From: Candidatus Latescibacterota bacterium
GTDB lineage: Bacteria; Krumholzibacteriota; Krumholzibacteriia; WVZY01
Length of the DNA stretch: 64,000 bases
Direction of reading: 5' to 3'
Assembly: GCA_011772205.1 (NCBI GenBank)
Contig: WVZY01000010.1
Span: forward strand, 62,001-126,000
Position numbers and translations under genes: made by a program. Under the pieces are notes generated by a model. It was not told where the DNA came from, did not search any database, and was given only the letters and a program-made list of their open reading frames with translations. Within the stretch, counting starts at the first letter, position 1, and each line of letters starts with the position of its first letter. Shown here piece by piece: positions 1 to 64,000 of this stretch.

Positions 1-154
1 AACACTTTTGGAAGGCATGGCCGGCAAAGGCACTACCCCAATCGTTTGGAACCGAACGAATACAAATGGACGCCGCGTTCCTTGCGGTGTCTACTTCTAC
101 CGCCTAGAGTCCAACACGCGGTTGGCTACACGCAAATTGGTAGTCATCGACTAA
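1..154 (+). CDS. C-terminal end of a secreted protein with FlgD-type Ig-like domain (partial)
   Basis: The frame beginning at base 2 is open from the window edge to a TAA at 152-154 and gives about 50 residues. They follow the FlgD Ig-like pattern: a Gly-rich stretch, a Trp that starts the WDG-type strand (here IVWNRTNTNGRRVP), then GVYFYRLE and a final TRKLVVID. Domains of this kind usually close large secreted or surface proteins in FCB-group bacteria, where they can act as C-terminal sorting or anchoring modules. The rest of the protein lies outside the window, so its main function is unknown. No terminator is visible in the 160 bases that follow. The family call rests on motif memory only. 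Confidence 0.7.
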   Translation, partial: TLLEGMAGKGTTPIVWNRTNTNGRRVPCGVYFYRLESNTRLATRKLVVID

Positions 155-314
155 AGGGGCAAGGGCAAGAAGTCGAGATTCGAGAGCGATCGCAAACAAA
201 TCATCCAAATCATCCTCCACCTCAAATTAAACGATCCCGACGAGGTTTGCGCGTGTCCGCCGCTGAACGATTGTAAGTTGCAAGGCGAGCTGTTGATCTG
301 CTACCCTCCGTATC

Positions 315-1880
315 ATGAAAACTAGCAGGAAAGCTCCTCCAAAGAAGAAACTCCCAAAAAACATTGAACGTCAGCTGCTTCCCGGATTTTTGCTCGTTGT
401 TCTCGCCGTGGTGATCATCATTTGCTTCCACCCACTCACGGATTACTTTTTTGCTCAAGATGACTTTACCCTCATTTTCAACTCAACATACGACAGCGCA
501 TCGCATTTCCTCAGCTTCCTCGATTCATCGCCAGGGCAGTTCCGGCCGCTCACAAAATCATTGTATTTTACGATCATGTCCAACTTATTTGGCCTCAACC
601 CATTCCCATATCATGTCGTATCAATCCTATTTCACATTCTCAACACGTTGCTTTTCTACAAGCTCCTGAGACGGATGGGCATCGCTTCCCTGCCGGCTCT
701 GACGACCACGGCCCTCTTCGGACTCAGTGTAGCTTTTTTGAACGTCATCGCCTGGATCTCGTGTATACAGCAGCTACTCGGATTGTTCTTCATGCTCCTG
801 GCTTTGCTGCTTGGAATAGAGGCACTGGAGAAACGCAACATGCGCTCAATGCTCCTATCATCGTTGGCTTATCTGCTGGCGCTGATGAGCCTGGAACAGA
901 CTTACGGGGTCCCCCTCATTCTTATTCTATACGGCTACAGTTGCTCGCTGACATCAACAGGCATAAACAAGCCTTGGAGATCCATAACGAGGACGGCGAT
1001 TCCGCATCTGGTGCTTCTTGGCCTGTACATGATATTCATGCTCATCTGGAAGCACATTCCAGAGGGCGGTCCCTATGAATTTCACTTCGGCACAAATATT
1101 TTAGCCAACCTCTTCACGTATTTCGATCGCGTGTTTCATTTTTCCACCGTATTCCCCTTTGTGAGCAGCAAAGCAGATTCGGGATTGACCGTGTTTCACC
1201 TTTTCATATTCGCTCTCATCATATATAACATCGCCCGGGGCAGGGCGAGGCAGGTCCTCTTTGCCCTTTCGTTCTTCTTGCTCACAATCTTCCCTTTGCT
1301 TTTCCTGAAAGATCATGCATTTCACAACCACCTGTATGTTCCGGCGTTTGGGATGTTGTATCTTCTCGCCCTTGCTATCCAGGATCTTACCGACATGCTT
1401 TCCGCATGGAACCAGCGGTATACCGGTTACTCAACAGCGGTATTCATTATTCTGCTCTCGCTAATGTGCTACACCATCGTTCGGGTAAACGAGAGAAATT
1501 TCGTGAGGCAGGATTTTCCCCTGCCGCAAAATTTCGTATTTAGGAGGGCAATTATCGCCAAGAACACGTACGATGACATCAAGCGAAAAACATCATGGCA
1601 CCCCCAAAATGGTACACTTTACATGATTTCCACAGGTAACGTCACGAGCTGGTACGGTACTAACGTCATCTCGAGCTTGGGCAAAGGAGATGCGCTGAAA
1701 CTGTTTTTCAATGATCCCGAGTTGGATGTATTCTTTTTGAGCCGGGGAGACACTATTCAGCACTATGATCCGACTAGATCGCTAGCACTCATTTTCGATG
1801 ACATGGGTTACTGTTACACGGAGCAGGAGGTGAGAGAGCAACTGCAGCGACCGGCATTGGAGCAGTTGCAGGCGAAATAA
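315..1880 (+). CDS. Polytopic membrane protein, GT-C (PMT/ArnT-like) glycosyltransferase
   Basis: A 521-residue protein with about ten hydrophobic helices. After the first helix (near residues 22-40) there is an extracytoplasmic loop with an acidic pair, YFFAQDDF, followed by GQFRPLTKSLYF and PFPYHVVSILFHILN. This is the usual arrangement of GT-C enzymes that move a sugar from a polyprenyl-phosphate donor, where the first-loop Asp is catalytic. The last 130 residues are soluble. The acceptor cannot be told from the sequence. No clear Shine-Dalgarno precedes the ATG at 315. It is followed by 164 noncoding bases that hold a repeat copy. A second GT-C protein lies at 60342-62255, but the two are not obviously paralogous. 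A DUF2723/DUF1736-type membrane protein is the alternative. Confidence 0.7.
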   Translation: MKTSRKAPPKKKLPKNIERQLLPGFLLVVLAVVIIICFHPLTDYFFAQDDFTLIFNSTYDSASHFLSFLDSSPGQFRPLTKSLYFTIMSNLFGLNPFPYHVVSILFHILNTLLFYKLLRRMGIASLPALTTTALFGLSVAFLNVIAWISCIQQLLGLFFMLLALLLGIEALEKRNMRSMLLSSLAYLLALMSLEQTYGVPLILILYGYSCSLTSTGINKPWRSITRTAIPHLVLLGLYMIFMLIWKHIPEGGPYEFHFGTNILANLFTYFDRVFHFSTVFPFVSSKADSGLTVFHLFIFALIIYNIARGRARQVLFALSFFLLTIFPLLFLKDHAFHNHLYVPAFGMLYLLALAIQDLTDMLSAWNQRYTGYSTAVFIILLSLMCYTIVRVNERNFVRQDFPLPQNFVFRRAIIAKNTYDDIKRKTSWHPQNGTLYMISTGNVTSWYGTNVISSLGKGDALKLFFNDPELDVFFLSRGDTIQHYDPTRSLALIFDDMGYCYTEQEVREQLQRPALEQLQAK

Positions 1881-1927
1881 AGACGATACCAGTCAAGCAG
1901 CGTCAGCATCAAAATCCTAACTGCGCA

Positions 1928-2011
1928 ATAATGCATGCAGCGCGGCCCTGCAGCAATAATGTATGGAGCGATTGTATCAGCGGCCGCTCCGTATTCCCAA
2001 AGAGTCGCCCT
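1928..2011 (-). repeat. Dispersed repeat, copy A
   Basis: Read on the minus strand, this 84-base stretch aligns with 42541-42622 on the plus strand. Both begin AGGGCGA and, after a similar spacing (39 versus 37 bases), share a 45-base block starting ATCGCTCC in which 34 of 45 positions match without gaps. The block ends in GCTGCATGCA here and GTTGCATGCA there. Both copies lie in noncoding gaps. No open reading frame is conserved between them beyond a short accidental peptide. Confidence 0.45.
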
Positions 2012-2044
2012 ATCTAACTCGAAGGGCCTGAAGGTAACACCACA

Positions 2045-2146
2045 ATGCCGTTTCATACCACCATCATAGTACTTGGCGCGTGGCTGATCCTCCTCGTCAT
2101 GACGATCCGGAAATACCGGTCGTGGAAGGATAAAGGAGACGAGTGA
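2045..2146 (+). CDS. 33-residue membrane protein, probable small accessory subunit of the symporter
   Basis: An ATG at 2045, preceded by GAAGGT nine bases upstream, opens a 33-codon frame. It has one hydrophobic helix (residues 4-20, TTIIVLGAWLILLVMTI) followed by a basic tail, RKYRSWKDKGDE. Its TGA shares one base with the ATG of the sodium:solute symporter (TGATG), so the two should be translationally coupled. Single-helix proteins of this size ending in GDE are known just upstream of SSS and NSS family transporters and are annotated as small symporter accessory proteins or small subunits. The helix, position and coupling are seen. The functional link is inferred from that family. It is easily missed because of its length. 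Confidence 0.7.
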   Translation: MPFHTTIIVLGAWLILLVMTIRKYRSWKDKGDE

Positions 2147-3618
2147 TGGACCCGGCCACGTCTTTCACTTTTTCGGCTGACTGGTCGCTTCTCCTCGGCA
2201 TCGTCGTCTATCTCATCATCATTTTGGTATGCGGGATCACTGCGGCCAACCTGATGAAGCGGCTGGACGACTTCCTGCTCGCCGGAAGACGTTTGGGGGC
2301 GCTCTCAGCAGCGATATCCGAACGGGCGAGCGGCGAGAGTGCCTGGTTCCTTTTAGGCTTGCCTGGCGCCGCTTACGCGCTCGGCTTCACTGAATTCTGG
2401 TCGGTCATCGGAATTGCTTTCGGCATCTTCGCTTCCTGGACGCTCCTGGCATTGCCGCTCCGGAGGGAAACAGAGAAGCTCGGTGCGCTCACCCTGCCCG
2501 ACTATTTCGAGATGCGGTTCCGCGATTCGAGCCGGTCGCTCCGAATCATCTCGATGCTGATCATTATTTTCTTTTACACCACCTATGTGGCCGCCCAATT
2601 CGTCGCCAGCGGCAAGATCTTGAACGCGACGTTTGGTCTGGACCCCGTCTACGGGGTTTTGATCGGCACTTTTGTCGTCATGGTGTACACCATGCTCGGC
2701 GGATTCGTCGCTGTCGTATGGACCGACGTACTTCAGGGATTGATGATGGCGACGGTAGCGGTCGTTCTACCTATCGTCGGACTCATCAAGCTGGGTGGTC
2801 CCCACGTCCTGGCTGACAAAGTCGCCCCTCTTGGCGAAGGTTTCCTCCGTATGGACGGTGGGGAAACTGGGAGCGCTTTCATCTTCGGGATAATGTTGGG
2901 GAGTCTTTCATGGGGCTTTGGCTATTTGGGTCAGCCGCATCTCCTGAGCCGGTACATGGCAATCAGACAGCCCAGGGACATCAAGCAGGGAATGCTGATT
3001 GCGATGATCTGGGTTCTGATAGCGTATTGGGGAGCACCTCTCGTGGGCATTGTGGGTGCAGGGACGTTCGACCAACCCCTCGCCGACCAGGAAATGGTGA
3101 TGCCGCTCCTCGCCCGCCAGATCATGCCGGGATGGATCGCCGGACTCATGATTGCCGGCGCTGTTGCGGCGATGATGTCTACCGCCGACTCCCAGCTCAT
3201 CGTGGTCACTTCATCCCTGGTTGAAGACGTCTATGTAAAACTGCTCAGGCCAAAAGCCGATCCCAAACGGCTGGTGCTTTTGAGCCGGATGGCGACCATT
3301 GCCGCTTCACTCGTCGCCCTTGCACTTGCGCTCGCCAGCAAGGATCTTATTTTTAATATGGTTTCGTATGCCTGGGCAGGACTGGGATCATCTTTTGGAC
3401 CTCCCCTCCTCCTCTCACTAAGATGGAAAAAAACGACAGCCTATGGCGTGCTCGCCGGGATGTTGTCCGGTACGATCAGCAATGTGATATGGAAAAACAC
3501 ACCCACGCTGAATGCGGCGCTCGATCTCAAGCTGGCAAGTTTTGTTATCTCTTTTGTATTCACGGTCTTGGTGAGCTTGGCTACCCACCAGAGGCACAGT
3601 CGAAAGCCCGCTCAGTAA
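2146..3618 (+). CDS. Sodium:solute symporter (SSS family, PutP-like)
   Basis: A 490-residue inner-membrane protein with about thirteen hydrophobic helices. PutP-like landmarks include the first helices with LLAGRRLGALSAAISERASGESAW, the GFTEFWSVIGI segment, RFRDSSRSLRIIS, the SSS signature region around GGFVAVVWTDVLQG, and AAMMSTADSQLIVVTSS, where Na+-coordinating Ser/Thr residues of helix 8 lie. SSS proteins import a solute with Na+; proline is the usual substrate of this subgroup but is not proven here. The ATG at 2146 overlaps the stop of the small upstream partner; a GTG at 2143 is the alternative start. The two genes form their own operon. Confidence 0.93.
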   Translation: MDPATSFTFSADWSLLLGIVVYLIIILVCGITAANLMKRLDDFLLAGRRLGALSAAISERASGESAWFLLGLPGAAYALGFTEFWSVIGIAFGIFASWTLLALPLRRETEKLGALTLPDYFEMRFRDSSRSLRIISMLIIIFFYTTYVAAQFVASGKILNATFGLDPVYGVLIGTFVVMVYTMLGGFVAVVWTDVLQGLMMATVAVVLPIVGLIKLGGPHVLADKVAPLGEGFLRMDGGETGSAFIFGIMLGSLSWGFGYLGQPHLLSRYMAIRQPRDIKQGMLIAMIWVLIAYWGAPLVGIVGAGTFDQPLADQEMVMPLLARQIMPGWIAGLMIAGAVAAMMSTADSQLIVVTSSLVEDVYVKLLRPKADPKRLVLLSRMATIAASLVALALALASKDLIFNMVSYAWAGLGSSFGPPLLLSLRWKKTTAYGVLAGMLSGTISNVIWKNTPTLNAALDLKLASFVISFVFTVLVSLATHQRHSRKPAQ

Positions 3619-3820
3619 CCGCAAATCATCTGCTTGACATAATCCTCCGAGTCTCTATCTCGGAGTTCGACGAGGAGCAAGCTGGCCATAGCATTCGCTC
3701 CTCCCAGCATTCCTCTTTGCCGGCTGCATCTTCGTGTTTGGGAATCTTTCTCACGGTTGCCAGCCGCAAAGGAGCCCGGATTTCGGTGAGATCGGGGATT
3801 TGGGCGAGGCAGTGGATCTA

Positions 3821-4612
3821 CTAGCTGATCAGCGTGCTTTCGCCAGGATGGAGAACCCGAACGTCGGTGTCAGGTGCGACCCGAGCCGCTTCCCAGGCGA
3901 ATGTGTGCGGAGGATCCTTGAGGAACGACATCTTGCTCCAGAAGGGTCCCAAAGGAAACAGGGTTCCCCAATGGATCGGCACAGCCACACGGGGAGAAAG
4001 CAGCGACAGGGCGTGCGCTGCATCGGCCGGTGTCAGGTGATGGCCCCGAAGATACGGCCCGTACCCCCAAACAGGCAAGAGCGCGAGATCGATCTCATGG
4101 TCGAGCCCAAGATCCTGCATACGATCGAACAGCGCCGTATCGCCTATGAAATAGACCGTTTGCGGGCCGCGAAACAGGTAACTCAAAACGGTCGATGGAA
4201 ACCAGAATGGCCAATAAAAACCGGTTTCATGAAGGGAAGGAGCCGCCTTGATTTCGACACCGCCGATGGCGACCGAATCGCCTTCTCTCATTTCGATGAT
4301 GTCGTGCAGGACCTTTTTCTGCAGGTACCGCGTGCCTCCCTGCGGCACAATGATCGGAACCCAGCTGGGAATCATCCGGAGCGAAGGATAGTCCATATGG
4401 TCGAAATGCATGTGCGATAGCACTATCGCATCCACGGATTCCAAATCCATGGAGATCGGCGGCACGTCCTTGTGTCTCCTCAGGTGCCACAGCCTCCGGC
4501 GGAACACTGGATCGGTTAGAATCTTGATTCCGCACATTTCGACGAGAACCGTGGCATGGCCCACAAAGGTGACATTGGCGGGAAGCTGGAAATATGAACT
4601 TTTATCTAGCAT
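3821..4612 (-). CDS. MBL-fold metallo-hydrolase (UlaG / NAPE-PLD-like)
   Basis: A protein of about 263 residues with the metallo-beta-lactamase metal site: VLSHMHFDHMD (HxHxDH), a later YFIGDTALFD Asp, and the C-terminal IHWGT His. The core VTFVGHATVLVEMCGIKILTDPVF is typical of the COG2220 group, which includes UlaG lactonase and N-acyl-phosphatidylethanolamine phospholipase D. The substrate is unknown. The frame extends to a GTG at 4645, but the ATG at 4612 is nearer the conserved fold; neither has a good ribosome site. A TATAAT-like box lies upstream near 4677 on the minus strand. It is convergent with the symporter gene and divergent from the phosphodiesterase gene. Confidence 0.88.
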   Translation of the reverse strand: MLDKSSYFQLPANVTFVGHATVLVEMCGIKILTDPVFRRRLWHLRRHKDVPPISMDLESVDAIVLSHMHFDHMDYPSLRMIPSWVPIIVPQGGTRYLQKKVLHDIIEMREGDSVAIGGVEIKAAPSLHETGFYWPFWFPSTVLSYLFRGPQTVYFIGDTALFDRMQDLGLDHEIDLALLPVWGYGPYLRGHHLTPADAAHALSLLSPRVAVPIHWGTLFPLGPFWSKMSFLKDPPHTFAWEAARVAPDTDVRVLHPGESTLIS

Positions 4613-4823
4613 TTGAGCGCGGGGCGTTGGAGGCGCCTGCCTCACGCCGCCCGTTGATTACTCGAAACGGCGTATTATAGCTTTCGGTTTCGTGACCTGA
4701 ATCGGTCCAGAGGAGTGCAATAATCGGACCTGATTGGAAACAGTAGCAGCCACGGATTTTGCCAGGTTCCCTTTGCATCCCTTTATGCTACACTTCGCGT
4801 AAGATCGCCCATATCAAAAAAGA

Positions 4824-6914
4824 ATGCAAGTATTAAATATAAATATTTCCTCGATCTTCAAAGTCGTCGCCCGGTATTTCCTCGTGTGGATGGCCGATGC
4901 CGTTTCCATTGGGGTGACGGCGCTTCTTCTTCCCGGAGTATATTTCGTCCGAAACACCGAATTCTGGTTCTTGAACGCGTTTACGGTGGCACTGGTTTTT
5001 GCGCTGCTGAACGTTCTCATCCGTCCACTTCTCATCGTCCTGATACTCCCTGTCAACTACGTCAGCCTGGGACTGCCCACCCTCGCCTTGAACGCCGGAC
5101 TCTTCTATTTGATAGCAGCTCTCGTGGATTTCTTTGTGATCGAGAGCTTCATAGCAGCCCTCATCGGCATCCTTTTGCTGACGACGGTAAACACCCTTCT
5201 GGGAAACGTGATACATCTGAGTGATGATTATTCGCTGTTCGCAGCCATGATGGACAAGCTCAGCACGCTCACCCGGCCAAAGCTCCTGGATACACGTGAC
5301 AGGGGCCTCGTCGTCGTACAGATCGATGGTCTATCCACGGATACGCTGAAAAGGGGCGTCCACCGGGGTAAAATGCCGTTCGTCGCCGACATGCTGAACC
5401 GCCGCGGTTACGCATTGAAGAAGTGGTTCTGCGGCCTACCCTCCCAGACTTCGGCCATCCAGGCAGGCATTTTCTACGGCAGCAAATTCGATATCCCCGG
5501 CTTTCGGTGGTATAGCAAAGAGAAAGGGAGGGAGATCACATCCTCGAACTCGTCCGACATGTTTGAAATTGACATGAGGTTAGGAGAGAACGACAGGCAT
5601 CTGCTCAAGGACGGCACCTGCATCAACACGCTGATACATGGAGGCGCTAGGAGGAAGGTACTTACTTTGAGTGTGATCCTGGAAAAGGATTTGAGGCTCC
5701 GCAAAGGCGAGATGGAGAATTTCGCGATTTTTTCGCTACACCCATATCTCTACAATCGCGCGATTCTCTTACTGGTATGGGACTTCCTCGTCGACCGCTT
5801 CCAGAGCTTTCTCGACATCGTCAAGCAGAGGACTCCGAGGATCAAGCGGAACGTCCGCTTCTCGTTTCTTCGGGCCGTCGGAAATTCTTTCCTGAGAGAA
5901 AGCACGACTTACTTCCTCATGGAGGATCTGGTTCGGGGGGCTCCTGTCGTCTACGTGAATTACATCGGTTACGACATCGTTGCGCACCATGCCGCTCCTC
6001 ACTCATTCGACGCGTTGAGCACCCTCAGCGGAATCGACAGACAGATAAGGAAAATCAGCAGAACAATAGCCAAAAGGGCATCCAGAAAATACGACCTCGT
6101 ATTGCTCTCCGATCATGGCCAATCGAAGAGTGTTCCCTTCTCGTGGCTGTTTGGGCAGACGGTCGCTGAATTCATAGAGGACAAGCTCAAAACACGCTCG
6201 ACACAGAGCGCAGGAAATACGGCTGAAACCTCTTACCTCGCAACCCTGCTTCGGGAGATGGGGCGCGTCGAAATAGCCTCCGCTCCCACACGGCTCGTTA
6301 GAAGCCGGAAGACTCTGGAGCGCATCCACACTCGGGTGTGGGAAGAACCGACAGGTCGTGAGGACCGAAAAGGCATCATCGTTTGCAGCAGCGGGAACCT
6401 CGCGCACGTCTACTTCACCGAAAGTCCCGGCAAGGTGACGATTGAGCGATTGATGACGTTCTTTCCGACCTTCCTCGATCTGCTCGTCTCGCACCCGGGG
6501 ATTGGATTCGTCGTTACGACGAACGAAGAAGGCGAGATATTTGTCATGGGTAAGAACGGCATGCGATGCCTCCGTTCGGGGGAAATCGAGGGAGAGGACC
6601 CCTTGCCACCCTACGGGGACGAGAAACTTCTCACCAGAGAGATCACTCTTCTCTGTGAATATCCGCACAGCGGAGATGTAATAATCAACGGTTGCCTTTT
6701 GGACGACGGTTCGGTAGTGTGCTTCGAGGATCAGATCGGCACCCACGGTGGTGCCGGAGGGTCACAAACGGAACCTTTCATCATCTATCCAAGGAGATAC
6801 CACGATCACTCAATTGAAATTCGCAATCCTGAGGAAATGCACCGGTTCTTATCGAGCATCCTGAATGACAAAGCGGCAGGTACCCCGACTCTGGAAAGGA
6901 GCGAAAAACCATGA
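4824..6914 (+). CDS. Holin-fold membrane domain fused to type I phosphodiesterase / alkaline-phosphatase-superfamily domain
   Basis: A 696-residue fusion. Residues about 10-150 hold four hydrophobic helices of the phage-holin family 4 / YvlD type (LNVLIRPLLIVLILPVN is characteristic). Residues about 165-690 form an alkaline-phosphatase-like hydrolase: metal Asp in VVVQIDGLS, nucleophile Thr in GLPSQTSAIQAG, then YVNYIGYDIVAHH, LLSDHGQS and a late GTHGG. The catalytic domain should sit on one face of the inner membrane and cleave phosphodiesters or pyrophosphates, perhaps of lipid carriers; the substrate is not known. Its stop overlaps the next start as ATGA. Proteins with this two-part architecture occur in several phyla, so it is a conserved fusion and not a sequencing artefact. 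Confidence 0.85.
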   Translation: MQVLNINISSIFKVVARYFLVWMADAVSIGVTALLLPGVYFVRNTEFWFLNAFTVALVFALLNVLIRPLLIVLILPVNYVSLGLPTLALNAGLFYLIAALVDFFVIESFIAALIGILLLTTVNTLLGNVIHLSDDYSLFAAMMDKLSTLTRPKLLDTRDRGLVVVQIDGLSTDTLKRGVHRGKMPFVADMLNRRGYALKKWFCGLPSQTSAIQAGIFYGSKFDIPGFRWYSKEKGREITSSNSSDMFEIDMRLGENDRHLLKDGTCINTLIHGGARRKVLTLSVILEKDLRLRKGEMENFAIFSLHPYLYNRAILLLVWDFLVDRFQSFLDIVKQRTPRIKRNVRFSFLRAVGNSFLRESTTYFLMEDLVRGAPVVYVNYIGYDIVAHHAAPHSFDALSTLSGIDRQIRKISRTIAKRASRKYDLVLLSDHGQSKSVPFSWLFGQTVAEFIEDKLKTRSTQSAGNTAETSYLATLLREMGRVEIASAPTRLVRSRKTLERIHTRVWEEPTGREDRKGIIVCSSGNLAHVYFTESPGKVTIERLMTFFPTFLDLLVSHPGIGFVVTTNEEGEIFVMGKNGMRCLRSGEIEGEDPLPPYGDEKLLTREITLLCEYPHSGDVIINGCLLDDGSVVCFEDQIGTHGGAGGSQTEPFIIYPRRYHDHSIEIRNPEEMHRFLSSILNDKAAGTPTLERSEKP

Positions 6915-7126
6915 CCCAGCAAAGCCTCAATTACAAATGTCCCAAATGTGGGTCAGATACCTGCGAAATATCCGAGATGAGGGCTACAGGAGGATTCCTG
7001 ACAAAAGTATTCGATGTTCAATCCAAGAAATTTACGACAGTAACCTGCACGAGGTGCAGATACACCGAGCTATTCAAAGCGGATAGCAGCATGCTTGGGA
7101 ACATCTTCGATTTCTTCACCGATTGA
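6911..7126 (+). CDS. Small Zn-ribbon nucleic-acid-binding protein (COG3478-like)
   Basis: A 71-residue protein with two metal knuckles, YKCPKCGSD near residues 8-15 and VTCTRCRYTE near residues 46-53, separated by GGFLTKVFDVQSKKFTTV. This order matches the family of predicted nucleic-acid-binding Zn-ribbon proteins also seen in Firmicutes (YpzJ-like). The ATG at 6911 lies inside the last codons of the phosphodiesterase gene (ATGA overlap), so expression depends on that gene. Its role is unknown, and the coupling to a membrane hydrolase is unexplained. Confidence 0.85.
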   Translation: MTQQSLNYKCPKCGSDTCEISEMRATGGFLTKVFDVQSKKFTTVTCTRCRYTELFKADSSMLGNIFDFFTD

Positions 7127-7486
7127 CAGGGGAAATGTGTTTCTCGGATTCGCTTGCTCCTTGATCCGCTGATAAGCCTTCGAGAGCTTACTCACCTGTT
7201 CAATATGCTCTTAGCCATTCAGGTTTCCAGCGGAGGTGTCTACCCCCCGGGCCTTATTCGGCCTTTCACTGCAACGTCCCATACACGAGCCGGTATGCTC
7301 AATTCCACAGCGTTCCCCGCTGTTCAATGAGCGAGATAAAGAGCCAACGAGCCCCCACAATTGAACATGTTTCCGGTCAAAATGCTTGTAATGCCACGCA
7401 GCAGCTGATAAAAGTAATTTTTCAATGCATTTGCTCGGCACAACTTCCCACGCTGCGATTCGTATAATAATAAGGAGGAGGCACGT
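7127..7486 (+). other. Intergenic stretch with a -10-like box before the lipoprotein-sorting operon
   Basis: I see no convincing gene in these 360 bases. A TATAAT at 7463-7468 lies just before an AAGGAGGAGG ribosome site and the ATG at 7487. No matching -35 hexamer is found 16-18 bases upstream, so the promoter may need an activator. No factor-independent terminator is visible for the upstream gene pair. Confidence 0.4.
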
Positions 7487-8257
7487 ATGAGCAAAAAGGT
7501 GATGTGGGCATTTGCAACGCTGTGTTTCCTGACGGCATATCCGCTGGCTCTCATAGCGGAGGCTCCCAGCGACACCGCTGAGGTCGACCGGATTGTCCGA
7601 AAACTGGATGATCTTTACCGCAGCCAATCGAGCTACGGAGAGGTGGAGATGGAGATCATCACACCCCACTGGCAGAGAACCCTCGCGATGAAAGTCTGGA
7701 CTTTGGGGTTGGAAAAAACTTTTATCCGAATCACATCACCCTTGAAGGAAAAAGGAGTGGCTACACTGCGCATTGGAAATGAAATGTGGAACTATCTCCC
7801 GAAGGTAAACAAAGTGATCAAGATCCCTCCGTCTATGATGATGAGTTCTTGGATGGGGTCTGATTTTACCAACGATGATCTCGTCAAGGAGTATTCGTTT
7901 TTCGAGGACTATACATATCGTCTCATAACACCCGAAGACGCGAAGGAGGATCTTCTCTACCTCGAATGCTCCCCAAAGGAAGGCTTGCCGATCGTGTGGG
8001 GTTCTATCATTATCGCTGTGAGACGCGCCGATACAATACCTGTCTGGCAGAAATACTATGATGAAAAAGGAAATCTGATGCGGATATGGAACTTCGGGGA
8101 AGTGAGGTTATTCAGCAACCGCAGGGTTCCCGCCGTCATGGAAATAATTCCCCAAGCAAAGGAAGGAAACAAAACGGTAGTCCGCTATTTGACGGCAACC
8201 TTCGACGCCGATATTGAAGATAACGTGTTTACGCTGAGGAATCTCCGCTCGCGGTGA
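7487..8257 (+). CDS. LolA-like outer-membrane lipoprotein-sorting protein (COG2834)
   Basis: A 256-residue exported protein: signal peptide MSKKVMWAFATLCFLTAYPLALIAEA, then the half-barrel core of the LolA/LppX fold, with WQRTLAMKVWTLGLEKTFIRITSPLKEKG, MWNYLPKVNKVIKIPPSMM and SSWMGSDFTNDDLVKEYSF. The last two segments are hallmarks of the COG2834 subgroup, which usually travels with MMPL or MacB-type exporters. It most likely binds a lipid or lipoprotein in the periplasm. It starts a tight operon with two FtsX-type permeases, an ATPase and an outer-membrane protein. The strong ribosome site AAGGAGGAGG fixes the start. The cargo is not identifiable. Confidence 0.9.
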   Translation: MSKKVMWAFATLCFLTAYPLALIAEAPSDTAEVDRIVRKLDDLYRSQSSYGEVEMEIITPHWQRTLAMKVWTLGLEKTFIRITSPLKEKGVATLRIGNEMWNYLPKVNKVIKIPPSMMMSSWMGSDFTNDDLVKEYSFFEDYTYRLITPEDAKEDLLYLECSPKEGLPIVWGSIIIAVRRADTIPVWQKYYDEKGNLMRIWNFGEVRLFSNRRVPAVMEIIPQAKEGNKTVVRYLTATFDADIEDNVFTLRNLRSR

Positions 8258-8270
8258 ACCAGATTCAACG

Positions 8271-9485
8271 ATGATATTCAAGATCGCATTCAGAAATGTC
8301 TTCCGCCAAAGACGCAGAACCGTTCTGACAATGCTAACGATGTTCGGCGGATTCACATTGGCTTCGATCTCGATCGGCTGGTCGGATGGAACATATTCCC
8401 ACATCATCGATATGTTCACCCGAAATCAGCTGGGTCACATCCAGGTGCACAGCGAAGGTTATCTCGACCGCCCCTCCCTGTACAAAGTCATCAAAGACTA
8501 CGAGAACGTTGGTAAGAACATCCAGTCGATTCCGGACGTCGAAGCGTGGGCGCCGCGGCTCTACGCGGCGGGACTCGCCTCCGTTGGAGAAAAGAGCGCC
8601 GGCATCAGGATCATAGGCCTGGACCCTGAGAGCGAAAACGCTGCCACCCACTTTGACAAGAAAATCGCTAGAGGAACGGTTCTCAACGACGCAAACACTC
8701 ATGAAGCGCTGCTTGGAAAGGGCCTGGCCAGAATACTGAGAACAACAATCGGCGGTGAAGTTGTCGTCGTCTCACAGGCAGCGGACGGATCGATCGCCAA
8801 CGACATTTATGCAATCGTCGGGATCGTCGACACGGGTGACGAATACAGCGACCAAACTGGTTTTTATCTCACTTTGCAGGATGCTCAGGAACTGTTCGCT
8901 CTCGAAAACCGAGTTCACGAAATCGTCGTTATTGCCAGCAATCTCGACCGGATCGGACCGCTGGTTGGAGAGATCGAGGATGCCGTAAGCAACGCGGCGC
9001 TTTCCGTCGCACCATGGCAGGAGTTCGCAAAATCCTTTTACAACGCGATGAGAGCAGACCAAGAGGGGATGTGGATCTCACTGTTCGTTATCATCCTTAT
9101 TGTCGCAGTTGGGGTCTTGAATACCGTACTCATGTCGGTACTCGAGCGCACTCGCGAATACGGGGTGCTCAAAGCGCTCGGAGTCAGACCGAAGCAAATT
9201 TTTGGATTGGTGCTGACCGAAGTCAACATTATGGCCACAGGTAGCATCATTATCGGAGCTGGTCTCGGAATCCTCATCAACTATCTGCTTTCTATCCATG
9301 GTATCTCATACCCCCAATCACTAACATACGGCGGATTCGAGTTCCAAGAAATGTACAGCGAAGTGAACGCAAGGAGCCTGATCATCCCGGCCATAACTGT
9401 TATCGTATCCGCATCCCTCGTTGCGACCTTTCCGGCAATCCGGGCATCCCGAACTGCTCCGGCAAGAGCCATGAGAGCTCATTAG
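8271..9485 (+). CDS. ABC transporter permease, FtsX/LolC-E/MacB type (first of pair)
   Basis: A 404-residue permease: N-terminal helix after FRQRRRTVLTMLTMFGGF, a large periplasmic domain (about residues 45-270), then three C-terminal helices with LNTVLMSVLERTREYGVLKALGVRPKQIF, the coupling segment of MacB/LolC/FtsX proteins. Such permeases pass force to a periplasmic substrate-binding part and do not form an import channel. It lies 13 bases after the LolA-like gene and 10 before a second permease. With the ATPase at 10733 the two should make a heterodimeric LolCDE-like machine. Confidence 0.92.
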   Translation: MIFKIAFRNVFRQRRRTVLTMLTMFGGFTLASISIGWSDGTYSHIIDMFTRNQLGHIQVHSEGYLDRPSLYKVIKDYENVGKNIQSIPDVEAWAPRLYAAGLASVGEKSAGIRIIGLDPESENAATHFDKKIARGTVLNDANTHEALLGKGLARILRTTIGGEVVVVSQAADGSIANDIYAIVGIVDTGDEYSDQTGFYLTLQDAQELFALENRVHEIVVIASNLDRIGPLVGEIEDAVSNAALSVAPWQEFAKSFYNAMRADQEGMWISLFVIILIVAVGVLNTVLMSVLERTREYGVLKALGVRPKQIFGLVLTEVNIMATGSIIIGAGLGILINYLLSIHGISYPQSLTYGGFEFQEMYSEVNARSLIIPAITVIVSASLVATFPAIRASRTAPARAMRAH

Positions 9486-9495
9486 GAATAGTATC

Positions 9496-10722
9496 ATGCG
9501 GACTTTTATGAAACTCGCGTGGAGAAATCTTTTCCGGAACAAGCGCCGAACGCTTATTGCTGGAACCGCTATCGGTATAGGCTTGGCTGCTCTGATTTTT
9601 GTAGACGCGCTCATTCTCGGTATGGAAGAAAACATGGTGCAGTCTGCGACCTCCTCGTTTCTTGGTGAAGGACAAATCCACCGAGATGGCTTCCGCGACA
9701 CCCAAGAAGTGGAAAAAACGATCAATGACCTCGAGGGCACTGTAGCCGGGCTAGAACAGGAGGAGATCGTAAAGCGTTTTACGCTTAGGACGCTGTCGTT
9801 CGGAATCATCACATCGCCTGCGAATATCAACTCCATCACACTAGTTGGAGTCAATCCTGAGACGGAAAAATGGCTTTCCGAGATCGATGATGCAATAAGA
9901 GAAGGCAGTTATTTCGAAGAACACACCGGGCAAGCCATAGTGATCGGGAGCGAACTGGCCGAAATCCTGGAAGTGGAACTCGGCGACCGCATTGTAATCA
10001 CGGTGGCGAGGGCCGAAAGCGGTGATCTATCTCAGGAAATGTTCCGCATCTCGGGGATTTACAGCTTTGGTATCCGGGAAATGGATACGGGGCTCGCCTT
10101 CGTCTCTCTGGACAAAGCTCAGGAAATGCTTGGCATCGGAAGCGGCGTGCACGAAATAGCGATCAAGTTCACCGATCCGGAGTACGGGAGGGACGAGACG
10201 CATCCATTTTGGAAGAAGTACTCCCGCAACGGAAACGAGGCTATCGGCTGGACCACGCTGTTGCCTCAACTGGAAGCTGCTTTCGAACTGTCTCAATTCG
10301 GCATTTTTATAACCGCCATCATCCTCTTCGGTGTCGTCGCTCTTGGGATCATCAATACCCTATTCATGTCCCTTCACGAACGAATGTTCGAATTCGGTGT
10401 TCTTCGAGCTGTTGGGACCAGGCCGGGCAGAATGTTTCAGCTGATACTATTCGAGGCGGCGGCCTTGGCCGTTTTGAGTATAGCTCTCGGTGTCATTTTG
10501 GGTTTTGGAATCACGCTGGCCTCGAACATAAGTGGGATAGACTACCGGGGAATCGAATTTGCTGGAGTTACGTTCAAAGAACTTTTGCACCCCGTATTGA
10601 CATTGAAACAATTCATTGTTTACCCAATTGCCTTATTTCTATTTACATCGTTTGTCGCAATATATCCAGCCTGGTACGCAGCTCGCCTTGCCCCAGCAGC
10701 AGTGATCCGGAAGAGTCTATAA
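9496..10722 (+). CDS. ABC transporter permease, FtsX/LolC-E/MacB type (second of pair)
   Basis: A 408-residue relative of the preceding gene with the same layout: FRNKRRTLIAGTAIGIGLAAL before the first helix, a periplasmic domain to about residue 265, then INTLFMSLHERMFEFGVLRAVGTRPGRMF and two more helices. The MacB periplasmic core is recognisable, but sequence identity to the first permease looks moderate, so this is an old duplication and both copies are probably needed. It is followed after 10 bases by the ATPase gene, whose ribosome site AAAGGAGGAAG overlaps this gene's stop codon. Confidence 0.92.
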   Translation: MRTFMKLAWRNLFRNKRRTLIAGTAIGIGLAALIFVDALILGMEENMVQSATSSFLGEGQIHRDGFRDTQEVEKTINDLEGTVAGLEQEEIVKRFTLRTLSFGIITSPANINSITLVGVNPETEKWLSEIDDAIREGSYFEEHTGQAIVIGSELAEILEVELGDRIVITVARAESGDLSQEMFRISGIYSFGIREMDTGLAFVSLDKAQEMLGIGSGVHEIAIKFTDPEYGRDETHPFWKKYSRNGNEAIGWTTLLPQLEAAFELSQFGIFITAIILFGVVALGIINTLFMSLHERMFEFGVLRAVGTRPGRMFQLILFEAAALAVLSIALGVILGFGITLASNISGIDYRGIEFAGVTFKELLHPVLTLKQFIVYPIALFLFTSFVAIYPAWYAARLAPAAVIRKSL

Positions 10723-10732
10723 AGGAGGAAGA

Positions 10733-11437
10733 ATGGAAGTGAATGCTCAAACAGAGATCATCGTCGCCGAAGGTGTATCGAAGACGTATTCGGATCATGG
10801 AGTACCCGTTAGTGCTGTAAAAGAGATAGATTTGACCATCAGGACGGAGGACTTCGCCGCGATTGTTGGTCCATCTGGTTCTGGAAAAACCACCTTCCTG
10901 AATATTATCTCCGGATTGGATACGGTCACCGAAGGAAAGGTCTGGCTAAATGGAAAGCTTTTATCGGAGATGAGCGGTCGAGAGCTGTCTGATTTTCGGC
11001 GGGATAATATAGGGTTTATCTTCCAAGCTTATAACCTGATCCCAGTATTGAGCGTCGAAGAGAATATCGAATATATAATGCTTCTCCAGGGAGTTCCGAA
11101 GAGCGAACGGCATTCCAAAGTCAATAAGATCTTGGCAGAGCTAGGTCTCTCGGGATTCGAGAATCGGATGCCCACGCAACTATCTGGGGGGCAGCAACAG
11201 CGTGTAGCGGTAGCACGCGCGATGGTCTCCAATCCAAGCATTATACTGGCCGACGAGCCAACAGCCAATCTCGACTCGAAAACGGGCGCGGAGCTCCTCG
11301 ACTTGATGCGTGAGCTCAACAAGACTAGCGGAATGACATTTGTTTTTTCAACTCACGATCCAATGGTCATGGAAAGGGCCCATCGTCTGGTTACGTTAAA
11401 AGACGGTCAAGTCGTGAGCGACGAAATCAGGGAGTAA
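10733..11437 (+). CDS. ABC transporter ATP-binding protein, LolD/MacB type
   Basis: A 234-residue ATPase with every expected motif: Walker A VGPSGSGKTT, Q-loop IFQAYNLIP, signature LSGGQQQRVAVARAM, Walker B IILADEPTANLD and switch His in FSTHDP. The class is LolD/FtsE/MacB. It should power the two adjacent permeases in extracting a lipid or lipoprotein from the inner membrane. Start ATG 10733 follows a strong AAGGAGG. No second ATPase lies nearby, so it presumably serves both permeases as a dimer. Confidence 0.95.
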   Translation: MEVNAQTEIIVAEGVSKTYSDHGVPVSAVKEIDLTIRTEDFAAIVGPSGSGKTTFLNIISGLDTVTEGKVWLNGKLLSEMSGRELSDFRRDNIGFIFQAYNLIPVLSVEENIEYIMLLQGVPKSERHSKVNKILAELGLSGFENRMPTQLSGGQQQRVAVARAMVSNPSIILADEPTANLDSKTGAELLDLMRELNKTSGMTFVFSTHDPMVMERAHRLVTLKDGQVVSDEIRE

Positions 11438-11456
11438 AAGTTCAAATCAATGCTCT

Positions 11457-12713
11457 ATGACGCTCAAAACCGCATTAGCGCTGCTGACCATTCTTCTCAA
11501 CCTGCCGATGCAGGCGCTTTCCATTGGTTCATTCGAGACCACCGGGTATTATAAAAACTTTTCCGTGGCCATCGATCCTGCCAAATTTCCCGATACAGAA
11601 CATGATCTTACCGGCTTCATGAATAACCGTCTTCGTCTGAATGTCAGTTTTGCACCGGAAGAGTGGTTCTCATTTCATGTGGCCTACGACTTCTCGCCCC
11701 GCATACAGGATCGCGCGTTCTCAGAGAGCGCTTTCCAGTTTCCTTCCATTGATCCTCTCAGCTACCGCGCGTTCGATTTCGATTCAAAGCTTTACCCATC
11801 GAACGGTGAAGAGATGAAATCCTTTGCCATACACCACAATCTCGACAGAGCACTCATTACGCTCGTTACCAAGAATGCCGACATATTTCTGGGCCGTCAG
11901 GCCATTGCATGGGGCAGCGCTAGGGCCGTCAATCCGACCGACGTGGTTGCGCCGTACACTTTCGACGAACTGGACGTCGAGGACCGAATCGGAGTGGATG
12001 CTTTCAGGATTCGAATCCCAATCGGTGCGCTTGGGGAATTGGATAACGGCTATATCTTTGGCGATGAGTTCGATTTCGATGAAAGCGCTTTCTTCTCGAG
12101 GTGCAAGCTATATATCGCCCGGTCGGACGTCACCGCACTGCTGCTGGGTTTCAGAGAGAGTTTTCTTGTTGGTGTCGACGTTGCCAGATCCCTTGGGGGT
12201 GCTGGAGTGTGGATCGAGGCGGCCCACGTGTTTACAGGCGCATTGAACAGCAATGAAAGAGATAGTGGTGAAGATTATTTTCGAGCAACGGTCGGATGCG
12301 ATTACAGCTTCACCGGAAAGGCATACGGATTCATCGAGTACCACATCAATTCGGCGGGCGCAACGGATCCAGAAGAATATTTGGGACGATTCAGCAAGCC
12401 GGCATACGCCGATGGGGCCGTGTATCTCATGGGCAGACACTACCTAGTACCTGGATTGATGCTGCAGCCAACGCCCCTATTCACGCTGGATGCCCAAGCG
12501 CTATGGAATCTATTGGATCCGTCGATTCTCATTGCCCCTATGCTCGAGTATAACATCGCAGAAAACATCTATATATCTGGGGGGGCTTTTATTGGATTTG
12601 GGAAAATGCCACATCGTGATGCCGGAGAAATGCAGGACTCCTCAACAGCATTCCGTTCCGAATTCGGGAGCTATCCAGATGTCTATTTCGCCTCGCTGAG
12701 AATTTATTTCTAG
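11457..12713 (+). CDS. Outer-membrane beta-barrel protein of the lipoprotein-sorting operon
   Basis: A 418-residue protein with a short signal peptide (ending near ALSIGSF). Its pattern of alternating residues, many aromatic girdle positions and terminal aromatic residue (SLRIYF) is typical of a barrel of roughly 16 strands. The segment DRALITLVTKNADIFLGRQAIAWGSARAVNPTDVVAPYTF resembles the DUF1302-type proteins often linked to COG2834 exporters. It is the last gene of the five-gene operon, 19 bases after the ATPase, and could be the outer-membrane end of the pathway. No factor-independent terminator is seen before the convergent regulator gene. Confidence 0.75.
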   Translation: MTLKTALALLTILLNLPMQALSIGSFETTGYYKNFSVAIDPAKFPDTEHDLTGFMNNRLRLNVSFAPEEWFSFHVAYDFSPRIQDRAFSESAFQFPSIDPLSYRAFDFDSKLYPSNGEEMKSFAIHHNLDRALITLVTKNADIFLGRQAIAWGSARAVNPTDVVAPYTFDELDVEDRIGVDAFRIRIPIGALGELDNGYIFGDEFDFDESAFFSRCKLYIARSDVTALLLGFRESFLVGVDVARSLGGAGVWIEAAHVFTGALNSNERDSGEDYFRATVGCDYSFTGKAYGFIEYHINSAGATDPEEYLGRFSKPAYADGAVYLMGRHYLVPGLMLQPTPLFTLDAQALWNLLDPSILIAPMLEYNIAENIYISGGAFIGFGKMPHRDAGEMQDSSTAFRSEFGSYPDVYFASLRIYF

Positions 12714-12830
12714 TCCACACCCATATAGGATCGTTTGTCTTCCGAGCCCATGATTGAAGCGGAAACTCAACCCTGCAGCTTATACCTAAACGCATCAAAA
12801 GGAGCTTGCTGAACCGAGGTGGTGAGTGAT

Positions 12831-14480
12831 CTAGCCTTCGGCGGACAAATTGTACTTCCTGATTTTGTTGTGAAGAACCTGACGGCTGATTCCCAGAACC
12901 TGTGCTGCCTTGGTGACATTCCATGAGTTTGTCATCAGCGTTTTGCGGATAAACTGTGATTCATAAGCGTCGAGGATCTCCTTGAGGGAGGATTTTTCCA
13001 AGACGGCCTTACCGGCTCCTTCTATCCCCAGCAGCTTTTCGACCTCCGGTGCATCGATGATTTTCCCCTCCTCGTGAAGGGCGACAATTCGTTCCATCAG
13101 GTTTTCGAGCACGCGCACGTTTCCCGGCCAATTATAATTGAGAAGCCTTTTCTTCGCCTCGCTAGTGAGAATGGGCCTCTTTTTATCGTTCAGCTTCGAA
13201 TATCTTTCGAGAAAATGCTCGGAAAGCAGGATGATATCCGCGGGACGCTCCCTCAACGGAGGCATGCGTATCGGTACGACATTCAGCCGGTAGTACACGT
13301 CATCCCGGAACTTTCCCTCTCTCACTTCTTTCATAAGATTTTTGTTCGTTGCAGCTATGATTCGAACATCGACGTTTATTGTGGCGTCCGACCCAATCCT
13401 TTGGATTTCCCCGTCCTGGAGGACCCTCAGGAGTTTCGCCTGGACGCTCCTCGGAATTTCCGCAACCTCGTCCAGGAATATCGTGCCGCCGTTTGCAGTT
13501 TCGAACGCCCCTTTGCGATCCGCATCCGCCCCTGTAAAGCTGCCTTTCAAATGGCCGAATAGTGCGCTTTCGAGAAGCGATTCCGGGATTGCAGCGCAGT
13601 TGATTGGATAGAATACTTTATCCTTCCTGTGACTATTATGATGGATCGCACGCGCGACGAGCTCCTTTCCCGTTCCTGATTCTCCCTGAATCAGCACATT
13701 GCTGGAGACGGGCGCGATTCTCTTTATTGTGTCAATGACTTCTTGCAGTGCCTTGCTCCGCCCGATGATGCCCGAAAAATCGAACTGCCCGGCGAGCTGT
13801 TTCTTGAGATCCTGAACCGAGTGCTCGAGCTCACCGTGCTTCTTTGCATTCTCGATCGCGACGGCAGCCTGGGCGCCGAAGGATCTTATGATCGACAAAT
13901 CGGTGTCGGTCAATCGCTGGGAAATCCGGTTGCTGTCTACATAGATGACGCCGACGAGCCTGTCCTCGAATTTCAAGGGAAGACCATAGGCGGCTTTGAT
14001 TTCGAGATCCACGATGCTCTCTTGATCCCTGTAAGTCTCGTGGTTCTGAACGCTATCGACGACGACGGGTTCGCCCGTGTCCGCTGTCTCTCTCGCTATG
14101 GTTTGGCTTATTTCAAAGCACTTTTCATCGAGATCCTTTTCATCCTTCGATCTAGCGATTGCGAAGGTCAGATCCCCCTTTTCATTACGCAGCATGAGGA
14201 AGCCCCTATCACAGTCGGTAACGCGAATAACCGAGTCGACAATCTTTCTAAGGAGTTCTTGGAGATTGAGTGTGGAGTTGATCGAAGCGCTGATGTGGAG
14301 GAGATCCTGGAAGGTGGAATTGGCCCCGCCGGGTGTTACAATCCTGCCCTTGGAATCTTCCTGAGCTCCCGCGGAATCCCGCCATTTTTTCAGCTCGCCG
14401 CCTATTTCAGCGAAATGGTCCAGTGGGCCCGGTTTTCGACGCTTCCGTTCCCCTTGTTTCTTATTGGATTTGTCATCCAT
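12831..14480 (-). CDS. Sigma-54-dependent activator with GAF sensor domain and Fis-type HTH
   Basis: A 549-residue enhancer-binding protein. Residues about 60-212 are a GAF domain. A short coiled linker follows, then the AAA+ domain (about 235-465) with Walker A GESGTGKE at 266-273 and Walker B GGTIFLDEVAE at 331-341. The C-terminus (about 505-545) is a Fis-like helix-turn-helix, AAQVLGISRQVLHNKIRKY. The sigma-54 contact loop reads GSFTGA at 313-318 instead of the usual GAFTGA. The basic N-terminal 50 residues are atypical. There is no receiver domain, so the signal is probably a small ligand or redox state. Its likely target is the sigma-54 promoter at 14844-14858. AGGAGA precedes the ATG. 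Confidence 0.93.
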   Translation of the reverse strand: MDDKSNKKQGERKRRKPGPLDHFAEIGGELKKWRDSAGAQEDSKGRIVTPGGANSTFQDLLHISASINSTLNLQELLRKIVDSVIRVTDCDRGFLMLRNEKGDLTFAIARSKDEKDLDEKCFEISQTIARETADTGEPVVVDSVQNHETYRDQESIVDLEIKAAYGLPLKFEDRLVGVIYVDSNRISQRLTDTDLSIIRSFGAQAAVAIENAKKHGELEHSVQDLKKQLAGQFDFSGIIGRSKALQEVIDTIKRIAPVSSNVLIQGESGTGKELVARAIHHNSHRKDKVFYPINCAAIPESLLESALFGHLKGSFTGADADRKGAFETANGGTIFLDEVAEIPRSVQAKLLRVLQDGEIQRIGSDATINVDVRIIAATNKNLMKEVREGKFRDDVYYRLNVVPIRMPPLRERPADIILLSEHFLERYSKLNDKKRPILTSEAKKRLLNYNWPGNVRVLENLMERIVALHEEGKIIDAPEVEKLLGIEGAGKAVLEKSSLKEILDAYESQFIRKTLMTNSWNVTKAAQVLGISRQVLHNKIRKYNLSAEG

Positions 14481-14502
14481 CCTTGTCTCTCCTACATATT
14501 AT

Positions 14503-14520
14503 TATACCAAATATACCAAA
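14503..14520. repeat. Tandem 9-bp repeat at the regulator promoter
   Basis: TATACCAAA occurs twice with no spacer, at 14503-14511 and 14512-14520. On the minus strand the first unit supplies part of a TATAAT box (14501-14506) about 20 bases upstream of the regulator's ATG. No good -35 hexamer is visible. The arrangement could be an operator overlapping the promoter, for example for autoregulation, but this is inference. Confidence 0.4.
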
Positions 14521-14603
14521 CTGGAGAGGCATTTTCACAAGCAACAAGGCAATATTCCGCCGCTTTTGGGGTGACTAAGTTCATCCACAGCCGCAGCGCA
14601 ATA

Positions 14604-14643
14604 ATAAAAAAAAGAGAGAGCCCACCGCTATCGGCAGGCTCTC
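14604..14643 (-). terminator. Factor-independent terminator of the 29-residue peptide gene
   Basis: On the minus strand GAGAGCC (43-37 of 146xx) pairs with GGCTCTC (22-16), with an inner CCG/CGG pairing around a CTAT-type loop. A run of Ts follows at 14613-14607. The U-tract lies on the minus side only, so it ends the short transcript from 14748 and is placed before the regulator gene, insulating it. Confidence 0.75.
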
Positions 14644-14658
14644 CCCGACCACTGCATC

Positions 14659-14748
14659 TTACCACACGCTCTTTCCCCAAGTACTCTTACCCAGAATCGC
14701 AAGTATGGTGAAGATGATTCCCAAGTTGCTCAGCACTAAGTAACGCAT
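14659..14748 (-). CDS. 29-residue single-helix membrane peptide in a sigma-54 transcription unit
   Basis: An ATG at 14748 follows a strong GGAGGT with a six-base gap, and the frame runs 29 codons to TAA. The peptide begins MRYLVLSNLG. It has one hydrophobic helix (about residues 4-19) and a short tail with two Lys and two Trp residues, GKSTWGKSVW. Upstream lies a perfect -24/-12 promoter; downstream lies a terminator 16 bases after the stop. The unit therefore codes for nothing else. I recognise no family. Roles for such peptides elsewhere include regulating a membrane enzyme or transporter or signalling membrane stress; which applies here is unknown. The start, ribosome site, terminator and promoter all agree, which makes a chance frame unlikely. 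Confidence 0.7.
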   Translation of the reverse strand: MRYLVLSNLGIIFTILAILGKSTWGKSVW

Positions 14749-14843
14749 TTCGAAACCTCCGAATTAATTGCCGTTTCACCGATGTATCAGAATCGCTTTC
14801 CCTCTCCTCTCGTTCGCTTCGTCGCTCTCGACTCCCCAGAAAG

Positions 14844-14858
14844 GCAAGGGACGTGCCA
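14844..14858 (-). promoter_or_regulatory. Sigma-54 (-24/-12) promoter
   Basis: Minus strand TGGCACGTCCCTTGC matches the full consensus TGGCACG-N4-TTGC. Initiation would fall near 14832, giving an 84-base leader to the ATG at 14748 and a transcript of about 230 bases ending at the terminator. I found no other match of this quality in the window. Confidence 0.8.
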
Positions 14859-14963
14859 TTGTTTCCAATCACGCCCAACGCTTACTAATTGCATCTATTT
14901 CAATAAGTTAATTGCCCATATCATCCTGTCGTTCCTCAATGGATCCCATGATGCCCCAAAAAG

Positions 14964-14981
14964 TGTAAAGAAATACTTACA
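14964..14981. promoter_or_regulatory. Candidate enhancer (UAS) for the sigma-54 activator
   Basis: TGTAA-N8-TTACA, a perfect 5-bp-arm dyad 106 bases upstream of the -24 element, at a distance typical for enhancer-binding proteins with Fis-type helix-turn-helix domains. A weaker related dyad, TGT-N11-ACA, lies at 15007-15023. Binding by the adjacent regulator is inferred from position only. Confidence 0.45.
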
Positions 14982-15262
14982 TCCTTCAGCTCAGCGAATC
15001 TGTTATTGTATTGAATATAAACAAGATAAGCGATTGTCAGGAGATTATTGCAGAGTGTCAACCGATCATGACAGTGCCGTCCGCATGCCGACGGATGATC
15101 CCTCAGATTGTTGAAAGAATTTGTCTTTTTTAACTCGAGCGACTACCCTCACAAAATCGGATCTACAATCCTCCCGATTCAGTAGCCAGGGCTCGCTCCC
15201 CGCCGGGCGTCTCATTCTTCATGGAGCGCAGACGAAAGCGCCACAAGGAGGTTCCAGCCGTC

Positions 15263-16603
15263 ATGAAGTACGCCGGAATGAATGCAATCGCTTGTCTCAT
15301 AGCCCTTTGCGCCTCCGCCGGCCCAGCGTTGGCTCGGGATATATTTCCATATCCAATAGAAACGAGAGTCCTCCCCAACGGGCTGAAAGTCGTCATGGTC
15401 CCTTTCGATAGTCCTGGAATCGTAGCCTATTACTCCGTTGTCAGGGCCGGCTCGAGGAACGAGGTCGAACCGGGGCTGTCCGGATTTGCCCACTTTTTCG
15501 AGCACATGATGTTTCGGGGAACGGAAAGGTACTCCACCGACGACTACAACAAGCTCTTCAAAGAACTCGGAAGCGATGCCAATGCCTTTACTACCGACGA
15601 CTACACCTGCTACGAGGCGATTCTGGGGAATGAGGGACTCGAAAAGGTGATCGAGGCTGAATCCGACAGGTTCATGAACTTGAAATATTCGGTCTCCGAT
15701 TTCCAGCAGGAATCCAGGGCGGTGCTCGGGGAATATTATAAAAACTACTCGCGGCCGAACAGCAAGCTGTACGAGAAGCTAAGGGACACCGCTTTCACAT
15801 CTCACACTTACAAGCACACCACGATGGGCTTCCTGAAAGATATTGAAGACATGCCCAACCAGTATGATTACAGCTTGAAGTTTTTCGATCGGTTCTACCA
15901 ACCCGGAAACGTCGTGGTTTTGATCGTAGGCGATTTTGACCCCGATCGAGTGATGGAGCTAATAGAAAAATACTACGGCAAATGGGAGGCCAAAACGTAC
16001 GACCTCCTGGTTCCTGTTGAACCCGAACAAACCTCTAAACGGACGGCGCATATCGATTGGGAGAATCCGACGCTACCCTATCTCGCCATTGCGTTTCACA
16101 CGCCGGCATTCAGCACGAAAAACACGGATTCGGCGGGTCTGGATATCCTCTCGGAGCTCATTTTTGGACGCAACAGCCCTCTTTACCAGAAGCTCGTTAT
16201 CGAGGACCAAAGTGCGGAGTCTATTCGTTGCTCCATACCAGATAAAAGAGATCCTGGCTTGTTCACGATCATCAGCCGTGTCAAAAGCGACGATTTGGTG
16301 GAAGAGGTGAAAAACGAGATTTACGAAGCAATCGCCGAAGCGCGCGAAAAACCTGTCGATCCCAAAAAGCTGAAAGCGATCAAGTCGAGAATCCGCTACT
16401 CGTTTGCTATGAGACTCGATACGGCTGGCTCCATTGCTCGCAGCCTCGCCCATTATCTGAACCTCACCGGCGATCCGAACTCATTGAACGAAATCTACAA
16501 GCGATACGGCGAGGTGAGCCCTGGAGACCTGCAAAGACTCGCTGAGCGCTACCTCGTGAAGCACAACTGTACCGAGGTGACGCTCATAGGAGTGAAGAAT
16601 TGA
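15263..16603 (+). CDS. M16 zinc peptidase, catalytic subunit
   Basis: A 446-residue exported peptidase. The start at 15263 is chosen because AAGGAGG lies 11 bases upstream and the protein then opens with a signal peptide (MKYAGMNAIACLIALCASAGPALA); the frame itself extends 14 codons further. The inverted zinc motif HFFEH is at residues 77-81, with the third ligand Glu in the EAESDR region near 150, so the site is complete. The C-terminal half carries the second M16 fold with YRxxxP-type residues replaced. It pairs with the next gene, which lacks the zinc site, as in bacterial M16 heterodimers. It probably degrades peptides in the periplasm or at the outer membrane. Confidence 0.93.
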   Translation: MKYAGMNAIACLIALCASAGPALARDIFPYPIETRVLPNGLKVVMVPFDSPGIVAYYSVVRAGSRNEVEPGLSGFAHFFEHMMFRGTERYSTDDYNKLFKELGSDANAFTTDDYTCYEAILGNEGLEKVIEAESDRFMNLKYSVSDFQQESRAVLGEYYKNYSRPNSKLYEKLRDTAFTSHTYKHTTMGFLKDIEDMPNQYDYSLKFFDRFYQPGNVVVLIVGDFDPDRVMELIEKYYGKWEAKTYDLLVPVEPEQTSKRTAHIDWENPTLPYLAIAFHTPAFSTKNTDSAGLDILSELIFGRNSPLYQKLVIEDQSAESIRCSIPDKRDPGLFTIISRVKSDDLVEEVKNEIYEAIAEAREKPVDPKKLKAIKSRIRYSFAMRLDTAGSIARSLAHYLNLTGDPNSLNEIYKRYGEVSPGDLQRLAERYLVKHNCTEVTLIGVKN

Positions 16604-18120
16604 TGAAAACAAATCACAAATCGCTTATACTCACTCTCATGCTGTCAGTTCTCATTTTCCCACTTTCATTACCTTCCTCATCTCTTGCCGGTGAGATCCC
16701 AGTGGTTCTCCTCCCTGTCGAAAACTCTCCGCTTGTCACTTACCGGATCCAGTTCCGCGTGGGCTCCATTGATGATCCAGACGGAAAGAAGGGGCTCGCA
16801 ATGCTGACTGCCACACTCCTCACCGAAGGCGGCACGCAGAAGAGGTCGTACGATGAAATCATCGAATACCTCTACCCGATGGCTGCGAGAATCCAATCGC
16901 AAGTAGAAAAAGAAGTCACCACAATTATTGCAACCACACATAGAGACAACCTCAACAAAGTCTATTCCCTCCTCATGGAAATGCTTCTCGAACCGGGCTT
17001 CAGAGAAGAAGACTTCGAGAGGATTCGAACGAACCTCATCAATTATCTAGCAAAGCAGCTTCGAGGAAACGACGATGAAAACCTTGCAAAGGAAGCTTTG
17101 AACGTTTTCATGTATGCAGGGCACCCCTACGGAACTCCGAATCAAGGCCTGGTATCACATCTTGAGGGACTTACTCTAAAAGACGTCGAAACCCACTATA
17201 AGAAGTATTTCACCAAGGGGACCGTTACCGTCGGTATCGCAGGAGCTGACACTCCAAAGCTCGCAGAACGAGCCCTCAGAGATCTTGGAAGGCTTAAAGA
17301 CGGACAATCCAAGAGAGAGCCGCTTCCCGAACCTTCGCCAATAAATGGCATCGAGATCCTTGCCGTCGAGAAGGAGTGCAGATCCACAGCCATATCCATC
17401 GGTTATCCAATAAACGTAACTCGAACGGATCCAGACTTCTATGCTCTTCTCATTGCGAACTCTTATCTCGGAGAACATCGGACGTTCAACGGGGTCCTCA
17501 TGATCAGGATGCGCCAGGTTAGAGGACTCAACTACGGTGACTATTCGTACATCGAAAACTTTATCCAGGAAGGGCGGAGCACCTTTCCTCTGGCTAACAT
17601 TCCCAGGCGACAGCAATTTTTTAGCATTTGGATTCGGCCGGTACTGCACAAGAACAGGCACTTCTCGCTCCGATTGGCAATCTGGGAACTCGAGAAGTTC
17701 GTAAAAAATGGTCTGAGCCGGGATGATTTCGAAGCCACGAAAAAGTTTCTCATCAACTACAGCAAACTTTGGGCGCAAAATCAGAGCCGCAGGCTCGGCT
17801 ATTTGTTGGATTCGAAATTCTACGGGACAGATGACTTCCTGAAAACGCTTCCTGAGAAGCTCCAAGACGTCACATTGGAGCAGGTGAATGCGGCTATTAA
17901 ACGCCATCTCAACTGCCAAAACCTGAGGGTGGCTGTTGTCACCAAAGGCGCAGAGGAGTTTTTGCAGGATCTCATTTCGAACAAGCGCTCCCCAATCGTC
18001 TACCAAGCTGAGGGCATACCGGAAGATGTGCTGGCAGAAGATAAGAAAATCGGAGTGTTCGAGCTCTCGATCAACAGAGACAAGTCTCGGGTTGCAGCTG
18101 CAGCGGAGCTGTTCGAATAA
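16603..18120 (+). CDS. M16 peptidase-like protein, non-catalytic subunit
   Basis: A 505-residue exported partner of the preceding enzyme. The ATG at 16603 shares one base with the upstream stop (TGATG). After a signal peptide ending near SSSLAG, the segment that should hold HxxEH reads AMLTATLLTEGG at residues 66-77, so both zinc-binding His residues are missing. The substrate-binding C-domain is kept: RGLNYGDYSYIENF, RRQQFFSIWIRPV. In characterised M16B pairs the subunit with the zinc motif cuts and the other supplies Arg/Tyr substrate contacts. That division fits here and is inferred from sequence alone. Confidence 0.9.
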   Translation: MKTNHKSLILTLMLSVLIFPLSLPSSSLAGEIPVVLLPVENSPLVTYRIQFRVGSIDDPDGKKGLAMLTATLLTEGGTQKRSYDEIIEYLYPMAARIQSQVEKEVTTIIATTHRDNLNKVYSLLMEMLLEPGFREEDFERIRTNLINYLAKQLRGNDDENLAKEALNVFMYAGHPYGTPNQGLVSHLEGLTLKDVETHYKKYFTKGTVTVGIAGADTPKLAERALRDLGRLKDGQSKREPLPEPSPINGIEILAVEKECRSTAISIGYPINVTRTDPDFYALLIANSYLGEHRTFNGVLMIRMRQVRGLNYGDYSYIENFIQEGRSTFPLANIPRRQQFFSIWIRPVLHKNRHFSLRLAIWELEKFVKNGLSRDDFEATKKFLINYSKLWAQNQSRRLGYLLDSKFYGTDDFLKTLPEKLQDVTLEQVNAAIKRHLNCQNLRVAVVTKGAEEFLQDLISNKRSPIVYQAEGIPEDVLAEDKKIGVFELSINRDKSRVAAAAELFE

Positions 18121-18129
18121 CCGCGATCG

Positions 18130-18675
18130 CTACTTTGCCACGATACCTTCGAGAATCCCTTCGGCTTTCTCATCGCCTGCGAGGATTCTGACGAGTTCGG
18201 CCGCAAAAGCGACGGCCGTTCCTGCCCCCCTGCTCGTTATGATGTTTCCATCGATGACGACGGGAGCCTCCACGTAGATACATTCCACAAGCTCGGAGGA
18301 GTGATTTGGATGGCAGGTGGCTTTCTTCCCTTTTAGAATCCCAAGTGAATCGAGCACTGTAGGAGCTGCGCAAATAGCAGCTATCATTTTACTCCTGTTG
18401 CTGGCGTCCCGGAGGAGTTCCTCCAAGGCATCACTTTTTTTTAGGTTCGTCGTACCGGGAAGACCGCCAGGAAGCACAATCCCCTCGGAGCGCCGAGGGT
18501 CGCATTCTTCGATAGGCGTGTCACAAACAATACGAATCCCGTGCGAGCCGGTGATTTCCTTTCCACCCACACCCGCAATCACCACCTCCACATCTGCCCG
18601 CCTCAAAATATCGATGACGGCGACCGCTTCTATTTCTTCGAATCCTTCGGCCAAAGGGACGATGATACGAGGCAT
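18130..18675 (-). CDS. DJ-1/PfpI family protein
   Basis: A 181-residue protein with the DJ-1 landmarks: acidic residue in PLAEGFEEIEAV, the GIVLPGGLPGTTNL loop, and the nucleophile-elbow Cys in AAICAAPTVL, followed by KGKKATCHP. Strict DJ-1 homologues act in defence against oxidants or glyoxals, and some are chaperones or proteases; the sequence does not separate these. Start ATG 18675 has AAGGAGGG four bases upstream. It is convergent with the M16 pair, with nine bases between the stops, and divergent from the beta-propeller gene. Confidence 0.9.
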   Translation of the reverse strand: MPRIIVPLAEGFEEIEAVAVIDILRRADVEVVIAGVGGKEITGSHGIRIVCDTPIEECDPRRSEGIVLPGGLPGTTNLKKSDALEELLRDASNRSKMIAAICAAPTVLDSLGILKGKKATCHPNHSSELVECIYVEAPVVIDGNIITSRGAGTAVAFAAELVRILAGDEKAEGILEGIVAK

Positions 18676-18921
18676 ATGACCCTCCTTAGCGGTGATGCTT
18701 TCAACCGAGCTGAGATCTCCTTCTCGTTGCGAATTATCGTATGGGTAAGTATATTAAGCATCATCGAGAAGCGGAACGAATCTTTGATGATTTCGAGAAT
18801 GCGTCATCTAATTCAAACAGTCTTGCTCACCTGACAACGACGTTGACCCGCAGATGGAGAGGTGGTATTTTTAAAGCGTCTTCGATCGATCCCACCATGC
18901 TCGAGCCAGGGGAAGGATGAA

Positions 18922-20250
18922 ATGGATCCAGTCAAAATCTTTAGACTCACTTTGATGCTCTTCATCGTTTGCACCGCAGGTTTTTCCCTCCAATGCAGCG
19001 ACTCCGAAAGCCCTGCACTTCCTTCGAGGATTGAAATCTTCTCAGGAGACAATCAATTTTCAAAATTCGGAACGGAACTCCTCGATCCTTTGGTCGTCAA
19101 AGTCAAGATGGAGGATGGCTCTCCTGCAGGAAACATCACTGTAGTATTTCAGCCGACGTCCGGCGGTAATGTCTCGAGATCGAGGGCAATCACCAATCAA
19201 AACGGCACCGCTTCCACTCGGTTCACCTTGGGACCAACGGAAGGCATCTATGAAGTAAGAGCTTCGATCGACGGGATGAGCGACAAATCCGTGATCTTCA
19301 ACGCCACAGCAAGCTATGCATTTTGCCCCGAAGCGGAGACGACTATGACAATTAGTTTCGGTCCTCAGGGATATGTTCTATTTGGTACCCCGAAGTCCAG
19401 CGTGTTTCCGACTCACACTGGCGTTGTGCGAATCAATCCTTCCATTGGTGGCAGTGTCTCCCCACTCGTAGGCTTTATCCCGGGTCTATTTACCAGACAA
19501 GTGTGGGATATCGCTCTTTCGCCCCGGGGAGATCTGTATGTTGCCTCGTCCGAGATCTTCGACGAAATCCTCAAAGTGGCGCCGGATGGTAGTTATTCGC
19601 GTTTTGGGCCACTGGGTGATTTTCACGGTCTGTACAACCAAGCTGAGATCGCCTACAATCCCTCCGGCCTAATTGTCGGCTGCAACAATAAAGGCCCATT
19701 CTTCGTGACGTGTGGGGACAGCCTGATGAGATTTCCTCAAGCCACCTACTCGGGGGAGATCAATAACGACGCTGTTGCCGTAGATCCGATTACGGAAGAC
19801 ATTTATTTCATCCACCAAGACCAACAAGAACTGCTCCGGCTCCCCGTAGATACGATGACGGCAACTGGGCCTCCCGAGATTGTTGCCTCTCTCACCGTTG
19901 ATGAAGCAACTGGTGCGAGGGGAATGGTGTGTGACACGGACCGCATGATCTACATCATTGTCGACACGGACAACACGAAAAAGATTCTCTCGGTTTCAGC
20001 CGTTGACGGCACAAAAAGCGACCTCTTTGATTTCTTCAGCCGTGGTTCTGGGACAGCCGCAGATGCGGGAATCCCGAGGGAACTAGCTCTGGATCAAAAT
20101 AATGGGTATCTCTACACCGTGGACACCCTGAACAACCAACTGCTCCTTTATAACTTGCCTTCCGGCCCGTTGGAGATCAGAACCCAAGGCCCGCAAATTT
20201 CCACTACCGTTGAAGGCGGAGAAAGGATAGGGCTCGCCGTCATAAGATAG
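18922..20250 (+). CDS. Exported protein with bacterial Ig-like domain and beta-propeller
   Basis: A 442-residue exported protein. The ATG at 18922 is chosen because GGGGAAGG lies upstream and the residues that follow make a signal peptide (FRLTLMLFIVCTAGFSLQC). Cys 25 suggests a lipoprotein, but the -3 to -1 residues SLQ are not a good lipobox. Residues about 35-130 form an invasin/BIg-1 type Ig-like domain (VVKVKMEDGSPAGNITVVFQPTSGG, NQNGTASTRFTLGPTEG). Residues about 165-440 hold repeated blades of an NHL/SMP-30-like propeller (RQVWDIALSPRGDLYVASSEIF, YNPSGLIVGCN, LALDQNNGYLYTVDT). A surface or periplasmic binding role is likely; the ligand is unknown. Confidence 0.75.
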   Translation: MDPVKIFRLTLMLFIVCTAGFSLQCSDSESPALPSRIEIFSGDNQFSKFGTELLDPLVVKVKMEDGSPAGNITVVFQPTSGGNVSRSRAITNQNGTASTRFTLGPTEGIYEVRASIDGMSDKSVIFNATASYAFCPEAETTMTISFGPQGYVLFGTPKSSVFPTHTGVVRINPSIGGSVSPLVGFIPGLFTRQVWDIALSPRGDLYVASSEIFDEILKVAPDGSYSRFGPLGDFHGLYNQAEIAYNPSGLIVGCNNKGPFFVTCGDSLMRFPQATYSGEINNDAVAVDPITEDIYFIHQDQQELLRLPVDTMTATGPPEIVASLTVDEATGARGMVCDTDRMIYIIVDTDNTKKILSVSAVDGTKSDLFDFFSRGSGTAADAGIPRELALDQNNGYLYTVDTLNNQLLLYNLPSGPLEIRTQGPQISTTVEGGERIGLAVIR

Positions 20251-20384
20251 ACCCTTCGGCGCTTCCTGAGTGAGAATCTAGAACGGCCTGCCATCCATTG
20301 CGGCTTCCACCTCTTCTTATTAGCCCCTAATTACATCAGGACAGAAGAGTCGACCGCTAAGGCTCGTTATTTGGAACCGGATCC

Positions 20385-21950
20385 CTAATCGTCGTCGACT
20401 TCCGGTTCAGGTAGAGGCGCAGCAGGCTTTTTCTTTCCGTAGATATAGAAGATGATAAAAACGATGAAAAAGGTGAGATAACCGATACTGAAGGGAGCGC
20501 CTACTCCAAATCCGATCTCGCTCGTCACGTCGTTTCCCACGAATTCGTATGTGTGAATGACGCCGAAAAAGGAGAGAACAATCCCTGCGATCGACCAGTA
20601 CGCAGCTCTGAGGAAATCCCTCTCGATAAGGAAAACAGAGATGGAGGCGAGAATCATCGATGTAAAGATAAAACCCCTCTCCAGGGCTATCATCCCGAAG
20701 AAGCCGTTGATACCGATGTTCGGTGCGGCCTCTCCGATGCTGGTACCGGCAGCCATCAACGCCTGCTTCAATACGGTTATCCCCCAAGCAGCAAGAGCGG
20801 GAATAAAACCGACAGCCACTGCGGGCGCGTGACGGCGGGGTGTTGCCTGGTAAGCCTGAGCTGTTATCACGATGCCGATCCAAAGGACGATTGCAATGCC
20901 CGCTTCCATCGGAACGAGCTTTGTGATGAATCCCACAGCTCCCGCGAAACAAACGAATGTAAAGAACACCGCATTTAGGATTGAGTACCCCGCCCTTGCG
21001 CCCAAGCCTTTCCAACCAGGGTGACCAATATAGATCGTCGTTGGGAAGCAGCTCCCAAACAGCGACGCGATGATACTTCCCACACCGTTTACTGCCAGAG
21101 ATGGCCGTGTCTCGTAGCGATCCCCCGCCGCCTCCGCGCTTTCCAAGTTCTGGAGCGATCCGATCACATTGAAAAGACCCATTGGGATGATGATTGCGAG
21201 GTACTTCCAAAGGTAGGCTCCGCCCAGGATCGAAAACAGAGGAGCCGCCGCCGGGACAGGTGGGTGAAAGCCGATTTCCCCTAAACTTTCTCGCAAAAGG
21301 CCTGAATCCATGTAATTTAGCGCCCAGGCGAGAATGCTGCCGGCGATCAAAGCCACCAATCCACCGGGGAGCCCCAAGGGAAAACGGACCTTGGAGAAAT
21401 ACTGGATGAGGATAATCGCGAGGGGAAGCATTGCGAGAATCGGTTTTTCGAAAGTCTGGAATGCGAAATCCATCGAAATGAACGTAATCGCAATGCCTGC
21501 GAGCGTGGCGAGAAGCGCCGCGCGGGGCGTCACCCGCCTGAGCCAGTCGACCACAAACGCCCCGACGAACTCGATCACTCCGCTTCCAAAACATGCAACC
21601 AGCCCGACTCTCCAGGCAAGTTCGCTGTCGCCCGTTTCCTGATAAACGGGCATCATAACAAAAATGAAGAACGCAAACAGGCTTACCGTGTTGATCCCGT
21701 AGGGCAGGGCTGTCACATCGTCTCTTCCCGTCCTTTCGGCAAGTTTTCTCGCCTGCCGGGAATAATACAAATTGCCAACGATCAACGAGAGGGCCACACC
21801 GGGAAGAATGCGGGAGAAAATGAACTCTTCAGACCAACCGATCATAAGGTGTCCCAATGTGACGATGAGAAGGACCTGAATGAGGTTGTCGATCGCCAGA
21901 CCAAAAAACCCGTCGATGTCTCGCTTGACAAAAAGCGGGTGTTGTTTCAT
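20385..21950 (-). CDS. NCS2-type permease (xanthine/uracil family)
   Basis: A 521-residue inner-membrane protein with about twelve to fourteen helices. The NCS2 features are GRDDVTALPYGINTVSLFAFFIFVM near the N-terminus, GLPGGLVALIAG, and the second-repeat motif GSIIASLFGSCFPTTIYIGHPGWKGLGARAGYS, where family members carry substrate-binding polar residues. It lies 38 bases downstream of purM on the same strand. A nucleobase substrate would fit with purine synthesis, but the family also includes other anions. The ribosome site GGAGCACC precedes the ATG at 21950. Confidence 0.85.
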   Translation of the reverse strand: MKQHPLFVKRDIDGFFGLAIDNLIQVLLIVTLGHLMIGWSEEFIFSRILPGVALSLIVGNLYYSRQARKLAERTGRDDVTALPYGINTVSLFAFFIFVMMPVYQETGDSELAWRVGLVACFGSGVIEFVGAFVVDWLRRVTPRAALLATLAGIAITFISMDFAFQTFEKPILAMLPLAIILIQYFSKVRFPLGLPGGLVALIAGSILAWALNYMDSGLLRESLGEIGFHPPVPAAAPLFSILGGAYLWKYLAIIIPMGLFNVIGSLQNLESAEAAGDRYETRPSLAVNGVGSIIASLFGSCFPTTIYIGHPGWKGLGARAGYSILNAVFFTFVCFAGAVGFITKLVPMEAGIAIVLWIGIVITAQAYQATPRRHAPAVAVGFIPALAAWGITVLKQALMAAGTSIGEAAPNIGINGFFGMIALERGFIFTSMILASISVFLIERDFLRAAYWSIAGIVLSFFGVIHTYEFVGNDVTSEIGFGVGAPFSIGYLTFFIVFIIFYIYGKKKPAAPLPEPEVDDD

Positions 21951-21988
21951 TTAGGTGCTCCGTGGTTAGTACAGACACTTGGAAAGAA

Positions 21989-23002
21989 TCATTCGAAGAT
22001 AACCTTCCCTCTGCCTTTCCGGATCTCACCGATACGATAAATTTCCATCTCCCCGTTGTATTTCATTACCGCGTTTTCTTCCTCGGCGCTCACGATAACA
22101 ATCATACCAAGACCCATGTTGAACACGGCATACATCTCTTTTTCACCAACGCCTCCCTTTTCCTGGAGAAAGGTGAAAACGGGAGGAACAGGCCACGAGC
22201 CTTTATGAATCATTGCATCACATGATGCAGGTAATATCCTAGGAAGATTATCCACGACGCCGCCGCCGGTGATATGGGCAAGACCTTTTACATCAACTCG
22301 GTGAAGGAGGTCGGTGACGGGCCGGACATAGGAGGCGTGGATTTTCAGAAGCTCCTCTTCGACGGTGCTGCCAAATTCATCGACATGATCATCGAGAGTC
22401 AATTTTAATTCATTGAAAATTATTTTTCTTGCGAGGGAGTAGCCGTTCGTATGCAGACCAGTAGAAGGGAGCGAGAATATTGTATCTCCCGGTCTCAGGC
22501 GGAACCCATCTATGATTTGCTTCTTCTCCACGACACCCACCATGCAGCCGGCCAGATCAAAATCCGTACCTTGGTACAAGCCGGGCATTTCGGCCGTTTC
22601 TCCACCGATCAGCGCGCATTGATTTTCCCTGCAGGCTTTGCTCAGCCCTTCGACAAGAGAAACCACCACTTCCGGCTCCAGTGAGCCTGCGGCGATGTAG
22701 TCGAGAAAAAATAGCGGCAAAGCTCCCTGTACGAGAACATCGTTCGCACAATGGTTGACAATATCCTGGCCAACGGTGTCGAACCTGCCTGCCATGTTCG
22801 CCACTAAAACCTTGGTCCCAACACTATCGATGCTGCTGACGAGGACTGGCTCGTCGTATTCTTTGGGGAGCAAGAAAAGGCCCCCGAAGTTTCCGATTTC
22901 CGAAAGGACATTTTTGCTCCATGTAGATTCTGCAAGTCGGCCTATTGTTTTTTTGATGCGGCTGGCCCTCTCGATATTCACGCCGGAGTCCTTGTATTTC
23001 AT
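21989..23002 (-). CDS. purM: Phosphoribosylformylglycinamidine cyclo-ligase
   Basis: AIR synthetase, 337 residues, close to the usual length. It closes FGAM to AIR with ATP in step five of purine synthesis. The family landmarks are present: LPKEYDEPVLVSSIDSVGTKVLVANMAG, DIVNHCANDVLVQGALPLFFLDYIA, CALIGGETAEMPGLY, FSLPSTGLHTNGYSLARK, HITGGGVVDNLPRILP and NMGLGMIVIV. The gene has a long upstream gap (23003-23201) with a TATAAT box on the minus strand at 23196-23201 but no good -35. Other pur genes are not in the window. The NCS2 permease follows. Confidence 0.97.
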   Translation of the reverse strand: MKYKDSGVNIERASRIKKTIGRLAESTWSKNVLSEIGNFGGLFLLPKEYDEPVLVSSIDSVGTKVLVANMAGRFDTVGQDIVNHCANDVLVQGALPLFFLDYIAAGSLEPEVVVSLVEGLSKACRENQCALIGGETAEMPGLYQGTDFDLAGCMVGVVEKKQIIDGFRLRPGDTIFSLPSTGLHTNGYSLARKIIFNELKLTLDDHVDEFGSTVEEELLKIHASYVRPVTDLLHRVDVKGLAHITGGGVVDNLPRILPASCDAMIHKGSWPVPPVFTFLQEKGGVGEKEMYAVFNMGLGMIVIVSAEEENAVMKYNGEMEIYRIGEIRKGRGKVIFE

Positions 23003-23201
23003 GTAAGAACCTCTCTTATCTCTCTTCGTGATGTCCCGTGCAATGGATGCTCTTTGTGCTATTCGCCGGAAAGTGCTATGGAGGCTCCGCTCATGGTCTC
23101 AGAGGCTCGAAATCGGGTCGTATCCCTGTCACCATCCAATGAAATGGGCACAGGTGGCCAGCGAGCACAACGCATGGAGTGCCCCCGCTAGGGCCATTAT
23201 A

Positions 23202-24521
23202 CTACAACCGTTCCTTGAGCGACTCATAGATTGCAGTCGTAGGATCGGATTCGACTATCACAGAGAACTCACCTGCTGTTACGAGGCCGCAAAACAAATC
23301 GACGATTTCTGCATCGAACTGTATGTCCTTGTATTGTTCGAATTGGTCAGCCACTTGATCCAGCGAGAGCCCTTTTCGGTAAGGCCTGTCAGAAGTCATC
23401 GCATCGAAGGCATCGGCAACGAGCAGGATCCTCGCCCCAACCGGTATTTCTTCCCCTTTTAAGCCCTCTGGATACCCTTTTCCGTCCGGCTGCTCATGAT
23501 GATACCTGACCAAGACGGCTGCTCCTTTGAGAAACTTTAGATTCTCCACAATATCCGCGCCGATGCTTGGATGCTGTTCGAGCGTTCTCCTATCCTCCTC
23601 GGTGAGCTTGCCGACTTTCAACAAGATATCATGCTGAATGGCGATTTTCCCAATGTCGTGGAGCAGCGCGCCATACTCGAGAATTTCGAGGTCTTTAGAG
23701 CTGAGTCCCATTGCCCGTCCGATTCTAAGGGCGTACCTTGACACGCGGTAGGAATGCCCGTGAGTAAAAGGATCGTTTGCATCGATCGCCGATGTGAGCG
23801 CGGCTACGGTGTTGATGTGAGCCTCCTTCATATCGATGTATAGCTGGAAGGAGTACCTGGCGAGGAAAAGTGGGATGACAAATAGCGCAAGGGTCCACAT
23901 TCCGGCTTTTAGGTAGATTAGGGCGATGATCGCGCCGACGGGCAGGAAAGCGAAGATATGGAAGAAGGTCCACATGTAGTTCTGCTTCCAAATCATCAAA
24001 GGGCTTTTTCGATCACTCAAGCCGATGACCGTGCTGATGGAAAATGTGTTGATCACGTAATACGAGACACCACAGATAAACAGAGGCAAAAGAAACCTCG
24101 GAGATTCGAGGCCGGTCCACGGATCACCAAAGCTCCAATAAACAATACCGGAAAGTCCAACTGTCATGACCAACAAGGGGACGTTGAACGCTATTTTCAT
24201 GGCAGGTCTTTTCTGTATGAAAACCTCCGAAAACAATGTGGCAACCGCTTCGATGAAAGCGATTGCCGCGGGGCCGAAAAGCATGATTCCGGCCAGATCA
24301 ATTGGACTGGAGGGGTATATATAAGCGCCGCCCCTGGGGAGGGCAATCTGAGCCGTATCGGCGACGATAATCAAAGTGATGAATAGGACAACATCTCGAT
24401 ATCGCTCAATGGGGAATTCCTTCATTAAATAAGCGAAGAGAAAAAGCCCACAGAGAATAAACGAGAAGTAGAAGATCTTGAAGCTGAGGCTTGATCTTTT
24501 GAACTCGTCCGTCAATTTCAC
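23202..24521 (-). CDS. Membrane-bound HD-GYP domain protein (probable c-di-GMP phosphodiesterase)
   Basis: A 439-residue protein: about seven helices in residues 12-235 forming a MASE-like membrane sensor, then an HD-GYP domain (about 240-430). The catalytic series is complete: HGHSYR, HDIGK, HPSIGADIV, RYHHEQPDGKGYP (the GYP motif), and DAFDAMTSDRPYR. HD-GYP enzymes hydrolyse cyclic di-GMP to pGpG or GMP. The signal read by the membrane part is unknown. It lies downstream of a conserved hypothetical gene on the same strand and upstream of purM. Confidence 0.93.
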   Translation of the reverse strand: MKLTDEFKRSSLSFKIFYFSFILCGLFLFAYLMKEFPIERYRDVVLFITLIIVADTAQIALPRGGAYIYPSSPIDLAGIMLFGPAAIAFIEAVATLFSEVFIQKRPAMKIAFNVPLLVMTVGLSGIVYWSFGDPWTGLESPRFLLPLFICGVSYYVINTFSISTVIGLSDRKSPLMIWKQNYMWTFFHIFAFLPVGAIIALIYLKAGMWTLALFVIPLFLARYSFQLYIDMKEAHINTVAALTSAIDANDPFTHGHSYRVSRYALRIGRAMGLSSKDLEILEYGALLHDIGKIAIQHDILLKVGKLTEEDRRTLEQHPSIGADIVENLKFLKGAAVLVRYHHEQPDGKGYPEGLKGEEIPVGARILLVADAFDAMTSDRPYRKGLSLDQVADQFEQYKDIQFDAEIVDLFCGLVTAGEFSVIVESDPTTAIYESLKERL

Positions 24522-24707
24522 GCATCCAGTAAAATTAGCGCAAGAAATCGAGCGCCGCGTCCAAAAACGCTCGAACCACCGGTTGGCTATTTGAAAGCGG
24601 CCAAAAGCGGGTAGAGCGCGTTCGTGGGGGGACCTGAATCATCAAGCCCACTGGGGGTATTCTAAGCCCCACACCGGATAGCGAAACCGGCATAGAGTTA
24701 CAATAGC

Positions 24708-25454
24708 CTATTGGATCTTGTACTCGATTGAGCCCTTGGGTTTCAGCTTACCCACCACTCTGTTGACCGCATCAAGCGTCGCGTACACAACAGTCTGCGT
24801 TTCGTCGCTGGACACGATAGAACATCCGGCTAGACTCTTTCGTTCCCGGGCCTGAATCATATCGACCCTGACAAGCATCACTTTCTTGTCGCCCAGCGGA
24901 ACCTGCAGGACATCACATAAGCACAGACTAACGGATTCGTCAAGCAATTCCGAAACCGCCTTCAGCGTCGCTTCAGCGACGACATGCCAATGGGTCGCCG
25001 ATCTCCTATCCGTCTCTGCGCTGCCGAATGCTTCCTGTTCGCTTCTGGTAAGCTCTACTTCGGCCTTGATACTAGTATCTGATATGAACAGGTTGACGCT
25101 TCGGAAAACGAAACGGGCGCCTTGTTCTTCGATGGGCAATATTTCAATATCCTCATCCCGAGGGGGCCGTTCACGTTCAAACTCATCGACGGCCTCCGTG
25201 CGATTTTCACCTGAATCGAGCAAAACAACTCCAATCTTCCTGTGATCCACCCGGATGCCCATCTCCGCTATGAGGCACCCCTCGACGTCTCTCGCGATGA
25301 GTTTTGCCGGTTTCTTGGCCGTCGCCACAACATGTATCTCTAAGACCTCACCTGTTTCATCGGTGGTGATCTTGCAAGAAGAGATCCCCACGATGCGACT
25401 AATGAGCGCTTCGGCCCTTTCGACCATGTCCAAAGTAAGCTTCTGCGCAGTCAT
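24708..25454 (-). CDS. Conserved hypothetical protein
   Basis: A 248-residue soluble protein that I cannot assign. The N-terminal 85 residues (VERAEALISRIVGISSCKI..., VEGCLIAEMGIRVDHRKIGVVLL) form a compact alpha-beta unit. After a charged linker (EFERERPPRDEDIEI) comes a second unit (residues 105-245), with strands alternating and ATLKAVSELLDESVSLCLCDVLQVPLG. Similar proteins, in my memory, are found near HD-GYP genes in other bacteria, and an HD-GYP gene is the next one here; this is recollection and has not been checked. A TATAAT-like box near 25527 on the minus strand is followed by a small TGGGC/GCCCA hairpin before the start. Confidence 0.6.
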   Translation of the reverse strand: MTAQKLTLDMVERAEALISRIVGISSCKITTDETGEVLEIHVVATAKKPAKLIARDVEGCLIAEMGIRVDHRKIGVVLLDSGENRTEAVDEFERERPPRDEDIEILPIEEQGARFVFRSVNLFISDTSIKAEVELTRSEQEAFGSAETDRRSATHWHVVAEATLKAVSELLDESVSLCLCDVLQVPLGDKKVMLVRVDMIQARERKSLAGCSIVSSDETQTVVYATLDAVNRVVGKLKPKGSIEYKIQ

Positions 25455-25702
25455 ACGTTACGAGAGCAAGCTTGTTTCTTAATGCGGTTTGCGAGAATTT
25501 CCCCCTGGGCGTGAGCCCAGATATTATACCATAGTTATTGTCATATTTCAGCAAAAAGCTTTCCAGATTGAGGAGTGGGGAAGGATTTTTTTAGTTCTAG
25601 GGGAAATTGCGGCCAATGCCTTTAGAATCTCGAACTTCCTTGATGACAAGGAGTGAGTCCAGGGACCGTTCAACTGATCCGACGCCTGATTCGAGGCTCG
25701 GC

Positions 25703-26629
25703 CTAACGGAAATCGATGAGATTTTCCAATCCTTTGAGTCTATGATCGATCGCCGGTTCCTCCAACTCGGCAAGCCCATCAATGGAAAACGCCTCCACCG
25801 CGAAGCTTGCCATAACGGTTCCTCTCATCAGCGCACCCGCCATGGAAGTCCGGTCGAGCGCCTTGACTTTCGAGAGATACCCCATAAAACCACCGGCGAA
25901 TGCATCTCCGGCCCCGGTTGGATCAACAACACGCGGGAGGAGGACCACGGGCACGAAAAGCCGATATTCCGGGCCGAAGAGGAGCGACCCGTACTCTCCC
26001 CTCTTGATGACCACGTACCGGGGCCCGAGAGCCAGGATTTCCTCTGCGGCCAGGAGGACCGATTCGGCACCGCTCAATTGAAAGGCCTCCTCATCATTGA
26101 TAAAAAGAATATCCACCCTCCGAAGAACCTGTTTGAGTGCTTTGAGCTGGGTATTGATCCAAAAGTTCATCGTATCCATTGCGACGATTTCCGACCGCGA
26201 TACCTGGTCCAGAACCGCCGACTGGAGGGTGGGATCGATATTCCCAAGAAAAACACAGCACGTTTGTTGGTACTTTTCCGGCAGCACGGGATCAAAGCCT
26301 TCGAAAACATTTAGACAGGTTTCGATCGTGTCCCGTTCCTTGAAGTTATCACGGTACCTTCCACGCCAGTGGAATGTTTTTCCCCGAACTCTTTCGATCC
26401 CCTCCGTATCCACCCCATTTTTCTCGAAACGTGTGAGATGCTCATTCCCGAAATCCTCACCCACTATGGCGACGACCTGCGGGCGCGCCAAATAACTCGC
26501 GGCGAGCGATGCATAGCTCGCCGATCCCCCCAGCGCCATGTCTACACTGCCTCTCGGAGTCTCTACCGAGTCGAACGCAATGGATCCTACGATTAGCAGA
26601 GTTTCTTCAACCGATCGTGCCTTGCCCAT
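25703..26629 (-). CDS. PfkB/ribokinase-family carbohydrate kinase
   Basis: A 308-residue sugar or nucleoside kinase. It shows the N-terminal PfkB signature GGSASYASLAASYLARPQVVAIVGEDFG and the C-terminal catalytic signature DPTGAGDAFAGGFMGYL, where the second Asp is the general base. The middle holds NDEEAFQLSGAESV and YVVIKRGEYGSLLF. The substrate cannot be read; members close to this type include adenosine and sugar kinases. It follows argS on the same strand with a 27-base gap. Confidence 0.9.
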   Translation of the reverse strand: MGKARSVEETLLIVGSIAFDSVETPRGSVDMALGGSASYASLAASYLARPQVVAIVGEDFGNEHLTRFEKNGVDTEGIERVRGKTFHWRGRYRDNFKERDTIETCLNVFEGFDPVLPEKYQQTCCVFLGNIDPTLQSAVLDQVSRSEIVAMDTMNFWINTQLKALKQVLRRVDILFINDEEAFQLSGAESVLLAAEEILALGPRYVVIKRGEYGSLLFGPEYRLFVPVVLLPRVVDPTGAGDAFAGGFMGYLSKVKALDRTSMAGALMRGTVMASFAVEAFSIDGLAELEEPAIDHRLKGLENLIDFR

Positions 26630-26656
26630 ATATTTAGCTCCCTCCGGCGGATGGTT

Positions 26657-28303
26657 TCACATACTGCTCGGGGCGCTGATTCCCATTAGCTCCAGCGTGT
26701 TTCTCAATACCCGCATCGTTGCTTCAGCGAGCAAAAGCCTTGCTGACGCAACTGCTTCGTCATCCGAGACGATCTTATGATCCTGGTAAAACTGATGGAA
26801 GAGCCCGGCGAGTTCCTGGGCGTACACGGCAAGCCTGTGCGGTTCTCTAGTGATCGCAGCTCCCTCGACGACTTGGGGGAAAAAGGCAAGGTGTACCATC
26901 AGGGCCCGCTCGGCACCCGAATCGAGCAGGCCAAGGTTTGCGATTTTCGGATCCCATTCGCACCCTTTCCCCTCAGCGAACTTCAGAACGCTCGATATTC
27001 TGGCGTGAGCATACTGCACATAGTAAACCGGATTCTCGTCGGATTGTTTTCGTGCGAGATCGAGGTCGAAGTCGAGAGGCGAATTGGCTCTCCTCATCAG
27101 GAAGAAGTACTTCGCCACGTCACTACCCACTTCTTCCACGAGATCGCGCAGGCTAATGAATTTCGCTGCGCGTTTGCTCATGCCGACTGGAACTCCTCCT
27201 TCGATAAGCCGCACCCAACCTACGATGTCCACCTCCAGCCAGTCCTGCGGAGCGCCTAGAACGACGGCCGCCGCCTTCATGCGCGGCATATGCCCGTGGT
27301 GATCGGGACCCCAGATATCGACGATCTTTTTATAGCCGCGCTCGAGTTTTGTGAGATGATAGGCAATGTCGCCGAGAAGATATGTCGGATTGCCGTCGCT
27401 CTTCCTGAGGACTCGATCCTTCTCGTCTCCCAGCTGCGAAGATTTGAAATAGGTCGCGCCGTCTTTCTCATAGGCAAACGCTTTGTTTTCGATGATCCCT
27501 TCCGATCTTTCGACCCATTCGGGATAAAGGCTGGACTCGAAGTAGAAGCTATCGAACTTGATCCCGAACACGTCGAGATCCTTCTTGATCTGTTCGAGGA
27601 GCTCTCCCGTGGCAAAAGCGCCGAACTTCTCGAGGGGATCTTCTTCCGCCTCCCACTCCAGTGCTTTCTCCGCAGGTATCTTCTCCGCGATCGCCTTGAG
27701 ATATTCTCCCGGATAGGCGCCGATTTCCTCGTCCGGCGCGAGCATTCCGGAATGTTCCCTCCACCTGTACCTCAAACTCTCACCGAGAGCCTGGATTTGG
27801 CTTCCGTGGTCGTTGACGTAATATTCGCTCTCGGCATCATACCCGATAAAATTGAGCAGGTTAACGATCGTGGAGCCGACAGCAGCTGCCCGGGCCGACA
27901 CGAGTACCAGCGGCCCCGTGGGATTCGCTGACACATATTCGACTTGGAACTTCTCGCCTCTTCCAAGCTCCGAAGAACCGTATCTGCCTTTTCGAGACAG
28001 GATTTCCAGCAGGTTTTCAGCAAGAATTTTTGGGGAGAGCGTGAGGTTTATGAATCCAGGCTCGGCCACCTCGACGCTCGCGACAATGTCCTTGGAGAAC
28101 GTTGCAGCAGCCACGATCTTCTCGGCAACATCGAGTGGTTTCTTCTTGAGTTTTTTTGCGAGACTCATGGCGATGGGAGTACTGATATCGCCATGAGACT
28201 TCAAGCGCGGCTTCTCCAGTATAATGCCGGGCTCCTCTTCAATGAAGCCTAGGCTCCTCAGAGCCCCCTGAATACTCTTCTGGATCTCCTCAAGGAATTT
28301 CAA
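26657..28303 (-). CDS. argS: Arginyl-tRNA synthetase with replaced HIGH motif
   Basis: A 548-residue class I synthetase joining arginine to tRNA-Arg. It has the Arg-tRNA-synthetase N-domain, then EYVSANPTGPL at residues 122-132. Where most bacterial enzymes continue HVGHGR (the HIGH motif), this one reads VLVSAR at 133-138, so both His residues are gone. The second motif is GMSKR instead of KMSKS. The tRNA-binding DALR domain closes the protein (YVQYAHARISSVLKFAEG). All other parts look intact and no second argS is visible, so it is probably active. Its start overlaps the rsfS stop by four bases. Confidence 0.95.
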   Translation of the reverse strand: MKFLEEIQKSIQGALRSLGFIEEEPGIILEKPRLKSHGDISTPIAMSLAKKLKKKPLDVAEKIVAAATFSKDIVASVEVAEPGFINLTLSPKILAENLLEILSRKGRYGSSELGRGEKFQVEYVSANPTGPLVLVSARAAAVGSTIVNLLNFIGYDAESEYYVNDHGSQIQALGESLRYRWREHSGMLAPDEEIGAYPGEYLKAIAEKIPAEKALEWEAEEDPLEKFGAFATGELLEQIKKDLDVFGIKFDSFYFESSLYPEWVERSEGIIENKAFAYEKDGATYFKSSQLGDEKDRVLRKSDGNPTYLLGDIAYHLTKLERGYKKIVDIWGPDHHGHMPRMKAAAVVLGAPQDWLEVDIVGWVRLIEGGVPVGMSKRAAKFISLRDLVEEVGSDVAKYFFLMRRANSPLDFDLDLARKQSDENPVYYVQYAHARISSVLKFAEGKGCEWDPKIANLGLLDSGAERALMVHLAFFPQVVEGAAITREPHRLAVYAQELAGLFHQFYQDHKIVSDDEAVASARLLLAEATMRVLRNTLELMGISAPSSM

Positions 28304-28671
28304 CTCAGTGATTCCTCACCTTCACTGCTGAATCTTTCTCTTTCAGCATCTCCCCACAGTCGCTCTAGCCGGTAATAATTCCTAACATCCGGGTGAAAAA
28401 TATGCACCACCACGTCCACGAGATCTATCAGCACCCATCTCAACGACTCGTATCCCTCGACGTTGTAGATCTCTATGTCTTCTTTTCCACACCCCTCTCT
28501 CACGGCATCTGCAATCGCTTTGATTTGGACATCCGAGGTGCCACTGCAGACAACAAAAAAATCCGTCATCGTCGTTATCTTTCTAAGATCGAGCAGGAGG
28601 ACATCCTCTGCTTTTTTGCTCAACGCGAATTTAATAACTCTCCTCGCAATAGTCTTCGGTCTTTTTACCAA
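28300..28671 (-). CDS. rsfS: Ribosomal silencing factor
   Basis: A 123-residue RsfS/Iojap protein that binds uL14 on the 50S subunit and blocks subunit joining during starvation. Family residues include DVLLLDLRKITTMTDFFVVCSGTSDVQIKAIADAV, EGYESLRWVLIDLVDVVVHIF and YYRLERLWGDA. The start is a TTG at 28671, fixed by GGAGGGG five bases upstream. Its stop overlaps the argS start. A promoter-like TTGACA-17-TACTTT lies in the gap after tatC, so rsfS-argS may form a separate unit from the genes above. Confidence 0.95.
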   Translation of the reverse strand: MVKRPKTIARRVIKFALSKKAEDVLLLDLRKITTMTDFFVVCSGTSDVQIKAIADAVREGCGKEDIEIYNVEGYESLRWVLIDLVDVVVHIFHPDVRNYYRLERLWGDAERERFSSEGEESLS

Positions 28672-28721
28672 ATACCCCTCCTGTCGGTCAGTTTCTTCAA
28701 GACTATATCGATTACGGCGTT

Positions 28722-28750
28722 AAAGTACTTCCAGCAGATGTGCTTGTCAA
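28722..28750 (-). promoter_or_regulatory. Sigma-70-type promoter before rsfS
   Basis: On the minus strand TTGACA (28750-28745) and TACTTT (28727-28722) are separated by 17 bases. The -35 is perfect; the -10 matches only the most conserved positions. It lies between tatC and rsfS, about 50 bases before the TTG start. Confidence 0.5.
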
Positions 28751-28765
28751 GATGCACACCCGGCG

Positions 28766-29524
28766 TTACTCCTCCTCATCCTCCTTCTTTTTCCGGACGA
28801 CAATCATGGCAATCGCCACGCTTCCCATATATAAAATAAAAATCGGTCCGGCCATCAGAACCTGGGATACAGCATCCGGTGGTGTCAGAATCGCTGCAGC
28901 CACAAATATAGCGACTATGGCATATCTCCACTGTCTGAGAAGGAATTGCGGAGTCACGATTCCCAACAGGCTGAGCACTAGAACGACAATCGGTAATTGA
29001 AAGACTATGCCAAATGTAAAGCACAACCTCGCTACAAACGTGAAAGATGATTGAACGGATAGGAGAGGATTTATGTTCTCCGTTCCGAATCGCAAAAGGA
29101 ACTGAAGAACGATTGGGATTAGGATCAAATAGCAAAACAGAACGCCTGCATAGAACAAGGCTGATGAACTCAATATAAACGGAAAAACTTTTTTTCTCTC
29201 GCTAGTGAAAAGCCCTGGTGAAATGAATGCCCAAATCTTCGAAAGAACAAACGGAAAAGCGAGCATAAAGCCCAGCACAAAACTAACCTTCAGCCTCACC
29301 ATAAAGGCTTCCAAAGGAGAATGAAAATACAGGCTTTCAACCGGCAGATCGTTAATGAGAATATCTAAGATTTTACCGCTGAAAAACCAGCACAACACTG
29401 AGAGGACGAAGAAAACAACCAGGGATTGAATGATTGTAGACCTGAGTTCCTCTAGGTGATCGAGGAATGACATCTCCTTGAGATTATCTTCGGTGATTGA
29501 GGATTCTTCGAGTCTGGGTTTCAC
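28766..29524 (-). CDS. tatC: Sec-independent protein translocase TatC
   Basis: A 252-residue inner-membrane protein with six helices that recognises twin-arginine signal peptides. It has FLDHLEELRSTIIQSL before helix 1, the first periplasmic loop with YFHSPLEAFMVRLKVSF, and FVLSKIWAFISPGLFTSERKKVFPF, which includes the conserved Glu of the signal-peptide site. The start is a GTG at 29524; a later ATG at codon 18 would still keep the HLEELR motif. The C-terminal tail is rich in Lys and Glu. No tatA is adjacent, so it must be elsewhere on the chromosome. Confidence 0.95.
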   Translation of the reverse strand: MKPRLEESSITEDNLKEMSFLDHLEELRSTIIQSLVVFFVLSVLCWFFSGKILDILINDLPVESLYFHSPLEAFMVRLKVSFVLGFMLAFPFVLSKIWAFISPGLFTSERKKVFPFILSSSALFYAGVLFCYLILIPIVLQFLLRFGTENINPLLSVQSSFTFVARLCFTFGIVFQLPIVVLVLSLLGIVTPQFLLRQWRYAIVAIFVAAAILTPPDAVSQVLMAGPIFILYMGSVAIAMIVVRKKKEDEEE

Positions 29525-29537
29525 ACTGCGCTAACGT

Positions 29538-30311
29538 TTATTTCAGCTCTTTCTTTAGTTCAATCGTCTGACTTTCGCCTTCAATTTTGGCTTTGAATTT
29601 AACTATTCCCACTTCTTTGGGATCAAAACAATACTCGAATTCAAATTTGTTCTCTTTCTCCCCATCAATATGACTTGCTCCCTCACCTTTTATTTTCGCG
29701 CACTGCCTGCCCTTTTCCTTCGTCATCTCCTCGAATTGACAAACCACTCTTGTTATCATCGTTACGCGCTGATCCTCCCTCATTGTCTCGGTCGTATCCA
29801 GGCATACCCAATTGCCTCCCACGCCAATCGTCGAATCCGGTAATTCGGGATACCAGCCATTGATCAAAGCGTCTAAAACCTGTGAAAACTGTCTCCAGCC
29901 TTCGATATAGCTTTTCGGCCTGATGTCCGACACCTCTCCGATTTTATTCACTCTGTAACCCAATGTTTGTCCCACCAGCACTTCATCCATCTTGTTGTCT
30001 ATGAGCTTGTCGTTCATTCTCATGGAACTGGAGACCTCTATAAAGGTGACTTCCATTTTGAATAAACCACTTTCCTCGATCTCAATGCACGTCTCGGTCA
30101 GTTCCATTTCGGAGAGAAAAACGTAGTTACGGCCTGAAAAGCTCGTCTCCTGGCCAAAATCAATTTCGAACTTCTGCGAAGAACCTGGTTTGAAATTGTA
30201 GACGAAATGTACATCATCCTTTGCCAGGCCTGGCGTGGGAACCAAAAACAACCAAACAACAACGGAAAGAAAGACAACCAACGCAGATCGACTGAGAGCT
30301 CTTGCAAACAT
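29538..30311 (-). CDS. Hypothetical exported protein
   Basis: A 257-residue protein with a clear signal peptide (ALVVFLSVVVWLFLVPTPGLA) and a soluble beta-rich body: HFVYNFKPGSSQKFEIDFGQETSF, VGQTLGYRVNKIGEVSDIRP, GVGGNWVCLDTTETM and, at the end, GIVKFKAKIEGESQTIELKKELK. The ordering resembles proteins of the DUF6263 type, but I cannot confirm that. It has 13 bases to tatC, so the two are probably cotranscribed, and 91 bases to nrdR. Confidence 0.55.
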   Translation of the reverse strand: MFARALSRSALVVFLSVVVWLFLVPTPGLAKDDVHFVYNFKPGSSQKFEIDFGQETSFSGRNYVFLSEMELTETCIEIEESGLFKMEVTFIEVSSSMRMNDKLIDNKMDEVLVGQTLGYRVNKIGEVSDIRPKSYIEGWRQFSQVLDALINGWYPELPDSTIGVGGNWVCLDTTETMREDQRVTMITRVVCQFEEMTKEKGRQCAKIKGEGASHIDGEKENKFEFEYCFDPKEVGIVKFKAKIEGESQTIELKKELK

Positions 30312-30402
30312 AGTGCACCTCCCTTGTCGAGAATCAGAAAGCGTTCCGGCGCCCTCCTATGGGATACCCAAAACGCCTGCAAGAACGGATCGAACCAAAC
30401 GT

Positions 30403-30879
30403 CTACTCCTCATTTCCACCCTTTCCCGACTTATCCAGAAGGCTTTTAAGCTCCTTCATAAACTGATTGATATCTTTGAATTGGCGGTAGACGGAAGCAA
30501 AGCGAACATAAGCCACGTGATCCAGTTCTTCCAATTTCTCCATGACTTGGTTGCCGAGTTCCGTCGACCGGATCTCCTGCTTGAACTTCCCGAACGTTGC
30601 ACTCTCTATTTCATCGACAAGTTTTTCCAATTGTTCCCGAGGAATCGGCCTCCTCTCGCACGCTTTCAGGAGGCCCGTGAGAAGCTTTTCCCTGCTGTAG
30701 ACCTCCCTTCGCCCATCTCTCTTCACGACCATGAGCGGAGCCCTCTCGATGTACTCGTACGTTGTAAAGCGCTTGCCGCAGTTCAGGCATTCCCTTCTCC
30801 TCCTTATTGCGGAGCCTTCCTTAATGGTGCGGGAGTCCACCACCTTATCTTCATTGTACTCGCAATGAGGGCATCTCAT
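30403..30879 (-). CDS. nrdR: Transcriptional repressor NrdR
   Basis: A 158-residue zinc-ribbon/ATP-cone repressor of ribonucleotide reductase genes. The ribbon is [17 protein letters not shown]...[20 protein letters not shown]. The ATP-cone begins [30 protein letters not shown]. It senses ATP and dATP. No nrd gene lies in the window. The order nrdR downstream of glyA is common in bacteria. The terminator between glyA and nrdR suggests separate transcription. Confidence 0.96.
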
Positions 30880-30975
30880 TCGTAACTTACCACCTTCGCC
30901 TCATCAGCAAAGCATACTGCATCCGCCGGGAGCCGACGCGAGAGGAAAAGATCTGGTAGAAAACGACCAGGGGGG

Positions 30976-31016
30976 AAAACTTGCGCCTTCCGGCAGAAGG
31001 CTTTCCGGTGGCAAGT
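30976..31016 (-). terminator. Possible factor-independent terminator after glyA
   Basis: On the minus strand ACTTGC (31016-31011) pairs with GCAAGT (30984-30979). An inner hairpin, GCCTTC/GAAGGC, sits inside, and the stem is followed by TTTT and then Cs. The U-tract is short, so strength is uncertain. It lies 32 bases after the glyA stop. Confidence 0.5.
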
Positions 31017-31047
31017 AAGATTCTCGAGTGGATCTTTGCTCGTAGCT

Positions 31048-32307
31048 TTACCGCCTCAACTCGGCATACAAGGGAAACGCTTCACAAAGTCCGGCGGTCT
31101 CTTTCTTGACCGCCTGTTGAACTTGTTCGTCATCTATATTTTCCAGAACGCGGCACATTAAATCGGCGATCTTTTCCATCTCGGGTTCCTTCATTCCGCG
31201 GGTGGTAAGAGCAGGCGTCCCCACGCGAATGCCGCTCGTGACGAATGGGCTTTTCTTGTCGAACGGGACGGTATTTTTGTTTACCGTGATCCCTGCTTCT
31301 TCGAGGGCTCTTTCCGCTTTCTTGCCGGTGAGCCCTCTGGGGCTCAAATCCAGCAGCAGCAGGTGCGTATCCGTTCCGCCCGAAACGACATCGAAGCCCC
31401 GTTCCATAAAGCGCCTGGCCAGTGCTTGAGCATTTGCAACTATTTGGCGTTGGTAAGCTTTGAATTCCTCGGTCATTGCCTCCTTGAAACAGACGGCTTT
31501 CGCCGCAATAACATGCATGAATGGCCCCCCTTGAGTACCAGGGAAGTTCAGTTTGTCTACTTTTTCGCGATGTTCTTCTGGGCAGAGGATCAGCCCCCCT
31601 CTGGGACCCCTGAGCGTTTTGTGGGTCGTGCTGGTGATAACATCCGCGTACGGGACGGGATCCGGATGGAGGCCGGCTGCGATAAGACCTGCAATGTGCG
31701 CCATGTCGACGAGCAGATAACACGAAGCCTTATCGCAAATCTCACGGAGTCTTTTGAAATCCAGTTTCCTCGGGTAAGCGCTAGCCCCAGCAACGAGAAG
31801 TTTTGGACGTTCCTTCAATACATCGTCTTCCAGAACATCGTAGTCGATCGTGCGGGTCTCAGGTGAAACAGTGTACTGCGACACTTCGAAGAACATCCCC
31901 GAGAAATTGACGGGATGGCCGTGGGTAAGGTGCCCCCCATGCGCGAGAGAAAGCCCCATGATTTTTTCGCCGTACGAGAGGAATGCGAAATACGCCGTCA
32001 TGTTGGCCTGGCTGCCCGAGTGAGGCTGGACGTTTGCGTGATCCGCCCCGAAAAGCGCCTTCGCCCTTTCCTGCGCCAGCACTTCGACCTTATCCACTTC
32101 GTCGCACCCCCCGTAATACCGTTTCCCGGGGTACCCTTCAGCATACTTGTTCGTCATAACGGAGCCCATAGCGTTAAGCACAGCCCTGCTCACAAAATTT
32201 TCCGAGGCGATCATCTCGAGTTGACCGTGCTCACGTTCGACCTCCAACCGGATCGCTTCAGCCACTTCCGGATCCGTCTTCTTGAGTATTTCAAAAGCTT
32301 CTTCCAC
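31048..32307 (-). CDS. glyA: Serine hydroxymethyltransferase
   Basis: A 419-residue PLP enzyme interconverting serine and glycine with tetrahydrofolate. The PLP Lys lies in [17 protein letters not shown]. Other signatures are [49 protein letters not shown] and [14 protein letters not shown]. Length and motifs are normal. It follows rpiB with a 38-base gap on the minus strand. Confidence 0.97.
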
Positions 32308-32345
32308 CTTTTTAACCTTCCCTGTGACGTTGCATCGGTAAAATA

Positions 32346-32810
32346 TCAGCCCCGGTTTCTTCCGCGCCGCGCCTTCTCATCGTAGTCCATGATTTTGTCC
32401 ACCCGCCGCTTGTGCCGGCCCCCTTCGAAGCTCGTGTCGAGAAAGTTGTCGACAATTGAGTATATATCTTCTTGCTCTATTTGCCAGCCGGTCAGCGCCA
32501 AGATATTGGCATCATTGTGCCGGCGCGAAAGCCTGGCAGCTTCGGGATTCAAGCATAGGGCCGCACGGATCCCACACACCTTGTTCGCCGCCATCGCCAT
32601 CCCAATCCCTGTCCCGCAGATGAGGATCGCCCTGTCCGCCTCCCCGCGTGCCACCATTTCCGCGGCTGGGATCCCATAATCGGGATAATCCACCTTTTCA
32701 TCGCCAAACGAACCAATATCGACACACTCATAGTTTTTAGAGACGAGATATTCTTTGAGAAGCTCCTTGAAGGCCACTCCGTTATGGTCGGAAGCGAGTA
32801 CTATCTTCAT
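32346..32810 (-). CDS. rpiB: Ribose-5-phosphate isomerase B
   Basis: A 154-residue RpiB/LacAB-family isomerase. It converts ribose 5-phosphate and ribulose 5-phosphate. [16 protein letters not shown], the Cys-containing [25 protein letters not shown], and [16 protein letters not shown] are all present. The C-terminus ends in a basic tail ([11 protein letters not shown]). It lies 13 bases after ilvE and before glyA, an order often found in bacteria. Confidence 0.96.
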
Positions 32811-32823
32811 CTTTCCTCATCTA

Positions 32824-33744
32824 TTATAAGATGGTGAGCCACCCATACTTGTCCTCGATCTCACCCGATAGAACTCCGAAGAATCGTTCCTGAAGCTCCC
32901 GCGTTATCGGTCCTCTTTTCCCGTTCCCAACCTTGATTTTATCAACACTTCGAATCGGAGTAATCTCCGCCGCGCTCCCCGTGAAGAACACTTCTTCGGC
33001 GAGATAAACGGATTCTCTTGGTATCATCTGCTCGATCACTTCGATACCGAGGTCTCCGGCGTGTTTAACCACGCAATCCCTCGTAATGCCCGGAAGGACG
33101 GAGGCGCCAAGCGGGGGGGTGACCAGTTTGCCATCGCGCACGATGAATAAGTTTTCGCCACTGCCCTCACTCACATAGCCCGCCGTATCCAGCGCGATCC
33201 CCTCAACATATCCGTTGACGATCGCTTCCATTTTGATCAGCTGGGAGTTCATGTAGTTGGCACCGCATTTTGCCAGGGCCGGCATCGTGTTCGGAGCAAT
33301 CCTGTTCCAGGACGACACGCAGACATCGACGCCTTGCTCGAGCGCTTCCTTGCCGAGATACTTACCCCATTCCCAGACGACGATAAAAACATTCACCGGA
33401 TTGTTAAAAGGATTGACGCCGAGCTCCTCAAAACCGCGGTACACCACCGGCCTGATGTAACACTCCTCGAGTTTGTTGATTCGTATGGTTTCCTTTATCG
33501 CGTCACTGATCTGTTCCTGGGAATATGGTGGATCCATACGGTATACCTTGGCAGAATCGAATAAACGCTTCACATGAGCATCGAGCCTGAATGCTGCGCT
33601 GCCCATCGGGGTTTTGTAACACCTCATCCCCTCGAAAACCGCTGTGCCATAATGGACCACATGAGCGCATACATGAATTGTAGCATCATCCCAATCGGCC
33701 ATCTTCCCATCCATCCAGATCTTATCAGTCTTCTTCAACGCCAT
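32824..33744 (-). CDS. ilvE: Branched-chain amino acid aminotransferase
   Basis: A 306-residue fold-IV PLP aminotransferase for leucine, isoleucine and valine. Landmarks are [89 protein letters not shown] and [18 protein letters not shown]. The ATG at 33744 is preferred because AAGGGAG lies upstream; the frame itself extends eight codons further. It has 13 bases to rpiB. Confidence 0.95.
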
Positions 33745-33784
33745 GCTGCACACTCCCTTGCTTGTCAATTAACACGCTTGAACC

Positions 33785-34255
33785 CTACTTCGCCCATCCG
33801 TCGAACGTCTTCAGCCGATCCTTCATTTGGCTCAAGCAGTTGTTGATCAGCTCGAAGGTCCTTTCGTAGCCTTCGAAGTTGCCCCCGATCGGATCGGCGA
33901 TATCGCCGTCGATCCCGTCGCAGAACTCGCTTAGCAAAAACGTGTATTCGAGCGCAGAAGGCTCGATCACACGGATGGTCTCCTTGTGCTTCGACGACAT
34001 CACCACAATCAGATCCGCTTCTTTAACAAGAGACCTGTTGAGAAGCCGCGTTATGTGTCCGGTGAGATCAATGCCGTTATTCTCTGCGACTCTAATGGCT
34101 AGAGCAGACGCGGGGAGTCCCTCCAAAGCCGAAGAACCGGCGGAGGATATCTCAATTTGATCGGATAGACTATTGGGGAATATTTTCTTTGCAATCCCTT
34201 CCGCCAGGGGGCTTCGGCAGGTGTTCCCGGAGCACACGAATAGCAATTTCTTCAA
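33785..34255 (-). CDS. Low-molecular-weight protein-tyrosine phosphatase family protein
   Basis: About 156 residues with the P-loop FVCSGNTCRSPLAEGIA at the N-terminus and the late DPIGGNFEGYERTFELI segment that carries the general-acid Asp. Such enzymes remove phosphate from tyrosine (Wzb-like) or, in some cases, arginine. The frame extends to a GTG at 34288, but a TTG at 34255 has GGAAGGA seven bases upstream and puts the P-loop at the usual distance from the start. It lies upstream of ilvE with a 40-base gap. Confidence 0.88.
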   Translation of the reverse strand: MKKLLFVCSGNTCRSPLAEGIAKKIFPNSLSDQIEISSAGSSALEGLPASALAIRVAENNGIDLTGHITRLLNRSLVKEADLIVVMSSKHKETIRVIEPSALEYTFLLSEFCDGIDGDIADPIGGNFEGYERTFELINNCLSQMKDRLKTFDGWAK

Positions 34256-34402
34256 TAGGGAATCCTTCCAGAAATCTAAGTCAAACACTATCAGCGTCTA
34301 AGCACTGTGTCAAGGGCGAAGCATCAGCCTAGCCGGTGTGTTCCCGGCGATAAAGAACACCTTGGAACAGTTCCATAATGCAATACCCATGTAAAGAAGA
34401 AG

Positions 34403-34431
34403 TTGACATTTCGCAAGATAGACGATATTTA
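34403..34431 (+). promoter_or_regulatory. Sigma-70-type promoter of the barrel-protein gene
   Basis: TTGACA at 34403-34408 and TATTTA at 34426-34431 are separated by exactly 17 bases. The ATG at 34454 follows an AAAGGGAG ribosome site. The same -10 sequence, TATTTA, appears in the promoter at 56237-56265. Confidence 0.75.
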
Positions 34432-34453
34432 ATAAGCAGGAAAGGGAGAGCAA

Positions 34454-35239
34454 ATGAAGAAAAATCAAGTTCTTGGTTTGGCTACCGCGTTGGCACTCCT
34501 CGGTGTGAGTTCCGCCTCGTCAGGCCCGATTTTGAAACCCCGTAAGTATCACGGTCCTATCCCGCGATCCTCCTTTTCTTTGCGTGTGGGTTTTCACGGT
34601 GGAGCTTCCAACGAGGAGATGTGGTCAAAGCTCGATGCTATGGTACTGGAGAGAAGCGGTCAGGTCTTTACCGATGATTTTTCGAACGCCTTCATACTTG
34701 ATGGTACTTACACTTACAAGCTCCATCCCCAATTCGCCATTCGCGCGAACGGTTCGCTGACGTTCTTGCGCTCCGAAAGCAGGGGATTTTTCGTTCCTGC
34801 TTTGGATCCCGCTCCTCCCATCCTTCCTGTCTACCATTTTGCCAGGCGATTCAATGTCGATTTGGCCATGCTGGAAGGTTCCGGTGTTTACTACTTCACC
34901 GATGCTGGGGTCAATGAATTTCAGCCGTATATCGGAGCGGGGTTCAGCGCGGGCTTCCCCCACGCGACGTTCCAGGAGGGGATCGTTGACCCCGATTCGA
35001 ACATTGTGATCACAGACGACAACGACACTGAATGGAGCTTGGAAGCTGGAGTGCACGGACTGCTAGGTGCCATGTACTATATATCGAGCTCGATCGCCAT
35101 CAACCTGGAGACGAGGTACCAGATCGCCCAAAGCAAATTCCCGCTCATGATCGAGACACCCGGAGGGCCCAGACAAGTCCGATTCGACGTCGACTATACG
35201 GGCTTCGTACTGAATGTCGGCGCCGTCTGGGCATTTTGA
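34454..35239 (+). CDS. Outer-membrane beta-barrel protein (OmpA/OmpW-like)
   Basis: A 261-residue exported protein, with signal peptide MKKNQVLGLATALALLGVSSASSG. The alternating pattern predicts about eight strands (SSFSLRVGFHGG, FILDGTYTYKLHPQFAIRANGSLTFL, FQPYIGAGFSAGFPHATF, WSLEAGVHGLLGAMYYISSSIAINLETRYQIA), and it ends in an aromatic residue, VGAVWAF. There is no PEG-binding OmpA domain. Function is unknown. It has its own consensus promoter at 34403-34431 and is divergent from the phosphatase gene. Confidence 0.75.
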   Translation: MKKNQVLGLATALALLGVSSASSGPILKPRKYHGPIPRSSFSLRVGFHGGASNEEMWSKLDAMVLERSGQVFTDDFSNAFILDGTYTYKLHPQFAIRANGSLTFLRSESRGFFVPALDPAPPILPVYHFARRFNVDLAMLEGSGVYYFTDAGVNEFQPYIGAGFSAGFPHATFQEGIVDPDSNIVITDDNDTEWSLEAGVHGLLGAMYYISSSIAINLETRYQIAQSKFPLMIETPGGPRQVRFDVDYTGFVLNVGAVWAF

Positions 35240-35278
35240 GCGCCTTGATGGGTGACTCCAGCAATCCCCACGATCAAA

Positions 35279-36466
35279 ATGGAAAAAACGGACGCCGTCA
35301 TTATTGGAGGCGGACCTGCAGGGTCGATCGTCGCTTCTACTCTCGCCAAAAAAGGCTTCGAAATCATTCTTCTCGAGAAACGGCCGCAGATCGGTGTTCC
35401 CGTCCGCTGCGGCGAGGCTACGGGTAGCCGTGAGGAGATCTCCCGCTTCATCCCCATCGACGAAACATGGATCCTCGCGGACATCAACGCCGCGCGCCTG
35501 ATCGCTCCTGGAGGCAGGATCGTAGAGAAGCATTTGCCGAGTGTTGGAGTGGTGCTGGACCGATCACGGTTCGACCAGGCACTGGCCGGACAAGCCGCTA
35601 ATTCTGGCGCAGATGTCCGTGTTCATACAGAGGCTGTTGGTCTTCTACGTGGTAAGAATTGTGTTGAAGGAGTCTTGGCCCGCGATCACAGGACGGGAAA
35701 GACATACGAGCTCAACGCGAAGGTTACTATCGGCGCCGATGGAATCGAAGGATTCATCGGCCGCTGGGCAGGAATTACCCGTCATTTAAAGCTGAGCGCG
35801 ATCCACTCCGCGATACAATATTTAATCGAAGACGACGGCCTTCCCAGGGACACGATCGAACTCTATGCCGGGCGAAAAATCGCTCCGGGCGGCTACGCCT
35901 GGGTGTTCCCCAAGCAAAAAGGATTCGCCAATGTCGGCCTGGGTGTGGACCCCACCATGATCGAGGAGAACACTGCAAAAGATTTTCTCGACCGCTTCGT
36001 CGAGCAGCACTTCCCCAATGCAAAGATCCACGCCACCGTTGCAGGAGGAACATCGGGGACGAAGCCACTCAAAACGATGGTGGGAAATGGAGTACTGCTG
36101 GTCGGAGAAGCCGCCCATCAGAACAATCCGTTATCAGGGGGTGGCATTATGAACGCCCTCGAAGGAGCGGAGGAAGCATCCAAGGTCCTCACCGAGGCGC
36201 TAACTACCGGGGATGTGTCCTGCCGCTTCCTGGAACAGTACGACAGCAGGTGGAAAAATCGTGTGGGGCATGCTATAACGAAGTTCGCCCTTCTGAGGAA
36301 GTTGATTTACCGCCTGGAGGATCATGAACTGGACAACATTGCAGCTGTGCTGGATGGCATCAGCCGAAACGGTGAAGATAAGCCCATTGATTACGCCGAA
36401 ATTTTCAAAACTGCGGTAAAAACCGCTCCAGGATTGATATGGAAAGCAAAAAATCTTCTCTGGTGA
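35279..36466 (+). CDS. Geranylgeranyl-reductase-family FAD-dependent oxidoreductase
   Basis: A 395-residue flavoprotein of the FixC/GGR group. The Rossmann FAD site is DAVIIGGGPAGSIVASTLAKKG, followed by VPVRCGEA, the substrate-site motif APGGYAWVFPK (family YxWxFP), and LVGEAAHQNNPLSGGG. Members reduce double bonds of isoprenoid chains in lipids, quinones or chlorophyll, with low-potential donors. The ATG at 35279 is preferred over a GTG at 35252, as it starts directly before the FAD strand. Its last 28 bases overlap the start of a two-cluster ferredoxin, which is the likely donor. The substrate is not known. Confidence 0.88.
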   Translation: MEKTDAVIIGGGPAGSIVASTLAKKGFEIILLEKRPQIGVPVRCGEATGSREEISRFIPIDETWILADINAARLIAPGGRIVEKHLPSVGVVLDRSRFDQALAGQAANSGADVRVHTEAVGLLRGKNCVEGVLARDHRTGKTYELNAKVTIGADGIEGFIGRWAGITRHLKLSAIHSAIQYLIEDDGLPRDTIELYAGRKIAPGGYAWVFPKQKGFANVGLGVDPTMIEENTAKDFLDRFVEQHFPNAKIHATVAGGTSGTKPLKTMVGNGVLLVGEAAHQNNPLSGGGIMNALEGAEEASKVLTEALTTGDVSCRFLEQYDSRWKNRVGHAITKFALLRKLIYRLEDHELDNIAAVLDGISRNGEDKPIDYAEIFKTAVKTAPGLIWKAKNLLW

Positions 36467-36672
36467 CCACCTGCAGGCTCACCATTGACCTCGAAAAATG
36501 CCTCAGTTGCGCTGCGTGTCCTCCCGTTTGTCACACCGGCGCTTTGAACCTCTCCAGCTTATTGCTTGAGATAAACAAAGAGTTATGCGATAATTGCTCG
36601 ATTTGTATCAAGGTTTGCCCAACGGGCGCCCTGTTATTCAGCGAGACCACAAATTTCAAGCCCCAAGGTTAA
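36439..36672 (+). CDS. 2[4Fe-4S] ferredoxin
   Basis: A 77-residue ferredoxin with two cluster motifs: CLSCAACPPVCHTGAL near residues 22-37 and CDNCSICIKVCPTGAL near 49-64. Each has the CxxCxxCxxxC spacing. The gene starts inside the flavoprotein gene and is therefore translated with it. The overlap and the known need of geranylgeranyl reductases for a low-potential donor make it the probable electron partner. The first motif has His-Thr after the fourth Cys in place of Pro. Confidence 0.92.
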   Translation: MESKKSSLVTTCRLTIDLEKCLSCAACPPVCHTGALNLSSLLLEINKELCDNCSICIKVCPTGALLFSETTNFKPQG

Positions 36673-36741
36673 GACACGTAACAGATTGATATTGCAAATC
36701 TTTGACAATCCGCGAGGGCATATATACCCCATGGAGGGCTC

Positions 36742-38253
36742 ATGATTACCAAGATCTCATTTACCGGCCCCGACGTATCTGGTCGTGAAGAAGCGGTGAT
36801 CGTTCCGCTGTTCAAAGGAACCAGGGCTTTGAAAGGAGCCGTTAGAAAGCTCGATGCCATCTGCAACTCGGCCATTACCGGTTATCTGGATCGCGGCAAT
36901 TTCGATGGCAGCGGTGGAAAAACCCTCTTGGTAGCGCTGTCTGCGCCCGGAGCTCCCCGGCATATCTTGCTCCTCGGTCTTGGAGAAAGGGAAAAGCTCG
37001 ACCCCGAGAAGACCGCGCATTACGCCGGAACTGCTTCCCTTGCTCTGAAAAACAACAAGATCAAAACAGCCCACCTCATTTTGGATGGAACCCCGGGGGG
37101 CGCCGCAAAGGAGGATTTCGTCTTTTCGTTTTTGAAAGGCTTCCTTCTCGCCCAGTACACATTCAGCTTGAAAGAAGAACCTGAAGAGGAAACAGCCAGC
37201 GTGGAGACGCTGCACTTGATGTGCGGCAAGGAGCGGTCGCGTCTCTCCCGTGTTGCCGCCCGCGCACGGATCGTAACGGACCGGACGGCGAAGGTGAGGG
37301 ATATGGTCAATGCTCCGCCGAACGCGCTCACTCCGGCTAAAATGGCCCTCGAAGCAAAAGCAATATCCAAGGAGACAGGCATCGAGTGCCGAGTGATGAA
37401 CCTCAAGGAGCTCCAAAGGCGAAAAATGGGGGCGATCACCAGCGTCGCTAAGGGAAGCAAGGAAGAGCCGAACCTAATTGTTATGCAATACAACCGCGAC
37501 CGCGAGCGGCTTCCTCTTGTCTGCCTCGTAGGTAAAGGAGTTACGTTCGATTCCGGTGGCATCTCCCTCAAGTCGTGGGAAAAAATGAGCGAGATGAAAG
37601 GAGACATGGCAGGGGGCGCATTGGTGATCAACGTATTAGCCGCTGCCGCCGAATTGAAGCTTCCTCTGCGCCTCACTGGAATCGTGCCCTGTGCCGAAAA
37701 TCTACCCGGCGGATCGGCTTATAAACCCGGGGATATCGTCAGGACATTCGCCGGAAAGACAGTGGAAGTGATCTCCACGGACGCCGAGGGGAGACTGGTT
37801 TTGAGTGACGCTCTCGCCTATGCGAAGGAGTTCAATCCTCACGTCATCGTAGATTTCGCAACCCTCACTGGAGCCTGCGTGATCGCTTTGGGGACACGGA
37901 TCGCCGGGGTGATAGGTACCAGCCAGGAGCATGTCGACGCTTTCCTCCAGGCAGGTAAAGCAACCGGCGAGCCGGTATGGCAGCTTCCTCTCAACGGCAA
38001 CTTCCGCGAGATGGTCAAAGGCGACATCACGGACTTCAAAAACTTTTCGGGACGGGAAGCCTCGACGATCACCGCGGCAGCGCTTCTCTCCGAATTCGTG
38101 GGAGACATTCCGTGGGTGCACCTCGACATCGCCGGTCCATTCTGGAATGAGGGGGGCAAGGTATCATATCAAACCAAGGGTGCAACGGGATATGGTGTCG
38201 ATCTTACGATCCATTATCTGGAGAAGATGGCCTCCCGCCGGCGAGGCCGTTAG
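36742..38253 (+). CDS. pepA: Leucyl aminopeptidase (M17)
   Basis: A 503-residue M17 aminopeptidase with the two-metal site GKGVTFDSGGISLKSWEKMSEMKGDMAGGA and the signature STDAEGRLVLSDALAYA (usual form NTDAEGRL). The N-terminal domain is the macro-like unit that in E. coli also binds DNA. Full length and complete catalytic residues suggest an active cytosolic enzyme. GGAGGG precedes the ATG. The last 50 bases overlap the end of the convergent GT2 gene. Confidence 0.95.
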   Translation: MITKISFTGPDVSGREEAVIVPLFKGTRALKGAVRKLDAICNSAITGYLDRGNFDGSGGKTLLVALSAPGAPRHILLLGLGEREKLDPEKTAHYAGTASLALKNNKIKTAHLILDGTPGGAAKEDFVFSFLKGFLLAQYTFSLKEEPEEETASVETLHLMCGKERSRLSRVAARARIVTDRTAKVRDMVNAPPNALTPAKMALEAKAISKETGIECRVMNLKELQRRKMGAITSVAKGSKEEPNLIVMQYNRDRERLPLVCLVGKGVTFDSGGISLKSWEKMSEMKGDMAGGALVINVLAAAAELKLPLRLTGIVPCAENLPGGSAYKPGDIVRTFAGKTVEVISTDAEGRLVLSDALAYAKEFNPHVIVDFATLTGACVIALGTRIAGVIGTSQEHVDAFLQAGKATGEPVWQLPLNGNFREMVKGDITDFKNFSGREASTITAAALLSEFVGDIPWVHLDIAGPFWNEGGKVSYQTKGATGYGVDLTIHYLEKMASRRRGR

Positions 38254-39382
38254 CCCCGGTTTTCCTCCAGATTTCCCGCTCTTTTCGTCGTAAGAAAACC
38301 CAAAGACCAGCAACGGCCGCTGCGTTGAGCACGCCGAACGTCCAAGCGATACGCAACGGGGAACCGATACGCGTGCGTTTCAGAGGTGTGAGCCCGAGTA
38401 GCATCGCCGCGTAGAAGAGGCTCTGGAGAACGAGAGTCGTCCCGAAAAACAGGCCGCTGAGGAACAAATTGCTCAGGAGAGCAGTGACACAAAAGTACGG
38501 CGCGACAAGACGCAGCACTTTGTGCGAAACGAGTTGAAAAAAGATACGGTTTTTCTTTGGATTCAACAAGGCCGGCTCGATCGCGAAAGCCTGGAAGTTT
38601 CCCGACAGGGTACGAACCTTTCTCGCAAACTCCTGAGAGGCCTTCTTGGACACCCTGTCATACGCCCTGGCTGAACGTACGAAGATGACCCTGAATCCGT
38701 TTAGAACAATACGCATAGGAATAAGGAAATCATCGAGAAGCGTGTATGGAGGTATCGGAGCGATGAGTTCCTTTCTCGCTGCATAGATCGATCCAGTGGC
38801 ACCCACGACCGAGTCAACGGCGCTCTCCTTTCTCCTGATGAGCTTCTCATACTCCCAGTAAAGCCCCACGCCTTCGCTCACGTCCCCGCTTTCTTCTTTT
38901 ACTAAAAGCAGCTCGCCACTCACAGCACCTACGCTCGAGTCGTGGAACATCGACGTCAATTCGGCGAGTACGTTTTCCTCGAAGCGCTGCCTTGCGTCAG
39001 CGAATACGACGATGCCATTGGAAGCATTCTCAATACCGAGATTGATTGCGGCCGCCTTCCCCATCCGTCTCCCAGTCTCCACGATTCTCACTCGATCGCC
39101 TCCCACCTCCCTTGCAATATCTACCGTGCGATCGGCAGAGCCATCAGACGCAATGATGACTTCGATGAGCTCCGGTGGATAGTCCTGCTGGAACAGATTC
39201 TCCAACCGGCGTTCGATATGGTCTTCTTCGTCGCGCACGGCGAGCACGATCGACACCGGAACAGGTTGATATCGTTTTTCTACCCGCTTGCCGAAGAACG
39301 TCCCCAAAAGGGTGATGAGCATGGGGTAGAGCAGGTAGGTGTAGAGTATTACAAAGACGCTGATGAAAAACAGAATCGCCAC
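38204..39382 (-). CDS. Membrane glycosyltransferase family 2
   Basis: A 392-residue processive-type GT2: N-terminal helix, catalytic domain with VSIVLAVRDEEDHIERRLENLFQQDYP, IIASDGSADRT, FADAR (the DxD-like position), LLDDFLIPMRI, and RKVRTLSGN in the place of the QxxRW motif, then two to three C-terminal helices. Such proteins polymerise or transfer sugars at the membrane. The next gene upstream on the same strand is a polysaccharide deacetylase, three bases away, so the two act together as in poly-N-acetylglucosamine-type systems. The C-terminus overlaps pepA by 50 bases. Confidence 0.88.
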   Translation of the reverse strand: MAILFFISVFVILYTYLLYPMLITLLGTFFGKRVEKRYQPVPVSIVLAVRDEEDHIERRLENLFQQDYPPELIEVIIASDGSADRTVDIAREVGGDRVRIVETGRRMGKAAAINLGIENASNGIVVFADARQRFEENVLAELTSMFHDSSVGAVSGELLLVKEESGDVSEGVGLYWEYEKLIRRKESAVDSVVGATGSIYAARKELIAPIPPYTLLDDFLIPMRIVLNGFRVIFVRSARAYDRVSKKASQEFARKVRTLSGNFQAFAIEPALLNPKKNRIFFQLVSHKVLRLVAPYFCVTALLSNLFLSGLFFGTTLVLQSLFYAAMLLGLTPLKRTRIGSPLRIAWTFGVLNAAAVAGLWVFLRRKEREIWRKTGANGLAGGRPSSPDNGS

Positions 39383-39385
39383 GTT

Positions 39386-40207
39386 TTATCTCTCTCTACC
39401 GATTCCGCGCGCTCTTGCGTAAAGCTTTTCGCCCAATAATTTCCTTATCATTTTAACAGAAGCAGCGCGGCCATATCCTGGAAGCAGCTTCACAACGGAA
39501 CGCGACAGAATTGTATGAAAAAGGTTCCTCCCGGTCCCACCACGAATGGGAATGCGTTTGAGAACATAAGGAGGGATCAGAATCGGATTATAACCAAAGT
39601 CCGATGTGCAAACAGCTTCGTATCCCAGCCGCTCGAGGAGCCGAATCGTCCGGTGCTTGTACCGGCCCCCGGGAGGGGCAAAGTACTTGATTTCGCCCCT
39701 CGAAACCTCGGCAAGCATCTGCTTGGATTGTCCGCACTCTATCATTTCTTCCTCCGCATTGAGAAGCGGGAGAAACCGGTGAGTCATCCCGTGGGAGCCG
39801 ATTTCCATGCCCTCCAACGCGAGCTCTTCTATCATTTCGTTCCCCAAGCCGCCTTCCGCACCGATCCGGGATGTGCACACAAAGAACGTTGCCGTGAAAT
39901 TCCTTTCTTTCAAGATGGGGAGGGCATGCATAAAATCGCTCCGATTCCCATCATCGAACGTGAGAATCACGCCATCTGGAGGAACGCTCCCTCCCTCTCC
40001 AACCGCAGCCAATCCATCCCCAACGGACATTCCCCGAAGACCCATCGATACAATGCAATCCAGCTGCCAGATGAACTCTTCCAAGGGGATGGCGAATCGC
40101 ATCTCTTCGGCGTCTCGCCCGGGTACCGGACAAATATCCGAAACGATGCGGTGGTACATCAAGATAGGAAACCTTCTTGCGCTTTTCAATTCTACGGCAT
40201 CTGGCAT
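39386..40207 (-). CDS. Polysaccharide deacetylase (NodB fold)
   Basis: About 273 residues with the NodB metal site: ILTFDDGNRSD (catalytic base and metal Asp) and GSHGMTHRFLP (two metal His), then YFAPPGGRYKHRT. It should remove N-acetyl groups from a glycan. The start ATG 40207 has GGAG seven bases upstream. An in-frame ATG at 40228 would be almost leaderless relative to the promoter at 40237-40266, so 40207 is chosen. There is no signal peptide, so it may act in the cytoplasm on lipid-linked sugar. Confidence 0.9.
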   Translation of the reverse strand: MPDAVELKSARRFPILMYHRIVSDICPVPGRDAEEMRFAIPLEEFIWQLDCIVSMGLRGMSVGDGLAAVGEGGSVPPDGVILTFDDGNRSDFMHALPILKERNFTATFFVCTSRIGAEGGLGNEMIEELALEGMEIGSHGMTHRFLPLLNAEEEMIECGQSKQMLAEVSRGEIKYFAPPGGRYKHRTIRLLERLGYEAVCTSDFGYNPILIPPYVLKRIPIRGGTGRNLFHTILSRSVVKLLPGYGRAASVKMIRKLLGEKLYARARGIGRER

Positions 40208-40236
40208 TCCGGCACTCCGTCGGGACATACTAAGAC

Positions 40237-40266
40237 ATTATATAACAAACAAATACAGGCCTTCAA
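40237..40266 (-). promoter_or_regulatory. Promoter of the deacetylase-GT2 unit
   Basis: On the minus strand TTGAAG (40266-40261) and TATAAT (40242-40237) are 18 bases apart. Transcription would start near 40230, giving a leader of about 23 bases to the ATG at 40207. This separates the deacetylase/GT2 pair from the methyltransferase upstream. Confidence 0.65.
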
Positions 40267-40322
40267 ACAACTTCAGGCTGCTGATAGAAATTTACCATTC
40301 TTTGATGAAGATCCGCTCGCAG

Positions 40323-41060
40323 CTATTTCGCAATTTTACGCAGAAATGCGGCATTGGCAATCCGCCATCGGTACTTCCGCAGCCGACGAAGGAACCGGCG
40401 CAGAAGGGAGACGGCGGAGCCGTGGGTCGAGTATTCCCGGCGCGCCGCGAGCACGAAGTGCACGTAGTCGTTGGTTCCAAATACGTTCTGGTAGGCGAAG
40501 TAAATCGGCTTCAAGGACGTCACACCAAGGATGTCCGTCGCCTCGACCTTTTCCTCGTGCAGCTGCATCGCTTCGGGCTTCTCGGTTTCCAGATGCTCCT
40601 GCATTTCAGGGCTGGGAAAGGTGAGGATGACGCGGCCGTCTGGAGACAAAACCTTTTCGATGGCGGCGAACAGGCCGGCGTAGTTGGCCTTGCGTATGTG
40701 TTCGATGACGTCGGGCAACACGACAACGTCGAAGGTGCCGTATTTCCGCAACTCGTCGGCCTCTTCGACGATGTCGAGGCACCGCACCTCACAGCGGTCC
40801 GAGCCCGCGTACCGGCTCGCCACACGGACGTTTTCTTCGCTGACATCGACGGCCAGAACGAACGACGCTTTTCTCTGGAGGAATCGCGCCAAAATGCCGA
40901 CACCGCAGCCGACGTCCAGGACACGCGCGCCCCTGGGTACGTAACGTCCGTACAGCAACTTGATCGCCTCGTGCCTGAGGTTCAAGTAGCGGAAATCACG
41001 CAAGAGGACTCGACGGGAAAAGCTGTCATAGTATTCCTTGGTAGCGGTGTCCTTACTCAT
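40323..41060 (-). CDS. SAM-dependent methyltransferase
   Basis: A class I methyltransferase of about 245 residues with SAM motif I RVLDVGCGVGILARFL, acidic loop AVDVSEEN and motif DVVVLPDVIEHI. The C-terminus is basic (LRRFLRRLRKYRWR) and may touch the membrane. The start at 41060 overlaps the sulfotransferase stop by eight bases, so the two are coupled; the frame extends to 41099. The substrate is unknown. Methylation, sulfation and deacetylation genes in a row suggest tailoring of a surface glycan or lipid. Confidence 0.87.
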   Translation of the reverse strand: MSKDTATKEYYDSFSRRVLLRDFRYLNLRHEAIKLLYGRYVPRGARVLDVGCGVGILARFLQRKASFVLAVDVSEENVRVASRYAGSDRCEVRCLDIVEEADELRKYGTFDVVVLPDVIEHIRKANYAGLFAAIEKVLSPDGRVILTFPSPEMQEHLETEKPEAMQLHEEKVEATDILGVTSLKPIYFAYQNVFGTNDYVHFVLAARREYSTHGSAVSLLRRFLRRLRKYRWRIANAAFLRKIAK

Positions 41061-42075
41061 CGCTTCTCCGGTAGCCAAGGTGCTCCATGGACTCGCCACA
41101 CACGCTCTCTATCCGCTTCAGGTTGCGATCTCCGAAAAAGTCCAGCCACTTGACGCTACGGTCGCCCGGCGGCTGAAATGGGTGATCTACGTATTGGGCG
41201 ATATCGTTCTTTTGGGGCAGCTTTAAATCGCTCGCAAGGCGCGTGATCTCGCCGACCTTGTCCTGGAGGAAATCCTCGAACCGGACGGGGCGCACGTCGT
41301 TCTCGTTTTCGATCAGGATCCGCGCGGCCGCGTCCCAGCGGTATGCGAGCGTCTCGATGAAGTGATCGCTCCTTCTGCCCACAGGCTCACCCTGGAACAC
41401 TCGCTGCCACCCAACGGTCATTTCGCGCACCTGTTCGTCGGTGAGGTCATCCTGGGCACCCGTGGCGTGAACGCGGTTGAGAATACTGCGGATATTATCA
41501 CGCGGGTCTCGGTACACGAACACAAAGGTCGCGTCACGATAGGTCTCGGCGATCGTGTTGAAAATAAACGTCAGATTGGGTTCCTTGATCATCGGTCTCG
41601 AGAAATCGAGCTTGTTCTTCCTCGTGAACTCCAGAAACGTCATTTCGCCGCGGCGGACGCGTTCGATATCCGGGTGTTCGATTTCTCTTCTGATGTCCAT
41701 CGTCAGCGAAAGGCCGCTGAGTTTCGCCAGCAAGCCCGCAATCGGGGAGGTGCCTGATTTCTGGTTGCCCAGGACGAATATGGGATGAGGGTGTATAGTG
41801 GCGCGAACACCTAGAATGCCCGTCTTGATGGCCTCCAGGAGGGACCGGGTTGACCGGATAACCGACTTCCGCAGCCTGCTCACAAAAAGCCTCGCTCCGC
41901 GCTGGAACTCCTTCGCCCCAAACAGGTCGCGTGTACGGTGAGCGAGAAGTGCAACGTCCGCGCCCTGCCTTCCCTTGCACGTGTGTAGCTCATGCAAAAC
42001 CAGAAACTTCAGACTTTCCGAAAGCCCGATGGGGTTTTGCAGCGCCCACCGCCAAGTGGAGCTCGCGTTTTGCAA
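41053..42075 (-). CDS. Sulfotransferase family protein
   Basis: About 340 residues. PAPS-binding motifs are visible: 5'-phosphosulfate loop IFVLGNQKSGTSPIAGLLA and 3'-phosphate site FVFVYRDPRDNIRSIL. It should move sulfate from PAPS to a hydroxyl of a carbohydrate or other acceptor. The first 85 residues before the P-loop are longer than usual and basic, and the frame opens with a TTG at 42075, so the true start may lie further in. It is first in the group with the methyltransferase. Confidence 0.85.
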   Translation of the reverse strand: MQNASSTWRWALQNPIGLSESLKFLVLHELHTCKGRQGADVALLAHRTRDLFGAKEFQRGARLFVSRLRKSVIRSTRSLLEAIKTGILGVRATIHPHPIFVLGNQKSGTSPIAGLLAKLSGLSLTMDIRREIEHPDIERVRRGEMTFLEFTRKNKLDFSRPMIKEPNLTFIFNTIAETYRDATFVFVYRDPRDNIRSILNRVHATGAQDDLTDEQVREMTVGWQRVFQGEPVGRRSDHFIETLAYRWDAAARILIENENDVRPVRFEDFLQDKVGEITRLASDLKLPQKNDIAQYVDHPFQPPGDRSVKWLDFFGDRNLKRIESVCGESMEHLGYRRSDE

Positions 42076-42781
42076 CTAGGATAACTAGGTTATGGGCAAA
42101 ATGTCCAGCCAGGATACTGCCCCCGCTGCCGATCGACCGAGAATTTAAAAAACACGCTTTGACACGATGGCCCACGTCGCTCACAGCGTATAGCCGGATC
42201 TCCCGATCAAAGCATTCACTGAGACGAAATCCACATGAATGCAGTGACCTCATCACTTCTGGCACTGTGAAGCAATTGTGAAGTTAATCGCCAAACCGCG
42301 CCAAAGCGCAGCAAGCCTTTACGCTGTCTAGGGGGCAAGGCGCGCCAGTTCTGGTGCCACTGGGAAACCTGCGAAATCCCCCACTTTCGTATTTTACGCC
42401 GACTTCAGATTTTTCGCTAGCAATTGCAGCCGTTTCAGGAGATACTCAATGTATGCCTCATAATGGCCGCCGTTTGAGAGCTGTAGGATCTCAGGGTGAC
42501 GTATACTGCTGGAATTCCCACGAGATCAAATGCGCGATAAAGGGCGATTGAGCTGCGACGGGTCATCGTCCGCTCCGATCGCTCCCTACTGCATTGCCGA
42601 AGGCCGGCGTTGCATGCACCATATAGAGCGGCTGCACACTGTCCAGACCAACCGGGCTTGTGCTGAAAAGCGCCGATTCACTTGCCGGAGAGATCCTATC
42701 GGCGCAAACCACAGAATCGGCTGTTTTCCATGAGCGGATTGGGACACAGTACTGAGCGGCTCATTACAGGGAGAATACCAG
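42076..42781 (+). other. Gene-poor stretch with a dispersed-repeat copy
   Basis: These 706 bases hold no frame with a ribosome site and family resemblance. Short frames on both strands have no conserved features. Repeat copy B lies at 42541-42622. A ribosome site, CAGGGAG, ends the stretch before the ATG at 42782. No clear promoter is visible. It may be the remains of older sequence. Confidence 0.4.
42541..42622 (+). repeat. Dispersed repeat, copy B
   Basis: This 82-base copy matches copy A (1928-2011, opposite strand) along a 45-base block (34 of 45 identical) and, in its first 21 bases, matches 43647-43667 at 18 positions. Within it TGCATTGCCG and CGGCGTTGCA can pair with one mismatch and one G-U around AAGGC, so an RNA hairpin is possible. 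Confidence 0.45.
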
Positions 42782-43540
42782 ATGCGAAAATGGATACCAA
42801 TCGTTCTCGGATTTTTCTTTATATTTGCCAGCGCAGCATTTGGAGGAGAATTTCCACTAACTGCCACTTATCATTTCTTTGACAGCAGCCAGCCCATAGG
42901 CTTTTGCAAAATCTCTGCAAAAGAAAAGGATGGCAAGATTCTAATCAATTCCCGTACGCTCGTTGAGGGCGAAGATTACCGGATAGACATGAATGCGGAA
43001 ACGGAGGCGGATCCGGTGACCTTCAGGACGCATCGGTTTACGTACGATGGTACGGTAGATCGGCGACCCGTATCTGGGAAATTCCACCTGCAAGAAGATT
43101 CAATCTACGGATATTCCGAAACTGATGGTAATGGATTTTCTTATGAGAAAAAGCTCGATAGTTCCGGAGTATTCCCTTTGCAGGAATTTCTCATGGAACA
43201 CCAGATACTCCTTGCAAGGGCATATCTTTCCGGAGAGAAATACTTAATGAAATGCAACGTATTCTTCCCCTCTCACACGACGGCTACGCCGGCCTCCATC
43301 ACCATCGAGAGTGAAAGGGAAATCCCGGTTGGGGATAAAGCGGTGGTCTGCAAGAAATTGGTTATCAACGTGCAATCTTCCTCCGCCATCGCTTCTTTCG
43401 TCGATCCCAAGGTCAATCTGCCGATCTATATCCTCTTCCCCGCTACCCAAATAGAGGCTTTCCTCGAATCCCATTACGGTGAGCACCCCACGCCGTTCTA
43501 CCGGAAACTGGAGCCCAGCGCCGAGCCACCCAAAGAGTAG
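42782..43540 (+). CDS. Hypothetical exported protein (DUF3108/DUF6134-like)
   Basis: A 252-residue protein with signal peptide MRKWIPIVLGFFFIFASAAFGG and a beta-rich body: YHFFDSSQPIGFCKISAKEKDGKILINSRTL, HRFTYDGTVDRRPVSGKFHL, and a second half with ARAYLSGEKYLMKCNVFFPS and LPIYILFPATQIEAFLESHYG. The run of antiparallel strands resembles periplasmic families such as DUF3108, but I cannot confirm membership. It is flanked on both sides by long gaps and appears monocistronic. Function unknown. Confidence 0.6.
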   Translation: MRKWIPIVLGFFFIFASAAFGGEFPLTATYHFFDSSQPIGFCKISAKEKDGKILINSRTLVEGEDYRIDMNAETEADPVTFRTHRFTYDGTVDRRPVSGKFHLQEDSIYGYSETDGNGFSYEKKLDSSGVFPLQEFLMEHQILLARAYLSGEKYLMKCNVFFPSHTTATPASITIESEREIPVGDKAVVCKKLVINVQSSSAIASFVDPKVNLPIYILFPATQIEAFLESHYGEHPTPFYRKLEPSAEPPKE

Positions 43541-43839
43541 CGCCCCACGCCGTTTCGTGCCCGATCGGGAAGTCCCTCGCGAACCACGATGAGAAGACCT
43601 ATGGCCAGTCCGCGACCGCCCTCCGGCTCCCGATCCCCGCCCGCACAGGTCGATTGCGTTGCGACGGAGCGTTATAGGCTCCAACCTCTGGTCGTCGGGC
43701 CGCAGGAGGTTGACCCGGCATAACAAAGGCGTGCTCGACCTCGGGCCTGCCAAGTCACCAGTTGGTTTTTAATTTATTATATGACAACAAGTTATATGGT
43801 TTTGAAAGAGGGCACGCGGCAATCGAGGCGCTTTTTTGA
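43541..43839 (+). other. Intergenic stretch, GC-rich then AT-rich
   Basis: Bases 43541-43760 are GC-rich with no recognisable product. Bases 43765-43840 turn AT-rich and lead into the promoter at 43840. A 21-base match to the dispersed repeat lies at 43647-43667. A minus-strand frame over the region is a shadow of the preceding gene. Confidence 0.35.
43647..43667 (+). repeat. Dispersed repeat, fragment C
   Basis: Eighteen of 21 bases match the first part of copy B (42541-42561), including the run TGCGACGG. The similarity fades after it. Being so short, it could be chance, but it lies in the same gene-poor region. Confidence 0.3.
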
Positions 43840-43868
43840 TTGACATTTATTTCATGCGGGTCTATAAT
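43840..43868 (+). promoter_or_regulatory. Perfect consensus sigma-70 promoter
   Basis: TTGACA at 43840-43845, a 17-base spacer, and TATAAT at 43863-43868: every consensus base is present. It should be strong. Transcription would begin near 43875 and run through a two-hairpin leader into the 3D-domain gene. Confidence 0.9.
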
Positions 43869-43892
43869 GGTTCTCTAAATCAGAATAGGAAT

Positions 43893-43950
43893 GGGTCAGA
43901 CATCAAAACGCGTATCTGGCCCTTTGAGCCAACATCGAGTTGGTTTTTTT
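43893..43950 (+). terminator. Two-hairpin leader ending in a factor-independent terminator
   Basis: GGGTCAGA (43893-43900) pairs with TCTGGCCC (43915-43922) over eight pairs, one of them G-U. Then CCAAC (43929-43933) pairs with GTTGG (43939-43943), extended by two weaker pairs, followed by seven Ts (43944-43950). The U-tract ends only 14 bases before the ATG at 43965. The layout fits either an attenuator that controls the 3D-domain gene or a small RNA of about 75 bases with readthrough. I recognise no known riboswitch class. Confidence 0.65.
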
Positions 43951-43964
43951 ATTAGGAAAGAATT

Positions 43965-44723
43965 ATGACTTCGGAAAACCGTAATTTACAGCGTATTGTT
44001 TTGGCAATGAATGTGGCCATGCTATGGCTGTATGGCCAGCGGATCTCCGTCACCCTCGCCATGCGCTCCCTGCCGGAGTGGGCCGACCGTTGGATTCGTC
44101 GTCTTGCGCGAAACGCAACACCTGTGAGGATGGTGATGGTAGGCGCCCTCTTGGTGGTTGTGATCGTTCCGAGTGCCCTCTATTACCGGGAGCACGCTAG
44201 ACTGGTCGATAGCGAGCTCGCTTATCAATCGTTTTTCATGAACACGACGAGCGAGAATCACATGCTGGTCGAGACGGTTCGGTCTCTCCTCAAGGATCGC
44301 GCCCTGTTGAAGGGGCTCCTCTTGGAAGCAGGGTATCCTGTATACACCGACGAGGGGAATCTAATGCTCAAGGTGCTGGCGACAGGATACTCCAGCTCGG
44401 TGATTGAAACAGACGACACCCCCTATATTACGGCCGCCAATACGCGTACCCGGATGGGCGTAGTGGCTCTCTCTCGGGATCTCCTCAAACGTTACACGCC
44501 GAATGCTCCCTTCTCATTTGGTGACAGAATCTTCATCCTCGGGTTGGGTGAGTTTACCGTCGAAGATTCGATGCATCACAGGTGGAAGCAAAGGATGGAC
44601 ATCTGGTTTCCATCCAGGAGAGAGGCTTTTCGCTTCGGAAAGAAGAATCTCTATATCACTAAACTGACGGATACCGAGGAGACACTAGGAGAGCCTTCTT
44701 TCGCTAACGGGGCGCTTCAATAA
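43965..44723 (+). CDS. Membrane-anchored 3D-domain protein
   Basis: A 252-residue protein with one helix (about residues 50-70) and a periplasmic part. Residues about 140-240 are a 3D (three-Asp) domain: LATGYSS, DTPYITAANTRTRMGVVALSRDLL, FGDRIFILGLGEFTVEDSM, and MDIWFPSRREAFRFGKKNLYITKL. This fold is the catalytic core of MltA and of stationary-phase Sps/YuiC-type peptidoglycan hydrolases. The Asp residues of the fold are kept. AGGAAAG precedes the ATG. The strong promoter plus terminator-like leader point to regulated expression. The target is presumably peptidoglycan. Confidence 0.8.
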   Translation: MTSENRNLQRIVLAMNVAMLWLYGQRISVTLAMRSLPEWADRWIRRLARNATPVRMVMVGALLVVVIVPSALYYREHARLVDSELAYQSFFMNTTSENHMLVETVRSLLKDRALLKGLLLEAGYPVYTDEGNLMLKVLATGYSSSVIETDDTPYITAANTRTRMGVVALSRDLLKRYTPNAPFSFGDRIFILGLGEFTVEDSMHHRWKQRMDIWFPSRREAFRFGKKNLYITKLTDTEETLGEPSFANGALQ

Positions 44724-44999
44724 CGCTTTCTTCGCTCCCCCACATCATGTAGATTAAACAAGACCAGGTGTTGGAGCTGCTAAGCGCGTGATTGGTCTGG
44801 GTGAGGGGGATGCTCCGCTCATGTTCTTGGAGAAGCAAAAAATCGCGTCGCACTCCCACCATCATCCGCAAGCAGAGAATTGGATCATCTACGCAAGCAG
44901 TGTTGCGCGAGTCCAAGCGAAGCGTTCGAGAGCGGAGTACACCGTGTGTGATCCGGATTTCTGGACGAGTTCGAACAATCACACCCAGAGGAGCCGAAA

Positions 45000-45371
45000 A
45001 TGAGTCAGAAGGTTGCTGTTATCGGAGCGTCTAACAATCGGGAGAAGTTCAGCAACAAGGCGGTAAGGGCCTACTTGAAGCAGGGCTACACCGTTTATCC
45101 CGTCAACCATAAAGAAGATTCTATCGAAGGCCTCAAGGCGTATCCATCGGTACGAGATATCCCCGACGCTCTGGATAGGATCACTGTTTATCTACCTCCC
45201 AAAGCCACGCTCACTGTTTTGGACGACATCGCCAGCAAGGGGGCAAAAGAGCTCTTTCTCAATCCGGGAAGCGAGAGCGACGAGGTGATCGATAAAGCAA
45301 AAACCCTGGGCCTCGCGCCAATCCTTGCCTGCAGTATCTTGGACATCGGTGAGACGCCAAAGGATTATTAG
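45000..45371 (+). CDS. CoA-binding domain protein (YccU-like)
   Basis: A 123-residue stand-alone Rossmann domain of the CoA_binding_2 family: VAVIGASNNREKFSNKAVRAYLKQGYTVYPVNHKEDSIEGLKAYPSVRDIP, then ITVYLPPKATLTVLDDIASKGAKELFLNPG. Its relatives bind CoA or acyl-CoA; no enzymatic activity is agreed on. It is a single gene flanked by two gaps of about 275 bases in which I see no other gene. Confidence 0.88.
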   Translation: MSQKVAVIGASNNREKFSNKAVRAYLKQGYTVYPVNHKEDSIEGLKAYPSVRDIPDALDRITVYLPPKATLTVLDDIASKGAKELFLNPGSESDEVIDKAKTLGLAPILACSILDIGETPKDY

Positions 45372-45648
45372 CCTCGACACGCCGAAGAGGCCGCTGTGGC
45401 TTCGGATACAAGCAGGCTTCATAGAGGGATTTGTAATCGTCAACCTTGTTCCATTATTCTTCGAAAAGCGGTAACCAAGTATCTACAGGGGAAGGACGGC
45501 ATGTTGATATTCCTTTGCGAAGCTGGCACAGGTGGGAATCCCCACGGAGCCTGCCTGCTCGCTTCTTGCGTGGGAGTGTGGTTGATCTACAACCCATCGG
45601 CCCACTTATAGGAATAACGGATCAAGGCTTCATTGCGGAACAGCTCCC

Positions 45649-46629
45649 ATGACAAAGTCCTTCTGGCAACACCTTCTTGTCTCGGCGGCGCTTCTTGCGA
45701 TCAGCGTAAGCCTTTTCCGACCATCACGCCTCCTCCACGAAGAGCTGTCGGCCGCCACGACCATGGCGCTATATCCCCCGGTAGGGAACCCGTCCATTGC
45801 CGGTTTCCTCGTCTTCCTCTTCATACTGGCAGCCGTGGCATGTCTCTCGATCCGGGTGACCGGATCGGATCGGCCAGCTGCATTCCTCCCACTTTATGCG
45901 GTCTCCTTTCTCCCACCTCTGGGGGCAGCGATAGCCGGCCGTTTCGAAGACGCACTGGTTGTTCTCGGAGGAATCCTCGCTATGAGGGAAATAATCGATA
46001 TCACACGCAGCCCCCGCAGGGCGTTTCTGGCGGCACTCTATCTCGGCATCGCGAGCGCTCTGTCATCCGCTGCCCTTCTTCTTTTCTTGCTACTCCTGCC
46101 CATGGTCCTTTTTTCGCTTCGAACAACACGCCAGTGGCCAATGTTCCTAGTGGGATTTTCCATTCCTTTCGGCGTCTCATTGATCGCTGGCGGCGAGTCC
46201 GCCAAGCTGGTCTTCGCCATCACGGAGAAATGGGCATCACCCGAGCATTTCTTCGCGGTCGCCAAAATTCGAATAGGAGTCATTAAGGAAACGGCCGATG
46301 TGGCATTCCTGGGATTGTATGCTCCGTTCGTATTGGCTGCAGCGGTGGGTTCCTTCATCGAGTGGTCCGGAATGGAGAGGCATACTGGGCGTATTCTTTT
46401 CTATGTGCTCTTGGGTCTTGCCTGCCTGTACTGCGTTCTCCCGATGTCCGACGGTGATGCGAAGATACTAATGGCGATGATGATGGCCGTGCTGCTGCTC
46501 GTCGGGAATCAAGGGAGGAAGATACTCAGATTCGCCGCGCCGGATGAAGGAGCGGTGATCTGGGGGCGTGCGCTCGGAGCACTTTTCCTAATTCCGCCGG
46601 CGACCGTGCTTCTCCGGCTCCTGCTTTAA
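45649..46629 (+). CDS. Hypothetical polytopic membrane protein
   Basis: A 326-residue protein with about nine hydrophobic helices, rich in Leu and Ala. A loop after the first helix contains LHEELSAATTMALYPPVGNPSIAG, and another carries GRFEDALVVLGGILAMREIIDITRSPRRAF. The layout recalls GT-C or O-antigen-type membrane proteins that lost their large loop, but no acidic motif supports an enzyme. I cannot assign it. Its start is not fixed by a clear ribosome site. Confidence 0.6.
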   Translation: MTKSFWQHLLVSAALLAISVSLFRPSRLLHEELSAATTMALYPPVGNPSIAGFLVFLFILAAVACLSIRVTGSDRPAAFLPLYAVSFLPPLGAAIAGRFEDALVVLGGILAMREIIDITRSPRRAFLAALYLGIASALSSAALLLFLLLLPMVLFSLRTTRQWPMFLVGFSIPFGVSLIAGGESAKLVFAITEKWASPEHFFAVAKIRIGVIKETADVAFLGLYAPFVLAAAVGSFIEWSGMERHTGRILFYVLLGLACLYCVLPMSDGDAKILMAMMMAVLLLVGNQGRKILRFAAPDEGAVIWGRALGALFLIPPATVLLRLLL

Positions 46630-46974
46630 ATAAAATGGGATTTCAAATGGGTCATAGTGGGGGCGATTTTGCTTTTCGTCCGATGATACAATCCCCTCGC
46701 TGATCAGCATGTTGGTACAAGGCCCATTATTCAGCAATTCGCCGTTGCTTCGATAAAAAGCAATATTATGCCTATAATGGAGCCATTTTTCATTGCGAGA
46801 TAGTCTCTTCAAAACTATTATGAAAAGACGCATTATTATCAAAAAGCAGCCATCCGGCTCGGCGCTGCTGAGAAGCGGCAACTCCAAGATTCAAAGCGTC
46901 TTAGCATTTCCCGATAGGTGTTTCCTGAGCCAGTATCTGAGCGAGTTTACCGCCCATTAAAGAAGGGAGTATCG
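46630..46974 (+). other. Intergenic stretch upstream of the PDH operon
   Basis: No convincing gene in 345 bases; a minus-strand frame here has no ribosome site or family features. A dyad, TTGCTT-N7-AAGCAA (46746-46764), is followed by TATAAT at 46774-46779. A weak -35 (TTCGAT, 46750-46755, 18-base spacer) would place the dyad over the promoter, as for an operator. This is a candidate control site for lpdA-pdhABC. Confidence 0.4.
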
Positions 46975-48366
46975 GTGAAACAATATCAGCTCGTGATCAT
47001 CGGAAGCGGCCCCGGTGGGTACGTCGCCGCTATCCGTGCGGGAATTCTCGGACTTAAAACCGCCATCGTCGAAAAGGAGAAATTGCTGGGAGGGACTTGC
47101 CTTCACTGGGGATGCATCCCCACCAAGGCGCTCCTTCATACTGCTTACCTCTACGATGAAATCAAAGAAGCTTCCGAGTACGGCATCAGGGTGGGCGACA
47201 TCTCGATCGATTACAAGAAAGTCCACTCCCGAAAAACCAGGATCGTCCGCAAGCTCGCCAAAGGAATCGAATACCTCATGAACAAGCGCAAGGTCGACGT
47301 CTTCAAGGGCACCGGAATACTCGCGGATTCCCGAACGGTAATCGTATCGAATGGGAAAGACGAAGAAACGCTAAAAGCCGAGAACACCATCGTTGCAACG
47401 GGATCGATTCCTTCGCACCTTCCCCACATCGTCCCGGACGGCAAAACGCTTCTCAACAGTGATCACGTTCTTACCATGGAAGAAATCCCAAAAAGCCTCG
47501 CAGTAATCGGGGCCGGCGCGGTGGGGATGGAGTTCGCCTCTATCTTCGCATCTTTCGGTACGGAAGTGCATGTCGTGGAAATCCTCCCGCAAGTGCTTCC
47601 GTTGGAAGATGAGGATGTTGCCGCAGAACTGGAGAAATCTTTCAAGGGCCGCGGAGTTCTAATATCCACTTCGAGCGAAGTAAAAAGCGTCGAAAAAACT
47701 GCCAAAGGCGCGAAGCTCCAGGTGACCGGTGAAAGCGGCGCCTCTGAACTCGAGGTGGAAAAGGTGCTTCTCTCGGTAGGAAGAAGGCCTGCGACCGAAG
47801 GCATCGGCCTAGAAGATGTCGGTATCGATACGGCCAAGGGTTTCATCGCTGTAAACGAGTTCATGCAAACCAGGGTGCCCAATATTTACGCAATCGGGGA
47901 CGTTGTCCAAACTCCGCTTCTCGCCCATGTGGCGTCGGCCGAAGGCATCACCGCAGTGGAACACATCGCGGGCAAGTCTACCCGCTCCGTCGACTACAAC
48001 AAGATCCCCTCTTGCACCTACTGCAGGCCGGAAGTTGCAAGTATTGGTCTCTCGGAAAAACGTGCGCAGGAGGCGGGATATCCCGTAAAAACCGGTCGCT
48101 TTCCATTCTCAGCAATTGGAAAAGCGGGAATCCTCGGGGAGACGGGAGGTTTTGTTAAAATAGTCAGTGAAGGGAAATACGGCGAGATATTGGGCGTGCA
48201 CATCATCGGCCCCAAGGCCACCGAGCTAATTGCGGAGGCCTGCGCGGCAATGAACCTCGAAACGACCGTCGAAGACGTCATCAGAACCGTGCACCCGCAC
48301 CCCACGCTTTCCGAAGCGATGGCAGAGGCGGCGCACAGCGTATACGGTGAGGCGATCCACATGTAG
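46975..48366 (+). CDS. lpdA: Dihydrolipoyl dehydrogenase (E3)
   Basis: A 463-residue flavoprotein that reoxidises dihydrolipoamide with NAD+. FAD site VIIGSGPGGYVAAIRAG, redox pair Cys42/Cys47 in GGTCLHWGCIPTK, NAD site AVIGAGAVGMEFA, second FAD segment IYAIGDV, and catalytic HPHPTLSEA are all seen. The common GGTCLNVGCIP is changed to HW. The start GTG at 46975 has AGAAGGGAG five bases upstream. It opens the operon lpdA-pdhA-pdhB-pdhC-lipB-lipA. Confidence 0.95.
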   Translation: MKQYQLVIIGSGPGGYVAAIRAGILGLKTAIVEKEKLLGGTCLHWGCIPTKALLHTAYLYDEIKEASEYGIRVGDISIDYKKVHSRKTRIVRKLAKGIEYLMNKRKVDVFKGTGILADSRTVIVSNGKDEETLKAENTIVATGSIPSHLPHIVPDGKTLLNSDHVLTMEEIPKSLAVIGAGAVGMEFASIFASFGTEVHVVEILPQVLPLEDEDVAAELEKSFKGRGVLISTSSEVKSVEKTAKGAKLQVTGESGASELEVEKVLLSVGRRPATEGIGLEDVGIDTAKGFIAVNEFMQTRVPNIYAIGDVVQTPLLAHVASAEGITAVEHIAGKSTRSVDYNKIPSCTYCRPEVASIGLSEKRAQEAGYPVKTGRFPFSAIGKAGILGETGGFVKIVSEGKYGEILGVHIIGPKATELIAEACAAMNLETTVEDVIRTVHPHPTLSEAMAEAAHSVYGEAIHM

Positions 48367-48442
48367 GAAATATATGAGGGTGACTTTGTAGGGCCGCTGA
48401 AAAATGCATCCCCATCGCTTTTGACGTCTTTGGAGGAGGTCA

Positions 48443-49450
48443 ATGCCCAAGCAGAAAGCGGCCGAGCGAAAGATCAGCAAGATGAAAATCAGCAAAAAGA
48501 CAAAGAAAGAGCTGCTTTATTATATGAAACTCACTCGCTCGATCGAAGATCGCATCGAGCGAAAACTATACCGGCAAGGGAAGATCGTCGGCGGCGTTTA
48601 TGTTGGTCGTGGGCAGGAAGCCATCGGTGTCGGATCGGCGATTCACATGGAAGAAGACGACATCGTAGCGCCCACACATCGTGATATGGGCATCTTTCTC
48701 ATCCGTGGAATCTCCGTTCGAAGGATCATCGCCCAGTATATGGGTCGGAAGACGGGGGTGACCAAGGGGAAGGACGCAAACATGCATATGGGCGACCTCA
48801 ACCACAACGTGATTGCTTTTGTGAGCCACCTTGCGGACAACGTGCCTGTCGCTGCTGGTTGCGCCCTCGCTTTCAAGATGCGCGGTGAAAAACGTGTGGC
48901 GCTATGCTACAACGGCGACGGCGCGGTCAGCCGTGGTGACTGGCACGAAGGCGTGAATCTGGCCACGGTACACAAACTGCCCATCGTCTTTTTCATCAAT
49001 AACAACGCATACGCCTACTCCACTCCCCTCAACCTCCAGATGGCCGTCGAGAACGTGGCTGACCGCGCCGTCGCCTACGCGATGCCCGGGGAGATTGTGG
49101 ACGGCAACGACGTCCTCGCGGTCTACGAAGCTTCAGAAAGGGCTATCAGAAGGGCAAGGCAAGGAGAAGGACCCAGCTTGGTCGAGTTCAAAACGTTCCG
49201 GATGACCGGGCACTCCGCGCATGATGACGCGGGCTACGTCCCTCGAGAGCTTTTCGAAGAGTGGCAGAAAAGAGATCCCATTCCCAAGCTGGAGACTTTC
49301 ATGAAGAAAGAGGGGGAGATCACGCAAGAAGAAATCGACAACATGCAAAAAGAAATCGAGGAGACAATCGACGACGCTGTCCAATGGGCTGAGAACAGCC
49401 CCTTCCCCGATCCGGAGGACACCCTCAAGGGCGTCTATTATGAAGAATAA
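48443..49450 (+). CDS. pdhA: Pyruvate (2-oxoacid) dehydrogenase E1, alpha subunit
   Basis: A 335-residue thiamin-diphosphate-dependent subunit. The ThDP motif is ALCYNGDGAVSRGDWHEGVNLATVHKLPIVFFINNN. The active-site and phosphorylation-loop region is MTGHSAHDDAGYVP, typical of E1 alpha. Since the operon carries lipB/lipA and E3, pyruvate is the likely substrate, but branched-chain oxoacids cannot be ruled out. GGAGGAGG precedes the ATG. A 191-base gap with a large inverted repeat separates it from the beta subunit. Confidence 0.93.
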   Translation: MPKQKAAERKISKMKISKKTKKELLYYMKLTRSIEDRIERKLYRQGKIVGGVYVGRGQEAIGVGSAIHMEEDDIVAPTHRDMGIFLIRGISVRRIIAQYMGRKTGVTKGKDANMHMGDLNHNVIAFVSHLADNVPVAAGCALAFKMRGEKRVALCYNGDGAVSRGDWHEGVNLATVHKLPIVFFINNNAYAYSTPLNLQMAVENVADRAVAYAMPGEIVDGNDVLAVYEASERAIRRARQGEGPSLVEFKTFRMTGHSAHDDAGYVPRELFEEWQKRDPIPKLETFMKKEGEITQEEIDNMQKEIEETIDDAVQWAENSPFPDPEDTLKGVYYEE

Positions 49451-49478
49451 TCCTGATGCGTTAATAAAGGCGGCCGAT

Positions 49479-49572
49479 GGTGTGCCTGGATCGCCCCTCG
49501 GCTCATGGTCCTCGCGCGCGTCTAAAAGCATAGCGCGCTGCGGAAATCGCCTCGAGGCGATCCAGGCACACC
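49479..49572. repeat. 94-base imperfect palindrome between pdhA and pdhB
   Basis: GGTGTGCCTGGATCGCC at 49479-49495 is repeated exactly as its complement at 49556-49572. The interior continues as a weaker inverted repeat around GCGCGC blocks, with an AT-rich centre. In RNA it could form one long hairpin within the operon. No U-tract follows. It looks like a small nonautonomous or REP-like element; no other copy is seen in the window. Confidence 0.7.
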
Positions 49573-49641
49573 ACCTTTCGTGAATCCGTTATGTAGCGCA
49601 TCAACAATGGCCTCGCCAGCCGCCGCTATAGGAGAACAGCC

Positions 49642-50616
49642 ATGGCTCTCACAACATATGTAGAAGCGATTCGACAGGGCATTTGGGAAGAGATGGAGAG
49701 CGACGAACGTGTCTTCATTCTGGGTGAGGATGTGGGTATATATGGCGGCGCGTTTAAGGTAACGAAGGGAATGCTGGAGCATTTCGGGAGGGAGCGCGTC
49801 ATCGACACTCCCATCAGCGAATCGGCAATCGTCGGGGCGGCCATCGGTGCATCCTACGTGGGCATGCGGCCAATAGTTGAAATGCAGTTCATCGACTTCA
49901 TTTCATGCGCATTCGACCAGCTGACGAACTTCGCCGCGAAGAGCCGGTACCGTTGGGGAGCAGGCGTGCCCATCGTCGTGAGAGGTCCATGCGGTGGCGG
50001 GGTCCACGGAGGCCCCTTTCACTCCCAAAATGTGGAGAGCTTTTTCATGAACACGCCTGGCTTGAAGATCGTCGCTCCTTCAACCGCATACGATGCAAAA
50101 GGACTCATCAAAGCGGCCATTCGCGACGAAGACCCCGTTCTCTACTTCGAGCACAAGTACTTGTACCGGAGAATCAAAGAGGAGCTTCCGGAAGAGAACT
50201 ACATCGTGCCAATCGGCAAAGCTGTGATCCGCCGGGAAGGACGCGACCTCTCGATTATCACATACAGTGCCGTGACGCATACGGCACTCGAAGCCTCCGA
50301 AGCGTTAGCAAAAGAAAACATCGAGATCGAAGTGCTCGATCTTCGGACTATCCTCCCCCTGGATGAGGAAGCGATTCTCCAAACCGCTCGAAAGACAAAC
50401 AAAGTCATCATCTTGCACGAAGCAACGCTCACTGGCGGTTCGGGGGGCGAGATCGCAGCAAGGATTGCCGAGAAAGCATTTGAGTACCTGGACGGTCCGA
50501 TCGTACGCATCGCGCCGCCCGACACGCCGGTACCGTACAGCCCGCCGCTCGAAGAATTCTTTCTCCCTCAGGTTGAAGACGTCATAGAAGCGGCGAGGAA
50601 GCTTGCAGCGTATTAA
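49642..50616 (+). CDS. pdhB: Pyruvate (2-oxoacid) dehydrogenase E1, beta subunit
   Basis: A 324-residue partner of PdhA. ALTTYVEAIRQGIWEEMESDERVFILGEDVG, DTPISESAIVGAAIGASYVGMRPIVEMQF, VVRGPCGGGVHGGPFHSQN and the C-terminal GGEIAARIAEKAF are family hallmarks. It completes the alpha2beta2 thiamin site. TAGGAG precedes the ATG at 49642. The 41-base gap to the E2 gene keeps it in the operon. Confidence 0.95.
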   Translation: MALTTYVEAIRQGIWEEMESDERVFILGEDVGIYGGAFKVTKGMLEHFGRERVIDTPISESAIVGAAIGASYVGMRPIVEMQFIDFISCAFDQLTNFAAKSRYRWGAGVPIVVRGPCGGGVHGGPFHSQNVESFFMNTPGLKIVAPSTAYDAKGLIKAAIRDEDPVLYFEHKYLYRRIKEELPEENYIVPIGKAVIRREGRDLSIITYSAVTHTALEASEALAKENIEIEVLDLRTILPLDEEAILQTARKTNKVIILHEATLTGGSGGEIAARIAEKAFEYLDGPIVRIAPPDTPVPYSPPLEEFFLPQVEDVIEAARKLAAY

Positions 50617-50657
50617 CAATCGAACATTTGCATGCACTTAACCAAAAGGAAGTCGAG

Positions 50658-51959
50658 ATGAGTGTCGATGTCATTATGCCTCAAATGGGCGAAAGCGTCG
50701 CCGAAGGAACGCTGGTAAAATGGCTGAAGCAGGTGGGCGAAAAAATCGAAAGGGACGAGCCTCTTTTCGAGATTTCGACGGACAAGGTAGATGCTGAAAT
50801 CCCCTCCCCTGCTGAAGGTATACTTCTCGAGATTCTCGTTCCCGAAGGAGAGACAGTCCCCATCAACACGGTCGTGGCGAGGATCGCCGCCGAGGAAGAA
50901 GCGGGCGTGAAGCCCGCACCTGCAGCCCCGGCGGCCCCCGAGTCGGAACCGGTGAGTGCAACGGCTCAAACCAAGCCCGCAGACGTTACGCCGGTAGAAG
51001 GCCCCAAAGCCGCGGCCGCTCCAGCGTCAGGAAGAGTCACCCCTATCGAAGAAAAGGAACGCGCTCGCGTATCCCCTTTGGTCCGAAAAATTGCCGAAGA
51101 GCACGGCGTGGACCCCACGCTCGTCCGGGGCACAGGCACAGGCGGACGGGTCACTAAAAAGGACATACTCAAGTACATCGTAGCAAAGAGAACGGCACCC
51201 TTGACACAGGCGGCACCCGCAGTGCAAGCACCCTCTCCCCCGGGGCCTCCTCCAATAACCTTTGCTGGAGATGAGAGGGTGATCCGGGAACCGATGAGCA
51301 TCATGCGAAAAAAAATCGCCGAGCACATGGTGATGAGCGGCAGAACCTCCGCTCACGTGTGCACCGTTTTCGAAGTGGATATGTCGAACGTCGTAAAAAG
51401 ACGGGACGCCCTCAAGGCGGAATTCGAACGTGAAGGAGTCAAGCTTACATATCTTCCTTTCATCATCCAGGCAGTCGTAAGGGGTCTAAAAGAGGTTCCG
51501 ATCATGAACGCTTCGATCGAGGGCGATTCAATTCTCTACAAGCGGGACATCAATATCGGAATCGCCGTCGCGCTCGATTGGGGGCTCATCGTGCCGGTAA
51601 TCAAGCACGCCGACCAGATGAACCTGCTCGGTCTCGCCCGGGCGGCGGTGGATCTCGCCGATAGGGCAAGAACAAAACGACTTAGCGTCGAGGAAGTGCA
51701 GGACGGTACGTTCACGATCACCAATCCTGGAGTGTATGGCAGCCTATTTGGCGCGCCCATCATTAGCCAGCCCCAGGTCGGCATCATGGACGTCGGTGCC
51801 ATTACAAAGCGTCCCGTAGTGGTCGACGACGCCATTGCCATCCGGCCGATGGTCTACATAAGTCTCAGCTTCGATCACAGACTGATCGACGGGGCCGTTG
51901 CAGACCAATTCATGGTAGTCGTGAAGCGGGACCTTCAGAAGCCACAGAAGTGCGATTAG
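50658..51959 (+). CDS. pdhC: Dihydrolipoamide acyltransferase (E2)
   Basis: A 433-residue E2 with a single lipoyl domain (residues 1-80, lipoyl Lys43 in STDKVDAE), an Ala-Pro-rich linker, a peripheral-subunit-binding domain (RVSPLVRKIAEEHGVDPTLVRGTGTGGRVTKKDILKYI, about 138-175), a second linker, and a catalytic core ending in SFDHRLIDGA. The start at 50658 is chosen by AAGGAAG and the standard lipoyl N-terminus; the frame extends ten codons further. It forms the core of the complex with PdhAB and LpdA. Confidence 0.95.
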   Translation: MSVDVIMPQMGESVAEGTLVKWLKQVGEKIERDEPLFEISTDKVDAEIPSPAEGILLEILVPEGETVPINTVVARIAAEEEAGVKPAPAAPAAPESEPVSATAQTKPADVTPVEGPKAAAAPASGRVTPIEEKERARVSPLVRKIAEEHGVDPTLVRGTGTGGRVTKKDILKYIVAKRTAPLTQAAPAVQAPSPPGPPPITFAGDERVIREPMSIMRKKIAEHMVMSGRTSAHVCTVFEVDMSNVVKRRDALKAEFEREGVKLTYLPFIIQAVVRGLKEVPIMNASIEGDSILYKRDINIGIAVALDWGLIVPVIKHADQMNLLGLARAAVDLADRARTKRLSVEEVQDGTFTITNPGVYGSLFGAPIISQPQVGIMDVGAITKRPVVVDDAIAIRPMVYISLSFDHRLIDGAVADQFMVVVKRDLQKPQKCD

Positions 51960-51960
51960 T

Positions 51961-52644
51961 ATGATCCGGTGCTCCGCATACGATTTGGGTTGCGTACCTT
52001 ACAGAGAGGCTTTCATCCTCCAGCGCCGCATGGTGGAGAAGCTCCAGAGCGGATCGGGCGAAGAGGCGCTTATTCTTCTCGAGCACCCACATGTTATCAC
52101 CTTGGGGCGAAGTGCATCGGCCGATTCTCTGCTCTCCGATCCGGCATCGCTCAAAGAGCGGGGTGTCGATGTCATCGAGACCGATCGCGGAGGGGATGCG
52201 ACATACCATGGACCCGGCCAACTCGTTGGCTACCCGATTTTCAAGCTCGAACCGGAGAGGCGGGATATACGTAAGTACGTAAGCGATATTGAGTTAGCGC
52301 TAATAAGAGCGCTGGCCGACTTCGGAATCGAGGCGGGCCGGCAGACCGGGAAAAGGGGCGTGTGGATCCAAAGAAAAAAAATCGCTTCCGTCGGAATTCG
52401 GATTTCGAGATGGGTCACCTGCCACGGATTTGCACTCAATGTAAACACCGATCTTTCTTATTTCGAATTCATCAATCCCTGCGGCATTACCGGGTGCGAA
52501 ATGACCTCGATGCAGCGAGAACTTGGTGTGCCGATCAGCATGGCCAGCGTGAAAAGGCAGGCGGTCGAGAGACTATCCGAAATATTCGATAGAGAAATAG
52601 TGCATGGAGTTCACTCAAATGAAATCACAGCTTTCGCCGAATAA
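51961..52644 (+). CDS. lipB: Octanoyl-ACP:protein N-octanoyltransferase
   Basis: A 227-residue LipB that transfers octanoate from ACP to lipoyl domains. The motifs are LLEHPHVITLGRSASADSLL, DRGGDATYHGPGQLVGYPIF, the RGVWI segment and WVTCHGFALNVNTDLSYFEFINPCGI, with the catalytic Lys/Cys pair (GCEM region). It starts one base after pdhC and overlaps lipA, so attachment enzymes are made together with their target protein. Confidence 0.95.
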   Translation: MIRCSAYDLGCVPYREAFILQRRMVEKLQSGSGEEALILLEHPHVITLGRSASADSLLSDPASLKERGVDVIETDRGGDATYHGPGQLVGYPIFKLEPERRDIRKYVSDIELALIRALADFGIEAGRQTGKRGVWIQRKKIASVGIRISRWVTCHGFALNVNTDLSYFEFINPCGITGCEMTSMQRELGVPISMASVKRQAVERLSEIFDREIVHGVHSNEITAFAE

Positions 52645-53521
52645 AAAACACCGCCTCCGGCGGCCCGAATGGCTCAAGATCGCGCTCAAAACGAACGAAG
52701 AGTTCCAGCAGGTCAATCATCTCGTTTCGAGGCTCTCCCTCCATACGGTCTGCCAGGAAGCCAGGTGTCCGAACATATACGAGTGCTGGGGTCAAGGCAC
52801 AGCGACGTTTATGATACTCGGCGACGTATGCACGCGGCGCTGCGGCTTCTGCTCGGTGACAAAGGGAAAGCCTGGACCTCCGGATCAAGAAGAGCCTGAG
52901 AGCATAGCGGAGGCCGTGGAGAAGTTGAATCTCGATTATGCCGTACTCACCTCCGTTGACAGGGATGACTTGCTCGACAGAGGTGCAGGACATTTTGCCC
53001 GCACAATACGGGCGATAAACGAGCGAGTTCCCAGCTGCAAGATCGAAGTGCTCATCCCCGACTTCAACGGGATGCGTGAGCTGCTCGAGATCGTCCTTCG
53101 AGCCCACCCGGAAGTATTGGCCCATAACGTCGAGACTGTGAAGCACCTCTACCGGAGGGTGCGTCCCGTTGCTGTCTACGGGCAGTCTCTCAAGATTCTT
53201 GAGGAGTCCGTCCGTTACCGGGAGGAAACCAGTACACGAATGAGCATCAAATCGGGCATCATGGTCGGCCTCGGGGAAACCATGGACCAGATCCTGGAAA
53301 CGCTCAAAGATATTGCGTACACCGGCTGCGATATCATGACCATTGGGCAGTACTTGAGCCCCAAGAAAAGAGCTCTCCCAGTCGAACGGTTCTACACACC
53401 GGCGGAGTTTGCATTCCTCCGCAAGGAAGGATTGAAGTACGGATTCAAGCATGTCGAATCCGGCCCGCTCGTGAGGAGCTCCTACCACGCAAAACACCAG
53501 GAAGAAAAACTCAGAGATTAG
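52619..53521 (+). CDS. lipA: Lipoyl synthase
   Basis: A radical-SAM enzyme of about 300 residues that inserts two sulfurs into octanoyl groups. The auxiliary cluster motif is TVCQEARCPNIYECW, the radical-SAM motif CTRRCGFC, and the C-terminal RSSYHA supplies the Ser ligand. The ATG at 52619 has GGAG nine bases upstream; an ATG at 52604 is also in frame. Either start overlaps lipB. The stop codon interlocks with that of the convergent hydrolase gene. Confidence 0.96.
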   Translation: MKSQLSPNKKHRLRRPEWLKIALKTNEEFQQVNHLVSRLSLHTVCQEARCPNIYECWGQGTATFMILGDVCTRRCGFCSVTKGKPGPPDQEEPESIAEAVEKLNLDYAVLTSVDRDDLLDRGAGHFARTIRAINERVPSCKIEVLIPDFNGMRELLEIVLRAHPEVLAHNVETVKHLYRRVRPVAVYGQSLKILEESVRYREETSTRMSIKSGIMVGLGETMDQILETLKDIAYTGCDIMTIGQYLSPKKRALPVERFYTPAEFAFLRKEGLKYGFKHVESGPLVRSSYHAKHQEEKLRD

Positions 53522-54159
53522 AGCAGCTGAGAGAGGAAGGGATTGTAACGCTTCTCGAAGCCGATCGTTGTCTTGTCTCCATGTCCGGGGTAGACAACCG
53601 TTTCATCAGGGAGCTGGAGGTACACATTCCTCAACGATTTCATGATCGCATCATAATCGCCGCCGAACAGGTCTGTTCGCCCGATGCTGCCCATAAACAA
53701 CGTATCTCCAGAGAGGATTATCTGAGGACTCTCGCCCCTGAAAAGAATCGATATGCCCCCTGGCGAATGTCCCGGTGTGTGGATCACCTCGCAGGCAATA
53801 TCCCCAAATTCGATTTTATCCCCTGCCTCGATGAACTGATCGATTTTTACTCCAGTGGGAGCCGGAACACTGAACATTGCAGCCTGCGTCGAGAGATTAT
53901 TGTAGATGGGAAGATCGTCCTTGTGCATGAGAACGGGTACGGAGAGCGCGGGAGCCAGGACGGAGAGCCCCGAGACATGGTCGATGTGCCCATGAGTATT
54001 GACGATCGCTTTTACTCGCAGCTTTTGCCTGTTGATCGCTTCGAGGATTCTTTCCCCCTCACCACCGGGATCGACAACAATCGCCTCATTCGTGCGCTCG
54101 CATGAGAGGATATAGCAGTTGCTCTGAAAAAGTCCGACAGTTAGCATATCCAAGCGCAT
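53518..54159 (-). CDS. MBL-fold hydrolase (glyoxalase II-like)
   Basis: A 213-residue MBL hydrolase of the YcbL/GloB group. The metal site is NTHGHIDHVSG (THxHxDH), with HTPGHSPGG, SGDTLFMGSIGRTDL and PGHGDKT. It lacks the C-terminal glutathione-binding domain of true GloB. Small-thiol thioesters are likely substrates. The last four bases overlap lipA convergently, with no room for a terminator. Confidence 0.9.
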   Translation of the reverse strand: MRLDMLTVGLFQSNCYILSCERTNEAIVVDPGGEGERILEAINRQKLRVKAIVNTHGHIDHVSGLSVLAPALSVPVLMHKDDLPIYNNLSTQAAMFSVPAPTGVKIDQFIEAGDKIEFGDIACEVIHTPGHSPGGISILFRGESPQIILSGDTLFMGSIGRTDLFGGDYDAIMKSLRNVYLQLPDETVVYPGHGDKTTIGFEKRYNPFLSQLL

Positions 54160-54278
54160 CGTGCTTCCTTTTTATCCAGGTAAAGAAGTATGAAAGATAA
54201 CGGCGCTACGGACCTTGCGCAAGCTAAATATTGCCTTTGAAGCGGCGCACTTTCTTATCCCATCACCTGCATATGCCC

Positions 54279-54306
54279 TTGTCACGAGATCAGTTCGCCG
54301 TATAAT
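54279..54306 (+). promoter_or_regulatory. Sigma-70-type promoter at the nuclease gene; probable leaderless start
   Basis: TTGTCA (54279-54284), 16-base spacer, TATAAT (54301-54306). Transcription would start about seven bases after the -10, at or next to the ATG at 54313. No ribosome site exists. The mRNA may therefore be leaderless. Confidence 0.6.
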
Positions 54307-54312
54307 AGGGAT

Positions 54313-55230
54313 ATGAAGAAATCCCTTCAGAACACGTTTTCCTGGTCCGTTTCGCGCGACAGGATTTTTCGTGAATGTCCGCGACAGTATTACTTCAACT
54401 ACTACGGGCATTGGGGAGGCTGGGAAGTCGGAGCGCCCGAGAGAACACGTCGGATCTACGTGTTGAAGCAACTGAAGAACCGCGCTACATGGGTGGGGGA
54501 GGTCGTACACGACTGCATCGCGAGAACGCTCAACAATCTTTCTAGAGGAATTCCGATCCTGCGTCTCGACGACATCCTTACCATCACGCGGGACAGAATG
54601 CGCCAGGATTTCAGGAGTTCCCGAGCAAAACGATATTGGGATAGACCAAAGACGAACTGCGGATTGTTCGAACACGAATACGACCTAGATGTCAGCGATA
54701 GCGAGTGGAAAGCGAGCGCCGAGCATGCAGAACAATGTTTGAGAACCTTTTACAGTTCCAGTCATTATGAAATGTTCCGCCAGATGGACAGATCAAAATA
54801 CTTGGAGATCGAGAAGTTCTCCTCATTTCTATTGGATGGCATCGAAATAAAGATCAAACTCGACTGCGCCCATAAGGAGAACGGAACCATCATCATATGG
54901 GACTGGAAAACTGGAAAAACCGAGAACGAAGGGGACGCTCTCCAAATGGCCTGCTATGCTTTTTATGCTATGCAGAATTACGGCGCCGATCTTTCTAACA
55001 TCACCACCCGCCTCTATAATTTGTACAGGGACAAAGTCCACAGCCGATCGATCAACAAACCGTCACTCGAGGAACTCCTCACGTACATCAGAGGAAGCAT
55101 CGAAGATATGCGGGCCCTTTTAGCAGATCCTCAGCTAAATGAGGCGGAAGAAGATCACTTTGCGAAAGTGGAGCTGCCTCGGATTTGTCTGAAATGCAAT
55201 TACCTCGGCGCCTGCAAGCCAAGTCTTTGA
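54313..55230 (+). CDS. PD-(D/E)XK nuclease with Fe-S cluster Cys (RecB/Cas4-like)
   Basis: A 305-residue protein. An early motif, SWSVSRDRIFRECPRQYYFNYYG, supplies the first Cys; WVGEVVHDCIARTL follows. The nuclease centre is IKIKLDCAHKENGTIIIWDWKTGK (Asp then DWK), then ALQMACYAFYA with the RecB-type QxxxY. The C-terminus holds CLKCNYLGAC, completing a four-Cys set for a 4Fe-4S cluster like those of AddB and Cas4. No cas or recombination genes are adjacent. A DNA repair or end-processing role is probable. It is a stand-alone gene. Confidence 0.88.
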   Translation: MKKSLQNTFSWSVSRDRIFRECPRQYYFNYYGHWGGWEVGAPERTRRIYVLKQLKNRATWVGEVVHDCIARTLNNLSRGIPILRLDDILTITRDRMRQDFRSSRAKRYWDRPKTNCGLFEHEYDLDVSDSEWKASAEHAEQCLRTFYSSSHYEMFRQMDRSKYLEIEKFSSFLLDGIEIKIKLDCAHKENGTIIIWDWKTGKTENEGDALQMACYAFYAMQNYGADLSNITTRLYNLYRDKVHSRSINKPSLEELLTYIRGSIEDMRALLADPQLNEAEEDHFAKVELPRICLKCNYLGACKPSL

Positions 55231-55325
55231 TTATCAACCTGTTACAAGCGAAAACACCACAGGACCCTGCAGCCGTTTGGCATTGAACTTGCACAATCCC
55301 CGACCAACAAAAAGGGGGGGTTGTC

Positions 55326-55997
55326 ATGAAGTATCCCAAAAGCGGCAGGCGAACCAAGGTCATTATTGACAAGCACTTTCAATTGAGGACGTCCCTGGTC
55401 GGCGTGCTTTACATCCTGGCTGTCGGCGTTTTCGTGGCATTTCCGTTTGCATACCTAATGCGCGCGACGAACGGATTGCTCGTTGGGTATCCGAGCGATC
55501 TAGCCGCCAGCTTCGAAAAACTACAGGGCATCATCATTATCTCCGGTTCATTCTTTCTCCTGAGCATCATGGTCGCGTGGATTTATTTCAGTCTCCTGCG
55601 GACCCACAAGGTGGCCGGCCCGATCGTGAACATTGTTCGCATCATAAACGAGTACGCCAAGGGCAACTTTTCGGCTCGTGTGACGCTCAGGCGCCACGAT
55701 GAACTCCAAACGCTCGCTAAATCGCTGAACAACATGGCCGAAGCTCTCACGGCCCGGGAGCGAACATTGAATGAGAAGTTCAGGGATCGGCTCCGCGCGG
55801 CGAGAGAAGAGATCTATGCCGGTTCATCGCCCGATAAAGTTCGCGACATTCTCACCGGCCTCGAAGCGGACATCGAGTTGATCCTTGAGGCTCGCCCGGG
55901 TCTTTCTGGAATCGTAAGGGAGGAAGCACGGGATTCAGCGGAGCCAAGCTCCGAGAAGGTGGAGGAGGAAACGCCGCGCGAGATTATACTCAAATAA
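55326..55997 (+). CDS. Membrane HAMP-domain protein without output domain
   Basis: A 223-residue protein with two helices (about 20-42 and 72-95), a HAMP domain (HKVAGPIVNIVRIINEYAKGNFSARVTLRRHDELQTLAKSLNNMAEAL), and a coiled C-terminus with no kinase, cyclase or methyl-accepting region. A run of Gs forms a strong ribosome site before the ATG at 55326. Short HAMP proteins may act through protein partners. Some relatives are annotated as methyl-accepting-like; the role here is unknown. Confidence 0.8.
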   Translation: MKYPKSGRRTKVIIDKHFQLRTSLVGVLYILAVGVFVAFPFAYLMRATNGLLVGYPSDLAASFEKLQGIIIISGSFFLLSIMVAWIYFSLLRTHKVAGPIVNIVRIINEYAKGNFSARVTLRRHDELQTLAKSLNNMAEALTARERTLNEKFRDRLRAAREEIYAGSSPDKVRDILTGLEADIELILEARPGLSGIVREEARDSAEPSSEKVEEETPREIILK

Positions 55998-56027
55998 AGT
56001 CCGGCGCGGCGGCAAGGTGCTTCGCTT

Positions 56028-56186
56028 TCAATAATTAAAGTCATCAGAGTCGAATTCCTCGTTCTCTAGGAATTCATACGACTCTTCTCTGAAGGCCTCC
56101 AAGCATTCCTGGCAGCAGAACACATGCTCGTCTAGAGTGACGCCGCCGTCGACTATCTCATCACCACAATAGGCACAGGTTTCCAT
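56028..56186 (-). CDS. 52-residue zinc-finger protein
   Basis: A short gene with its own promoter (56237-56265) and AAAAGG just before the ATG at 56186. The protein starts METCAYCGDEIVDGG, has HVFCCQECLEAF near residues 21-32, and ends in a strongly acidic tail. Cys 4, 7, 24/25 and 28 fit a treble-clef or TRASH-like zinc site. Proteins of this size often sense metal or bind a partner. I recognise no specific family. It lies between the HAMP gene and the fumarase gene. Confidence 0.7.
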   Translation of the reverse strand: METCAYCGDEIVDGGVTLDEHVFCCQECLEAFREESYEFLENEEFDSDDFNY

Positions 56187-56236
56187 CCTTTTACCCCTTG
56201 AAGTGCCGAGCTACCGGCTTTTTATGATCTGGCAAG

Positions 56237-56265
56237 TAAATACGTCCTGGATATCGGAGTGTCAA
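56237..56265 (-). promoter_or_regulatory. Sigma-70-type promoter of the zinc-finger gene
   Basis: Minus strand TTGACA (56265-56260), exactly 17 bases, TATTTA (56242-56237). The leader would be about 45 bases. The same -10 hexamer is used at 34426-34431. Confidence 0.75.
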
Positions 56266-56392
56266 CAGAAATCTTCACGAACTGTCGAAGCAGGCTAATC
56301 CCTTAATATAAAGTAGCTTAGCAGAGGCTTGGCCCTGCGGAACCACCTTGAACTGCCCTCTCTCGAGGCATTCCTTCAGCATTCGGTGGCTG

Positions 56393-57805
56393 TCACTTCC
56401 TCCTCCTCAACTTCTCGGGATCTACCGTCATTCCGCGTATGTGGAGGATTTTATCGACATCGGCTTTGCTCATGATGTTGCGAGTTATGAGAAGCTCGCG
56501 AATCGGAATGTTGGCTTCGAGTGATTCTTTGGCGAGATCGGATGCTTTTTCATAACCGATGTAGGGAGACAGGGCGGTGGCGAGCGCAGCGCTCCTCTCC
56601 GCGTAGTAACGGCAAGTATCTTCATCCGATTCGATGCCGCGCACGCACTTGGCTGCAAAAGCGTTCATGCCTGAGGAGAGAACTTGAATCGCCTGGAGAA
56701 GATTGTAAGCGATGACGGGCATCATCACATTCAGTTCCAGCTGCCCGGCCTGAGCAGCATGGAGAACGGCTGCATCATTCCCCATTGCATGAAAACAGAC
56801 CATATCGAGCATCTCCGCCAGAACGGGATTGACCTTTCCCGGCATCATAGACGAGCCGGGCTGCACGGGGGGAAAATGGATCTCGCCCAAGCCCGTGCGG
56901 GGTCCGGATTGCAGAAGCCTCAGATCATCGGCGATTTTCTTGAGGCTCGTGACCAGGACTCTGAGGGCCCCCGAGCACTCGACCACCGCATCCATCGATT
57001 GCATGGCCTCAAAAAGGTTTCTCGCGCTCCGGAATCGCCTGCCCGTTAGCTCATTGATTGCTGCAATGACTCGCTTTCGATAATGCGGAGCGGCATTGAG
57101 ACCCGTACCGACCGCCGTCCCGCCGATTGCGAGTTCCGCGAGACCATCACTGCTGTCCTCGAGGCGGCGGCTGTTTTTCTCCAGCATGGAGGCGTATCCG
57201 CCAAACTCCTGGCCGAGGCGCATCGGTACGGCGTCCTGAAGGTGGGTTCGGCCGCACTTCACTATGTTGTCAAACTCCTTTTCCTTTTCCCGCACCGCGG
57301 ATACGAGCTGTTCCAGGGCGGGTAACAACCGATCCTGCAGCTCAATGAGGGCCGAGATATGTATGGCCGTGTGGATGGTATCGTTCGTCGATTGCCCCAT
57401 ATTCACGTGATCGTTCGGGTGAACGAGACGGTACTCACCCAGGCGGCCTCCGAGTATTTCAGAGGCGCGGTTGGCCAGAACTTCGTTCATGTTCATATTC
57501 TGAGAGGTTCCGGCGCCTGCCTGAAATACATCCACAACGAACTGGTTGCTAAAATGCCCATCCATCACCTCTCTCGCCGCCTGCATTATAGCGTTTCCGA
57601 TTTTGGGGTCCAGTTGTCCCGCATCGACATTTGCCCTGGCAGCTGCCAGCTTGACAATTGCCTGTGCGCGGATGAACTCGGGTTGGAGCCGAAGATTGCT
57701 GATGGGAAAGTTTTCAACAGCACGCTGGGTCTGAGCACCATAATAGCTTCCCTTTGGAACCCTAACCTCACCGAGCGTATCGCGTTCGATCCGATATCCT
57801 TTCAT
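56393..57805 (-). CDS. Class II fumarate hydratase / aspartate ammonia-lyase family enzyme
   Basis: A 470-residue lyase with VHPNDHVNMGQSTNDTIHTA, KCGRTHLQDAVPMRLGQEF and the flexible active-site loop GSSMMPGKVNPVLAEM. Fumarase (GRTHLQDA, GGTAVGTGLN) and aspartase (AVPMRLGQEF, PPVQPGSSMMPGKVNPV) features are mixed, so the substrate (water or ammonia addition to fumarate) is unsettled; the aconitase next door favours fumarase. The start at 57805 has GAAAGGTG upstream; the frame goes on for 73 more codons that do not look like protein. It follows the aconitase gene at an 89-base distance. Confidence 0.9.
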   Translation of the reverse strand: MKGYRIERDTLGEVRVPKGSYYGAQTQRAVENFPISNLRLQPEFIRAQAIVKLAAARANVDAGQLDPKIGNAIMQAAREVMDGHFSNQFVVDVFQAGAGTSQNMNMNEVLANRASEILGGRLGEYRLVHPNDHVNMGQSTNDTIHTAIHISALIELQDRLLPALEQLVSAVREKEKEFDNIVKCGRTHLQDAVPMRLGQEFGGYASMLEKNSRRLEDSSDGLAELAIGGTAVGTGLNAAPHYRKRVIAAINELTGRRFRSARNLFEAMQSMDAVVECSGALRVLVTSLKKIADDLRLLQSGPRTGLGEIHFPPVQPGSSMMPGKVNPVLAEMLDMVCFHAMGNDAAVLHAAQAGQLELNVMMPVIAYNLLQAIQVLSSGMNAFAAKCVRGIESDEDTCRYYAERSAALATALSPYIGYEKASDLAKESLEANIPIRELLITRNIMSKADVDKILHIRGMTVDPEKLRRRK

Positions 57806-57894
57806 AATCAAACACCTTTCATAAACAGCCGCTTCAATGGAACGGCAACCAGTTGCCGAGGTGCCGACACGCCGAAGACATTCCGGAGGCTTGA

Positions 57895-59838
57895 TCACAT
57901 AGCCCCGCCAAGCTCTTTCCGAATCCAGTTTTCTGCGCATCCGGCTATGATGATTTCCTGAGGCACCTTTCCCAATGGAGAAAAATGAAACTCCGCCCCA
58001 TCGCAGCGTATAACGGATGAGCAAAAATCGATTTCGATCTCAGGGCCAACAATCGTCAGATCCTTGCAGCCAGCATACTGTTCGGCCAAGCGATCCACCA
58101 GCTCCGGGCATTCGAACACGGGGAAGCCGTTATTGAACGCATTCCGCTTGTACGTCTGACTGAAACTGGCCGCGATCACACAGGGCATCCCCTTGAATTT
58201 CAAGGCGGTTACGGCCTGTTCGCGCGAGGATCCGGTCCCGAAGTTCCGCCCGGATACGATGACATCGCCTTCCCCATAAATATCATTGAACGCCTCGTCG
58301 CAGTTTTCGAAGGCCACGTTTGCCATTTGTTCAGGCGTCATATCATCCTTGTACGTCCACTTGCCCGCATAAATCTCGTCCGTGCTAAGGTTATCCACAT
58401 TCATGAACAGCACCCTGCCATGGATACGCTCTGGAAATCCTTCTATAATCTCCACCCGTGCGGGAGTTCGTGTTGGTCCGGGATTCCGCTTCATCTCGAT
58501 TCGGGCTTGCATATCCTCGAAAGAAGACGAGGAACAGATATAACCGGTCACTGCAGAAGCGGCCACGACAGCAGGCGAGCCCAGATATACCTCCGATTCC
58601 CGGCTCCCCATGCGGCCCCTGAAATTCCGATTCGTTGCGCTAATTCCCACTTCCCCATCCCGGATCGTCCCGGCCCCAAGACCGATGCAGGGACCGCACC
58701 CGGATGGAAGAGCGATCGCTCCCGCATCGAGGAGATCCTTCCAGTATCCCTTCACCTCGGCTTCCTTCTGCACTTCGGCGGACGCAGCCGCCATGTAGAA
58801 CTCCACGCCTTCAGCGATCCGCTTGCCTTTTACAATTCCTGCCGCTTCGGCGAGATCCTCGACGCGCGCGTTCGCACAGCTCAAAAGGTACGCCTTCTGG
58901 ATCCGGACGCGCTGCCGCTCGATCTTGGGCAGCGATATCATTTTTTTGACGTCGTTGGGCCCGGATACATGAGGGATCACTGTGTCGAGATGCAGACGGA
59001 GTTCTATCGCATAGTGGACACCCTCATCGGATTCCATGCGCTCCTCATACCACTTGTCGACTTGCTCCCGCGTATAGCGAAATGGCTGGTGCATTTTCTC
59101 GAAATGCTCCACACGACCATGGAGATAATCCTTGAGGACGTTGTCAAAGGGAAATACTCCAGCCATGGCCCCCCACTCGGTCGTCATGTTGGCGATGCTC
59201 ATTCGCTGATCCATCGTCAAAACTGCAATACCGTCGCCTGCAAACTCCACCGCATGATTGAGAACCTCATCTTTATTGAAAAGGCCGCATAGCGCTATAA
59301 TCACGTCTTTCCCCACGACACCGGGCCTGAGCCGCCCGGTGAGCTCCACTTTTGCAATCTTCGGTACTTGCCACCAGGTCCGCCCCGTCGCCCACAGGCA
59401 CGCTGCATCCATCCGTACGACCGGCGTCCCGAGCGCAGCCAAAGCCCCATAGAGATTCGAGTGCGAGTCGCTCCCTACGACCATGCTCCCTGGTGTCACA
59501 TACCCCTGCTCGACCATCACCTGGTGGCTGATCCCCGTGCCTGGCGGATGAAAATCGACTCCGTGCTTGCTGGCAAATGATTCGATCTTTGCGTATTTGC
59601 TCAGATTTTCCCGAGATTTATTCTGGATGTCGTGATCGATGGCAAAGACTGGCTGCCGCGGATCGAATATCTTCCCCGCCCCAATTGATTCGAACTTCGG
59701 TATTACCGCTCCCGTATTATCGTGCGTCATTACGTACTTCGGGCGAATGGTAATGTAATCTCCCGAGTGGGCAACCTCTTCGGGCCCGAGCCCAACCGCG
59801 TATCTCGCAGCGATTTTTTCTGTAATTGTCTGAGCCAT
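57895..59838 (-). CDS. Aconitate hydratase, monomeric ~650-residue type
   Basis: A 647-residue fusion of the large and swivel domains. Cluster Cys are in LLSCANARVEDLAEAAG and SGCGPCIGLGAGTI. HPPGTGISHQVMVEQGYVTPGSMVVGSDSHSNLYGALAALG and the C-terminal NFGTGSSREQAVTALKFKG complete the active site. This form is typical of deltaproteobacteria, archaea and several candidate phyla and may also act on related acids. The start at ATG 59838 is used; a GTG at 59859 is possible. No good ribosome site is seen. A palindrome lies in its leader. Confidence 0.93.
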   Translation of the reverse strand: MAQTITEKIAARYAVGLGPEEVAHSGDYITIRPKYVMTHDNTGAVIPKFESIGAGKIFDPRQPVFAIDHDIQNKSRENLSKYAKIESFASKHGVDFHPPGTGISHQVMVEQGYVTPGSMVVGSDSHSNLYGALAALGTPVVRMDAACLWATGRTWWQVPKIAKVELTGRLRPGVVGKDVIIALCGLFNKDEVLNHAVEFAGDGIAVLTMDQRMSIANMTTEWGAMAGVFPFDNVLKDYLHGRVEHFEKMHQPFRYTREQVDKWYEERMESDEGVHYAIELRLHLDTVIPHVSGPNDVKKMISLPKIERQRVRIQKAYLLSCANARVEDLAEAAGIVKGKRIAEGVEFYMAAASAEVQKEAEVKGYWKDLLDAGAIALPSGCGPCIGLGAGTIRDGEVGISATNRNFRGRMGSRESEVYLGSPAVVAASAVTGYICSSSSFEDMQARIEMKRNPGPTRTPARVEIIEGFPERIHGRVLFMNVDNLSTDEIYAGKWTYKDDMTPEQMANVAFENCDEAFNDIYGEGDVIVSGRNFGTGSSREQAVTALKFKGMPCVIAASFSQTYKRNAFNNGFPVFECPELVDRLAEQYAGCKDLTIVGPEIEIDFCSSVIRCDGAEFHFSPLGKVPQEIIIAGCAENWIRKELGGAM

Positions 59839-59869
59839 TGTGTTATCCAGATCGAACACTCAGAGAACA

Positions 59870-59889
59870 TATCTCGCGAACGCGAGATA
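59870..59889. promoter_or_regulatory. 20-base palindrome in the aconitase leader
   Basis: TATCTCGCGAACGCGAGATA is an inverted repeat with nine-base arms and a two-base centre. It lies 32 bases upstream of the ATG at 59838 and about 60 bases downstream of the probable transcription start. It can be an operator for a dimeric regulator or, in RNA, a hairpin of eight pairs with a GAAC loop. No second copy was seen near the other TCA gene. Confidence 0.6.
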
Positions 59890-59956
59890 GATCAGAGACT
59901 TTCACTGGATTTCCTTTTCTTGTACGAGATCTAAAACTCGATACTCAACGGATCTA

Positions 59957-59985
59957 AATAAAGTTATCTTATTGCTGCTTGTCAA
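59957..59985 (-). promoter_or_regulatory. Probable promoter of aconitase
   Basis: Minus strand TTGACA (59985-59980), 17-base spacer and TTTATT (59962-59957). The -35 is perfect and the -10 weak. It would give a leader of about 110 bases containing the palindrome. Confidence 0.5.
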
Positions 59986-60341
59986 GCCTTCGTCAGTCAT
60001 CATGACTTCCTCTCCCACTACAGAAGATCATATGAGCAAAATGAATTCGCTGCAATGATCTCATCATCGTCACAGGGACAAAACTAAACGCTATGCCAAA
60101 ATGCCAAAGCCGCCTGTTTCGTTCATCATCTCCGAAAGAGACGGCTTCGGTCGCTGAGAGAGCTGATGGCTGTCGTGTTAATTGCTGCCTTCCGTGGATA
60201 CCCGCGGCGCCCGACCCGTCCGATTCACCGAAGTGCGGCGTTCGAGCACCCCATGAACAAGAGGTTCATCGAGCACATTGCGGACGCGTGGTCGAAGCCG
60301 TGAATCGGATCAATGATTGGGTGAGTTCCAGCTGAAAAGAT
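59986..60341 (+). other. Intergenic stretch without a recognisable gene
   Basis: About 356 bases with no frame that has a ribosome site or family features. A plus-strand frame of 80 codons (60093-60335) uses no typical start context and resembles nothing known. No terminator for the GT-C gene (minus strand) is visible here. Confidence 0.35.
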
Positions 60342-62255
60342 TCAAATCCGGATAATGCGGAAGTGTGTGTCCGGTGAAGGATGATACACGTGTACTTCCC
60401 TGGCTGCCCGCGTGAGAACTTCCGGAACATCACCCGCCCCGATAACATCCCATATTACCCATTCCGTCCCTCCGGATTGCAATGATGCAACATCTTCACT
60501 TTCGAGCTCCATGGGAAGCACGATGACTTCTCTCTGATCAAGCGGCATCGCGAGAACACCTATGAATAGGGCTCCATAATAACTAGCATGACTGCGAGCA
60601 ACTCTCCTTGCGCTGAAAAACTCATCGAATCTTGGAACGTTCTCCATCTCCCAAAAATAGTACTCCTGGCTTGTCAAGAACATTTCCTCGTCCCTCTGCG
60701 CTTCGGGATTCCGCCCGGTTCTCCACTCGATCTCGAGAGCCTTATGCGATTCCCAAATGGCGACGCTAATAACACCCAAGCCCAGAATGATGGTCATGAG
60801 ATGCCGTTTGATCAAGTGCCATCGAGCCACCGAATGATGCAAAACCACCGCGAAACAAGGAAGACCCAATGCGTGGAGCCATAGAGTAAACCGAGCCCAC
60901 CACTGCGATGGCTGCACGAGAAGGAGGACAAATAAAAGAATTGAAAGAAAAGCAAGCTCGCGAATTGGATGACCGAAACGCCGCCGAAAGAACAATACCC
61001 AGGCATAAATGAATGCCGGCACCTCTCCGGCCAACCAGATGTAACCCATTCCCCCAACAGGAGCATACCCGGAGATTGGTGCATCCAACTGGAGCCACGA
61101 CACAAACATTCTCGACCAGCTCGGGTACTTCTCGAGCCATGACGGGAGATTGGCCTCATTTAGCCCCACATAATCATAGCCATCGATAAGAACCACCTGC
61201 CCAAACTTCAACTGGATGGGGTAGAGAGGATTTCCTGTCTTTATCGTATTACGGGTGTACCAGTAGCTGCCCACTAAGAATACAATCAGCGTGCAAACAG
61301 CTATATAGCTCAGCCACTTCCTCCACATTTTGAATCCATGAGCCCACAATAGACCGACAAGACTCGCAGCCAAGAAAATAGCTGCAAAGGGAGCACCTGT
61401 GCTCTTGGATCCGGCCATGAGTCCAATGTTCAAACCTAGAAGGATCATTTTCCACCAAACTGATCGCCCGTCATGAAAAACGAACACGCACGATGCTGCA
61501 ACCGATGCCATAACGGCGCTTGCAAAACCGGGGTCAATATAGGAGCTCACGCTCTGACTGACAAAAGCTGGCGACCCGATAATCAATGCTCCTGCGAGCC
61601 AGCGCCAAATCCCCCTCGCACCCAGCCGACCGGCAATCACAACGAGCGCCATAAAGCCAAGCGGCCAGTAAAAGAGATTGCAGGCATCAACGAGACGGCT
61701 GGTTCGAAAAACGTGGTGCATGAAAAAGCTGCATGTTTCGACGCCCATCGGATAGTTCACATACGGTACATCGTGGACGCCCCCGATCCATGAGATGCGT
61801 CCTGCTAAGACCCATTCATGAATCGCAGGAATATGATAATAGAGGCCATCCCAGTCATAGGGGGGGCGCAGCGATGCAAGAATCCACAATTCCAGCCAGA
61901 TCCACCCAGCCCAGAATATGACGGCCATGCACAGCGCTCTGAATGCTAAAGCGATCGATTGCTTGATCCAGCCGCCCGGCAGGTCATAAGAGTCCACCTT
62001 GGTGAATGGCTCAGTAAATCTCGACGCAAAAAGCCAAGACACCACTAGAGAGGCAATGAGAACGATAAGGGCTACCGAGTGGCTGAGGATAATCCCGGCG
62101 AGCCCAAATCCTATACAGAAGATCTGGATGAGCGCAAGAAAGCATGACACGCCGGCAAATACGGCCAATACGCTGAAGCGGTGGCCAGCAGTAACAGCAT
62201 GAACTACCGGCATGCTGTTTGGAGATATTGCTTCGATTTTCTGTCGGGAATCCAA
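60342..62255 (-). CDS. Large GT-C membrane glycosyltransferase (GT39/ArnT-like)
   Basis: A 637-residue protein with about twelve helices. The first large loop holds RPPYDWDGLYYHIPAIHEWVLAGRISW, where Asp followed by YYH is like the catalytic DxxxY/H region of ArnT-type enzymes; a later GYDYVGLNEANLPSW loop is periplasmic. It should glycosylate an exported glycan or lipid from a polyprenyl donor. It opens with a TTG at 62255; an ATG at codon 15 is the alternative. It lies 70 bases after the YaiO-like gene on the same strand. Confidence 0.8.
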   Translation of the reverse strand: MDSRQKIEAISPNSMPVVHAVTAGHRFSVLAVFAGVSCFLALIQIFCIGFGLAGIILSHSVALIVLIASLVVSWLFASRFTEPFTKVDSYDLPGGWIKQSIALAFRALCMAVIFWAGWIWLELWILASLRPPYDWDGLYYHIPAIHEWVLAGRISWIGGVHDVPYVNYPMGVETCSFFMHHVFRTSRLVDACNLFYWPLGFMALVVIAGRLGARGIWRWLAGALIIGSPAFVSQSVSSYIDPGFASAVMASVAASCVFVFHDGRSVWWKMILLGLNIGLMAGSKSTGAPFAAIFLAASLVGLLWAHGFKMWRKWLSYIAVCTLIVFLVGSYWYTRNTIKTGNPLYPIQLKFGQVVLIDGYDYVGLNEANLPSWLEKYPSWSRMFVSWLQLDAPISGYAPVGGMGYIWLAGEVPAFIYAWVLFFRRRFGHPIRELAFLSILLFVLLLVQPSQWWARFTLWLHALGLPCFAVVLHHSVARWHLIKRHLMTIILGLGVISVAIWESHKALEIEWRTGRNPEAQRDEEMFLTSQEYYFWEMENVPRFDEFFSARRVARSHASYYGALFIGVLAMPLDQREVIVLPMELESEDVASLQSGGTEWVIWDVIGAGDVPEVLTRAAREVHVYHPSPDTHFRIIRI

Positions 62256-62325
62256 GACGTGATCACTGTTTATGAGAAATCCGATGAGATAGCCCTATAA
62301 ACTTCGCTCAAGGAGCTTTTTCCCA

Positions 62326-63201
62326 TCACCACTCCTTGAATAAGCTGATCATAATACCCCGGAGTCTATAGAACTCGGTGCGCTCGTAATCCAGCCTGAA
62401 ATTGAATCCAGCACTTGGTGTTTGATAGTGAGTAACGTACAACTTATATCCTACGCTTCTATAATCTTCAAGCACATTGCTGGGTCCAACCAGCATATAG
62501 GATATTTCCCCCAGCTCGACGACTGCACCTACATACGCCTTGCGGTAAACCTGGTATGTAACACCCACGCCACCGGACAACGAAGTCGTCCTGCCGGGGA
62601 AGCCGAGATGGTACCGTCCAAAAGCGCCGAAGATCCAGTTATCATTCGCGTAATATTGAAGCTCAGCTTCTATGCCGTCATAACCATTCTCGCCTTTGCT
62701 TTGTGCCCTTACATATCCGAGTGTGCCCAGCAAATTATCTCTTTCTAAAAACGCCCTGCCGAGCGCCAGATTCACTCGATACTGATCGCCTATGATATCG
62801 CCCGTACCCGTGCTGAAGCCTATCATGAGACTATATGTATCCGGGAGATACCGGGTGTATGATAGACCCATATTGAAGCTCACATCATCGAACATCTCCA
62901 CCCGGCCCGCATCGAAACGCCACATATAAGAGTACGGCCTGGCAATGGTGAATCTGGCGAACTGCGCATTCGAGTTGCCGTAATCTCCTGACCACTGGGC
63001 GTAATTAGCACCAAACTCGACGACCTTGGCCAGGGGTGTGGCTTGTGCTTCGTCGCCGGTGTTCTGGTCCGAAATAGCCTCGACATTCCCTGCAGCGGCA
63101 AGCAGACAGGTCACAAACAGAGAGCAGAGGATAAGAAGATTCCCCCAAAGTTTTTGGCGCGAGTTGCATATCATATTCACGTTCATTTTAATATTGCTCA
63201 T
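62326..63201 (-). CDS. YaiO-family outer-membrane beta-barrel protein
   Basis: A 291-residue exported protein (hydrophobic LLILCSLFVTCLLAAAGNVEA, then mature part). Repeated amphipathic strands (FARFTIARPYSYMWRFDAGRVEMF, MGLSYTRYLPDTYSLMIGF, AFGRYHLGFPGRTTSLSGGVGVTYQVYRKAYVGAVVEL) end in SLFKEW, a typical barrel C-terminus. The order recalls YaiO, whose gene in E. coli neighbours the glycosyltransferase gene yaiP. The gene before it here is also a GT2, which supports the match. GGAGG within the end of that gene serves as the ribosome site. Role in glycan export is inferred. Confidence 0.75.
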   Translation of the reverse strand: MSNIKMNVNMICNSRQKLWGNLLILCSLFVTCLLAAAGNVEAISDQNTGDEAQATPLAKVVEFGANYAQWSGDYGNSNAQFARFTIARPYSYMWRFDAGRVEMFDDVSFNMGLSYTRYLPDTYSLMIGFSTGTGDIIGDQYRVNLALGRAFLERDNLLGTLGYVRAQSKGENGYDGIEAELQYYANDNWIFGAFGRYHLGFPGRTTSLSGGVGVTYQVYRKAYVGAVVELGEISYMLVGPSNVLEDYRSVGYKLYVTHYQTPSAGFNFRLDYERTEFYRLRGIMISLFKEW

Positions 63202-63207
63202 GAATCG

Positions 63208-64000
63208 CTAGGCCTCCTTCTCCTGCCGAAATTGCTCTCCATCCAGTGCACCCCTCCAGCTCGAGCCCCACGAATAGAACGCTATGAATGTCATCACTTG
63301 AAAAGGCAGACCAAAAACGAAAAAGAGAATCGGCAAAAATAAGAGAGACATATGATGCAAAATATACGCATGGGCCATGTATTGCACGGGGATTAGAATG
63401 CTCAAATGAAGCATCATCAATAGAGTTAGCAGGAGCTTTTTAGCAAGGTTGAAATCAAAGATGAAGTACGTGAATCCGAGCAGAATTGGAACGAGGGCAA
63501 TCAGGAATAATCCTGCTATCAGCATTCCATGTATGTATCCACTTGCGCCGTATGGGAAATACACGGGAATGAACGCAAAGAAAATCTGCGCGCAGGCATG
63601 AAAAAATACAGCGACTCGGACTAGATAGATTATTGGCAGGTAGCGCCGCGGTATCACAAAAGTGATCAAGAGAACGAGAACAGTTGCAAGACCGCCTAAT
63701 AACAAAGTGAAATAATCCGGGGGATCCGATGTTATATGAAGATACGGCACACTAAATTTATAGAAATCCCCGAGATGGTAATACGAGGTAGTGATGTATC
63801 CACCCAATCCGAGAACTGCGCGCCAGAAATCCAGAATATGGGCCCAGGCCAGGCTAACCCAGTTCAAGGTATACAGCCACCCAACGAACATCAAAAGGGG
63901 AAGTATAGCCGATGGTATTATCTTGGTAAGTTCCCGCGGCGAAGTCAGCAATGCGCGATGCTTGTAGATGATACCACCCCCATAGCCCCGGTAACGAAGT
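63208..64000 (-). CDS. C-terminal part of a membrane GT2 glycosyltransferase (partial, YaiP-like)
   Basis: The frame is open from base 63999 to the stop at 63208, so the gene continues outside the window. The visible 263 residues begin LRYRGYGGGIIYKHRALL, the post-catalytic GYG...R segment common in membrane GT2 proteins, followed by about six helices and a short tail, DGEQFRQEKEA. An internal TTG at 63951 could be mistaken for a start. Its coupling to the YaiO-like gene, seven bases away, argues for a YaiP-like enzyme making a surface polysaccharide. Confidence 0.75.
   Translation of the reverse strand, partial: LRYRGYGGGIIYKHRALLTSPRELTKIIPSAILPLLMFVGWLYTLNWVSLAWAHILDFWRAVLGLGGYITTSYYHLGDFYKFSVPYLHITSDPPDYFTLLLGGLATVLVLLITFVIPRRYLPIIYLVRVAVFFHACAQIFFAFIPVYFPYGASGYIHGMLIAGLFLIALVPILLGFTYFIFDFNLAKKLLLTLLMMLHLSILIPVQYMAHAYILHHMSLLFLPILFFVFGLPFQVMTFIAFYSWGSSWRGALDGEQFRQEKEA

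Follow-up and report, generated by a model that had tools for sequence, protein, structure and literature searches.

What does a bacterial transcription unit produce when it carries the full control apparatus of a sigma-54 promoter but its only open reading frame (ORF) has 29 codons? We address this question in a genome of the class Krumholzibacteriia, using a 64,000-nucleotide stretch of DNA (the window) in which such a unit lies on the minus strand at 14604-14981. The unit is monocistronic, encodes the peptide MRYLVLSNLGIIFTILAILGKSTWGKSVW, and would give a transcript of about 230 bases. A preliminary description had claimed here a promoter of the form TGGCACG-N4-TTGC (14858-14844), a strong ribosome site, a 29-codon frame, a hairpin with a T-run, a TGTAA-N8-TTACA dyad upstream of the promoter (14981-14964), and an adjacent GAF-type sigma-54 activator. 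All of these are present, the activator being confirmed by Pfam matches to GAF (3.5e-17), Sigma54_activat (7.6e-73), and HTH_8 (1.7e-9). Absent from that description was a second dyad, TGTCA-N8-TGACA (15073-15056), whose position is conserved in relatives. The features are as follows.

15056..15073, minus strand: distal enhancer dyad TGTCATGATCGGTTGACA, TGTCA-N8-TGACA, centred 206 nt upstream of the -24 box
14964..14981, minus strand: proximal enhancer dyad TGTAAGTATTTCTTTACA, TGTAA-N8-TTACA, centred 114 nt upstream of the -24 box and matching 11/12 consensus positions
14844..14858, minus strand: sigma-54 -24/-12 promoter TGGCACGTCCCTTGC, TGGCACG-TCCC-TTGC, from sequence and from such a box before homologous ORFs
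14749..14832, minus strand: predicted 5' untranslated region, with a start near 14832, from sequence
14756..14760, minus strand: GGAGG ribosome site, from sequence
14659..14748, minus strand: 29-codon ORF MRYLVLSNLGIIFTILAILGKSTWGKSVW, ATG at 14748 and stop ending at 14659, a hydrophobic segment plus two GK(S/A)xW repeats
14604..14646, minus strand: intrinsic terminator, hairpin GGGGAGAGCCTGC/GTGGGCTCTCTCT plus T run, from sequence; such a hairpin and T run also lie behind most homologous ORFs
12831..14480, minus strand: 549-aa GAF/AAA+ (GSFTGA loop)/Fis-type HTH sigma-54 activator, presumed regulator of the unit, from domain matches

The regulator gene begins 178 bases past the stop of the peptide ORF. 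Divergent to the peptide unit are two adjacent M16-type peptidase genes (window 15221-18120), and an M16 gene 73% identical is found in the same place in a sister-family genome, G006 (L047 2-694).

Promoter, enhancers, and regulator

On its own, the promoter is weak, non-significant evidence. Pattern matching across the window genome (4.1 Mb) gives 6 perfect matches to the promoter pattern, and with at most 1 mismatch it gives 90 versus 75 for a reversed control. What lifts the promoter above chance is its conservation in homologous units. A -24/-12 box lies before 27 of the 29 homologous peptide ORFs found first, 83-114 nt ahead and further in one copy, and the distance from promoter to ATG is 57-98 nt in most relatives. 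The -24 GG and -12 GC are correctly spaced and kept in the homologues, enhancer sites lie upstream at a conserved distance, and the window genome contains a single rpoN, all of which are expected of a sigma-54 unit.

The enhancers were scored as TGTAAA-N6-TTTACA (12 consensus positions) upstream of each promoter at 29 loci. The best dyad scores 10-12 of 12 at 28 of these, and shuffled sequence reaches a maximum of 8; exceptions among the scored loci are L088, with an uncertain promoter call, and L071, with unknown bases in the promoter region. Most copies in families f1 and f2 have dyads at 114-117 and about 197-209 nt, the distal one being found 197-209 nt upstream in 5/6 other scorable copies from the family and order of the window genome, while most copies in families f4 and f8 have them at 125-128 plus 189-193 or 211 nt. 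That TGTAA-N8-TTACA recurs at set spacings, mostly as a pair of dyads, argues strongly that it is a genuine enhancer. Scanning the class for the dyad together with the box returns one match in the window genome, the peptide unit. A looser version of the pattern gives 6 matches there versus 5 in the control, so a few further targets are possible in this genome.

In at least 10 relatives the dyad and a sigma-54 box also stand before the regulator gene itself, or before a unit of a HATPase kinase gene and the regulator gene. This ties the regulator to the dyad, and autoregulation is the simplest reading. The kinase gene is found ahead of the regulator in one unit in some f4 and f8 genomes, and downstream of the regulator in these families there is often a gene of the adenosine-specific kinase family (PF04008) or of the histone-deacetylase family (L036-L046, L144-L148). 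Leaders upstream of the regulator in L041, L150, and L038 have a common GAGAGTTAGATTCT element.

A further target appears in three f4 genomes, G040, G008, and G042 (and in G041 by pattern), where the dyad lies 113 bases before a perfect sigma-54 box followed by a gene for an MglA/Arf-like GTPase (L125, L126, L140). The orthologous GTPase gene of the window genome (G000:C8:218495-219236) has a sigma-54 box, TGGCACATTCTTTGC, but lacks the dyad. The preliminary description had proposed that the tiny peptide (or a regulatory RNA of about 230 bases) is the only product of this module. Its claim of a peptide product holds, but relatives add the regulator gene to the circuit and a few of them the MglA-like GTPase gene. 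Since the GTPase gene carries the dyad in some relatives, the peptide is better regarded as the shared output than as the sole one in every lineage.

The regulator falls below the cut-offs of the NCBIfam equivalogs for NifA (402.4 of 528.85 bits) and NorR (381.9 of 476 bits), and its closest solved structure by sequence is NifA (9qq6, E 4e-89). In the orthologues read, the loop is GAFTGA or GSFTGA, with a single GAFSGA, and the recognition helix, (S/T)RQ(Q/H/V)LHN, hardly varies.

Conservation and coding potential of the peptide

Homologous units were found in 27 of 80 genomes of the class, all within four families. A peptide profile search recovered 26 of these and the enhancer-promoter pattern the 27th, G031; a phylum-level search gave the identical 80 genomes. 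Nearly all of the units lie behind a -24/-12 box, with strong ribosome sites and, in most, a terminator. The peptides are 21-41 residues long (25-41 aa in the profile set) and follow one plan, a short hydrophobic stretch and then one to three GK(S/A)xW repeats. The consensus is about MKYIILSNLGLIxTLLxLFGKSVWGKSVW in f1 and f2 and MLFFSNIALIVALMIAGKSVWGKSVW in f4 and f8. Two tandem copies of the unit are found in G004 and G003.

It had been suggested that the block of promoter, peptide, and terminator should recur beside orthologues of the regulator, and it does so in the same and the sister family, where the unit lies upstream of the regulator orthologue in four other family genomes and one sister-family genome. 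In the two other families, f4 and f8, the unit is found elsewhere in the genome, unlinked to the regulator. There a UbiA-type prenyltransferase gene often follows it closely and faces a gene of the LOG family (L094-L121), with synteny across genera. An operon with this downstream prenyltransferase gene was rejected, as a terminator intervenes and the link is absent in the family of the window genome.

Peptide and regulator tend to occur together. Orthologues of the regulator (E <= 1e-100) are found in the same four families, with one weaker match in a fifth, and co-occurrence gives a Fisher p of 8e-9 (the G031 peptide not yet included), a value inflated by shared ancestry. Six genomes had a regulator match without a peptide profile match. 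One of these matches, in G012, is a weaker relative from another family (39% identity). Loss of the peptide where the regulator is kept had been named as a result that would speak against the module. This is not the case in G031, which has a diverged 21-aa peptide, and the peptide was undetected in G035, G045, G048, and G038, all of them drafts. The converse, a peptide without a full regulator, occurs in the drafts G033, G041, G043, G044, G046, and G050, with a partial regulator at a contig edge in G033.

Outside the phylum, we scanned DNA from one genome per species (84,980 species) for the two-repeat motif. The matches in other phyla are unrelated or overlapping frames and were rejected as evidence of spread, and viral contigs gave no match; since two repeats are required, single-repeat or diverged copies elsewhere would escape this search.

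An important question is whether the unit acts through its peptide or its RNA, for which the preliminary description had proposed Ka/Ks and a search for frameshifts. The dN/dS ratio is 0.087, 0.105, and 0.116 in the three alignable groups, favouring peptide over RNA. Differences per site at codon positions 1/2/3 are 0.26/0.11/0.49 in f4 and f8, where the third-position share was reached by 0/20,000 column shuffles, and 0.30/0.12/0.56 in f1. No frameshift was found in the conserved copies. One relative has a degenerate second copy (G002, L033 around 1161), the peptide MNYLIVSHAPLVVTIRSGLGKERVDAIA, which is apparently decaying. This pattern of substitution indicates that the peptide ORF is under purifying selection, and a chance ORF is ruled out by its presence in 27 genomes together with a dN/dS of about 0.1.

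A regulatory RNA with an incidental ORF, similar to GlmY, would fit a transcript of about 230 bases, a typical sRNA size, and the layout resembles glmY-glrKR/qseEGF down to the type of enhancer motif. Nevertheless, the low dN/dS and the third-position variation argue against it, as does a leader of variable length (57-98 nt) that has no conserved structure among the homologues. The consensus fold of the homologues retains little past the terminator stem, the window transcript is no more stably folded than shuffled versions (z -0.46), and Rfam gives this transcript no match, GlmY-type small RNAs included. We therefore take the product to be the peptide, given coding selection and the lack of conserved RNA structure beyond the terminator, and consider an RNA function very unlikely.

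Possible function of the peptide

We propose that the unit belongs to a dedicated sigma-54 circuit for responding to a stimulus, with a tiny membrane peptide as the shared product, and put the probability of this reading at about two in three. With its GAF domain the adjoining activator would sense a signal in the cytoplasm; it would then bind the two predicted sites 114 and 206 bases upstream, and open the sigma-54 promoter, leading to a monocistronic mRNA of about 230 bases and from it the 29-residue peptide. The hydrophobic half would place the peptide in the inner membrane, and the GK(S/A)xW tail, probably cytoplasmic, would be the working part, binding a partner on the surface of the membrane, either a membrane protein or, as feedback, the regulator, and adjusting the activity of that partner. 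Knowledge of these families suggests both activation by the regulator, from its protein class (loop and recognition helix) and the enhancer geometry, and membrane insertion, from a hydrophobic stretch of 15-19 residues. AlphaFold predicts a helix over residues 3-32 of a 41-aa homologue with modest confidence, and with so short a hydrophobic stretch a membrane-spanning state is plausible but uncertain. In nearly all copies the tail has more charge than the N side, which under the positive-inside rule speaks for a tail in the cytoplasm, an orientation that we propose less firmly than activation or insertion.

The best hint to the working part comes from G031. The enhancer-promoter pattern there leads to a 21-aa peptide, MLIVPAILIVIALVVDGKSVW, whose profile score was only marginal and whose unit has the dyads, the box, a ribosome site, and a terminator. 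The hydrophobic half of this peptide shows no sequence relation to that of the others, and just GKSVW is retained. Since GKSVW was kept while the helix was rewritten, the tail is marked as the part that may carry a specific function, with the remainder a generic hydrophobic anchor.

The peptide matches no known family, including the known small-protein families. Pfam gave no match among 25 peptide members and PADLOC none for the peptide, and NCBIfam gave weak hits, to CcmC and to an RND suffix domain (E 0.006), which fall far short of the cut-off and were rejected as effects of composition. A full-text literature search of partial coverage gave nothing relevant for GKSVW and nothing for the phylum and sigma-54 together.

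How such a peptide could act allows several readings. Insertion itself might lower the membrane potential and slow metabolism, as for YohP or TisB. Size, a single hydrophobic helix, and cationic ends are all in keeping with a depolarising or stress peptide, the tandem duplications suggest that dosage matters, and there is a precedent in the 27-aa YohP, which dissipates the membrane potential and brings about metabolic silencing (PMC12719787). Such a peptide, however, would need no tail motif conserved across families while the helix changes, and shallow inspection revealed no antitoxin element, so we regard this as unlikely. Slightly less likely still is that the tail is read by the activator itself, through the GAF domain or the N-terminus, closing a loop of sigma-54 autoinduction or membrane-state sensing. 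No peptide-run circuit of either kind has, to our knowledge, been described for sigma-54 activators.

The loop could also run through a pro-pheromone, in which the hydrophobic part is a leader and the released GK(S/A)xW tail activates the GAF regulator directly or after re-import, as in the autoinducing Rgg/SHP loop. A short hydrophobic peptide adjoining its own activator, the variable number of pentapeptide copies, and the apparent autoregulation of the regulator in f4 and f8 would all suit this. Pheromones diversify, though, and this tail is nearly invariant across families; moreover, there is no conserved signal-peptidase site, no exporter is conserved next to the unit, and the regulator is of the GAF/AAA+/Fis type rather than an Rgg, which makes the idea improbable. 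The WGK motif in copies with two GK(S/A)xW repeats raises the thought of a RiPP precursor with cross-links like those of WGK or KxxxW peptides, such Lys-Trp links being described in streptococci. However, the 80 proteins that neighbour the unit at 15 loci include no conserved radical SAM maturase, and spore-photoproduct-lyase-type proteins are found at just three loci; for want of a conserved adjoining maturase, a RiPP precursor was rejected as scarcely credible. Ahead of depolarisation and the pheromone loop we place binding of the tail to a partner at the membrane, a tentative preference at somewhat below even odds.

Comparison with known systems

A complete signal-controlled switch for one tiny, probably membrane-bound peptide points to an undescribed membrane signal response. 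Enhancer control that usually serves operons or small RNAs here serves a single tiny peptide, from a family without known relatives that several families of an uncultured phylum have retained. This control offers a direct handle on function, as promoter logic, peptide, and tail motif are separately testable. ORFs of 21-41 codons are ignored by gene finders, and this peptide was recognisable only via its promoter and conservation. Scanning for pairs of enhancer and sigma-54 promoter without an annotated gene is thus a practical route to hidden small proteins, and it recovered the G031 copy.

We know of no sigma-54 layout of the glmY type with a peptide product. The layout as such is not unprecedented, contrary to the preliminary description, which knew of no described system like it: glmY beside glrR/qseF is similar, with TGTC-N10-GACA enhancer sites and a small RNA product (PMC8745638, PMC4987338). 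Like the unit described here, glmY-glrKR (qseEGF) of the Enterobacteriaceae is a stand-alone small sigma-54 unit adjoining its activator gene, and its sites have the same form as our distal dyad. It differs in its RNA product and in that GlrR is a two-component response regulator, in contrast to the GAF sensor here. The regulator shares its GAF, AAA+, and Fis HTH architecture with NifA, NorR, and FhlA; it is set apart from NifA and NorR by its scores below their curated cut-offs and by its target, a peptide gene.

The peptide itself resembles YohP, MgrB, and AcrZ in being short, hydrophobic, without a catalytic domain, and expected in the inner membrane. It differs from them in the repeated GK(S/A)xW tail and the dedicated sigma-54 enhancer control, and no sequence relation to them was found. 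Rgg/SHP shares with our unit a tiny hydrophobic peptide gene adjoining its own activator, but the activator class and promoter type are different here and the tail is nearly invariant across families. The peptides of YohP and Rgg/SHP are functional analogues for comparison, not relatives.
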